From a virus, in the IMG/VR virus record IMGVR_UViG_3300037875_000130, positions 1 to 32,526 of that record: 32,526 nt of DNA, one strand, 5' to 3'. A program made the translations under genes and the position numbers. The notes beneath the pieces were generated by a model. That model saw only the letters and a list, made by a program, of their open reading frames with translations, was not told where the DNA came from and did not search any database. Within the stretch, counting starts at the first letter, position 1. The number at the start of each line of letters is the position of its first letter. Below, piece after piece: positions 1 through 32,526 of the stretch.

Positions 1-457
1 TGTTATTGTTTATTATTACAATACTATAAGTCTTAATACTCTTTTCTATCTCTTGTTTATATTTAATAAATGTTATTATAGGTCTTCGATCTTGAGAAAT
101 TAAAAGAATACTTGGTTTTTCTGCAAGTTCTCCATCTCTCTCCATCTGGGTAACCCACTCCCAGAGTTTACTCTTCGGGTTAAGTATTGAATGAATGCCT
201 TCGTTATTGTACCCAGACTTACATTCAAAAATGTACTTAAAGTTTTGTGGTGTTATAAGATCTCCCCAGATCTGTAGGTACTTGGGTAATGTATGTGTTG
301 TAGCAAAGGCACCAGACCCTGGAGTTCTAGCAAACTCCTTTGTATTGAACCGTTCATTGAGGATACCAGCTACCTTTCGCTCAAAGGCACTACCCTTAGC
401 TTTGCTGTTTTTCCTTTTCTTCTTTTTTAGTGGTGTTAAATCGAAATTGTCCTTCAA
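1..457 (-). CDS. PD-(D/E)XK nuclease, Holliday junction resolvase-like (partial)
   Basis: Reading the minus strand from a TTG at 457 gives 152 codons with no stop before the window edge, so the C-terminus is missing. The N-terminus is lysine-rich, followed by GSAFERKV, RTPGSGAF, then GDL and ECK. That order (E, then D, then ExK) is the PD-(D/E)XK core seen in Hjc/RecU-type resolvases and related phage nucleases. The start is chosen because AGGAG lies 8 bases upstream and TATAAT lies just beyond it. It would act on branched DNA in phage recombination, which fits the gp46/gp47, UvsX and SSB genes nearby. The family is clear from motifs; resolvase rather than another endonuclease is inference. 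Confidence 0.65.
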   Translation of the reverse strand, partial: MKDNFDLTPLKKKKRKNSKAKGSAFERKVAGILNERFNTKEFARTPGSGAFATTHTLPKYLQIWGDLITPQNFKYIFECKSGYNNEGIHSILNPKSKLWEWVTQMERDGELAEKPSILLISQDRRPIITFIKYKQEIEKSIKTYSIVIINNN

Positions 458-475
458 AATATTTTCTCCTGCACT

Positions 476-481
476 ATTATA
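476..481 (-). promoter_or_regulatory. -10 element for the minus-strand nuclease gene
   Basis: The minus strand reads TATAAT here, followed after about 7 bases by AGGAG and the TTG start, so the predicted leader is very short. No good -35 is visible at 16-18 bases. On the plus strand the same bases give TATTAT (475-480) five bases before ATG 486, so the site may work in both directions. Confidence 0.45.
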
Positions 482-563
482 GTACATGGAACAAGACTCA
501 CCGCTTGCAGCAGCAAGTCTTACTATTACTAAAACACGAATCCTTGAGAGGAGTAACGGAAGA

Positions 564-845
564 ATGAAAATCACATTTAATTTGAGCAAACCTGAAGCAG
601 AAGCATTTAAGAACTTCTACACGATCATTAACCAGCCTAATGTAGATGAAACCGAGTTTGCCAAGACGGCATTCCTAATGGGTCTACAGACCATGGAAAG
701 GGCAATCATTGCTCGCATGACCGAAGAGGCTGAGAATGAAGCAGCTAAGGCTAAGGAAGAAGGATCTGAGCCTGAGATCGTAGAAGTCGTTGAAACCCCT
801 GAAGCTGAGGAGGTATCCGATGAACCTGTTGAGAGTAAAGACTGA
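564..845 (+). CDS. small protein with acidic C-terminal tail, unknown function
   Basis: This is 93 residues from the ATG at 564, which has GAGAGGAG about 10 bases upstream. An in-frame ATG at 486 would add 26 residues of unconvincing sequence. The N-terminal half (ITFNLSKPEAEAFKNF, then FAKTAFLMGLQTM) suggests a strand plus two helices, loosely like a ribbon-helix-helix DNA-binding fold. The C-terminal 40 residues are strongly acidic (Glu, Asp) with Ala, Val and Pro. Its stop overlaps the next gene by 26 bases, so the two are probably co-translated. I do not recognise a family; a DNA-binding or DNA-mimic role is only a guess. Confidence 0.65.
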   Translation: MKITFNLSKPEAEAFKNFYTIINQPNVDETEFAKTAFLMGLQTMERAIIARMTEEAENEAAKAKEEGSEPEIVEVVETPEAEEVSDEPVESKD

Positions 846-1146
846 GAACGAGTTTAATAAGGTATTCAAACTTAGTAGGGCAAACAATGAGTTTGTTTAC
901 TTCCTGTTTGTATCTCCTTGGGATAAGACTAGTGACCTGATAAGAAAGGAACTTGCCTCCTTGGATACTGACATTACCATTTACGAAGTGGACTACTTCA
1001 ACCTGCCTCATACTTATTGTGCCTTCAAGGCATATACGCCTTCTCTGGTGAAGATCAAAGGTCCTAGGACTAAAGTATTGTCTAACCTGATTTCTATTAG
1101 GTTTGAGTTGGGCCTCGATACCCTCGTAACTCCTCGTAATTCTTAA
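820..1146 (+). CDS. thioredoxin-fold protein lacking the CxxC active site
   Basis: From ATG 820 (GAGGAGG six bases upstream) this is 108 residues. It has the thioredoxin pattern: a strand (FVYFLFVSPW), a helix with DKTSDLIRKEL, a strand (ITIYEVDYF), a helix, and the cis-proline segment YTPSLVKIKG. The WCGPC redox motif is replaced by PWDKTS, with no cysteines, so it should not be an oxidoreductase. The best-known phage use of thioredoxin is as the host-derived processivity factor of T7 family A polymerase. This gene lies 330 bases from a family A polymerase, but a link is speculative. Its 3' end overlaps the converging sigma gene by 50 bases. Confidence 0.6.
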   Translation: MNLLRVKTENEFNKVFKLSRANNEFVYFLFVSPWDKTSDLIRKELASLDTDITIYEVDYFNLPHTYCAFKAYTPSLVKIKGPRTKVLSNLISIRFELGLDTLVTPRNS

Positions 1147-1447
1147 TCTTTTCTAGATATTTCTTATTCTTTGTATAGATAAGTTTTAAATTGTTAAGAA
1201 TGACGGTTGTAAAGTAGTTAAATGCACTACCATGCTTCGGATTGAAGTTTTGTAATGTTTTCAATATAAGCAAGAAACACTCTTGTTTAGCGTCATCAGC
1301 CTCTACTGAGAAGTTAAATGCCGTCATTACGTTAGATATAAGCAAATCGAACAAAGAAAATAGCTCTTCTTCGTAAACCCTGGGCTTATCGAGGTATAAT
1401 ATGATAAGCTCTTCAAAGCGTTTGTTGTCTATGTAATTCTTACTCAT
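1097..1447 (-). CDS. sigma factor with region 2 only, T4 gp55-like late sigma
   Basis: This 116-residue protein carries a sigma70 region-2 signature at residues 51-95: DDAKQECFLLILKTL, then NFNPKHGSAFNYFTTVILNNL. It corresponds to the E.....G...L..A...FDP..G..F..Y....I pattern of region 2.1-2.4, and the FNYFT wording resembles T4 gp55 and its relatives. There is no region 4, which also matches gp55; in T4 that late sigma relies on gp33 and the sliding clamp. It is transcribed against its neighbours from a TATAAT 10 bases upstream of the ATG. It would direct host RNA polymerase to late promoters; see the CTATATA motif at 9262, 24318, 26982 and 28235. Confidence 0.72.
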   Translation of the reverse strand: MSKNYIDNKRFEELIILYLDKPRVYEEELFSLFDLLISNVMTAFNFSVEADDAKQECFLLILKTLQNFNPKHGSAFNYFTTVILNNLKLIYTKNKKYLEKIKNYEELRGYRGPTQT

Positions 1448-1457
1448 CTTAAAAAAT

Positions 1458-1463
1458 ATTATA
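1458..1463 (-). promoter_or_regulatory. -10 element for the sigma gene
   Basis: The minus strand reads TATAAT followed by a 10-base A/T-rich spacer and the ATG of the sigma gene. The 28-base divergent gap between the sigma and polymerase genes contains little else. No clear Shine-Dalgarno site precedes either start. Confidence 0.45.
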
Positions 1464-1475
1464 GTCTAAATCTAA

Positions 1476-2495
1476 ATGGATATTTCCAAATTATATGACG
1501 AGCATCCTGTACATGAGTATTGTACAGGATGTTCTCAACTAAAGAAGTCTAAACCTGCTCACGCAATTACTGATTATGTCTCCTTGGAAGAGGCAGATGT
1601 CCTGTTCCTCTCAGACTCCTTCACTTACATTAATGGAAGGTCAGACCCCTTCTCTTCTGATAGCCTAGACCTACTTACTGAAATTCTAGTAAAGTCTAAT
1701 TTACCTGGGGACTGCTCTATCTCTTTTAGTGCAGCAGTTAAGTGTCCCAAGGTAAGGGAATCAGATATGAAGACCGCAGATATGCAAGCCTGTAGGTCAC
1801 ACCTGTATGATACTATAGAGAAGGTAAAGCCTAAACTAGTGTTTACCTGTGGCAACTTAGCCATGAAGATGCTTACTAAGAAGTCTGGTATCACTACCAA
1901 AAGGGGATCTTCATTTGAGGTAGAGCTAGAGAGTGGATTCAAGACTATGGTGGTTCCTATTTATCATCCTTACGCAGTCCAGATAGAGCCTAAGATGAAG
2001 TTTATCTTTGAGCAAGATATTCTAAACGGTATTGATAAGGTTATATTAGGTAAAAAAGCAGAAGAGATTCCTTACACCTCTATCGTAACGATGAAGGATT
2101 TAAGGTCCGTAGAGTGGATGTGTGATACTTTAGAAGACCTTGCTGTAGATACGGAGACTACTGGGCTGAACTTCCTACAAGATACTATGAACACCATTGC
2201 TTTCTCAACTAGGGACGGGAATTATGCGTTACCCCTAATGCACAAGGATACTCCTTGGGATGAAGAAGAGTTAGTTGAAGTCCTTAGCTTCGTCAAGAAG
2301 GTCATGGAGAACCCTAACAACAAAAAGATCCTGCACAACGCGAAGTTCGACTTGAAATTCCTACATTCAGTTGATATTCATCCAGTCAACATCTATGATA
2401 CTAAGCTGATGGCTCACTTGTGGAATGAGGATATTCCTAAAAGTCTGAAGGAGCTAGTGAAACTATTTTTCCCTGAAGGTATTGATCAACTGTAA
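1476..2495 (+). CDS. DNA polymerase family A, N-terminal part: UDG-like plus 3'-5' exonuclease domains
   Basis: These 339 residues hold two domains. Residues about 15-185 resemble a family 4 uracil-DNA glycosylase: an early CxxC, AAVKCPKVRESD, ACRSHL, KPKLVFTCGNLA, TKRGSSF, and YHPYAV near the end. Residues about 205-339 are a DnaQ-like proofreading exonuclease with DTETTGL (Exo I) and HNAKFDLKFL (Exo II). Phage SPO1 polymerase is the known precedent for a UDG-like domain fused to a family A polymerase. The Exo III aspartate is in the next frame (start 2495), so this product alone would lack one metal ligand. The stop shares a base with the next start (TAATG). Either the gene is split or a frameshift lies between 2483 and 2495. 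Confidence 0.85.
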   Translation: MDISKLYDEHPVHEYCTGCSQLKKSKPAHAITDYVSLEEADVLFLSDSFTYINGRSDPFSSDSLDLLTEILVKSNLPGDCSISFSAAVKCPKVRESDMKTADMQACRSHLYDTIEKVKPKLVFTCGNLAMKMLTKKSGITTKRGSSFEVELESGFKTMVVPIYHPYAVQIEPKMKFIFEQDILNGIDKVILGKKAEEIPYTSIVTMKDLRSVEWMCDTLEDLAVDTETTGLNFLQDTMNTIAFSTRDGNYALPLMHKDTPWDEEELVEVLSFVKKVMENPNNKKILHNAKFDLKFLHSVDIHPVNIYDTKLMAHLWNEDIPKSLKELVKLFFPEGIDQL

Positions 2496-3007
2496 TGTTA
2501 ACTGTAACTAATAAAAACTTCGATTGGAGGAACATTCCTTTAGGTGACTGTCTTCATGGGAATGCCATGGATACATACTTTACGATGAAGATCTATGATT
2601 TGCTAAAAGAGAAATTGGAGGATGAAGGTTGCTGGAATGTGATGGAGAAACTACTATCACCTGTGATTCCTATCTTCTCAAAGATGGAGTTCGATGGACT
2701 TGATGTTGACCCTTCAATGTTGAAGACTGTTGGTAGGTCATTGGATCACAAATCAATGCTCCTAGAGGATGACCTATTACTAAACAGTAAGACCTTCAAA
2801 GACGCTAACTTAGCTAGTACCCAGGACTTGAAAAAGGTTATGTATACTGATGAAGATGGGTTGAACTTATACCCTCCTTTGAGAACCCCTAAAGGTGAGC
2901 CCTCTACGAGCAAACCTTCAATTGATATTTTACTTGATTTTATTAACGAAGAGCTAGAAACCCGTGAGAAAAAACAAAGAACAGCAAGAAAAGGAAATCG
3001 CTCTTAG
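2495..3007 (+). CDS. DNA polymerase family A, middle part (Exo III and thumb region)
   Basis: These 170 residues continue the polymerase in the -1 frame. FDWRNIPL and GNAMDTYFTMKIYDLL match the Exo III region of family A enzymes. EKLLSPVIPIFSKMEFDGLDVD is the conserved segment that leads into the polymerase domain, and the rest corresponds to the thumb. It begins at an ATG sharing a base with the previous stop and ends in an A-rich stretch where the next frame (+1) takes over. It has no catalytic site of its own, so it makes sense only fused to its neighbours, by frameshifting or after correcting an indel, or as an odd linker subunit. Confidence 0.7.
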   Translation: MLTVTNKNFDWRNIPLGDCLHGNAMDTYFTMKIYDLLKEKLEDEGCWNVMEKLLSPVIPIFSKMEFDGLDVDPSMLKTVGRSLDHKSMLLEDDLLLNSKTFKDANLASTQDLKKVMYTDEDGLNLYPPLRTPKGEPSTSKPSIDILLDFINEELETREKKQRTARKGNRS

Positions 3008-4076
3008 TGTAATTGGCGGTAAATCTACTGAAGATTTACTGGAGATTAAGGAGTGGATGGACAATTTTCTGAAGTGGAGGAGTTACTCTAAGCTACATAA
3101 AACTTATGTAACAGGTCTTCATAATGCTATTGATTACAATGGTGCTGATAAGGTGTACTGTGATTACCGATTAGATGGTACTGTCACAGGTAGGCTCTCA
3201 TGTGGCATGTATAGCGCGGAGAAGCCAATGGGCGTATCCTTCCACACTCTACCTAGAGATACTGATAATAACATTAGGAACCTATTCATAGCTCCTGACA
3301 ACAAAGCATTCATCACTATTGATTATGCAGGTATGGAGCTAAGGGTACTTGCTCATGTAGCTAATGATGAGAGGATGCTTGAAGCCTTCAGGGAAGGAGC
3401 AGACTTGCATACTTATTCCGCAAGCCTACTATTTAATAAGGCTCAGGATAAGATTAAAAAGGAGGAACGCCAGATTGCAAAAGCAGCCTCATTCCTTATC
3501 GTTTACGGTGGTACGGCATTTACACTTGCTAACAATAACCGTATCCCTCTGAAGAGAGCAGAGAAGATTATCAACACTTACATGGATGTCTTCCCAGGCA
3601 TTAGTGAGTACATCGAAAGTACTTATGCTACCATTAGAGAGAATGGTTATGTAACTTCCATCTTTGGTAGAAAGCGTAGGCTCCCTAATGTCAGGTCTAA
3701 TGATACAAAGGTTGTGGGTAGATCTTTAAGGCAAGGACTGAACTTTACAATCCAGTCAGCAGCATCAGATATTATCCTATGCTCTATCAAAGGATTGTCT
3801 GATAGACTTAAACCTTTTGGAGCAGATATAGTATCAACGGTACATGACTCCCTTGAACTTATTTGTCCCAAGGAAACTCTAAAAGAATGCCTTGAGGTAT
3901 GCTATGATGAGATGGTGAACACTCCTACCCTAGGGGAAGAGTTTGGTATTAACTTCAAAGTTCCTTTAAAGATTGATGCAGAGGTAGGGTATTCTTTCGG
4001 TGATGGTAATCCTGTTGATTATCAAGAAGGTGTTGTTAAAAATATGGACAGTTTGTTAGGTTACTTTAATGATTGA
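2964..4076 (+). CDS. DNA polymerase family A, C-terminal polymerase domain
   Basis: These 370 residues carry the palm and fingers: TGRLSCG, motif A (IDYAGMELR, about 119-127), the O-helix RQIAKAASFLIVYGG (about 168-182) and motif C (TVHDS, about 293). The R-K-F-Y spacing places Phe at the position equivalent to E. coli Pol I 762, the ordinary state for dNTP selection. The listed start is a GTG at 2964 overlapping the middle part by 44 bases. A six-A run at the overlap (near 2969-2974) would join the two frames if one A were removed. The gene ends with an 8-base overlap into thyX. Confidence 0.85.
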   Translation: MRKNKEQQEKEIALSVIGGKSTEDLLEIKEWMDNFLKWRSYSKLHKTYVTGLHNAIDYNGADKVYCDYRLDGTVTGRLSCGMYSAEKPMGVSFHTLPRDTDNNIRNLFIAPDNKAFITIDYAGMELRVLAHVANDERMLEAFREGADLHTYSASLLFNKAQDKIKKEERQIAKAASFLIVYGGTAFTLANNNRIPLKRAEKIINTYMDVFPGISEYIESTYATIRENGYVTSIFGRKRRLPNVRSNDTKVVGRSLRQGLNFTIQSAASDIILCSIKGLSDRLKPFGADIVSTVHDSLELICPKETLKECLEVCYDEMVNTPTLGEEFGINFKVPLKIDAEVGYSFGDGNPVDYQEGVVKNMDSLLGYFND

Positions 4077-4740
4077 AAAAAATTATACAGTTGATTGCTT
4101 AGATCATGGATTTGTAAGGCTTCTGGATTACATGGGGTCAGACCTAACTGTTGTTAATTCTGCAAGAGTTTCATTTAAGAAACAAAGTACAGAGTTGAAC
4201 GAGAAGGATGCAGGGCTTATTAATTACCTAGCAAAGCATGAGCATTGGACTCCCTTCGCTCACCCTCAAGTATCTCTCCATGTAAAGGCTCCTATCTTCG
4301 TTAGATCCCAGTTGTTCAAGAGCAAGGTGGGTCTAGTTGAGAATGAGATATCTCGTAGGTATGTAGATTATAAGCCTGATTTCTTTACTCCTTACTATTG
4401 GAGGAGCCGACCTGAGGGAAGTATAAAGCAAGGGTCAGGTGTTAAAGAGATTGATGATGTAGAAGGTGTAAAGGATTTCTATAAGCAAGCAGTTGATTTA
4501 GCCCAAGAAGCTTATGAAGTATCTATCATTAAAGGTTTAGCTCCTGAGCTTGCCAGAGGGTTACTTCCTCAATGTATGTATACTGAATGGCATTGGACAG
4601 GATCTTTATCAGCGTTTGCTAGGGTAGTAAACCAACGGTCTGCCTCAACTGCTCAGGAAGAGACACAACACTTCGCATTTGCTATTGATGATATTATGTC
4701 CGAGTTGTTTCCTGTATCTTGGAGGGCTCTTATCAAATGA
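4069..4740 (+). CDS. thyX: flavin-dependent thymidylate synthase ThyX
   Basis: This 223-residue protein converts dUMP to dTMP with FAD, NADPH and methylene-tetrahydrofolate. Family hallmarks are NSARVSF (30-36), the HWTPFAHP segment, FVRSQLF, ENEISRRY (91-98), and a C-terminal segment with Q and R residues in VVNQRSASTAQEE. The usual RHR of the ThyX motif is KSK here (84-86), a marked change at a position involved in flavin and substrate contacts. Together with the dCMP deaminase at 30285 it gives a dCMP to dUMP to dTMP route, and NrdJ supplies the deoxynucleotides. It overlaps polymerase upstream and gp47 downstream (ATGA). Confidence 0.93.
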   Translation: MIEKNYTVDCLDHGFVRLLDYMGSDLTVVNSARVSFKKQSTELNEKDAGLINYLAKHEHWTPFAHPQVSLHVKAPIFVRSQLFKSKVGLVENEISRRYVDYKPDFFTPYYWRSRPEGSIKQGSGVKEIDDVEGVKDFYKQAVDLAQEAYEVSIIKGLAPELARGLLPQCMYTEWHWTGSLSAFARVVNQRSASTAQEETQHFAFAIDDIMSELFPVSWRALIK

Positions 4741-5711
4741 AAACTTTAGTAATAGGTGACACTCATTTTCATAATAGTAATAGAGAGCTAAGGCATGAAC
4801 AGCTTAAAACTATTAGAGATCTTTATAAACTTGATGTTGATAATGTAATTTTCCTTGGGGATGTCTTTGATAAGCGTAATCCTTCGCCTGAATGTGTTTT
4901 GGACGTAAAGAGGTTTTTTGATAGCGTATATAAGCGCACTTATATTCTTAGAGGTAATCACGATTCAGCCACTAAATCAGATGACGGTATAACTATATTA
5001 TCTGTACTAAATACAAGTAGGGTTTCTATAATAAAAGAGACTACCCATATAAGCGCACCTTCCTTAGGTCACGATGCTTGGATGATACCTCATTATGAGA
5101 ATGAAGAAAAAATTAAATCAGATTTGGAGGATGCTCCTAAAGATGCTATGGTATACGGTCACTTCGGTTTTGATGGTTCCCTCAATAATGCTGGTGATGC
5201 TGATTTTTCTCTCAATGCAGATTCTTTTACTAATAGGACTATTCTGGGGCACATTCACACACATTCTACAAGAGGAAATATCACGATCCTCGGAACACCG
5301 TACTCGACTTGCTTTCAAGATATGGGACAAAAGTATTATGGGGTTGTTTCGGAAGGACTTCTGGAAATCAAACCATTAGATAAAGGTCCGATCCACCTAG
5401 TACTTACCACTAGAAACCTAGGGGATCTTACTAAGTATAAGGATAGGCATATTGTAGCTAGGATCTTGCTTGATAGAGATGATGTTGGTTTCTCTTTATA
5501 TGATTTAAAGAAGACTTACCCTTGGGTGAAGGAGTGGGACATTAAGTTCAAACCCACTTACGATGAGGATATGCTAAGTGAGTATAGGTCCAGCGTAGAA
5601 CTGTTTCAGATCAATGACCAGATAATTGATGATTACATAGAACAAGCTCAGACCAATTGGAGCAAGAAAGAACTAATGGCAGTATTAGCGGAGATTAAAG
5701 ATGAAGATTAA
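4737..5711 (+). CDS. SbcD/Mre11-type nuclease subunit, T4 gp47-like
   Basis: This 324-residue calcineurin-like phosphoesterase has the full metal-binding series: GDTHFH, GDVFDKR, GNHD, GHFG and GHIHTH. Length and order match T4 gp47, which with gp46 forms the Mre11-Rad50-type complex that resects DNA ends for recombination-dependent replication. The start at 4737 (overlapping the thyX stop as ATGA, with GGAGG about 11 bases upstream) is preferred over an in-frame codon at 4719 because the first strand begins MKTLVIGD. Its partner gp46 follows with an 11-base overlap. Confidence 0.93.
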   Translation: MKTLVIGDTHFHNSNRELRHEQLKTIRDLYKLDVDNVIFLGDVFDKRNPSPECVLDVKRFFDSVYKRTYILRGNHDSATKSDDGITILSVLNTSRVSIIKETTHISAPSLGHDAWMIPHYENEEKIKSDLEDAPKDAMVYGHFGFDGSLNNAGDADFSLNADSFTNRTILGHIHTHSTRGNITILGTPYSTCFQDMGQKYYGVVSEGLLEIKPLDKGPIHLVLTTRNLGDLTKYKDRHIVARILLDRDDVGFSLYDLKKTYPWVKEWDIKFKPTYDEDMLSEYRSSVELFQINDQIIDDYIEQAQTNWSKKELMAVLAEIKDED

Positions 5712-7278
5712 TAAAGTAGAATTTCATAATTTTTATTCATATAAGTATGGTAAAGTTGAGTTTTCTAAGTATAATGGTGTAGTGACAATTGAGGGTCTAA
5801 ATAAAGACTCAGGAGGAGGAAGTAATGGTTCGGGTAAGTCTGTATGTTTGGAATCTATTGTATACGGTATCTTTGGTAAAAGCATTCGTAAGAGTACAGA
5901 GGATGCTATGGTCAATCATACCGTAGGTAGTAAGTGTAAAGTAATTGTAGAAGTGAATGATAATGTCAGGATTGAGAGGACTAGGAAGCCCACATCCCTA
6001 AAGTTATTTATAGATGGGGAGGATTGCTCCGAGGCTCACTCCTCTTCCACACAGAGGCGCATAGAGGACCTCCTAGGGACTGATATAAAGACCTTCATGG
6101 CTGCATCCGTATTCGGACAACACGCTAACACGGACTTCCTAGACGCTACTCCTGACGATAAGAGGAAGATCCTCAACAAGTTCCTAAACCTTGATTATAT
6201 CTTTGATATGAAGAATAGGATTAAGGTTAATAGAAGCAAACTTAAGAGGGGGATCAGGGACATAGAAGTATTATCTGATAGGTTGGAGGAGGACGCAGAA
6301 TCCTATAAGTTGAAATCTGTTTCTAGCTCACTAACTTTGGAAGAGATGGCCTTGCTAAACACTACTTCTTTAGAAAGTATTATTTCTGCTGAAAATCTAA
6401 TAAGAACTAGCCAAGCCAACTTGATTATTCTGAAGGACAAGCTACTATCCTTTGATAGTACTAAGATTGACAAGTGTAAGTCTGTAGTAAAGAAGGGTGT
6501 AGGTGCAAAGAACACTTATAAGTGTACGGAGTGTGGATCCAGCATGGGGGATGTTATTGACCAAGAGTTTCACGACTACTGCGCTACCTACATAGACAAG
6601 TTCAAGAAAGAAAAAGAAGAAATCCAACAACTGATAGAGGATAATAAAAACCTACAGGTAGAGCCTAAGATAAGCTCAGTTGAGTATGCAAGGTTATCTA
6701 ATTGTAAAGACAGGGATACCTATAAAGTCTTACTAGAAAAGGTCACTCAGGAATTGAGTGGTTTACATGAGACTAGGCTTTCCTTAGAAAGCAGGCATGA
6801 TATTATGGGCTTCTGGGACAAGGCTTTCTCAGAAAAGGGGTTGGTGAAATTTGTAATACGAACTATCAAGGACTACCTAAATACCCAATGTAGTTTTTAT
6901 CTAGGATATCTAACGAATGGTAACATTAGTGTAGAATTTGATGAAGAATTAAAGGAAAAAATTGAAGTAGGTGGAAGCCTCAGACACTACATATCCTTAT
7001 CTGGTGGAGAGAAACGGAAACTAAATCTTGCTGTGATGTTAGGACTTCAAAGTTTACTTACTATGTCCAACGGTCACAAGAGCAATTTACTGTTTTTTGA
7101 CGAAGTAGCAGAAAATCTTGATGAGAATGGAGTTATCGGACTCTATAATCTACTATGTGAACTGAAGAAGGATAAGACCATCTTCATTATTACACATAAT
7201 CAAGTCCTGAAGAGCCTTTTAGATTCCTCTAAAACCCTGATGGTAGTTAAAGAGGAAGGAGAATCAAAAATAATATGA
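5701..7278 (+). CDS. SbcC/Rad50-type ATPase subunit, T4 gp46-like
   Basis: This 525-residue SMC-family ATPase has Walker A GSNGSGKS (40-47), a CTEC zinc-hook motif near 275-278 in the middle of a short coiled coil, the ABC signature LSGGEKRKLN, Walker B LLFFDE (about 463) and the H-loop THN. It is about half the length of bacterial SbcC and close to T4 gp46, so the coiled-coil arms are short. It holds DNA ends and powers the gp47 nuclease. GGAG 7 bases upstream supports the start at 5701. The end overlaps nrdJ as ATGA. Confidence 0.93.
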   Translation: MKINKVEFHNFYSYKYGKVEFSKYNGVVTIEGLNKDSGGGSNGSGKSVCLESIVYGIFGKSIRKSTEDAMVNHTVGSKCKVIVEVNDNVRIERTRKPTSLKLFIDGEDCSEAHSSSTQRRIEDLLGTDIKTFMAASVFGQHANTDFLDATPDDKRKILNKFLNLDYIFDMKNRIKVNRSKLKRGIRDIEVLSDRLEEDAESYKLKSVSSSLTLEEMALLNTTSLESIISAENLIRTSQANLIILKDKLLSFDSTKIDKCKSVVKKGVGAKNTYKCTECGSSMGDVIDQEFHDYCATYIDKFKKEKEEIQQLIEDNKNLQVEPKISSVEYARLSNCKDRDTYKVLLEKVTQELSGLHETRLSLESRHDIMGFWDKAFSEKGLVKFVIRTIKDYLNTQCSFYLGYLTNGNISVEFDEELKEKIEVGGSLRHYISLSGGEKRKLNLAVMLGLQSLLTMSNGHKSNLLFFDEVAENLDENGVIGLYNLLCELKKDKTIFIITHNQVLKSLLDSSKTLMVVKEEGESKII

Positions 7279-9176
7279 CTAGACTAAAACTAACTGACCT
7301 TGGGCAGGAAATATTCCAAACCCGTTACGCATACCCTGGAGAGACTAAGTGGCAGGAAAGGGCTAAGGTGATCGCTAAAACTGTAGCGTCAGCGGAGGCA
7401 GACGAGGATAAAGAAAAGTACGAGAAGGTTTTTTATGATTCTATTGCTGATGGTGATTTCGTCCCTGGTGGTCGTATCATTTATGGAGCAGGAAGGAATG
7501 CGGGTAAGCACAACCTATTGAACTGCTATGTTATTTCCCCAGAGGACTCAGTAGCAAGCATTGGTAAAACTCTAGATGATATGTATACTATCTCTTGCGC
7601 TGGTGGAGGCATTGGGTTTAATGTGTCCAAAATTAGGCCGAAGGGAGATGATATTTCTAATGTAAAGAACTCAGCCCCTGGGGCAGTATCTTTCCTTAAG
7701 ATGATCAACGAGGTAGGGGAGCATGTAAAGTCTGGTAAGGCTAGGCGCACAGCCTTAATTGGTATTCTAAATGTAACTCACCCAGATCTACTGGAATTCC
7801 TACAGGTTAAGCTTGAGCAAGGTGAGCTAACCAATTTCAATATCTCTGTAGCTATTACTGACAGGTTTATTGAGGCAGTACAGCTAGATGAAGATTGGTA
7901 CTTTACTTTCAATAACAAAGAGTATCACAATTATGTCCTACAAGCCACGACAAATAAAGGAGTACAAAGGTTCTTAAATATAATTGCTCTTGATGAGGAA
8001 GACGCTATTGGTAGGGCCAAAGGTTTCCACCTAGAGGATTGGACTGAAACTTTTGAGGTTGTGAAGAAGGAGAACATCAAAGCTAAGTGGATTTGGGAAA
8101 AGATCTGGATGAATTCCGTCAATTCAGGTGACCCTGGAGTGTATAACATTGATCTATCTAACAAGCACACGAACACCAGCTACTTTGAAAGCCTTGATTC
8201 AACAAACCCTTGTGGGGAGATTCCTTTACCTAGCTATGGCAACTGCTGCTTAGGTAATATTAATCTTTCTAACATGGTAACTGATGATGGTGAAGTTGAT
8301 TGGCCTAAACTAGCTAAGACTGTTAGGGCAGGAGTTAGGTTCTTAGATAATGTTCTAACCGTGAACCATTTCCCTATTCCTAAATGTAAGGAAGTTGGAC
8401 ACAACTCTAGGAGGATCGGTCTTGGTGTGTTTGGTCTACACTATATGCTTATCAAACTTAGCCTACGCTATGGTAGTGAAAAGTGTTTGGAATTCCTTGA
8501 ACGACTATTCTCTACGATTAGGGATGAGGCATACAAGACTTCAATTTACTTGGCTAGGGACAAGCATCCTTTCCCTGCCTTTGATAAGGATAAGTATATG
8601 GCAGAAGGGTTCTGTAAGACACTCCCTATTCGCATTAGGCATTACCTGCGTAAGTATGGTATCAGGAACGCTGTTATCTTAACTGTACCTCCTACTGGGA
8701 CCATTTCCATGCTCATGGGCGTAAGCTCAGGCATTGAGCCTATCTTTTCTGCAATGTACCAGAGGCGATATCGTCAAGGGAATGTATGGAAAGAAACCCT
8801 TGTTGTTGACCCCTTGTTTAAGGAGTATCACGCTGCGGGTAAGGATCTAGGTGCGTTCGTAGGGGCTTATGACATTACCCCTGAGGATCATATGAGGGTA
8901 CAGGCTACTATTCAGCACTATATTGACAGCAGCCTAAGTAAAACTATCAATTTGCCAGAGGATTTCGAGCCCTCCACTATGATTGACCAAGCACTAGAAT
9001 TCATGCCCTCTATGAAAGGTATGACAGTATACAGGGCAGGTAGTAAAGGAAATGAGCCTCTTAAAGCTATCCCTTTAACTAAAGCTAATGTTGATAAGTA
9101 TATGGATCAGCCTAATGAAACCGCAAACGCAGACGGACAAGCCTGTACCATCGCAGGGGGTGGATGTGGGGACTAA
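7275..9176 (+). CDS. nrdJ: ribonucleotide reductase, class II (adenosylcobalamin-dependent)
   Basis: This 633-residue NrdJ-type enzyme reduces ribonucleotides to deoxyribonucleotides using coenzyme B12 and needs no NrdB subunit; none is seen nearby. Hallmarks are LLNCYV (Cys84), CAGGGIGFNVSKIRP, NPCGEIPL (about 310, thiyl-radical Cys), PPTGTISM (about 471), GMTVYR, and a C-terminal redox pair Cys624/Cys631 in CTIAGGGCGD. A segment of about 50 residues (roughly 208-261, rich in aromatic and Asn/Gln residues, with ALDEEDAIGRAKGF) interrupts the usual finger region and looks like an inserted small alpha/beta module. Dependence on B12 implies a host that makes or imports cobalamin. Confidence 0.93.
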   Translation: MTRLKLTDLGQEIFQTRYAYPGETKWQERAKVIAKTVASAEADEDKEKYEKVFYDSIADGDFVPGGRIIYGAGRNAGKHNLLNCYVISPEDSVASIGKTLDDMYTISCAGGGIGFNVSKIRPKGDDISNVKNSAPGAVSFLKMINEVGEHVKSGKARRTALIGILNVTHPDLLEFLQVKLEQGELTNFNISVAITDRFIEAVQLDEDWYFTFNNKEYHNYVLQATTNKGVQRFLNIIALDEEDAIGRAKGFHLEDWTETFEVVKKENIKAKWIWEKIWMNSVNSGDPGVYNIDLSNKHTNTSYFESLDSTNPCGEIPLPSYGNCCLGNINLSNMVTDDGEVDWPKLAKTVRAGVRFLDNVLTVNHFPIPKCKEVGHNSRRIGLGVFGLHYMLIKLSLRYGSEKCLEFLERLFSTIRDEAYKTSIYLARDKHPFPAFDKDKYMAEGFCKTLPIRIRHYLRKYGIRNAVILTVPPTGTISMLMGVSSGIEPIFSAMYQRRYRQGNVWKETLVVDPLFKEYHAAGKDLGAFVGAYDITPEDHMRVQATIQHYIDSSLSKTINLPEDFEPSTMIDQALEFMPSMKGMTVYRAGSKGNEPLKAIPLTKANVDKYMDQPNETANADGQACTIAGGGCGD

Positions 9177-9237
9177 ACCTAAAGAAGAAGAAGAATTTGA
9201 AAAATTACCCAAAGAAGGGGACGATTTAGAGGAATAA
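9115..9237 (+). CDS. small acidic ORF of 40 codons overlapping the nrdJ end
   Basis: An ATG at 9115 opens a 40-residue frame that overlaps the last 62 bases of nrdJ and runs to TAA at 9235. The product is polar: Gln/Thr/Pro in the first half, then a charged tail (KPKEEEEFEKLPKEGDD). Such composition beyond the nrdJ stop is more protein-like than chance, and the gap before the hairpin at 9243 would otherwise be empty. No good Shine-Dalgarno site lies before 9115. A GTG at 9166 with GGGGG upstream would give a 23-residue form. Function unknown; it could be a translated tail reached by frameshifting at the nrdJ end. Confidence 0.35.
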   Translation: MKPQTQTDKPVPSQGVDVGTKPKEEEEFEKLPKEGDDLEE

Positions 9238-9242
9238 CTTCT

Positions 9243-9294
9243 TTAAATACCTCCAAGTATTCTATATAACTTTAGAATACTTGGAGGTATTTAA
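9243..9294 (+). promoter_or_regulatory. perfect 22-bp hairpin that sequesters the spike gene RBS
   Basis: Bases 9243-9264 and 9273-9294 are exact reverse complements, separated by an 8-base loop (TATAACTT). The 3' arm contains GGAGG (9283-9287), the ribosome binding site of the spike gene whose ATG is at 9297. RNA read through from nrdJ should fold and hide it. RNA started within the hairpin should not. It may also act as a weak terminator, since a U-rich stretch follows. Confidence 0.85.
9262..9268 (+). promoter_or_regulatory. CTATATA motif at the hairpin tip, candidate late promoter
   Basis: CTATATA spans the 5' arm end and loop of the 9243-9294 hairpin. Used as a -10-type element it would start RNA near 9275, giving a spike message without the 5' arm and with a free ribosome binding site. 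The same heptamer precedes 13088, 24344, 27006 and 28261. Confidence 0.5.
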
Positions 9295-9296
9295 TT

Positions 9297-12200
9297 ATGG
9301 CTTGGAATAGAAAAGGTGGATATAGGCATCCGTATTTAGAGGAAGGAAAGACATTATATAATAAGGCTCGCGCATGGGCATATGCTAAAGTAGCTGCGGT
9401 CCCAACCAATGCCTTCACGGAACAACTCAGAAATGGGTCTATGTTCTACAATGATCATATCATCGTTGATTATGATTTTTCAGAGGTCGGCAGTGAATTT
9501 ATTTACAATAGAGCCCCTAATGGTATTGGGAACCGTATTAAACAGGTAGGTACTGAGTGGGTAAATGATACATCTAAGTGTACTTCTGGAATATCTACAA
9601 GTGGAGGCAGTTTTAACGGGAACGCTAGAGGTACTGCTGAGGCATTCATTACTGCCGTTAAGACTAACAAACAATTTGGCATTGATTTCTGGATGATGCC
9701 TAATGATTTCACTGATGGTGGTCCTCCTAGAATCCTTGAAATTTCTCCTGAAACAGGAACAGACTCTTGGTATAATACCAACATCTCTATCCTTCAAGGA
9801 GATCCAGCAACTGGAAACGCTGGTAATCACCTTCAAGTAAGGCTTAGAGCAACAAACGAATCAGGCGATCTTGATGGACAAGGTAGCCAAATGACCATAG
9901 CTTCCAACTGCTTAAGTGCAGGTGTAATGCAGCATGTAGGCGTAAGTGTAAGGAGTGTCGCTCCTTCCTTTGATGCCTCTGGCAATGTTGAAGTCAATGC
10001 TAACGTTAAAGTGGCTATATTTGTTAATGGAACTCTCAGAGGAAGTAATACTATTGAATTACCTTACTCTTATACTTATGATGATATTTTTGATTCTTGG
10101 AATGATTCTTATAAACTAAGTCTTTGTGATGCTAGTCGTACTGGATCAGCAAGCGCAGGCAGAGAATGGGATGGTGGAATTTTCAGACTAAGATTCTGGG
10201 ACGTTTCTCTTCCTACAACTCTGAACAATGATCTATATCTGGATGGTCCTGATGGGGACTTAACTTGTAATCAAGTTCCTGATAATGGTCAACAAGGTAG
10301 ACCTGGGGGAAGTGTTCATACTGCACCCACTGCTACTGATGATAACTATAACGTATCCTTTGGTAACGTAAAAGTATTAGATGTTTTAGCAAACGATTAT
10401 GCCTATCAAAGTAACACCATTATACCGTCAACATTAACAGCTACTTCTCAACCTGTTAGTGGAACTTTAACAAGTACTCCAGCAGGGAAGTTTACTTATT
10501 CTGCTACAGATTATGATGACACTACTCCTGCTGCTACGGATATGTTTACTTATAAAGTAAGGGATACTGGAGGAAAATGGTCTAGTGATGCTTCTGTTTT
10601 TGTTACAATAGCATCTGCTCTTGCAGGTTTTAATCCTACCGAACCGTTTGATTATGCTCTTAACCCTCCTGGAAGGTATGCCCCTTACGGTCACTCAAAC
10701 TCTCAGATTAGCTTCACAGGAGGCGCAGTATCTGGAGCTTTAGTAGACAAGTATGGTATTGATTGGCCCATTCCTTGGAAATCAACTACTGGACCTAACA
10801 ATGATCACTTTAAAATAGAAAAGTGGGGGGCTAACGCACACAATACCGAGGCTGATATTGTTCTTAGTGGGTTCAACCTTCTGTACCCTCAATTTGATGG
10901 ATTCAGTACGGGAAGAATTGATATTACTACGTCTGGAACGTATGAAAACTTTATTAGTTACAAGCCTATTAAAATCTTAGTTGATGGGGTAACTCTTAAG
11001 AACTTTATTGTAGACGTTTGCCTTGGCGGGTCTGACCCAGCAAGACAAAGGCTTTGGGATTTACATAACAGTACTGCTCCCTATGACACTAATGTAGCAC
11101 TAGAAAACTTAGGTTCTACTAATGATGGTGCTGGTCCTGCTTCTTATTATAACAACGCTAATTCAGGAGGTTATAATTACAAAAGGAAATCAGGACATGC
11201 TGGATACGGAATTCAGGCTAATGATGGGCAATCGGGTCCGAATCCTGAAAATACTCTACTTATAGATGGAATTATTAGAGGGGGTAGTTCTACTACTGTA
11301 CTTTGTGGACATAACATGACTATTAAACGGTGCGACCTTTCAGAAGGTGGTGGAGACGCTATTAAGAATAGTGGACATGATGTTTGTTGTGTAGGAAACT
11401 GGATACATCACAATGGGTTTGTAGCAGGATCACATGCAGATGCGTTCCAAACAACCTCACAATCTAGCGGGATTGATATGCTTGGAAACTTTGTTGATAT
11501 GCCCTTTACCAATAACTCTGGGCCTTATGGTACTAATGCTGTTTATATTGCTGGGCAAACTAAAGGTTCCCTTGTCAATGTAAACTTTGTTGGTAACTGG
11601 GCGATGGGAGGAAATCACGCTATTTCATATGGAATGGGTGATAAGTGGCAAAACTTCGCTGTTAGTAGTGCCATTCCTACTTCCGCTTCTGCTAGTGAGA
11701 ACTTCAGTTTAACTTCTGGTCAGTTTGCGGCTACCCCCGAGGCTTCAAGGCAACTTGTTGCTTCAAGTGTAGATCATCCTCTATTGAGGTTACAAAAGCG
11801 AATCTGCAAGGAGTCTGGTGAAAATTATTTTTGGGAAGTACCTAGTAATCTTTACTCATTCATTAATGCCTCTGGTATTATTGTTTCTGGAGATGCTAGT
11901 GTAGCTGGTGGATGGGATGAAGCTCAATGTAGTGGAAACACAGATTCTGCGGCTTGGGGCTGGGTTGATCAAGATGATCGTCCTTGTGACCTTATGTTTA
12001 GACCAACCTTGACAGCCGAGGATCAATTTGGAGATACCCAACCTGGAGGACGATATACTTCAAACTCTTCTAATGCGGCTGACCCTATGAAAGGGAACTA
12101 CAGACTAGTAAATAAATCGTCTTGTCAAGTACTTGGTTATTATGGGGACACACCTAATAGTAACTATGCTCCTAAACCTATGCTTAACTTTGTAGTTGCA

Positions 12201-12626
12201 GACAATAGGTGGGGTCAATATTCTCAGCATACTTTTGGGGCTCCTGATGGAGCGGGTAGTTGTTTTGATTTTATTACTGGTGGACCGAAAGTTACTATGT
12301 CTGGAACAGTTTCTGGACTTCTTTACTCAGGAAACGTATGGGACTATCCTAGTCAGCTTATGGGTCCTGCTGGGTCTAATCCCCCTGCTACAGGTTTCCC
12401 TGATTATAATACTATTCATGAGAATATGGGTTCAGACTATATGAATGATATTTGTATTCCTCTTAGTGGATTACCTCATCTACATGTTGGTGGTGGTAGA
12501 ATAAGCCTTGGAGAGTGCGATGACCTTTCAGCAGGTATTCCTTGGACAGGAGAACCTGGGAGTGCAGCAGCTAATTTCGATATTAATGTAGGAGATGCTC
12601 CATGCGCTCCTCCTTGGTGTCTATAA
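9297..12626 (+). CDS. tail spike or fibre: LamG-like, cadherin-like and beta-helix domains
   Basis: This 1109-residue secreted-looking structural protein has no signal peptide. Residues about 50-320 look like a concanavalin/LamG-type sandwich (YNRAPNG, IDFWMMP, a repeated strand pattern). Residues about 341-440 form a bacterial Ig/cadherin-type repeat beginning TATDDNYNV and containing VLANDYA. Residues about 460-1000 look like a right-handed parallel beta-helix with pectate-lyase-like turns: LLIDGIIRGG, MTIKRCDLSEGGGDAI, then SHADAFQ near 711. The same HAD segment and following NxF/YVDMPF pattern occur in the second spike (28261), so the helices are related. It probably binds or cuts a host surface glycan. 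Translation is likely gated by the upstream hairpin. Confidence 0.8.
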   Translation: MAWNRKGGYRHPYLEEGKTLYNKARAWAYAKVAAVPTNAFTEQLRNGSMFYNDHIIVDYDFSEVGSEFIYNRAPNGIGNRIKQVGTEWVNDTSKCTSGISTSGGSFNGNARGTAEAFITAVKTNKQFGIDFWMMPNDFTDGGPPRILEISPETGTDSWYNTNISILQGDPATGNAGNHLQVRLRATNESGDLDGQGSQMTIASNCLSAGVMQHVGVSVRSVAPSFDASGNVEVNANVKVAIFVNGTLRGSNTIELPYSYTYDDIFDSWNDSYKLSLCDASRTGSASAGREWDGGIFRLRFWDVSLPTTLNNDLYLDGPDGDLTCNQVPDNGQQGRPGGSVHTAPTATDDNYNVSFGNVKVLDVLANDYAYQSNTIIPSTLTATSQPVSGTLTSTPAGKFTYSATDYDDTTPAATDMFTYKVRDTGGKWSSDASVFVTIASALAGFNPTEPFDYALNPPGRYAPYGHSNSQISFTGGAVSGALVDKYGIDWPIPWKSTTGPNNDHFKIEKWGANAHNTEADIVLSGFNLLYPQFDGFSTGRIDITTSGTYENFISYKPIKILVDGVTLKNFIVDVCLGGSDPARQRLWDLHNSTAPYDTNVALENLGSTNDGAGPASYYNNANSGGYNYKRKSGHAGYGIQANDGQSGPNPENTLLIDGIIRGGSSTTVLCGHNMTIKRCDLSEGGGDAIKNSGHDVCCVGNWIHHNGFVAGSHADAFQTTSQSSGIDMLGNFVDMPFTNNSGPYGTNAVYIAGQTKGSLVNVNFVGNWAMGGNHAISYGMGDKWQNFAVSSAIPTSASASENFSLTSGQFAATPEASRQLVASSVDHPLLRLQKRICKESGENYFWEVPSNLYSFINASGIIVSGDASVAGGWDEAQCSGNTDSAAWGWVDQDDRPCDLMFRPTLTAEDQFGDTQPGGRYTSNSSNAADPMKGNYRLVNKSSCQVLGYYGDTPNSNYAPKPMLNFVVADNRWGQYSQHTFGAPDGAGSCFDFITGGPKVTMSGTVSGLLYSGNVWDYPSQLMGPAGSNPPATGFPDYNTIHENMGSDYMNDICIPLSGLPHLHVGGGRISLGECDDLSAGIPWTGEPGSAAANFDINVGDAPCAPPWCL

Positions 12627-12627
12627 T
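12622..12627 (+). promoter_or_regulatory. TATAAT five bases before ATG 12633, predicted leaderless promoter
   Basis: TATAAT lies exactly five bases before the ATG and its bases include the spike stop codon. The flanking stretch 12617-12628 (GTGTCTATAATA) is identical to 30269-30280 before the dCMP deaminase gene. No Shine-Dalgarno site lies between motif and ATG. No clear -35 is seen. Confidence 0.5.
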
Positions 12628-12632
12628 AGCCT

Positions 12633-13076
12633 ATGGCTATATACGAATTTATCTGTAAAGGATGTAAAGTAATATGGGAACGGGAAGCGTCTATGAAAAA
12701 GGCACCTTCCCGTTCCCGTTGTCCTGAGTGTAAAAAACTTAGTGAAAGGTACTGGGGAAATATTCCTATTATTTTCAACGGTTCTGACTATCATACTGTC
12801 AAAAAGAACCAGCACAATCTAGTATACAAGGACAAGGCTAAAGCCAAGGAAGTACATGAGGGTTTGGTTGATATTGCTAAAAAGCAAGCAGAAGAACAAA
12901 CCTCTCCGTACAAAAAGGTAGTCTTGAAAGATGGGGTAATGGATACCCTACATAAAGAAGGGAAAGTAACTAGAAAGACTGACACACAACTTAAAGATTC
13001 ACAAGAAACCACCGAAAAAATCAAAGCTTCCGTGTATAATAACCATTCAGGATACAGGAACTTAGGCAATCGGTAA
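12633..13076 (+). CDS. zinc-ribbon protein, FmdB-like
   Basis: This 147-residue protein opens with a two-knuckle zinc ribbon (Cys8, Cys11; Cys30, Cys33) in the style of FmdB family regulators (MAIYEFICKGC). The remaining 110 residues are lysine- and glutamate-rich and probably helical or disordered. Related small phage proteins occur near structural and DNA-metabolism genes, but their job is unknown. The ATG at 12633 has no ribosome binding site and lies five bases after TATAAT. Confidence 0.6.
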   Translation: MAIYEFICKGCKVIWEREASMKKAPSRSRCPECKKLSERYWGNIPIIFNGSDYHTVKKNQHNLVYKDKAKAKEVHEGLVDIAKKQAEEQTSPYKKVVLKDGVMDTLHKEGKVTRKTDTQLKDSQETTEKIKASVYNNHSGYRNLGNR

Positions 13077-13083
13077 CTATATA
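13077..13083 (+). promoter_or_regulatory. CTATATA motif four bases before the helicase ATG
   Basis: CTATATA is followed by CTAC and then ATG 13088. No Shine-Dalgarno site is present, so if this is a promoter the helicase mRNA would be leaderless or nearly so. The motif is as at 9262, but much closer to the start. Confidence 0.4.
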
Positions 13084-13087
13084 CTAC

Positions 13088-14398
13088 ATGTACAACTTTT
13101 CAGATAACATTCAGCGAGGCATCATTAACCTTGCCAAAAGCAATTTAGATTTCCTCAACGAAGCTGCTCCTTTAATTAAGAGTGAGTTCTTTGAGTACCC
13201 CATACACGGAGTCCTATTTGATGGGATTACGGAGTTTTTCACTAAGTATCATAAGCTACCTAATGATGATTTCCTCCTTGAATTCTGTAAAGGTAAGAAG
13301 AGGCAAGCTGAGAGCATCTCTGAGTATGAGGACGAACTTTATAGTGTAAACAACTTGGACACATCTACAAGTAACAACCCAGCGTTCGTTATTGATTGTG
13401 TAGAGAAGTTTGCCAAAAGGGAGTCCATGAAGCAAGCTATCACAAAGTCTGTTGATCTGATGAAGGAAGGTCGCTTTGATGAGATTGAAAAGGAAGTAAA
13501 GGATGCTTTGCTTGTGGCTCGTTCACAAGATTTCGGGCAGGATTACTTCAAAGATGTAGATGAGCGTTGGACTCGCATTAACTCTGTCAATGATGGGGAT
13601 TACATTAAGACTTGCTTACCTACCCTAGACAGGGGTTTGATTGGAGGAGGCTTAGGTAGGAAGGAGTTGGCTATTGTTATTGCAAGCGCAGGTTTGGGCA
13701 AGAGTATTTACTTAGCTAACCAAGCTGTTAAGTGTCTGGTTGAGAACCTAAAGGTTGCCTTTGTCACTCTAGAAATGAGTGAGGACAGGGTAGCTCAGAG
13801 AATCGACTCGATTTCCACCTTGATTCCACAAGCTACTATTGGGAATGAAAGGGAGCAAACTCTCCTCAAGCAACGACATAAGATCTTCCAGAAGACCTTC
13901 AACAAAGCAGATCTAAGGATCAAAGAGTTCCCTACTGGGAATGCTAATATTAATTCTGTAAGGGCATGGCTGAACCAGCTTCAAAACTACGAGGGTTTTG
14001 TACCCGATGTTGTCATTGTTGATTACCTAGAGCTACTACGTCCCTTGAGGGATGGTATGAGCGAGTATGAGGGCCAACAGAGGGTCGCAGAGGAACTTAG
14101 GGGCCTCGCCATGGAGAAGAACATTCTTGTCTGGAGTGCCTCTCAGGTCAACAGGTCAGGAAGGGGTGCAAGGATCGTAACTGACGAGCATTTGGCAGAC
14201 TCCTATGGTAAGATTCGTGTAGTAGACTTAGCAGTATCTCTCAATCAGGACGAGGAAGAGTTTGATGAAGGAACCATGCGTATCTATGTGGTAAAAGCTA
14301 GAAATGGCAAATCCAGGCACCTTATCCCCATCACCATCAACTATAATACTCTAGTGATGCAGGAAATAGAAAATGGTAGCCAAGAGTCTGAAATCTAA
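13088..14398 (+). CDS. replicative DNA helicase, DnaB/T4 gp41-like
   Basis: This 436-residue RecA-fold hexameric helicase should unwind the phage fork 5' to 3'. After a helical N-terminal domain come GLGRKELAIVIA, Walker A ASAGLGKS (about 198-205), FVTLEMSEDRVAQR (H1a region), Walker B VVIVDYLELL, and SASQVNRSG (H3 region) with RGLAMEKNI before it. Length fits gp41 and DnaB. The last 26 bases overlap the next gene. No primase is visible in the window. Confidence 0.92.
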   Translation: MYNFSDNIQRGIINLAKSNLDFLNEAAPLIKSEFFEYPIHGVLFDGITEFFTKYHKLPNDDFLLEFCKGKKRQAESISEYEDELYSVNNLDTSTSNNPAFVIDCVEKFAKRESMKQAITKSVDLMKEGRFDEIEKEVKDALLVARSQDFGQDYFKDVDERWTRINSVNDGDYIKTCLPTLDRGLIGGGLGRKELAIVIASAGLGKSIYLANQAVKCLVENLKVAFVTLEMSEDRVAQRIDSISTLIPQATIGNEREQTLLKQRHKIFQKTFNKADLRIKEFPTGNANINSVRAWLNQLQNYEGFVPDVVIVDYLELLRPLRDGMSEYEGQQRVAEELRGLAMEKNILVWSASQVNRSGRGARIVTDEHLADSYGKIRVVDLAVSLNQDEEEFDEGTMRIYVVKARNGKSRHLIPITINYNTLVMQEIENGSQESEI

Positions 14399-14738
14399 AT
14401 TAAAAGAGGTGGGTCAAGTTGATGCTGGCTGGGCCATATTCAATATCGTTTTTGTAAAAACCTTGAAAAGTGGCTCTGACGAGTGCTTAGGTTTAGTGGA
14501 CTTCGATAAGTTTGAATTACACATAGACGATAGCGTATCAGAAAAGATCCTCATACCTACCTTTATACACGAAATTTTCCATATTTTATTCTCTACTGTG
14601 GGCGTAAGGGCCGTCAATGAGGATACGGAAGAAGAAATAAAAATAACTAACGAATTTATTGTAGAACAGGCCACAAGGGGACTATTATTACTCAAGAGAT
14701 TAAACCCCGAACTGTGCGAGATACTATATGAGAGCTAA
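14373..14738 (+). CDS. putative zinc metallopeptidase (HExxH)
   Basis: This 121-residue protein has HEIFH at 66-70 inside a hydrophobic helix (FIHEIFHILFS), followed about 30 residues later by a second helix with NEFIVEQATRGLLLL, whose Glu could be the third zinc ligand. The arrangement resembles a minimal zincin of the ImmA/IrrE type, which has an HExxH helix and a downstream acidic helix. It overlaps the helicase by 26 bases with AGGAAA six bases before ATG, and overlaps the UvsY-like gene by 11 bases. Such proteases often cleave regulators. The target is unknown, and a non-catalytic metal-binding role is possible. Confidence 0.6.
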   Translation: MVAKSLKSKLKEVGQVDAGWAIFNIVFVKTLKSGSDECLGLVDFDKFELHIDDSVSEKILIPTFIHEIFHILFSTVGVRAVNEDTEEEIKITNEFIVEQATRGLLLLKRLNPELCEILYES

Positions 14739-15165
14739 CGATTTACTAAAAGCATACGAAGACCTTGATTGGGATTTGTACATTACCCTTGCTGAATCAC
14801 TTCTTAAAATTGATAAGTTTTATTTGGATAATGAGCTTATGGGGCACTCTACTATGTATGCTTATTACGCTGGCCTAAGCGAGCGAGCTAATTTGGAGAG
14901 AAAGAAGTGTGAGAATAAGGTTGAGTCTTACGAAGCTGGACTAAAGAATTCGGCAAGGAATACTCTCTCAAAAACTACTGTCGCTGCGATTCAAGACTAT
15001 GTATCTACTGATATTACTCTTCAAGATATGAAGAGGGATCTTGAAGAAAAAACTTACAAGTGTGGATTACTCAAATCTTTGATTACTTCCATGCAACACC
15101 GAAAGGACTTACTAATACAGCTTTCTGCTAACAGTCGAGCAGAGACGCGAATGATTAATGACTGA
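14728..15165 (+). CDS. helical protein upstream of SSB, UvsY-like recombination mediator candidate
   Basis: This 145-residue, mostly helical protein has a central YYAGLSERANLERKKCENKV, a later DITLQDMKRDLEE, and a final helix SMQHRKDLLIQLSANSRAE. The pattern (YxxW/YAxL, charged coiled coil, then a helix with R/K followed by an I/LxxLxxxxRAE end) and its place beside the gp32-type gene resemble T4 UvsY-type mediators, which load UvsX onto SSB-coated DNA. UvsX is present at 23124. Similarity is by pattern and context only; no single motif proves it. Confidence 0.5.
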   Translation: MRANDLLKAYEDLDWDLYITLAESLLKIDKFYLDNELMGHSTMYAYYAGLSERANLERKKCENKVESYEAGLKNSARNTLSKTTVAAIQDYVSTDITLQDMKRDLEEKTYKCGLLKSLITSMQHRKDLLIQLSANSRAETRMIND

Positions 15166-15186
15166 CAACTAAGGAAACTAAAAACT

Positions 15187-15963
15187 ATGGCTATCGACTT
15201 AAATGCGCTTCGTCAGAAGCACCAACAACTTACCAATCCGACCCAAGGCGGGAACACGGATTTCTTAAACAAATTTTACCAAGTGAAGGAGGGAGAAGCG
15301 TATCTCCGTATCCTTCCTGAGCAAGAAGGATCAGGAAAGACCTTCTATGCGGAGACGAAAATTCACCGTGTACCTACTGGGGAGGATAATAGTGTCAAAA
15401 ACTATCATTGTCGCAAGGTACATGGTGAGAAATGTCCTCTGTGCGATCTTTATTACAGTCTCTGGAAGACTGGTTCTAAGGAAGATGAAGATCTTGCACG
15501 GCAGATTAAGCCTCGCGCTCGCTACTACCTGAATGTCTTTGATCGGACTTCGGAATCAGTTAAGATTTTCTCCATTGGAGTTATTCTTTTCCAGAAAATT
15601 GTGGAGACTATGATGGATCCTGATTACTCAGACCTCTTTGAGAATTCTGATAATGGCATCCTTGATCCTGAAATCGGTCATGATTTCAAACTACACATGA
15701 AGAAGGAGGGAGGATGGCCTAAGTATGACCAATCCATGTTCCGTCCTAAAGCTACTTCCCTTGGAAGTAAGAAACTTGTTGGGGAGGTTATGTCATCCCT
15801 CCACGATGTTCACGGTTTAGTGAAAGTTGAAGAGTATGACGCTGTTAAAGAGGTCGCGCAAGAACTACGCCCAGGAATGGGTGTAAGGGAACGTACCTTA
15901 CCTAAGACAGAGGCATCCGATGATGTCTCTAACGATGATTACACAAAACGATTAATGTCATGA
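15187..15963 (+). CDS. single-stranded DNA-binding protein, T4 gp32-like
   Basis: This 258-residue protein fits gp32 organisation. It has a basic N-terminal region (LRQKHQQL), a core with YQVKEGEAYLRILP, a zinc-binding loop (His74/Cys75, His79, Cys83, Cys86 in HCRKVHGEKCPLC), an OB-fold stretch (RARYYLNVFD), and an acidic C-terminal tail that would recruit partner proteins. It coats ssDNA for replication and UvsX-dependent recombination. AAGGAAA about 11 bases before the ATG is the ribosome binding site. The stop overlaps the lipoprotein gene start. Confidence 0.85.
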   Translation: MAIDLNALRQKHQQLTNPTQGGNTDFLNKFYQVKEGEAYLRILPEQEGSGKTFYAETKIHRVPTGEDNSVKNYHCRKVHGEKCPLCDLYYSLWKTGSKEDEDLARQIKPRARYYLNVFDRTSESVKIFSIGVILFQKIVETMMDPDYSDLFENSDNGILDPEIGHDFKLHMKKEGGWPKYDQSMFRPKATSLGSKKLVGEVMSSLHDVHGLVKVEEYDAVKEVAQELRPGMGVRERTLPKTEASDDVSNDDYTKRLMS

Positions 15964-16514
15964 AAAATTTTATTACTATACTAGCCCTTACTCTCATTAT
16001 GAGTACTGGCCTTATGTCCTGCGCTGCTCTTGAAGGATTCTTCGGAGAAGGCACAGTATTTACGACTTCGGATCAACTTCTGGAAGGCGAAGTGGGAGCT
16101 ATCATCCCCTTCGATCAACTTCCTGATTCGGTGAAAGAAAAGATTCCTGAAGGAACTTCACTTGTTATGGCAAGCAAAGAACAACTTAAAGTTGATGCTG
16201 CCTTTGTACCTGCTGGCGGGGAGATTGATGGAGAAGCTGTTGGCGGTATTATTGATTCCGTTTTCGGTATCGCTACAGCCTTTATCCCTGGTCTTGCTGC
16301 GTGGGAGGGTATTGTTACTCTCTTTAGTACACGCAAACGTAAGCACTATGCTAATGCTGTGAAAGCTATCGTTCCTACCGATAAGAAGGTGGATATTGGA
16401 GGTGCATTAGGCAGCGTTATGTCTGCTCTTGGTGTGTCTCACTCCTCCCCTGATACTGCGGCTGCTTTTGAAGAAGAAGGTTGGGAATATGAAGAAGAAG
16501 AAAATGTAATCTGA
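15960..16514 (+). CDS. phage-encoded lipoprotein, unknown function
   Basis: This 184-residue protein has a classical lipoprotein signal: charged start, hydrophobic stretch, and lipobox LMSC with the lipidated Cys21. A second hydrophobic segment lies at about 88-115 (GIIDSVFGIATAFIPGLAAW), followed by a basic RKRKH patch and an acidic Glu-rich end. It is the last gene before a strong terminator and starts inside the SSB stop. Candidate roles are superinfection exclusion at the envelope or a lysis accessory such as an outer spanin. The extra membrane segment is unusual for a spanin. I do not recognise the family. Confidence 0.7.
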   Translation: MKNFITILALTLIMSTGLMSCAALEGFFGEGTVFTTSDQLLEGEVGAIIPFDQLPDSVKEKIPEGTSLVMASKEQLKVDAAFVPAGGEIDGEAVGGIIDSVFGIATAFIPGLAAWEGIVTLFSTRKRKHYANAVKAIVPTDKKVDIGGALGSVMSALGVSHSSPDTAAAFEEEGWEYEEEENVI

Positions 16515-16544
16515 TTGTAATTCACAATAAGGTATCACTATTAT

Positions 16545-16578
16545 AAGGTGGAAGGCTTTACGGTCTTCCACCTTTTTT
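16545..16578 (+). terminator. rho-independent terminator after the SSB operon
   Basis: A 13-bp stem (16545-16557 with 16562-16574, two G-T pairs) with a TTAC loop runs into six T residues. It ends only three bases before the ATG of the first sugar-cassette gene at 16582. That leaves no room for a separate ribosome binding site. Confidence 0.85.
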
Positions 16579-16581
16579 ATT

Positions 16582-17769
16582 ATGACAAAATTAAAGATTT
16601 TAGTAGTTCCTGCGAACGATGGTGGCTGTGCGTACTTTAGAGCCTGGGCTCCTTTCAAAAAGCTTCAAGAGCTTTATCCAGACAAGGTAGAGGTTAGGTT
16701 CAACAAGAACCCTTTAGGAATGGAAGAAGAAGGAGAGAAGGCAGGTAAGTGGAAACCTGATTGGGAGTTTGAAGATATGAAGTGGTCAGACATTGTGTTC
16801 ACCCAGAATCTTTCTAACTTCGGTGGGCCATATACTGCTAGGATTATGGGTAAGGCAAAAGAGTTTGGAAAGTTAGCTCATTATGATACGGATGATCTTT
16901 TAACTGATGTTTATGAAGGCCATAGGTTACATGGTGTGTACAAAGAAAAGCAGCTTGGAGAGGTTACAAAGTTTATCTATAACAATGCTGATCTAGTAAC
17001 AGTTACCCAGAAGAAGTTCGCAGAGAGAGTACTTCCTTTTATTGGAAACGGAATGTTAGCAGTTGTAAAGAATGCTATTGATTATAATCTACCTTGTTGG
17101 AATATGCAAAAAATTCCTTCAAAGAAGGTTTGTAGGTTTGGGTGGGTTGGTGGAATTCACCATGAGCAGGACTTGAAGGAGTTCAATGCTGTACCTAACT
17201 TGGTTAATCAGAAAGCAGGTGTAGAGCGTGTCTCTTGGACTTTCTTCGGTAGACCTCCCGTAGACCCTAATAAGGGACCAGACTGGCAGCAGGAGGTATG
17301 GGATAGCTATGAGAGGATGCTGCTTAGAGGTATGAGAGGAGGTAGGAACTGGATGGTTAGACCAGCTATGGGGCCTGATCAGTATGGGCAGTTTTATACT
17401 CAGATGGATGTAGCTATTGCCCCTCTACAAATGAACCCCTTTAATGATTCTAAGTCTGAATGTAAAGTGGCAGAGTGTGGTAGGTACGGTATTCCTCTTG
17501 TAGCTTCTAATGTAGGTTGCTATGACGAAACCATTATCAACGGTGATACTGGTTACTTGATTGATCCTGCTAACACTAAATCAGATTGGGTTAGAACATT
17601 AACTAAGATTTCAAAAGATAAAAAAGGAAGGGAAGAGATGGGTCGAAACTTGAAAGAGTTAACAGATGAATATTTTGATCTAAATAAAGTTGTAAAATTC
17701 AGACTAGACCTCTATAATGAAATGATGAGTAAGTATAATGAAGAGCCAAGTAGTAAACATTCTAACTAG
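16582..17769 (+). CDS. GT-B glycosyltransferase, GT4-like
   Basis: This 395-residue GT-B enzyme has an N-terminal Rossmann half (KILVVPANDGGCAYFRAW) and a C-terminal nucleotide-sugar half with SECKVAECGRYGIPLVASNV, then ETIINGDTGYLI. The latter is the group 1 pattern in which an acidic residue holds the donor sugar. It opens the sugar cassette. No Shine-Dalgarno site lies before the ATG because the preceding terminator ends three bases away. It overlaps the next gene by 32 bases. Donor and acceptor are unknown. Confidence 0.85.
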   Translation: MTKLKILVVPANDGGCAYFRAWAPFKKLQELYPDKVEVRFNKNPLGMEEEGEKAGKWKPDWEFEDMKWSDIVFTQNLSNFGGPYTARIMGKAKEFGKLAHYDTDDLLTDVYEGHRLHGVYKEKQLGEVTKFIYNNADLVTVTQKKFAERVLPFIGNGMLAVVKNAIDYNLPCWNMQKIPSKKVCRFGWVGGIHHEQDLKEFNAVPNLVNQKAGVERVSWTFFGRPPVDPNKGPDWQQEVWDSYERMLLRGMRGGRNWMVRPAMGPDQYGQFYTQMDVAIAPLQMNPFNDSKSECKVAECGRYGIPLVASNVGCYDETIINGDTGYLIDPANTKSDWVRTLTKISKDKKGREEMGRNLKELTDEYFDLNKVVKFRLDLYNEMMSKYNEEPSSKHSN

Positions 17770-18358
17770 AACCTCTGGAAGACCTAAGGCGTTTTCTAGA
17801 TGTGTAGACTCTGTAAATTCTCAAAAATATAATGGTATTATAAAACATATTATCCTAGCAGATGATGATGCTTCCTTTAAATATGCTTCAAAACTATGTT
17901 TTAATGTTATTCAAGTAGAGAAGGGGGTTCGCAATGTGGACTATGGTATTGCACACGCTCCTTATAACTTATATATGAATAATCTTTTAGATGAAGTATC
18001 TGAGGGGTTTATTATTTTTTTAGATGATGATGACATTTTTAGCTCTCCTGATTCTATTTCAACCATAATGAATAGTGCTGACAAGGATAAACTTCTTGTA
18101 TGGAGAGTTAAGTTTCATTACGGTATTATACCTCAAGATTGGGCATTTCAAGCCCCAATGCTTATACCTTCACAGATAGCAAGCTGTTCCTTTATGTTCC
18201 ATAGTGATCATAAGTGGGCGGCTAAATGGGATGATGTTAAGGAAGCAGACTTTAGATGTGCCCAAAGACTATCCAGGCTTCTTGTAGAGGTAACAAAATT
18301 AGATAGTGTACTAACGGAAGTCCCAACTGTAGGGTTAGGTAAAGGAGAGGACTTATGA
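17738..18358 (+). CDS. GT-A glycosyltransferase, family 2-like (short)
   Basis: At 206 residues this has a GT-A core: VVNILTRTSGRPKAFSRCV at the start (nucleotide-binding strand and helix), ADDDAS, and a metal-binding FLDDDDIF motif. The C-terminal part contains a possible acceptor region with WDDVKEADF. It is shorter than typical family 2 enzymes, and the start overlaps the previous gene. It presumably transfers a sugar within the same glycan pathway. Confidence 0.75.
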   Translation: MKSQVVNILTRTSGRPKAFSRCVDSVNSQKYNGIIKHIILADDDASFKYASKLCFNVIQVEKGVRNVDYGIAHAPYNLYMNNLLDEVSEGFIIFLDDDDIFSSPDSISTIMNSADKDKLLVWRVKFHYGIIPQDWAFQAPMLIPSQIASCSFMFHSDHKWAAKWDDVKEADFRCAQRLSRLLVEVTKLDSVLTEVPTVGLGKGEDL

Positions 18359-19041
18359 TTACAGATTCTTTTAGAGGAGATATAGAGTTTATATTTAACA
18401 AGTTAAAGAATAAAGAAAAGTTTTCGTTTAGTAAGTATGCTGATGGTGAGTATGAGGTACTTAGAAATCAAACCCTCACTAACTGTGACAATTGGACTTT
18501 TGATAGCACTAACCATTCACATGTTTACGATCAATTGTTAGACAGTTTTACATACAAAGACGAAGGTTACTATGTAGGTATTAGCTGTCCTTGCTGTCAA
18601 CCGAGAGCAGCTATAGATTGGATGCGAGATCAGGTAGGCCAGAACATGACATGGGCCAACATCTTTGTCAACTCTAACTATGAATACTATGTTGACAAGT
18701 TCCTACCTGAGTATAAAAACCATGATGTGATTCTTTTCAGTAGAGAAGATTCAAAGATTCACAACCTGCCTTTTGAGATAGAGGAGCATGTTCCTATAAC
18801 AAGAACAGCCTTTATAGATAATTTCGATTTAGTTGAAAACTTCAAGGTAGAAGACTATAATAATAAGCTTTTCTTATTTTGTGCTGGTCCATTAGGTAAC
18901 ATGTTAGCAGCCAAGTTCTGGAGTAAGAATAAAAACAATATCTATCTAGATATTGGATCTACTCTGAATGGTTATCTTACAGAACCTAATAGAGGCTATC
19001 TTAGAAGCTTTGTAACAATTAATAAAACCTGCACTTGGTAA
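18355..19041 (+). CDS. GT-D fold glycosyltransferase candidate (DUF1792-like)
   Basis: This 228-residue protein has SKYADGEYEVL with Asp30-Gly-Glu32, matching the RFGDGE-type DxE metal and donor motif of GT-D enzymes such as the streptococcal adhesin glucosyltransferase. LFLFCAGPLGNMLAAKFW followed by IYLDIGS matches the family's second conserved block. The middle has a CPCCQ cluster. AAAGGAG precedes the ATG. GT-D enzymes are rarer than GT-A and GT-B, so three fold classes sit in one phage cassette. Confidence 0.65.
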   Translation: MITDSFRGDIEFIFNKLKNKEKFSFSKYADGEYEVLRNQTLTNCDNWTFDSTNHSHVYDQLLDSFTYKDEGYYVGISCPCCQPRAAIDWMRDQVGQNMTWANIFVNSNYEYYVDKFLPEYKNHDVILFSREDSKIHNLPFEIEEHVPITRTAFIDNFDLVENFKVEDYNNKLFLFCAGPLGNMLAAKFWSKNKNNIYLDIGSTLNGYLTEPNRGYLRSFVTINKTCTW

Positions 19042-19046
19042 AAAAA

Positions 19047-19589
19047 ATGAATTTCCCTAAACACAACTATACGCCACGCGAACAAACAGTTTGTTCTATA
19101 TTCAATAGAATCCCGAATATGGGATCTTTCGTAAATGTAGGGTTTCGTCAATGGCATGACCCTAGAAGCCATTGGTGGATTAACATATGCAATGCTAATA
19201 ATATTGATTGGTCTATTGTAGAGGTTTTTGATAAAAATGTTCAAGAATCCTTAGAGGCAGGTTGCCCTGAATCCAAAATTCATCACATGAATATTACAGA
19301 TGTGGATAACCTTCCTGAAGCAGACGCTTTGTTGTTTTGGCATGGACCTGAGCATTTATTGAAAGAAGACTTTCTAGCAATCTTACCTGAGCTAGAGAAA
19401 AAATATAAAACGCTCATCTTCGGTATGCCTCTTGGTGATCATCCACAAGGGGTAACTCATGGTAATATTCATGAGGAACATATCTCGGAGTGGCACACCC
19501 CTGAGTGGGAGGATCTTGGCTATAAAGTAATAGAAGTTTGGGATAACCAGCCACATCCCCATATAACAGCTTACAAAATATCTATATGA
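19047..19589 (+). CDS. SAM-dependent methyltransferase-like protein
   Basis: From ATG 19047 this is 180 residues. FVNVGFRQWH occupies the place of motif I (degenerate GxG), EVFDKN the acidic second-strand end, and ADALLFWHGPEHL the motif IV region. The layout is that of class I methyltransferases found in polysaccharide clusters. An in-frame TTG at 19035 overlaps the previous stop, but ATG is preferred. The SAM-binding glycines are weak, so activity is uncertain. Confidence 0.5.
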   Translation: MNFPKHNYTPREQTVCSIFNRIPNMGSFVNVGFRQWHDPRSHWWINICNANNIDWSIVEVFDKNVQESLEAGCPESKIHHMNITDVDNLPEADALLFWHGPEHLLKEDFLAILPELEKKYKTLIFGMPLGDHPQGVTHGNIHEEHISEWHTPEWEDLGYKVIEVWDNQPHPHITAYKISI

Positions 19590-20146
19590 GTACTAAAAAT
19601 TATTGGGAAACCCGTTATATAAAGGGGGGAAATTCTGGAAGAGGTTCACACGATGAGGAATCAGTTCTTTTTAAATCTTCTAAAGTTAATGAGGTGATTC
19701 AAAAATATAACATAAAAAGTATATGTGAGTTAGGATGCGGGGATGGTAATCAGTTAAAGTTTTTCAAAGGGTACGACATGTATACTGGACAGGACATTAG
19801 TGAAACCATAATTAGAAAATGCTCAGGTATGTACACAAATGATCCAACTAAAGAGTTTGTTAATGAAATAAGTACTCTTGATAGATTTGATTTAGCAATA
19901 AGCTTAGATGTAACTTATCATTTAGTAGAGGATAGTGTATTTGATGAGTATATGAATAAATTATTCAATATATCAAATTTAGTGTGCCTGTATACTACAG
20001 ATCAAAAAAACACTAGTAAATCAGCTTCCCATGTACATCATAGGGAAATAAAAGATATAATAAACGACAGATTTCCAAGGTTTAAATTGGTGAATGAAGT
20101 ACTTTATTCTAAAGATGATACTTTATTTTTAGTATATAAGGCATAA
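19586..20146 (+). CDS. class I SAM-dependent methyltransferase
   Basis: At 186 residues this has YWETRYIKGGNSGRGSHDE near the start, a pattern common in sugar or small-molecule methyltransferases. It also has motif I ICELGCGDGNQL, an acidic end after GQDIS, and FDLAISLDV (motif IV). It overlaps the previous gene as ATGA. It could methylate a cassette sugar or terminate a glycan chain. Confidence 0.8.
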   Translation: MSTKNYWETRYIKGGNSGRGSHDEESVLFKSSKVNEVIQKYNIKSICELGCGDGNQLKFFKGYDMYTGQDISETIIRKCSGMYTNDPTKEFVNEISTLDRFDLAISLDVTYHLVEDSVFDEYMNKLFNISNLVCLYTTDQKNTSKSASHVHHREIKDIINDRFPRFKLVNEVLYSKDDTLFLVYKA

Positions 20147-20151
20147 TACCT

Positions 20152-20895
20152 ATGATTACTGTAATACTTAATTGTTATAAAAGGACTCAGTATCTGCAAG
20201 AGCAGATAGAGGCTATTAAGTCTCAGTCTATTCCTCCTGAAGATATTTGGATTTGGTACAATAAACCAGAAGATCAGGAACAAAAAAATCTATACGATTT
20301 AGATTATGTAAAGGGGTGCAAGGTCATTACTAGTAATCATAACTTTAAATTCCATGGTAGGTTTTCTTTAGGTCTTTTAGCTAAAACAAAATATGTAGCC
20401 TTTTTTGATGACGATACTATCCCAGGTGATAAGTGGTTTGAAAATTGTATTACTACGATAGACAACGGAGATGATGGTATATTGGGAACAACAGGAGTTA
20501 TTTTATTATCAAATTCCTATAAGCCAAATGTTAAAGTAGGGTGGACTCAAAATCATAATACTACTCCTGCTGATGTAGATTTAGTAGGACATGCTTGGTT
20601 TATGAATAAAGATTATCTAAGATACCTATGGTATGAAGAGCCCTACTCTTGGGATAATGGAGAAGATATTCAATTAAGTTTTTTGGCACAAAAATATGGA
20701 AATGTCAGAACTATAGTACCTCCTCATCCTCCAGAAGATCACTCCTTGTGGGGTAGTTTGCCTGAGAAGGGTTCTAAATACGGTAACGATTCTGCTGCTA
20801 CATACATACACGCTAAATCTCACGACAATCTAAGGGATGAAATAGCTTTATCCCAAATAAATAAAGGTTGGAAGTTAGCCAGGAACCTAAAATGA
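20152..20895 (+). CDS. GT-A glycosyltransferase, family 2-like
   Basis: At 247 residues this has the GT-A start MITVILNCYKRTQYLQEQI, the metal-binding FFDDDT, and a later WDNGEDIQLSFLAQK where ED is the usual catalytic-base region of family 2. The C-terminus has PPHPPEDHSLW. AAGG about ten bases before the ATG is the likely ribosome binding site. It ends in an ATGA overlap with the epimerase gene, so sugar synthesis and transfer are co-translated. Confidence 0.83.
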   Translation: MITVILNCYKRTQYLQEQIEAIKSQSIPPEDIWIWYNKPEDQEQKNLYDLDYVKGCKVITSNHNFKFHGRFSLGLLAKTKYVAFFDDDTIPGDKWFENCITTIDNGDDGILGTTGVILLSNSYKPNVKVGWTQNHNTTPADVDLVGHAWFMNKDYLRYLWYEEPYSWDNGEDIQLSFLAQKYGNVRTIVPPHPPEDHSLWGSLPEKGSKYGNDSAATYIHAKSHDNLRDEIALSQINKGWKLARNLK

Positions 20896-21875
20896 TTTTA
20901 ATATGTTTTGGAACTAGACCTGAGTGGTTAAAGATAAAGCCTCTTCTTAGTAAAGTAAACCACAAACTTCTTTTTACTGGACAGCATACTGATTTAGTAA
21001 ATGAGATTGATTTCGATTACATAATTAAACAACAAGATAAAGGAAACAGGCTAGACTCTATAATAACAAACTGCTTAGATGGATTCCCAAATGATCCTAC
21101 TATTGAAAGTGTGTTAGTTCAGGGGGATACCGCATCAGCGTTTGCCTGTGCATTAGCAGCTTTTAATAGAGGCATAAAACTAATTCATCTTGAAGCAGGA
21201 TTGAGAACATATGATTTGTCACACCCTTACCCAGAAGAAGCTTACAGGCAAATGATATCCAGAATAGCTACGCTTCACTTATGCCCTACAGAACTGTCTA
21301 AAGATAGATTAGATTATGAGCTATGTGCAGGAGATAGTTATGTAGTTGGGAATACAGTTTTAGATAATCTACTACCTTATAAAAATAACATTACTTATGG
21401 TAAAAAAGTATTAGTTACTATGCATAGGAGAGAGAATCACGATACTTTAAAGTCTTGGTTTATAGAGATTGAAAAGTTGGCTGAAAAAAACAAAGACATA
21501 GAATTTATATTACCACTTCATCCTAATCCAAATGTAGAAAAATATAGAGATATATTTAATAATGTTACTGTAGTAGATCCACTTAGCCATATAGATATAA
21601 TAAATTTACTAACTACCTGTTTGCTAACAATTACGGATAGTGGAGGTATACAAGAAGAAGCTACCTTTCTAAATAAGAAAAGTATAGTATGTAGAAAAAC
21701 CACAGAAAGACCAGAAGGTATAGATACGGGACACTTATTTTTATGTGATTCTCCACAAAATCTAGAATATCTATTTGATAAATTGAAAGAAAATCCTATA
21801 ATAAGTACTAAGTGTCCTTATGGTGACGGGTTATCCTCCCATAAAATAGCTAACATATTAAACAACAGATTATGA
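20892..21875 (+). CDS. UDP-N-acetylglucosamine 2-epimerase, WecB-like
   Basis: This 327-residue enzyme interconverts UDP-GlcNAc and UDP-ManNAc. Signatures are FGTRPEWLKIKPL, VQGDTASAFA, HLEAGLRT, HPYPEEAYRQMISRIATLH, MHRRENH and TDSGGIQEEA. ATG 20892 overlaps the previous stop (ATGA) with AGGAA nearby and is preferred over an in-frame codon at 20868. The next gene is a UDP-sugar dehydrogenase, so UDP-ManNAcA is a plausible product. A+T content and ATA/AGA codons are higher than in the replication genes. Confidence 0.9.
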   Translation: MILICFGTRPEWLKIKPLLSKVNHKLLFTGQHTDLVNEIDFDYIIKQQDKGNRLDSIITNCLDGFPNDPTIESVLVQGDTASAFACALAAFNRGIKLIHLEAGLRTYDLSHPYPEEAYRQMISRIATLHLCPTELSKDRLDYELCAGDSYVVGNTVLDNLLPYKNNITYGKKVLVTMHRRENHDTLKSWFIEIEKLAEKNKDIEFILPLHPNPNVEKYRDIFNNVTVVDPLSHIDIINLLTTCLLTITDSGGIQEEATFLNKKSIVCRKTTERPEGIDTGHLFLCDSPQNLEYLFDKLKENPIISTKCPYGDGLSSHKIANILNNRL

Positions 21876-22609
21876 AAACAAATATAGGGATTATAGGGCA
21901 CGGAGAAATAGGATCTTCTATAGAAAAATTATACTTGGGTAAATCTAAGTATGCTGTTTTTATAAAAGATATAGAAAGAGATGATGGACTTGAAGGTATA
22001 GATTTTCTTCATATATGTATTCCTTTTTCTGATAGGTTTATAGATCAAGTAGTTAGTTACATAGAACTATACAATCCTACTAATACCATTATAAACTCTA
22101 CCGTATTGCCAGGAACAACAGATAAGATTATAAACCTTACTCGAAATACTAGTATAGCTCATAGTCCTGTAAGAGGAGTTCATCCTAAGTTATACGAGGG
22201 CCTTATAACTTTTCAAAAATATGTAGGAGTACAAGAAGAGTCTAGTTTCTCCGAGGTAGTTAAAGTTCATTTTATGGATATAGGTGTAGATTCAGTAATT
22301 GTAACCCCTACCAAAGCATCAGAGTTAGCAAAATTACTATCTACTACTTATTACGGGCTATGCATAGCATGGCATGGTGAAGTTCAAGAATTATGTAATA
22401 AATATAATGTAGACTTTGATACTGTATCCACCTTATGGAACCAGGGCTATAATGAAGGATATACCAAATTAGGCATGTCAAATGTGTGCCGTCCTGTTCT
22501 ATATCCCCCTTCTGATAAAATTGGAGGACATTGCGTTGTATCCAATGCAGAACTTATGAGTTCTTTTTTTGAGAGCAAGGCTTTAGAGCTAATATTAAAA
22601 TATAAATAA
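21872..22609 (+). CDS. UDP-glucose/GDP-mannose dehydrogenase-like, short form
   Basis: At 245 residues this has the NAD motif IGIIGHGEIGSSI, HICIPF, STVLPGTT, the central ASELAKLLSTTYYG, and IGGHCVV with the candidate catalytic Cys. WecC and UDP-glucose dehydrogenases run about 400 residues; here the C-terminal nucleotide-sugar domain is absent. It may be a minimal dehydrogenase, or a reductase acting on a free sugar intermediate. Paired with WecB it suggests ManNAcA synthesis, but the missing domain makes that uncertain. TATAAATA occurs at its very end (22601-22608). Confidence 0.75.
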   Translation: MKTNIGIIGHGEIGSSIEKLYLGKSKYAVFIKDIERDDGLEGIDFLHICIPFSDRFIDQVVSYIELYNPTNTIINSTVLPGTTDKIINLTRNTSIAHSPVRGVHPKLYEGLITFQKYVGVQEESSFSEVVKVHFMDIGVDSVIVTPTKASELAKLLSTTYYGLCIAWHGEVQELCNKYNVDFDTVSTLWNQGYNEGYTKLGMSNVCRPVLYPPSDKIGGHCVVSNAELMSSFFESKALELILKYK

Positions 22610-22625
22610 AAGTAGAGTATAAACA

Positions 22626-23018
22626 ATGACTAAAACAATACATTTCAAAAGGGTGGACGAGTTCCACAAATCGTATGGTATGCCTAGAGGTACTGTAACT
22701 ATGGATCAAGACTTCGCCAAGCTTACTGAGAAGGACGCTAGAAGGATTAAGCTACGGGCAGACCTAACAGAAGAGGAGTACAGAGAACTAGCCACAGCAG
22801 AGAGCCCAGAGGAGATCATGAAGGAATCATGTGACCTTGTGTATGTTATTATGGGTATGTTTGTAGAGCTAGGCTGGGACTTTGACGAGGCTTTCAAGAG
22901 GGTTCACGAATCCAACATGAGTAAGTTAGACGAGAACGGTAAGCCTATTTATAGAGAGGACGGTAAGATCTTGAAGGGTCCTAATTATGCCCCTCCTACT
23001 CTAAAAGATCTCCTCTAA
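22626..23018 (+). CDS. MazG-like nucleotide pyrophosphohydrolase
   Basis: This 130-residue all-helical NTP-PPase has LRADLTEEEYRELA, EEIMKESCDLVYVIMGMFVELG, then VHESNMSKL, and a C-terminal KPIYREDGKILKGPNY block typical of phage and PRA-PH-like MazG proteins. ExxE and ExxD clusters bind magnesium. It would hydrolyse non-canonical or excess NTPs or dNTPs. It sits between the sugar cassette and uvsX; TATAAATA ends 17 bases before the ATG. Confidence 0.88.
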   Translation: MTKTIHFKRVDEFHKSYGMPRGTVTMDQDFAKLTEKDARRIKLRADLTEEEYRELATAESPEEIMKESCDLVYVIMGMFVELGWDFDEAFKRVHESNMSKLDENGKPIYREDGKILKGPNYAPPTLKDLL

Positions 23019-23040
23019 AAGTCAAATATATAAAGGATAA

Positions 23041-23067
23041 CTAAGTCGTGTGTAGGCAAGGACTTAG
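23041..23067 (+). other. 7-bp inverted repeat between mazG and uvsX
   Basis: CTAAGTC (23041-23047) and GACTTAG (23061-23067) are perfect complements with a 13-base loop. An alternating AT tract (23075-23090) follows, so it is not a classical terminator. It could stabilise the mazG 3' end or act as an operator beside the uvsX promoter. The 105-base gap holds nothing else apart from that promoter. Confidence 0.4.
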
Positions 23068-23090
23068 GGCAGAAAATATATATATATTAT

Positions 23091-23118
23091 TTGATTATAA
23101 GGCATGACATCCTATAAT
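23091..23118 (+). promoter_or_regulatory. sigma70-type promoter of uvsX, predicted leaderless
   Basis: TTGATT (23091-23096), 16 bases, then TATAAT (23113-23118). The ATG at 23124 follows after five bases with no ribosome binding site. CATCCTATAAT is shared with the promoter at 27311-27339. Confidence 0.7.
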
Positions 23119-23123
23119 AGAGT

Positions 23124-24098
23124 ATGCAAGAAGAAGTACTAAAAGGGTTAAAAAATATAGGTTTATTGTCTGCTGAGAAGGTAGATTTGGGTTTCGTTTC
23201 AACAGGTAATTATGCCATAAACAAGGTAGTCTCTGGTGACTACACTAAAGGTATACCGATAGGTATGATGACTCAATTGATAGGGGGAGCAAGTACAGCT
23301 AAGACTGTTTTCGCTACGCACATTTTAAAAGAGGCACAAGCAGCAGGTTACTATGCTATGATGGTTGATAGTGAAAATGCTTACAACTCAGAGTTTGCAG
23401 AGTCTTTAGGGATAGTCCCAAAGAAACTTATCTATGCTAAACCAAAAACTTTAGAAGAGTGCTTCCAAATTATGGAAGACACTATATTAGATATTAGGAA
23501 TACTGATAAGGATACCCCTATTGTCATTGCTTATGATAGTATTGCAGTATCTCCTTCCAAGGCTGAGGTTGAAGCTACCTCGTATGATCAAAGTCCTATG
23601 ACTGGAGCCATTCGTGCTAAAACTACTGGAGCTTGTCTACGAAAGATTAACTCAATGTTGCGTGAACACAAAGTAGCTTTAGTTATAATAAATCAGATTA
23701 GAACTGATGTAGGGAAAATGTTTGGTAATCCTGATACCGCAGCAGCAGGTGGGAAGGCATTAGAGTATTACCTTGGCGTTAATTTAGAATGTAAATCCAA
23801 CAAGACAAGTGATTTACTTGTAGATGAGAACAAACAAGTAATAGGTATTAAGGGGATTGTAAAGAATAAAAAAAATAAAGTCTCTATTCCTTTCAGAGAG
23901 TGCGAGTTTGAACTACTATTCAATAAGGGCCTAACGCCTTCTTGTGGTATGCTTACTTCTCTAGTAAAGGACAAGATAGTGCTTAGGTCTGGTGCTTGGT
24001 ACACTTACAAAGAACTAAAATTTCAACGAAAAGGTTTTGAAGAGGATTTCCTTACTTCAGACGAGTTTTCCGAACTAAGAAAAGAGATAGGCATATGA
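23124..24098 (+). CDS. uvsX: RecA/UvsX-family recombinase
   Basis: This 324-residue strand-exchange protein has Walker A GGASTAKT (54-61), MMVDSENAY, IVIAYDSIAV (Walker B region), and VALVIINQIRTDVGKMFGNPDTAAAGGKAL, the RecA L2 and motif region. The P-loop has Ala in place of the Gly before Lys. T4 UvsX also departs from the consensus there. It works with SSB, the UvsY-like protein and gp46/gp47 in recombination-dependent replication. The start has no Shine-Dalgarno site and lies five bases after TATAAT. Confidence 0.9.
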   Translation: MQEEVLKGLKNIGLLSAEKVDLGFVSTGNYAINKVVSGDYTKGIPIGMMTQLIGGASTAKTVFATHILKEAQAAGYYAMMVDSENAYNSEFAESLGIVPKKLIYAKPKTLEECFQIMEDTILDIRNTDKDTPIVIAYDSIAVSPSKAEVEATSYDQSPMTGAIRAKTTGACLRKINSMLREHKVALVIINQIRTDVGKMFGNPDTAAAGGKALEYYLGVNLECKSNKTSDLLVDENKQVIGIKGIVKNKKNKVSIPFRECEFELLFNKGLTPSCGMLTSLVKDKIVLRSGAWYTYKELKFQRKGFEEDFLTSDEFSELRKEIGI

Positions 24099-24313
24099 AA
24101 GATAACAAATTTATTATACAACTCAATAATATGGTGGAGACTGCCTTTAGGAAAGAACTTTCTAAGCCTAAGGGACAGATCCGAGAGACTACAAAGTATA
24201 AGGATATAGAGGATTATACTAAAAAAACAGGGAAGCGTTTCAGGATGCTCAAGTCTGATATTTCAGAGGGCTTGAGCCGAGAAGAAGCTTTTAGTAAAAG
24301 ATTTAACAACTAG
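24095..24313 (+). CDS. small basic protein, unknown
   Basis: This 72-residue protein is translationally coupled to uvsX (ATGA overlap). It is helical and Lys/Arg-rich (FRKELSKPKG, YTKKTGKRFRMLK) with no cysteine. SREEAFSKRF at the end is a simple amphipathic helix. No family recognised. Coupling to the recombinase suggests a DNA-metabolism accessory role, but that is context only. Confidence 0.6.
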   Translation: MKDNKFIIQLNNMVETAFRKELSKPKGQIRETTKYKDIEDYTKKTGKRFRMLKSDISEGLSREEAFSKRFNN

Positions 24314-24317
24314 TTCA

Positions 24318-24324
24318 CTATATA
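24318..24324 (+). promoter_or_regulatory. CTATATA motif before gene 24344
   Basis: CTATATA is followed by AAGGAG and then ATG 24344, 19 bases after the motif, the same layout as at 26982 and 28235. Candidate late promoter. Confidence 0.4.
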
Positions 24325-24343
24325 CTTAAGGAGTATTACTGTT

Positions 24344-24628
24344 ATGGACTACAGAACGAGAATTAAGGCTGGGAACAAAAACTACATTTACGCTGACCAA
24401 CTAAAGTTTTTCTTGAATAGGTCATCGGAAGAGAAGACCAAGCAGGATCTTGAGTATTTTGTAGAACTCTGGGCCATGTATAACGCTATTGATGAAGTTT
24501 GGAAGTTAGATAACACCTCAGCCGAGTTGAGGTGGGACCATGAAGAGGGTATTGCTGTGTTTGTATTTCCTAAAATTGGGGAAGTGATGACGGAGCTTAG
24601 TAAAAAAGGATTTAATTTAAATGAATGA
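24344..24628 (+). CDS. small protein, unknown
   Basis: This 94-residue soluble protein has strong AAGGAG upstream. It looks mixed alpha/beta, with DLEYFVELWAMYNAIDEVW helical and GIAVFVFPKIGEVM a likely strand and turn. It overlaps the next gene by 8 bases. It begins a run of three small overlapping genes leading into the Clp-like ATPase. No family recognised. Confidence 0.7.
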   Translation: MDYRTRIKAGNKNYIYADQLKFFLNRSSEEKTKQDLEYFVELWAMYNAIDEVWKLDNTSAELRWDHEEGIAVFVFPKIGEVMTELSKKGFNLNE

Positions 24629-24872
24629 TGATAAAGAAAACCTAGTCCCGTTTTTTCATAATACGGATGATAGGTATATTGACCTACTTATACCTCCCCC
24701 TCACAAGATGAATGCTGTAGCTTTTCTAGAAATCATGGAGTTTCAGAACAGTTTATTGCCTAAAATGTATAGGGATAGCCCTGAAGTTTGGCATATTTAC
24801 GATTTAGAAGACTATCAGGCTATGATAGCAGGGTATATACAATGGAAAGTAGAGGAAAGAAAAAATGCCTAA
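24621..24872 (+). CDS. small protein, unknown
   Basis: This 83-residue acidic protein contains IDLLIPPPHKMNAVAFLEI and a final YIQWKVEERK helix. It overlaps both neighbours by 8 bases. No membrane segment or known motif. It probably belongs with the adjacent small genes. Confidence 0.65.
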   Translation: MNDDKENLVPFFHNTDDRYIDLLIPPPHKMNAVAFLEIMEFQNSLLPKMYRDSPEVWHIYDLEDYQAMIAGYIQWKVEERKNA

Positions 24873-25203
24873 CATATATACGCCCACAGTTGACCACCTT
24901 CCTATCAATAAACTAAAGAAGGTTTGTGCTGACATGATAAAGCAAGCAAAAGAAGATAGAAGCTTTGCTAAAGATGCTTATTTATTCTTTAAGAATATTG
25001 TCGATAACCCTGGCGAAACTACTGATCTAGACGCTAGAAAGAGTATGCTAGACTGCCTGAAACTAATGCAGTCGGCCCAAACTACAGCCATTAGAGGTAT
25101 TGAAACCTTTGTAAAGGCAGAAAGTAAATTATCTCAGCCTGGGGATCCTGTTACAGGGTCAACAGAACCTCCTTCTTGGAAAGACCTAAACAAACTAAGT
25201 TAA
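24865..25203 (+). CDS. small helical protein, unknown
   Basis: This 112-residue protein is mostly helical (LKKVCADMIKQAKED, ARKSMLDCLKLMQSAQ) with a Pro/Ser/Thr-rich C-terminal tail ending PPSWKDLNKLS. Its stop shares a base with the AAA+ start (TAATG). The size and helical bundle would fit a tail or packaging accessory protein, but nothing specific supports either. Confidence 0.65.
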   Translation: MPNIYTPTVDHLPINKLKKVCADMIKQAKEDRSFAKDAYLFFKNIVDNPGETTDLDARKSMLDCLKLMQSAQTTAIRGIETFVKAESKLSQPGDPVTGSTEPPSWKDLNKLS

Positions 25204-26561
25204 TGACTAAAGACAGCGATTTTAAAGTATTTTGTGATCCTATTAACGAAGTGCTATCCGTCAAAGCACTTACCTCCCCTGAATTAGAGAAATACAGGGA
25301 AGAGGCATACAGTAGAATTAGAAAGTCCGTTTCTGTGGATTTATACAAATACCACACCAGAATTGTCCTTGATTTCATCGTTGACGGTAGGGACATCCTT
25401 AAGAAGTGTGAGGAACAAGTAAAAAGAGACTATGGTGAGGACTTTGAGGAGGTTTTCGGTAGTATTACTGAGTCCATCTACTTGTCCGTAGTTCAAGTTT
25501 ACCCAAACCTTGCGTTAGAAAACATCGTGCAGAACCTAAACCAAAACACAATAAAAGGGTTTCTTAACTTATTTTTAGAAGATCTATATGACCAGACCTC
25601 AGATAAAAAACATAATAAAGCAAATAGGGGAGCTAAAGGAGAAAGAGGGAAACCAAAGACTAAGGAAGTTAGCCTTGAGACTCTGGAAGACATTCAATCT
25701 TTAGAGGCAACCCTAAGGAAGAACGTCATTGGACAGGATGAGGCTATAACCACCGTCATACGCTATGTGAAGCTTTTAGTGACGAAACTCGCTACTAACA
25801 TCTCATTATTGTTCATTGGCCCCACAGGCTGTGGGAAGACCCTTATATCGAAAGAGCTTGGGAAGCATTACTCTGGTAACTTCTTCAAGATCAATTGCGC
25901 TGAGTACGCCCTGCCCCATGAGTACGCTAAGTTGATTGGTAGTCCCCCTGGTTATGTTGCTTCACAAGAGAAGAGTATCCTAGAGATAAAAGCAGAGAAA
26001 TCAAATAAGTGGATTCTGCTCTTTGATGAGATTGAGAAGGCTGACCCTAAGCTGTTTGATTTCATGCTGGCTCTAATGGATGAAGGTAAAGTGATGGCCT
26101 CTAATGGTAAAGAGCTAGACTTCTCCCAGTCCATTATCCTTATGACCTCCAATGAAGGTATTAAAAACCTAAAGATTGGGTCTAAGAATCTAGGGTTTGA
26201 ATCAAAGACTATTACTTATAGCTCTTCTAAGGAGCAGATTGAGGAATCAGTAAAAAATAAATTCAATCCTGAGTTCTTAGGTAGAGTGGACCAAATCGTA
26301 CATTTCAACCAATTATCGAAAGAAGACTTACTGAAAGTAGTTAAACTGGAGATAAAAAACCTTCCAATAAGGAAAACTAAGGCGTTACTCGACTATATAG
26401 TTAAGAATGGTACTTCTGAGGAGTACGGAGCTAGGTTTATCTCTAAATTTATTACTAGGGAAGTAAAATCAATCCTTGCTGATAATATCCTCGGTGGGAT
26501 AGAGCCTAAGAAAGGGAAACTTTACAGCCTTAAAGTTAAAGATAACAAACTAGAGTTATGA
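25203..26561 (+). CDS. Clp/Hsp100-type AAA+ ATPase with unfamiliar N-terminal domain
   Basis: This is 452 residues from the ATG in TAATG. Residues about 165-450 form one Clp (ClpA/ClpB D2-type) AAA+ module: VIGQDEAI, Walker A GPTGCGKT (206-213), the pore-loop region GSPPGYV, Walker B LLFDEIEKA (about 272-280), sensor 1 ILMTSNEG, arginine-finger region NPEFLGRVDQIV and sensor 2 YGARF. The first 125 residues are an acidic helical domain I do not recognise, joined by a Lys/Gly linker. There is no ClpP-binding loop motif that I can see and no ClpP gene here. It may be a disaggregase or assembly remodeller, or may recruit host ClpP. Confidence 0.85.
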   Translation: MTKDSDFKVFCDPINEVLSVKALTSPELEKYREEAYSRIRKSVSVDLYKYHTRIVLDFIVDGRDILKKCEEQVKRDYGEDFEEVFGSITESIYLSVVQVYPNLALENIVQNLNQNTIKGFLNLFLEDLYDQTSDKKHNKANRGAKGERGKPKTKEVSLETLEDIQSLEATLRKNVIGQDEAITTVIRYVKLLVTKLATNISLLFIGPTGCGKTLISKELGKHYSGNFFKINCAEYALPHEYAKLIGSPPGYVASQEKSILEIKAEKSNKWILLFDEIEKADPKLFDFMLALMDEGKVMASNGKELDFSQSIILMTSNEGIKNLKIGSKNLGFESKTITYSSSKEQIEESVKNKFNPEFLGRVDQIVHFNQLSKEDLLKVVKLEIKNLPIRKTKALLDYIVKNGTSEEYGARFISKFITREVKSILADNILGGIEPKKGKLYSLKVKDNKLEL

Positions 26562-26845
26562 GAAAAAGTAGAAGACAAATTGCTAATGAGTGGGCAGCAG
26601 CCAAACAGGAAGATAAAGCCGTAGTTGAAGTACCTGTTGAAGTTAAAACTACACATTCCTTTGTAAAGGAGGAAACTTTTGTTGATTTCTCTTTACTTGA
26701 GGAAGATGCGGCAGAGTTAGAGCATGAGGAAAGATCTTCTAGGACTAAAACTAGAAGGGTTAAGTCCGATGCTCTTAATGGGGTAAAAGCTAAACCTAAA
26801 AAAGCTAAGAGAAAACCTAGAAAGCCTAAGAAGAAAGAAAACTGA
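26558..26845 (+). CDS. small protein with lysine-rich tail
   Basis: This 95-residue protein overlaps the AAA+ gene as ATGA. An acidic middle (SLLEEDAAELEHEE) is followed by an extremely basic tail of Lys/Arg/Pro (AKPKKAKRKPRKPKKKEN), which should bind nucleic acid or an acidic surface. Coupling suggests it could be a substrate adaptor or partner for the ATPase. The operon ends after it. Confidence 0.6.
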   Translation: MRKSRRQIANEWAAAKQEDKAVVEVPVEVKTTHSFVKEETFVDFSLLEEDAAELEHEERSSRTKTRRVKSDALNGVKAKPKKAKRKPRKPKKKEN

Positions 26846-26912
26846 ACACCATATGCGGCCCATTGGGCAGTAGAGGCATTACGCCTTTCGTGTGTGTGGA
26901 ATTTCGCTACCG
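26846..26912 (+). other. non-coding stretch with two short hairpins
   Basis: The 67 bases after the lysine-rich gene hold a GCCC/GGGC hairpin with a three-base loop and a 6-bp hairpin AGAGGC/GCCTTT with an ATTAC loop, just before the main terminator. G+C here is above its surroundings. It may be a structured 3' UTR or a small RNA processed from the operon end. I tested it as a tRNA and it does not fit. Confidence 0.3.
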
Positions 26913-26950
26913 CTCACCACTTTATTTATTGTAAAGTGGTGAGTTTTCTT
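26913..26950 (+). terminator. rho-independent terminator
   Basis: A perfect 12-bp stem (26913-26924 with 26932-26943) with a 7-base loop is followed by TTTTCTT. It closes the uvsX to AAA+ region. Confidence 0.9.
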
Positions 26951-26981
26951 ATAAAATATATACACTAGTTAGGGAATACCT

Positions 26982-26988
26982 CTATATA
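26982..26988 (+). promoter_or_regulatory. CTATATA motif before gene 27006
   Basis: CTATATA is followed by TAGGAA and ATG 27006, 17 bases downstream of the motif. The preceding terminator isolates the gene, so it needs its own promoter. A second AT-rich element (ATATATAC, 26957-26964) lies upstream. Confidence 0.5.
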
Positions 26989-27005
26989 TTGTAGGAACCC
27001 CTATT

Positions 27006-27248
27006 ATGCCTGACTCAGAACCAAAATCCACTATCTCGCAGAAAACCCTGTTACCCATGAGTCTTGTCGGAGCTATTTGCGCTGGGGTGATTTGGATCAA
27101 TTCCACCCTGATTGCAATTGATTTCAAGCTTCAAGCAATCGAACTTGAATTAGAGAAAGAATTCACTAAGACTGAGATGGAAAACTGGATCCTCAGGTTT
27201 AAGATGGAAAATCCAGAAATAATTATACCCCAAGTATCGACTGAATAA
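27006..27248 (+). CDS. small single-pass membrane protein
   Basis: This 80-residue protein has one hydrophobic segment (LLPMSLVGAICAGVIWI, about 15-32) followed by an amphipathic, charged helix (LELEKEFTKTEMENWI). This shape (short N-tail, one membrane helix, coiled-coil C-terminus) is common in phage holin-like or lysis-accessory proteins, but no lysis enzyme is in the window. It is a single-gene unit between two terminators, which suggests its dose or timing is controlled separately. Confidence 0.7.
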   Translation: MPDSEPKSTISQKTLLPMSLVGAICAGVIWINSTLIAIDFKLQAIELELEKEFTKTEMENWILRFKMENPEIIIPQVSTE

Positions 27249-27275
27249 CTATACATTATTAATAGTAATAAGGAG

Positions 27276-27300
27276 GGCACCTGAAAAGGTGTCTTTTTTT
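27276..27300 (+). terminator. rho-independent terminator with GAAA tetraloop
   Basis: GGCACCT and AGGTGTC form a 7-bp stem (one G-T pair) capped by GAAA, then seven T residues. It ends the transcript of the small membrane protein. Confidence 0.88.
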
Positions 27301-27310
27301 GTAATTACTC

Positions 27311-27339
27311 TTGATGATATAGCCTTAGCATCCTATAAT
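27311..27339 (+). promoter_or_regulatory. sigma70-type promoter for the structured RNA and deaminase-family gene
   Basis: TTGATG, 17 bases, TATAAT: the best consensus promoter in the window. A start about seven bases on falls at 27345-27347, directly before the first stem of the RNA at 27348. Confidence 0.75.
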
Positions 27340-27345
27340 GAGGTG

Positions 27346-27403
27346 TAAGCAGATTGGTTAGTCGTGAGGCTGGCTGTACCCGATTTAGATGCTCGGTCTG
27401 CTC
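27346..27403 (+). ncRNA. structured RNA: three-way junction with GNRA-capped arm
   Basis: The RNA predicted from the upstream promoter can fold into a compact junction. P1 pairs AGCAGA (27348-27353) with TCTGCT (27397-27402). P2 is a 9-bp, wobble-rich hairpin (27355-27363 with 27368-27376) capped by GUGA. P3 pairs CCGA (27380-27383) with UCGG (27393-27396), and its nine-base loop contains AGATGC. That loop complements GCATCT at 27437-27442, in the following tRNA-like element, allowing a pseudoknot. TCTGCTC can also pair with GAGCAGA at 27456-27462, so two exclusive folds are possible. The class is not recognised. It could be a riboswitch-like leader, a small RNA or a decayed tRNA region. Confidence 0.4.
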
Positions 27404-27409
27404 AGGAAC

Positions 27410-27486
27410 CCACCTCGGCTGGCTGGTTGTCAGGGAGCATCTTATAAGTGTTTTTGAGCAGAATTCGATTTTCTGGGGGTGGACCA
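27410..27486 (+). tRNA. tRNA-like element, possible tRNA-Ile(UAU), non-canonical
   Basis: A cloverleaf of 77 bases can be drawn. The acceptor CCACCTC/GGGGTGG has 7 bp (one G-T), then discriminator A and an encoded CCA. The T-arm is CAGAA-TTCGATT-TTCTG with a standard T-loop. The anticodon arm AGCAT/GTGTT has loop CTTATAA (anticodon TAT). The D-arm CTGG/TCAG is irregular. Against a working tRNA: position 8 is G not T, the D-loop lacks the usual A residues, T-stem pair 53-61 is A-T, and two bases separate the D and anticodon stems. It may be a diverged or decayed tRNA, or a tRNA mimic. The next ATG is only eight bases after CCA. Confidence 0.4.
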
Positions 27487-27493
27487 TAAAATT

Positions 27494-27832
27494 ATGAAAA
27501 AACAATTCTTTAGACTGGCTAAAAAAGAGGCTAGTAAATCACGGCATTCCAAGTACCAACTAGGGTGTGTGATTGTAAAAAAGAAGACAGTTCTTTCTAG
27601 AGGCAACAACACGGACCAGACTCACCCTGTATTTGGGATAAATGGTTGGCATAAGCTCCATGCAGAGACTCACGCCTTGAGTCTAGCAAGATCCCACAGG
27701 ATTGATGTTGATGGTGCTGATATTTATGTGTATAGAAAAGGATATAAACTAGCAAAACCCTGTTCCAACTGCTATAATGCCCTTATAAAGGCAGGAATAA
27801 AAAACATCTATTATACCGATCATAGAGTTTAA
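27494..27832 (+). CDS. cytidine/deoxycytidylate deaminase-family protein
   Basis: This 112-residue zinc-dependent deaminase fold has HAET (His56, Glu58) and KPCSNC (Cys90, Cys93), the standard zinc and proton-shuttle residues. QLGCVIVKKKTVLSRGNN precedes them as in dCMP and riboflavin-type deaminases. It is shorter than the dCMP deaminase at 30285 and clearly different, so the substrate may differ (cytidine, a modified base or tRNA). ATG 27494 is preferred over GTG 27479, which lies inside the tRNA-like element. The only purine-rich ribosome binding site candidate is GGGGGTGG in that element's acceptor stem. Confidence 0.75.
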   Translation: MKKQFFRLAKKEASKSRHSKYQLGCVIVKKKTVLSRGNNTDQTHPVFGINGWHKLHAETHALSLARSHRIDVDGADIYVYRKGYKLAKPCSNCYNALIKAGIKNIYYTDHRV

Positions 27833-27856
27833 AACTGTAATTTAGACTACTATAAT
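27828..27856 (+). promoter_or_regulatory. promoter of the coiled-coil gene and tRNA-Arg
   Basis: TTTAAA, 17 bases, TATAAT (27851-27856). A 7-bp inverted repeat (TATTATG/CATAATA) follows in the leader, before AAAGG and ATG 27907. Confidence 0.5.
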
Positions 27857-27906
27857 AATAATCTATTATGTCGATGTTGGCATAATAACAACAAAGGAAA
27901 AGAATT

Positions 27907-28119
27907 ATGAATAAAATTAACGAAAAATATCTATCTCGTATGCTTGAAGGAGCAGAACAAGGTATTACGCAGATTGACCAACAGATTGATCAGCTAAACA
28001 CGCAACTTACGGCAATGACTGAGCAGCGTCAGGACATGGTTACTGCTATTGCAGAGCTAAAAGTTCTTCTTAAGCTAGACGAAGAAGTTGTTGAAGAGAC
28101 TCCCGAAACTGTTAGTTAA
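27907..28119 (+). CDS. small coiled-coil protein
   Basis: This 70-residue protein is dominated by one heptad-like helix (QIDQQIDQLNTQLTAMTEQRQDM) ending in an acidic tail. Similar short coiled coils are common in phages and usually unassigned. AAAGGAAA precedes the ATG. It lies eight bases before tRNA-Arg, so both are probably on one transcript from the TATAAT at 27851. Confidence 0.7.
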   Translation: MNKINEKYLSRMLEGAEQGITQIDQQIDQLNTQLTAMTEQRQDMVTAIAELKVLLKLDEEVVEETPETVS

Positions 28120-28127
28120 GGTAGTGT

Positions 28128-28204
28128 GCGCCCTTAGCTCAACTGGATAGAGCAACAGACTTCTAATCTGTAGGTTTCAGGTTCAAGTCCTGAAGGGCGT
28201 ACCA
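28128..28204 (+). tRNA. tRNA-Arg(UCU)
   Basis: A full cloverleaf: acceptor GCGCCCT/AGGGCGT (first pair G-T), D-arm GCTC/GAGC with an AACTGGATA loop, anticodon arm ACAGA/TCTGT with loop CTTCTAA (anticodon TCT), T-arm TCAGG-TTCAAGT-CCTGA, discriminator A and encoded CCA. It reads AGA and AGG, the Arg codons that dominate this phage's genes, so it likely compensates for a scarce host tRNA. Confidence 0.97.
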
Positions 28205-28234
28205 TTAATAATGTAAGCACGTATATGGTATATA

Positions 28235-28241
28235 CTATATA
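28235..28241 (+). promoter_or_regulatory. CTATATA motif before the second spike gene
   Basis: CTATATA is followed by AAAGG and ATG 28261, 19 bases after the motif. An upstream half copy (GTATATG, 28221-28227) adds to the AT-rich stretch. Layout matches the sites at 24318 and 26982. Candidate late promoter. Confidence 0.5.
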
Positions 28242-28260
28242 CTGCTGAAAGGTAATTACC

Positions 28261-30234
28261 ATGAATGAAAAAGAATTTCTCGCTGAGTCCTTAAAGGGTT
28301 ACGATACTATTAGAGCAGCATATGCTTCACGCCTGAGTTCCTTAGGTGAGCCTGTAGACCCTCCTGTAGTAGACCCTCCTATTATTGTACCTCCTTCTAA
28401 TGCTTTACTTGCAGATGGAACTGCTAGGGTTGGTGTTTGGATGCAAGGAACCAATTCCCAGGACACTATAGATAGTTGGCGTAATCTAGGCATTGATATG
28501 TTCGTAGGTCATTGGAAAAACCTAACCCTAGCTGATCACAATTTAATGGACCAAAATTCCTTACCTTATGTCCTTGAAGCGACACAAGAAGAGGTTTATA
28601 CTGAGTCTACAGGTATTATGGTTAACCATGAGCCTGACATTCACCCCCAAAATCCCCCTTCTGAAATTTTAGCAGAGGCTAGAGCTTATAAAGAAGGTGG
28701 AGGGAAGCAGCCTGTATATGTTTTCTTTGGTAAAGGTATTTGTGTAGAAGGTTGGTTCGGCATGGGTCCGAGTAATGGACAACCTTGGTCTGGTGCGGGA
28801 GCAGGGTTTGAGTATTACAAGACTATTTGTGAGTCCCCGTATGTTGATGGGTTAATGTTTGATTATTACCCGTACAATGCGGCACCCACTAAGCAGAAAA
28901 AGATTGGAGCCTCTACCTCAAACCCTGTGGTTGATGACCCTGAATATGTAATTGATGGACTAAAGAGACTAAAGCAGTTTTCTAACGGTAAACCTGTGTA
29001 TGCTTCTTTATCTGCCAGTAGAATCAAGAGAGAGCTTTTTGAAACTCCACCAAGCCTAACCCAAAACAAAGCTATTGTACAAGACTTACTAGCTAATGGG
29101 GTTGACGGCATTATTTGGTTCGCTCACGATTTTGAGGATGGTAAGTATGTAACGGATAAGCACCCTCTTACTGCTGAAGGTGTTACTAATGGGACTGCTA
29201 ACATGGTAAAAGTTTGTTCTGACCTTGTAAGAGAGCATTTCTCTGGGGTTATTGTTGATCCTCCTGTGGACCCCCCTATTGTTGATCCTCCTGTAGATCC
29301 TCCCATTGTAGATCCTCCCATTGTAGATCCTCCTATTGTTGATCCTCCCATTGTTGATCCTCCTATTGTAGATCCTCCTATTGTAGATCCTCCTGTCAAC
29401 AATTTACCTGAACCTTTTGAGGGACAGAGAAGTATACAGGATATTAAAGATAACGCAGGATGTGATGATGGGATTAGGGATTTACCTGCCTCTCCCTCTG
29501 TTACTATCAAAACCGATGGAACTGTTCTTGAAAATATGCACCTAAATGCTACTATTAGGGTCAAGGCAGATAATGTTATTATTAGAAACTGCTACATTAC
29601 TGGGGCTGCTAATTATGGAATTCAAAGTACTTTTGGACATAAGAATCTATTGATTGAGAATTGTACCATTAGAGGTCAAAGTTCTTGTGGCATTTATACT
29701 GGCAGTAACACTCATATAAGAGATTGTTATATAACTGAGAGTGGTTCCGATGGTATGAAAGTTCAAGGAGACGATGTTCTAGTTGAAGGGTGTTGGGTAA
29801 GAAGGATTGGAACTATTCCCTCCTCTCATGCTGATTGTGTACAAAGTAGAGGAAGCAACCATAGGAACAGTTATTATAATAACTACTTTGATATTCCTTT
29901 CTATGATTCCTCTTTTTATGAGGATGGTTACAAATCAAATGCTTGTTTCATGATCCAATCTGACCTTGGCCCTATTACTGATATTGTTATTAAGAATAAC
30001 TGGTTACGAGGTGGGTCGTACATGGTTTACTTCACTCATAAAGATACGAAGAACTTCCTTCTTCAAGGTCTATTGGTTGAGGATAACTTCTTCTCTAGAG
30101 AGGGATCCAGACTTCAGGGTGCTAAGTCTACCTTGATGAGTGTGAAGGATACAGCTAAGGATGTTGTTATTAAGGGTAATCTTTGGTTTGAGGCTGGAGA
30201 TTTAGATGGGATGAGCATCCCGAATAACCAATAA
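28261..30234 (+). CDS. tail spike: TIM-barrel-like domain, VDPP linker and beta-helix domain
   Basis: This 657-residue protein is modular. Residues 1-30 form a helical start (possible virion anchor), followed by a short VDPP stretch. Residues about 55-330 look like a (beta/alpha)8 glycosidase-like domain (VGVWMQG, DMFVGHW, PVYVFFG, GLMFDYYPYN, KPVYASLSA, GVDGIIWFAH). Residues about 332-378 are a VDPP-repeat linker. Residues about 380-650 are a right-handed beta-helix with NVIIRNCYITG, LLIENCTIRGQ and SHADCVQ (about 521), matching the HAD segment of the first spike. It probably recognises and degrades a surface polysaccharide. Catalytic residues cannot be assigned with confidence. Confidence 0.8.
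   Translation: MNEKEFLAESLKGYDTIRAAYASRLSSLGEPVDPPVVDPPIIVPPSNALLADGTARVGVWMQGTNSQDTIDSWRNLGIDMFVGHWKNLTLADHNLMDQNSLPYVLEATQEEVYTESTGIMVNHEPDIHPQNPPSEILAEARAYKEGGGKQPVYVFFGKGICVEGWFGMGPSNGQPWSGAGAGFEYYKTICESPYVDGLMFDYYPYNAAPTKQKKIGASTSNPVVDDPEYVIDGLKRLKQFSNGKPVYASLSASRIKRELFETPPSLTQNKAIVQDLLANGVDGIIWFAHDFEDGKYVTDKHPLTAEGVTNGTANMVKVCSDLVREHFSGVIVDPPVDPPIVDPPVDPPIVDPPIVDPPIVDPPIVDPPIVDPPIVDPPVNNLPEPFEGQRSIQDIKDNAGCDDGIRDLPASPSVTIKTDGTVLENMHLNATIRVKADNVIIRNCYITGAANYGIQSTFGHKNLLIENCTIRGQSSCGIYTGSNTHIRDCYITESGSDGMKVQGDDVLVEGCWVRRIGTIPSSHADCVQSRGSNHRNSYYNNYFDIPFYDSSFYEDGYKSNACFMIQSDLGPITDIVIKNNWLRGGSYMVYFTHKDTKNFLLQGLLVEDNFFSREGSRLQGAKSTLMSVKDTAKDVVIKGNLWFEAGDLDGMSIPNNQ
29254..29394 (+). repeat. 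coding VDPP repeat (ten copies)
   Basis: Tandem 12- and 15-base units (GTW-GAT-CCT-CCY with or without ATT) encode ten VDPP blocks joined by Ile or directly. The protein should be an extended, stiff polyproline-like spacer between the two spike domains. Synonymous third-base differences show it is not freshly amplified, but copy number could still vary by slippage. Shorter VDPP blocks occur near residue 31. Confidence 0.92.
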
Positions 30235-30252
30235 AAATTCTCAAATACTCTT

Positions 30253-30279
30253 TTGAAATCCATGCCTTGTGTCTATAAT
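30253..30279 (+). promoter_or_regulatory. promoter of the dCMP deaminase gene, predicted leaderless
   Basis: TTGAAA (30253-30258), 15 bases, TATAAT (30274-30279), then five bases to ATG 30285. GTGTCTATAATA is identical to the site before 12633. No Shine-Dalgarno site lies between. Confidence 0.6.
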
Positions 30280-30284
30280 AAGGC

Positions 30285-30719
30285 ATGGATAAACAAGAGA
30301 GATACGACCATTTTTATATGGACCTTGCAGTAAGGGTATCTTTAATGTCCCATGCTGAGAGAGCTAAGGTTGGTGCTATTGTAGTAAAGGATGATAATAT
30401 TATATCCTTTGGATGGAATGGTACGCCTAAGGGGTTCAGTAACAGTTGTGAGGTTTTTAACGAGGTTACTAGCGTAACTAAGAAGGAAGTTATTCACGCT
30501 GAACAAAATTGTATTGCTAAGTTAGCAAAGAGTGGGCACTCAAGTAATGGGGCTACTTTATATGTAACCTTGTCTCCATGTTTCACTTGCTCTACCTCCT
30601 TGATTCAGTCAGGGATTAAACGAGTCGTTTACAAACACGCTTATCATACCGATGGGTGTGTCTTATTGAAAAAAGCTGGGATAGAAGTATCCCAAATCAC
30701 AGAGGATCATAATGCCTGA
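30285..30719 (+). CDS. dCMP deaminase
   Basis: This 144-residue enzyme converts dCMP to dUMP, feeding ThyX (4069). The zinc site is HAEQN (His71, Glu73) and SPCFTC (Cys99, Cys102), with GAIVVKDDNIISFGWNGTPKG upstream, the family's substrate loop. The end (HTDGCVLLKKAGIEV) matches the usual C-terminal helix. It is expressed from a TATAAT five bases before the ATG without a ribosome binding site, and overlaps the next gene by 8 bases. Confidence 0.92.
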   Translation: MDKQERYDHFYMDLAVRVSLMSHAERAKVGAIVVKDDNIISFGWNGTPKGFSNSCEVFNEVTSVTKKEVIHAEQNCIAKLAKSGHSSNGATLYVTLSPCFTCSTSLIQSGIKRVVYKHAYHTDGCVLLKKAGIEVSQITEDHNA

Positions 30720-30912
30720 ATATTTTATTGTTTACATCGCAAAACAAATGCGACCTGACCTTGTAACAGAGGGTCAACTTCCTGAGGATCTTAAAGACTA
30801 TCTTATTAACATAGAAAGACTTGTTGAGAAGGCAGACGGGGTAATTCAATCTCGACAAGTGGTAGCTCTTGCTTTAGCTACATGGGAACAACTAAAAAAG
30901 TGTGACATGTAA
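30712..30912 (+). CDS. small helical protein, unknown
   Basis: This 66-residue protein overlaps the deaminase by 8 bases and the DUF3310 gene by one (TAATG). It is predicted helical (LKDYLINIERLVEKADG, VVALALATWEQLKK). It is likely translated by coupling. No family recognised. Confidence 0.6.
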   Translation: MPEYFIVYIAKQMRPDLVTEGQLPEDLKDYLINIERLVEKADGVIQSRQVVALALATWEQLKKCDM

Positions 30913-31352
30913 TGGATGAATATCTTAACGAATACATAAAATTTACTATTGATAATAAAGAAAAAACGGACAATTATAACATGACTGATAACTCTTACTC
31001 ATCTAGCAATGTACGCATGACTGATAGAGAAGTGGATGCGTATTATGAGGACTACATTAAGCGGATAGATAATAATAAGAATAACCCTAGGAATAACATT
31101 AGGAGTTCTTTTGTCCCTGAAGGCAGTATTGATTCTGATATGGTAAACAGCCCAGATCACTACACTCATAATGGTATAGAGGCTATTGATGTTATAGAAG
31201 CAAAGCTAACTGATGAGCAGTATGAAGGTTATCTCCAAGGCTCAGTTATGAAATATCTTTTGCGTAGTAATTATAAGGGTAAGAGGAACGAAGACTTGAA
31301 GAAGGCACAATGGTACTTGAATACTTTAGTGGAGAATAACGATGAATATTAA
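30912..31352 (+). CDS. DUF3310-type protein
   Basis: At 146 residues, the C-terminal 65 match the DUF3310 pattern: NSPDHYTHNGIEAIDVIEA, then GYLQGSVMKYLLRSNYKG and DLKKAQWYLNTL. Many phages carry this small helical domain, often annotated as a nucleotide-kinase-associated protein, without proven function. The N-terminal 75 residues are Asn/Asp/Ser-rich and probably disordered. The start sits in TAATG. An internal ATG may be used, since no ribosome binding site is clear. Confidence 0.8.
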   Translation: MDEYLNEYIKFTIDNKEKTDNYNMTDNSYSSSNVRMTDREVDAYYEDYIKRIDNNKNNPRNNIRSSFVPEGSIDSDMVNSPDHYTHNGIEAIDVIEAKLTDEQYEGYLQGSVMKYLLRSNYKGKRNEDLKKAQWYLNTLVENNDEY

Positions 31353-31653
31353 AGAATTAGCATTAGTATGTGGCATTGCAGGGGTTATTCCCTTCGCCAC
31401 TAGTAACTTCTCCCAGAACCCAGATGGGTTTATCCCTATGTGGTCAGAGCAGAAGGGTAAAGGGTACGAGACTACCCTTATCAATACGCGCCAAATTATT
31501 AGCATTACACCTATTTTTGACCCTGCTCTAGTACTGTCTAGGGTGCGTAACCCCAAATCTGAATACTTAGATGTTACCTTCTCCGATGGTACAAGGCTAA
31601 CTGTTGATGAGCAGTACGAAGAATTTAAGAAACGAGTTAGGGATGGCCGCTAA
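31342..31653 (+). CDS. small protein with FlbD-like strand pattern, unknown
   Basis: This 103-residue protein overlaps DUF3310 by 11 bases. The N-terminus (ELALVCGIAGVIPFA) is mildly hydrophobic. The rest has TTLINTRQIISITPI and LDVTFSDGTRLTVDEQYEEFKKRV, resembling the compact FlbD-like pattern of a strand, then a D/NGT turn, then a strand and helix with VDE. Function unknown. It is the last plus-strand gene before the convergent pair. Confidence 0.6.
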   Translation: MNIKELALVCGIAGVIPFATSNFSQNPDGFIPMWSEQKGKGYETTLINTRQIISITPIFDPALVLSRVRNPKSEYLDVTFSDGTRLTVDEQYEEFKKRVRDGR

Positions 31654-31668
31654 CCAGCGGTTACTTTT
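31647..31668. terminator. short hairpin between convergent genes
   Basis: CCGCT and AGCGG form a 5-bp stem with an AACC loop (two further G-T pairs possible), followed on the plus strand by TTACTTTT. It lies exactly between the converging stops at 31653 and 31661. A weak, possibly two-way terminator. Confidence 0.4.
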
Positions 31669-31879
31669 CCCAGTACATTTGAGACTTGTCAAAGGGTTTA
31701 CCGTTTAATTGACCGTCTAAGATTCGTACCATCCGAGTTCTCTCTTCATTCCAATTAGAACGCTCAAGGTCAAATCTTAAAGCATTAGCGTCCATCCTCT
31801 TTATAAGGAATCTCTCACGGACTATACTGAATATAACCCAAGCTCCTAATACTCCGTACTCTAGTAAAATTTTCTCCAT
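31661..31879 (-). CDS. small membrane protein, holin-like in shape
   Basis: From ATG 31879, whose A is the last base of the preceding stop (TAATG), this is 72 residues. It has one hydrophobic helix (LLEYGVLGAWVIFSIV), a basic RERFLIKR edge, then a charged soluble tail. An in-frame start at 31930 would lie inside the upstream gene and is less likely. One helix near the N-terminus and a charged tail suit a pinholin or accessory membrane protein, but no lysis enzyme is nearby. It is coupled to the minus-strand structural-looking gene. Confidence 0.65.
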   Translation of the reverse strand: MEKILLEYGVLGAWVIFSIVRERFLIKRMDANALRFDLERSNWNEERTRMVRILDGQLNGKPFDKSQMYWEK

Positions 31880-32526
31880 TACGTATAGTCGTGAAACCCA
31901 GTATTGTAGTAAGGATTTATAACAATCCAATCCCCAGACTGAATCCAGCCATGGCCGTTAGAGACGGTAGGTATAAGCTTAAGAAATCTCTGGGAGTTGC
32001 CTGAGTTCGTCAAGATACCGCAATTCGATTCGATAAACGAAATTAAGTGTTGTAAGCCTACAACATTATCGCCATACCCTGGTTCTGAAGAGGTGTTATA
32101 ACCTCCGCCTCCCATAAGGAAACAATTGCCAACCATTCGTATTGATTTCCTTTTTAAATCTCTTCCCCCTGGACCGTTATAGACTTCGTCCACATTGTCG
32201 TAAATGTCTGACTCGATGGATTCATAATCACGATAAGGTCTATAAATATTACTAGGCAACCACGCGTACTGGTTTGGAATCGGCATTGTAAAGGGCCATT
32301 CGCGCATACCGTCAGTGGTACCCGTTTGAGTTAAAGAGTACACGGTATGAATACCGTCAACCCAGGGAACCCTGTTTATATAAGGTTGGATAGTTTGTAC
32401 AGACCCTTGAGGCCCAAACACAAACGCATTACCAGAACCGTCAACACTCCCGTAGGACATACCAACCTTATCGAATTCATTAGCTAAGACCGAGAACTTT
32501 TGAGGTTGGTAAAAAGCACTGGTACC
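31879..32526 (-). CDS. partial structural-looking protein, C-terminal part
   Basis: The minus-strand frame is open from the window end to TAA at 31879, at least 215 residues, with no required start inside, so the N-terminus is outside. It is Gly/Asn/Tyr/Ser-rich with few Lys and many aromatics (GGGGYNTSSEPGYGDNV, INPYYNTGFHDYT), typical of beta-rich virion or tail proteins. No domain recognised. It and the membrane protein may be the tail end of a structural or lysis operon running on the minus strand. Confidence 0.7.
   Translation of the reverse strand, partial: GTSAFYQPQKFSVLANEFDKVGMSYGSVDGSGNAFVFGPQGSVQTIQPYINRVPWVDGIHTVYSLTQTGTTDGMREWPFTMPIPNQYAWLPSNIYRPYRDYESIESDIYDNVDEVYNGPGGRDLKRKSIRMVGNCFLMGGGGYNTSSEPGYGDNVVGLQHLISFIESNCGILTNSGNSQRFLKLIPTVSNGHGWIQSGDWIVINPYYNTGFHDYT

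Follow-up and report, generated by a model that had tools for sequence, protein, structure and literature searches.

The spike-like gene of an uncultured virus (IMG/VR record IMGVR_UViG_3300037875_000130, whose positions 1 to 32,526 constitute the window analyzed in this work) is directly preceded by a perfect hairpin, the stem of which is predicted to bury the Shine-Dalgarno (SD) sequence of the gene, and a late-type TATA box, i.e., a putative promoter, is placed at its tip so that the RNA started from it would lose the 5' arm. The best explanation of this arrangement, to which we assign a probability of roughly three in four, is a promoter-in-hairpin timing switch of the type known from genes e and soc of phage T4. 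RNA reading through from the ribonucleotide reductase (RNR) operon would contain both arms and fold, burying GGAGG and leaving the spike untranslated. At late times of infection, TCTATATA at the hairpin tip would be read by the host RNA polymerase carrying a gp55-like sigma factor, and the RNA starting near position 9274 would lack the 5' arm, so that its ribosome-binding site would be open and the spike made. Such a switch would go with the insertion of spike genes into an operon of DNA metabolism.

The hairpin and its putative promoter

Table 1. Positions of the analyzed features within the 32,526-nt window
Feature	Position	Strand	Remarks
5' arm of hairpin	9243..9264	+	contains CCTCC, pairing with the Shine-Dalgarno sequence
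Hairpin loop TATAACTT	9265..9272	+	8 nt
3' arm of hairpin	9273..9294	+	carries the Shine-Dalgarno sequence
Shine-Dalgarno sequence GGAGG	9283..9287	+	spacer to ATG of 9 nt
Candidate late-type promoter box TCTATATA	9261..9268	+	CTANATA kept in all relatives; Aeh1-type core (PMC2988020)
Predicted 5' end of promoter-initiated RNA, ~9274	9273..9276	+	from T4 late-promoter geometry; see opening cost
116-aa sigma-region-2 protein, candidate gp55-like late sigma factor	1097..1447	-	weak matches
RNR gene, upstream	7275..9176	+	source of the expected read-through RNA
Spike-like gene, 1109 aa	9297..12626	+	Ig/cadherin-like domain; region resembling the beta-helix spike at 28261
Zinc-ribbon (FmdB-like) gene, downstream	12633..13076	+	CTATAATA ahead at 12621
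DnaB-type replicative helicase gene	13088..14398	+	downstream of the zinc-ribbon gene

No inverted repeat in the window is stronger than that formed by the two arms (22 bp, 100% complementary). An earlier note on this DNA had described a perfect 22-bp repeat with an 8-base loop, GGAGG within the 3' arm and CTATATA overlapping the loop, all of which was confirmed exactly; the motif lies at 9262-9268, with its CTA at the top of the 5' arm and its TATA within the loop. The distance from the stem to the ATG, given there as three bases, is actually two (TT). When the window was shuffled 60 times (first order), the longest perfect stem (with loops of 3-20 nt) was 8-12 bp. RNA folding of the 101 nt around the hairpin gave a minimum free energy of -34.9 kcal/mol (z -5.67), and none of the shuffles was equally good. 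The Rfam search with the hairpin returned sub-threshold matches only, mostly to miRNA precursors, which is no more than expected of any long perfect hairpin.

In the scan of positions 8800-9500, which take in the stretch between the RNR and spike genes, no terminator-like site was found, and read-through RNA is therefore expected. If the geometry of T4 late promoters applies, the 5' end of the promoter-initiated RNA would lie at the very start of the 3' arm, and the whole 5' arm would thus be missing. In the window, opening of the start region is predicted to cost 17.5 kcal/mol in the read-through RNA vs. about 4.5 kcal/mol in the promoter-initiated one, and for the five spike hairpins the cost drops from 12.3-17.7 to 3.7-6.0 kcal/mol.

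CTATATA is not rare in the window overall (8 found vs. 10.3 expected), and four of these eight sites lie 24-35 nt upstream of a start codon. Over five related genomes, with counts that include the hairpins themselves and genomes akin to one another, the enrichment in the 45 nt before starts was 17-fold for CTATAATA, 15-fold for CTATATA, 6-fold for CTACATA, and 3-fold for CTAAATA; the last of these, which makes up the core in three of five loop types, has one other upstream instance in the five genomes. The promoter motif derived de novo was ACTATAATA, and its matrix scores the loops no better than 5-20% of random 54-nt windows. The assignment of a promoter to the loop therefore rests on the CTATATA enrichment, the conservation, and the core of the late promoter of Aeromonas phage Aeh1. 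In that promoter, a/gC at -13/-12 replaces TA (PMC2988020), which gives the CTAAATA core found in three loops; unlike it, the loops analyzed here have T at -13, and the window version is CTATATA. A scan with the loose pattern CCTCCAAG, which gave mostly chance matches, was discarded.

Promoter-like boxes were also observed at other genes. Either CTATAATA or CTATATA is located exactly 12 nt upstream of the ATG in 12 genes (at 12621, 23112, and 30273 in the window, as well as in the relatives G001, G003, G005, and G008), and boxes at this distance would predict leaderless mRNAs in the clade. Another promoter-in-loop hairpin, at 30258-30290 (z -6.2), has CTATAATA in the loop between the stem arms ATCCATGCCTT and AAGGCATGGAT and is predicted to cover the start codon of the gene at 30285, which codes for dCMP deaminase; this hairpin is present in the near-identical G018 and absent in G001. 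Directly upstream of the ATG of the glycosyltransferase gene (window ~16535-16582), a promoter-like box is followed by a terminator-like hairpin, and its equivalents in L011, G001, and G005 are conserved in place and not in sequence.

Relatives with and without the hairpin

Exact matching of 44 nt, together with a gapped search, located the hairpin in nine further virus contigs. In each of them, it stands directly upstream of a gene starting with MAW or MGW, and every spike found at the RNR-helicase site has it ahead. The hairpins have five loop types, each opening with TTCTANATA; 26 core arm bases and the CTANATA of the loop are invariant, and the 5'-arm core CCTCCAAGTATTC is the same in five clades. 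The arm spacing is 12 nt in the window vs. 11 nt in the other clades. In relatives, the paired core goes down to 13-17 bp plus G-U, and both the SD pairing and CTANATA are retained. It should be stressed that the adjacent RNR gene is close to saturation at its four-fold sites, which are 36-40% identical when the window is compared with the distant clades, with 25 of 171 (15%) identical in all five; the invariant hairpin block set against these diverged sites suggests strong constraint or recombinational homogenization. The arm sequence is conserved beyond the needs of pairing, and the comparison for compensatory changes proposed in the earlier note yielded no compensatory pairs in the family, so the pairing is not proven by covariation.

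The spike genes behind the conserved hairpin differ between relatives: two different spikes, each with its own copy of the hairpin, lie in tandem in L003/L007, and L001/L002 has only one of these two types. Six outgroup contigs (L203, L204, L205, L207, L211, and L215; about 45-52% helicase identity) contain neither spike nor hairpin and keep the order RNR-zinc ribbon-helicase, with 42-78 bp from the RNR to the zinc-ribbon gene. In L226, the spike site is occupied by a different gene (HEAT repeats) and there is no hairpin. In the simplest reading, the spike and the hairpin would have entered together, a direction suggested by the outgroup. L023, which gave a weak zinc-ribbon match, proved to be an unrelated phage.

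The spike gene sits among DNA-replication genes (the RNR-helicase operon), and a gp32-like SSB gene is also located downstream of it. The term "spike" remains an annotation by similarity, with a region apparently related (E 2e-19) to the beta-helix part of a second spike at 28261; CTATATA is present at the latter gene and the hairpin is absent. Across the RNR stop, after a GGGGG run, there is a 25-aa frame (9160-9236), which could be a frameshift tail or a leader; a conserved leader peptide was ruled out, as L008 does not have the frame. The RNR gene of the relative L011 (3549-6533) holds an intein with a LAGLIDADG domain.

Type of phage and its late transcription genes

Within the longest relative, G001 (112 kb), genes for gp23, tail sheath, gp17-type terminase, and portal (gp20) were identified, and gp23 is encoded also by G003 and G017. 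Judging by the capsid, tail, and late-sigma-like genes, the group belongs to the T4 superfamily, its best-sampled relative being a myovirus. There were no megablast matches to isolated phages, the best helicase identity to these was about 33%, and the scan of genome contigs with the helicase revealed no relative; the phage is a member of an uncultured, deeply diverged T4-like clade. The statement of the earlier note that its polymerase is not T4-type holds for the DNA polymerase, which belongs to family A, and not for the group as a whole, whose position in the T4 superfamily makes a T4-like late system less surprising than was implied. The DNA polymerase is spread over three frames (window 1476-4076), i.e., a UDG and 3'-5' exonuclease part, a 170-aa piece, and the polymerase domain.

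The candidate late sigma factor is a 116-aa protein with a weak match to Sigma70_r2 (sigma region 2), and its homologs, that of G001 among them, match phrog_234, the PHROG of T4-type late sigma factors. This evidence for a gp55-like factor in the group may be considered weak but consistent. The PDB search with the sigma alignment gave no match. The profiles of gp33 and gp45 (PF16805 and PF02916) gave no matches in five incomplete records, in which divergent versions could be missed, and the late system is thus only partly identified.

Known systems and rival explanations

In T4, e and soc are late genes reached by early read-through RNA; their SD sequence lies in the 3' arm of a hairpin, which contains a late TATA box, and the late RNA is devoid of the 5' arm (PMC3014915). 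The window hairpin likewise has the SD sequence in its 3' arm and a predicted late-type TATA box inside, and the T4 e leader AATACCTTCTATAAATACTTAGGAGGTATTATG is arranged in the same way, with an SD region resembling that of the window. Unlike in T4, the perfect stem is longer (22 bp), CTATATA occurs in place of TATAAATA, and the gated gene, predicted here from sequence, would be a spike inserted in the RNR-helicase operon. In the case of I-TevI, I-TevII, I-TevIII, and segB of T4 and mobE of Aeh1, a ribosome-binding site hairpin, mostly with a late promoter, gates a gene inserted in an early or middle operon (PMC2988022). The spike resembles these in being an inserted gene that is presumably gated within an operon, although it is a virion gene and not a homing endonuclease.

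A counterpart of those endonuclease hairpins is present in the clade: in the relative L181 (55% helicase identity), a gene for an HNH endonuclease is preceded by an unrelated stem of 17 bp, with CCTATATAA within its loop and GGAGG in the 3' arm, and this stem, followed by a T-run, may have a double role as a terminator. The scan for CCTCC..CTATATAA..GGAGG returned 9 strong hairpins among 32 matches, vs. 0 among 40 in the reversed-motif control. In four of the nine, an ORF starts right after the stem in the direction of the promoter (L242 (HNH), L252, L254 (the same contig as L181), and L258), and others are oriented oppositely, e.g., at the GIY-YIG gene of L264/L266.

The two-transcript switch put forward in the earlier note is favored, since the hairpin and its loop motif are conserved where the flanks are not, hairpin and spike are jointly present or absent, the loop motif is enriched and matches the Aeh1 core, and independent stems share the design. 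Counted against it were the scarcity of CTAAATA elsewhere, the poor scores of the loops on the de novo matrix, the lack of compensatory changes, the hairpin-less second spike at 28261, the undetected gp33 and gp45, and the weak sigma match. The same invariance of the arm sequence itself in five clades, not just of the pairing, with no compensatory change, could also indicate a DNA operator, in which the palindrome would bind a dimeric phage repressor or activator over the promoter and RNA folding would be incidental; we consider this rather unlikely, because the arm spacing varies between the window and the other clades, and the pairing buries the SD sequence exactly, as happens also in look-alikes with other arm sequences.

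Still less probable is an element of RNA processing or stability (an RNase III site or a 5'/3' stabilizing stem) between the RNR and spike messages, with no promoter inside. By established knowledge, RNase III could plausibly act on a perfect duplex of 22 bp, yet the SD pairing and CTANATA stay in those relatives whose core is shortened and contains G-U pairs, and the loop motif is left unexplained. Identical copies ahead of different spikes and in tandem in L003/L007, together with arms identical across diverged genomes, would fit a repeat whose main role is to provide homology for the recombinational exchange of spike cassettes. There is only a slight chance that this is its main function, as the inverted symmetry, the SD pairing, and the loop motif remain unexplained, and such exchange may act alongside the switch. 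An intrinsic terminator or attenuator downstream of the RNR gene would account for a stable intergenic stem-loop, but the stem has no U-run behind it and the region is free of terminator-like sites, which makes this the most improbable of the four.

The best-supported reading is gating of the known T4 e/soc/I-TevI type, with a spike cassette as the gated unit in this new clade. A mechanism documented for a few genes of T4 would thereby be extended to the receptor-binding genes of uncultured, deeply diverged T4-like phages, and there would be a sequence-level reason why a spike gene can sit, and be exchanged, inside a replication operon. More tentatively, and with the odds rather against it, the hairpin-promoter could head a swappable spike cassette. 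Spikes could then be inserted, duplicated, or exchanged within an early operon and still not be translated at the wrong time. A second promoter at the cassette end, CTATAATA located 12 nt upstream of the zinc-ribbon ATG, would drive the operon again, and the promoter-in-loop layout would also hide the leaderless start at 30285.

The T4 version of the motif, TATAAATA, gave 36 strong hairpins among 121 matches, and some of these precede genes that are read as terminase- and endonuclease VII-like. Taken together, the look-alike scans and the layout of T4 e suggest that the architecture combining an SD hairpin with a promoter is widespread, and hairpins that bury the SD sequence and have a TATA box at the loop may serve as a searchable signature for late-gated genes of metagenomic phages. 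In other phages (L314, L317, L324, L353, and L396), a hairpin with TATAAATA in the loop is conserved ahead of a 249-aa gene, which is probably another gated structural gene.
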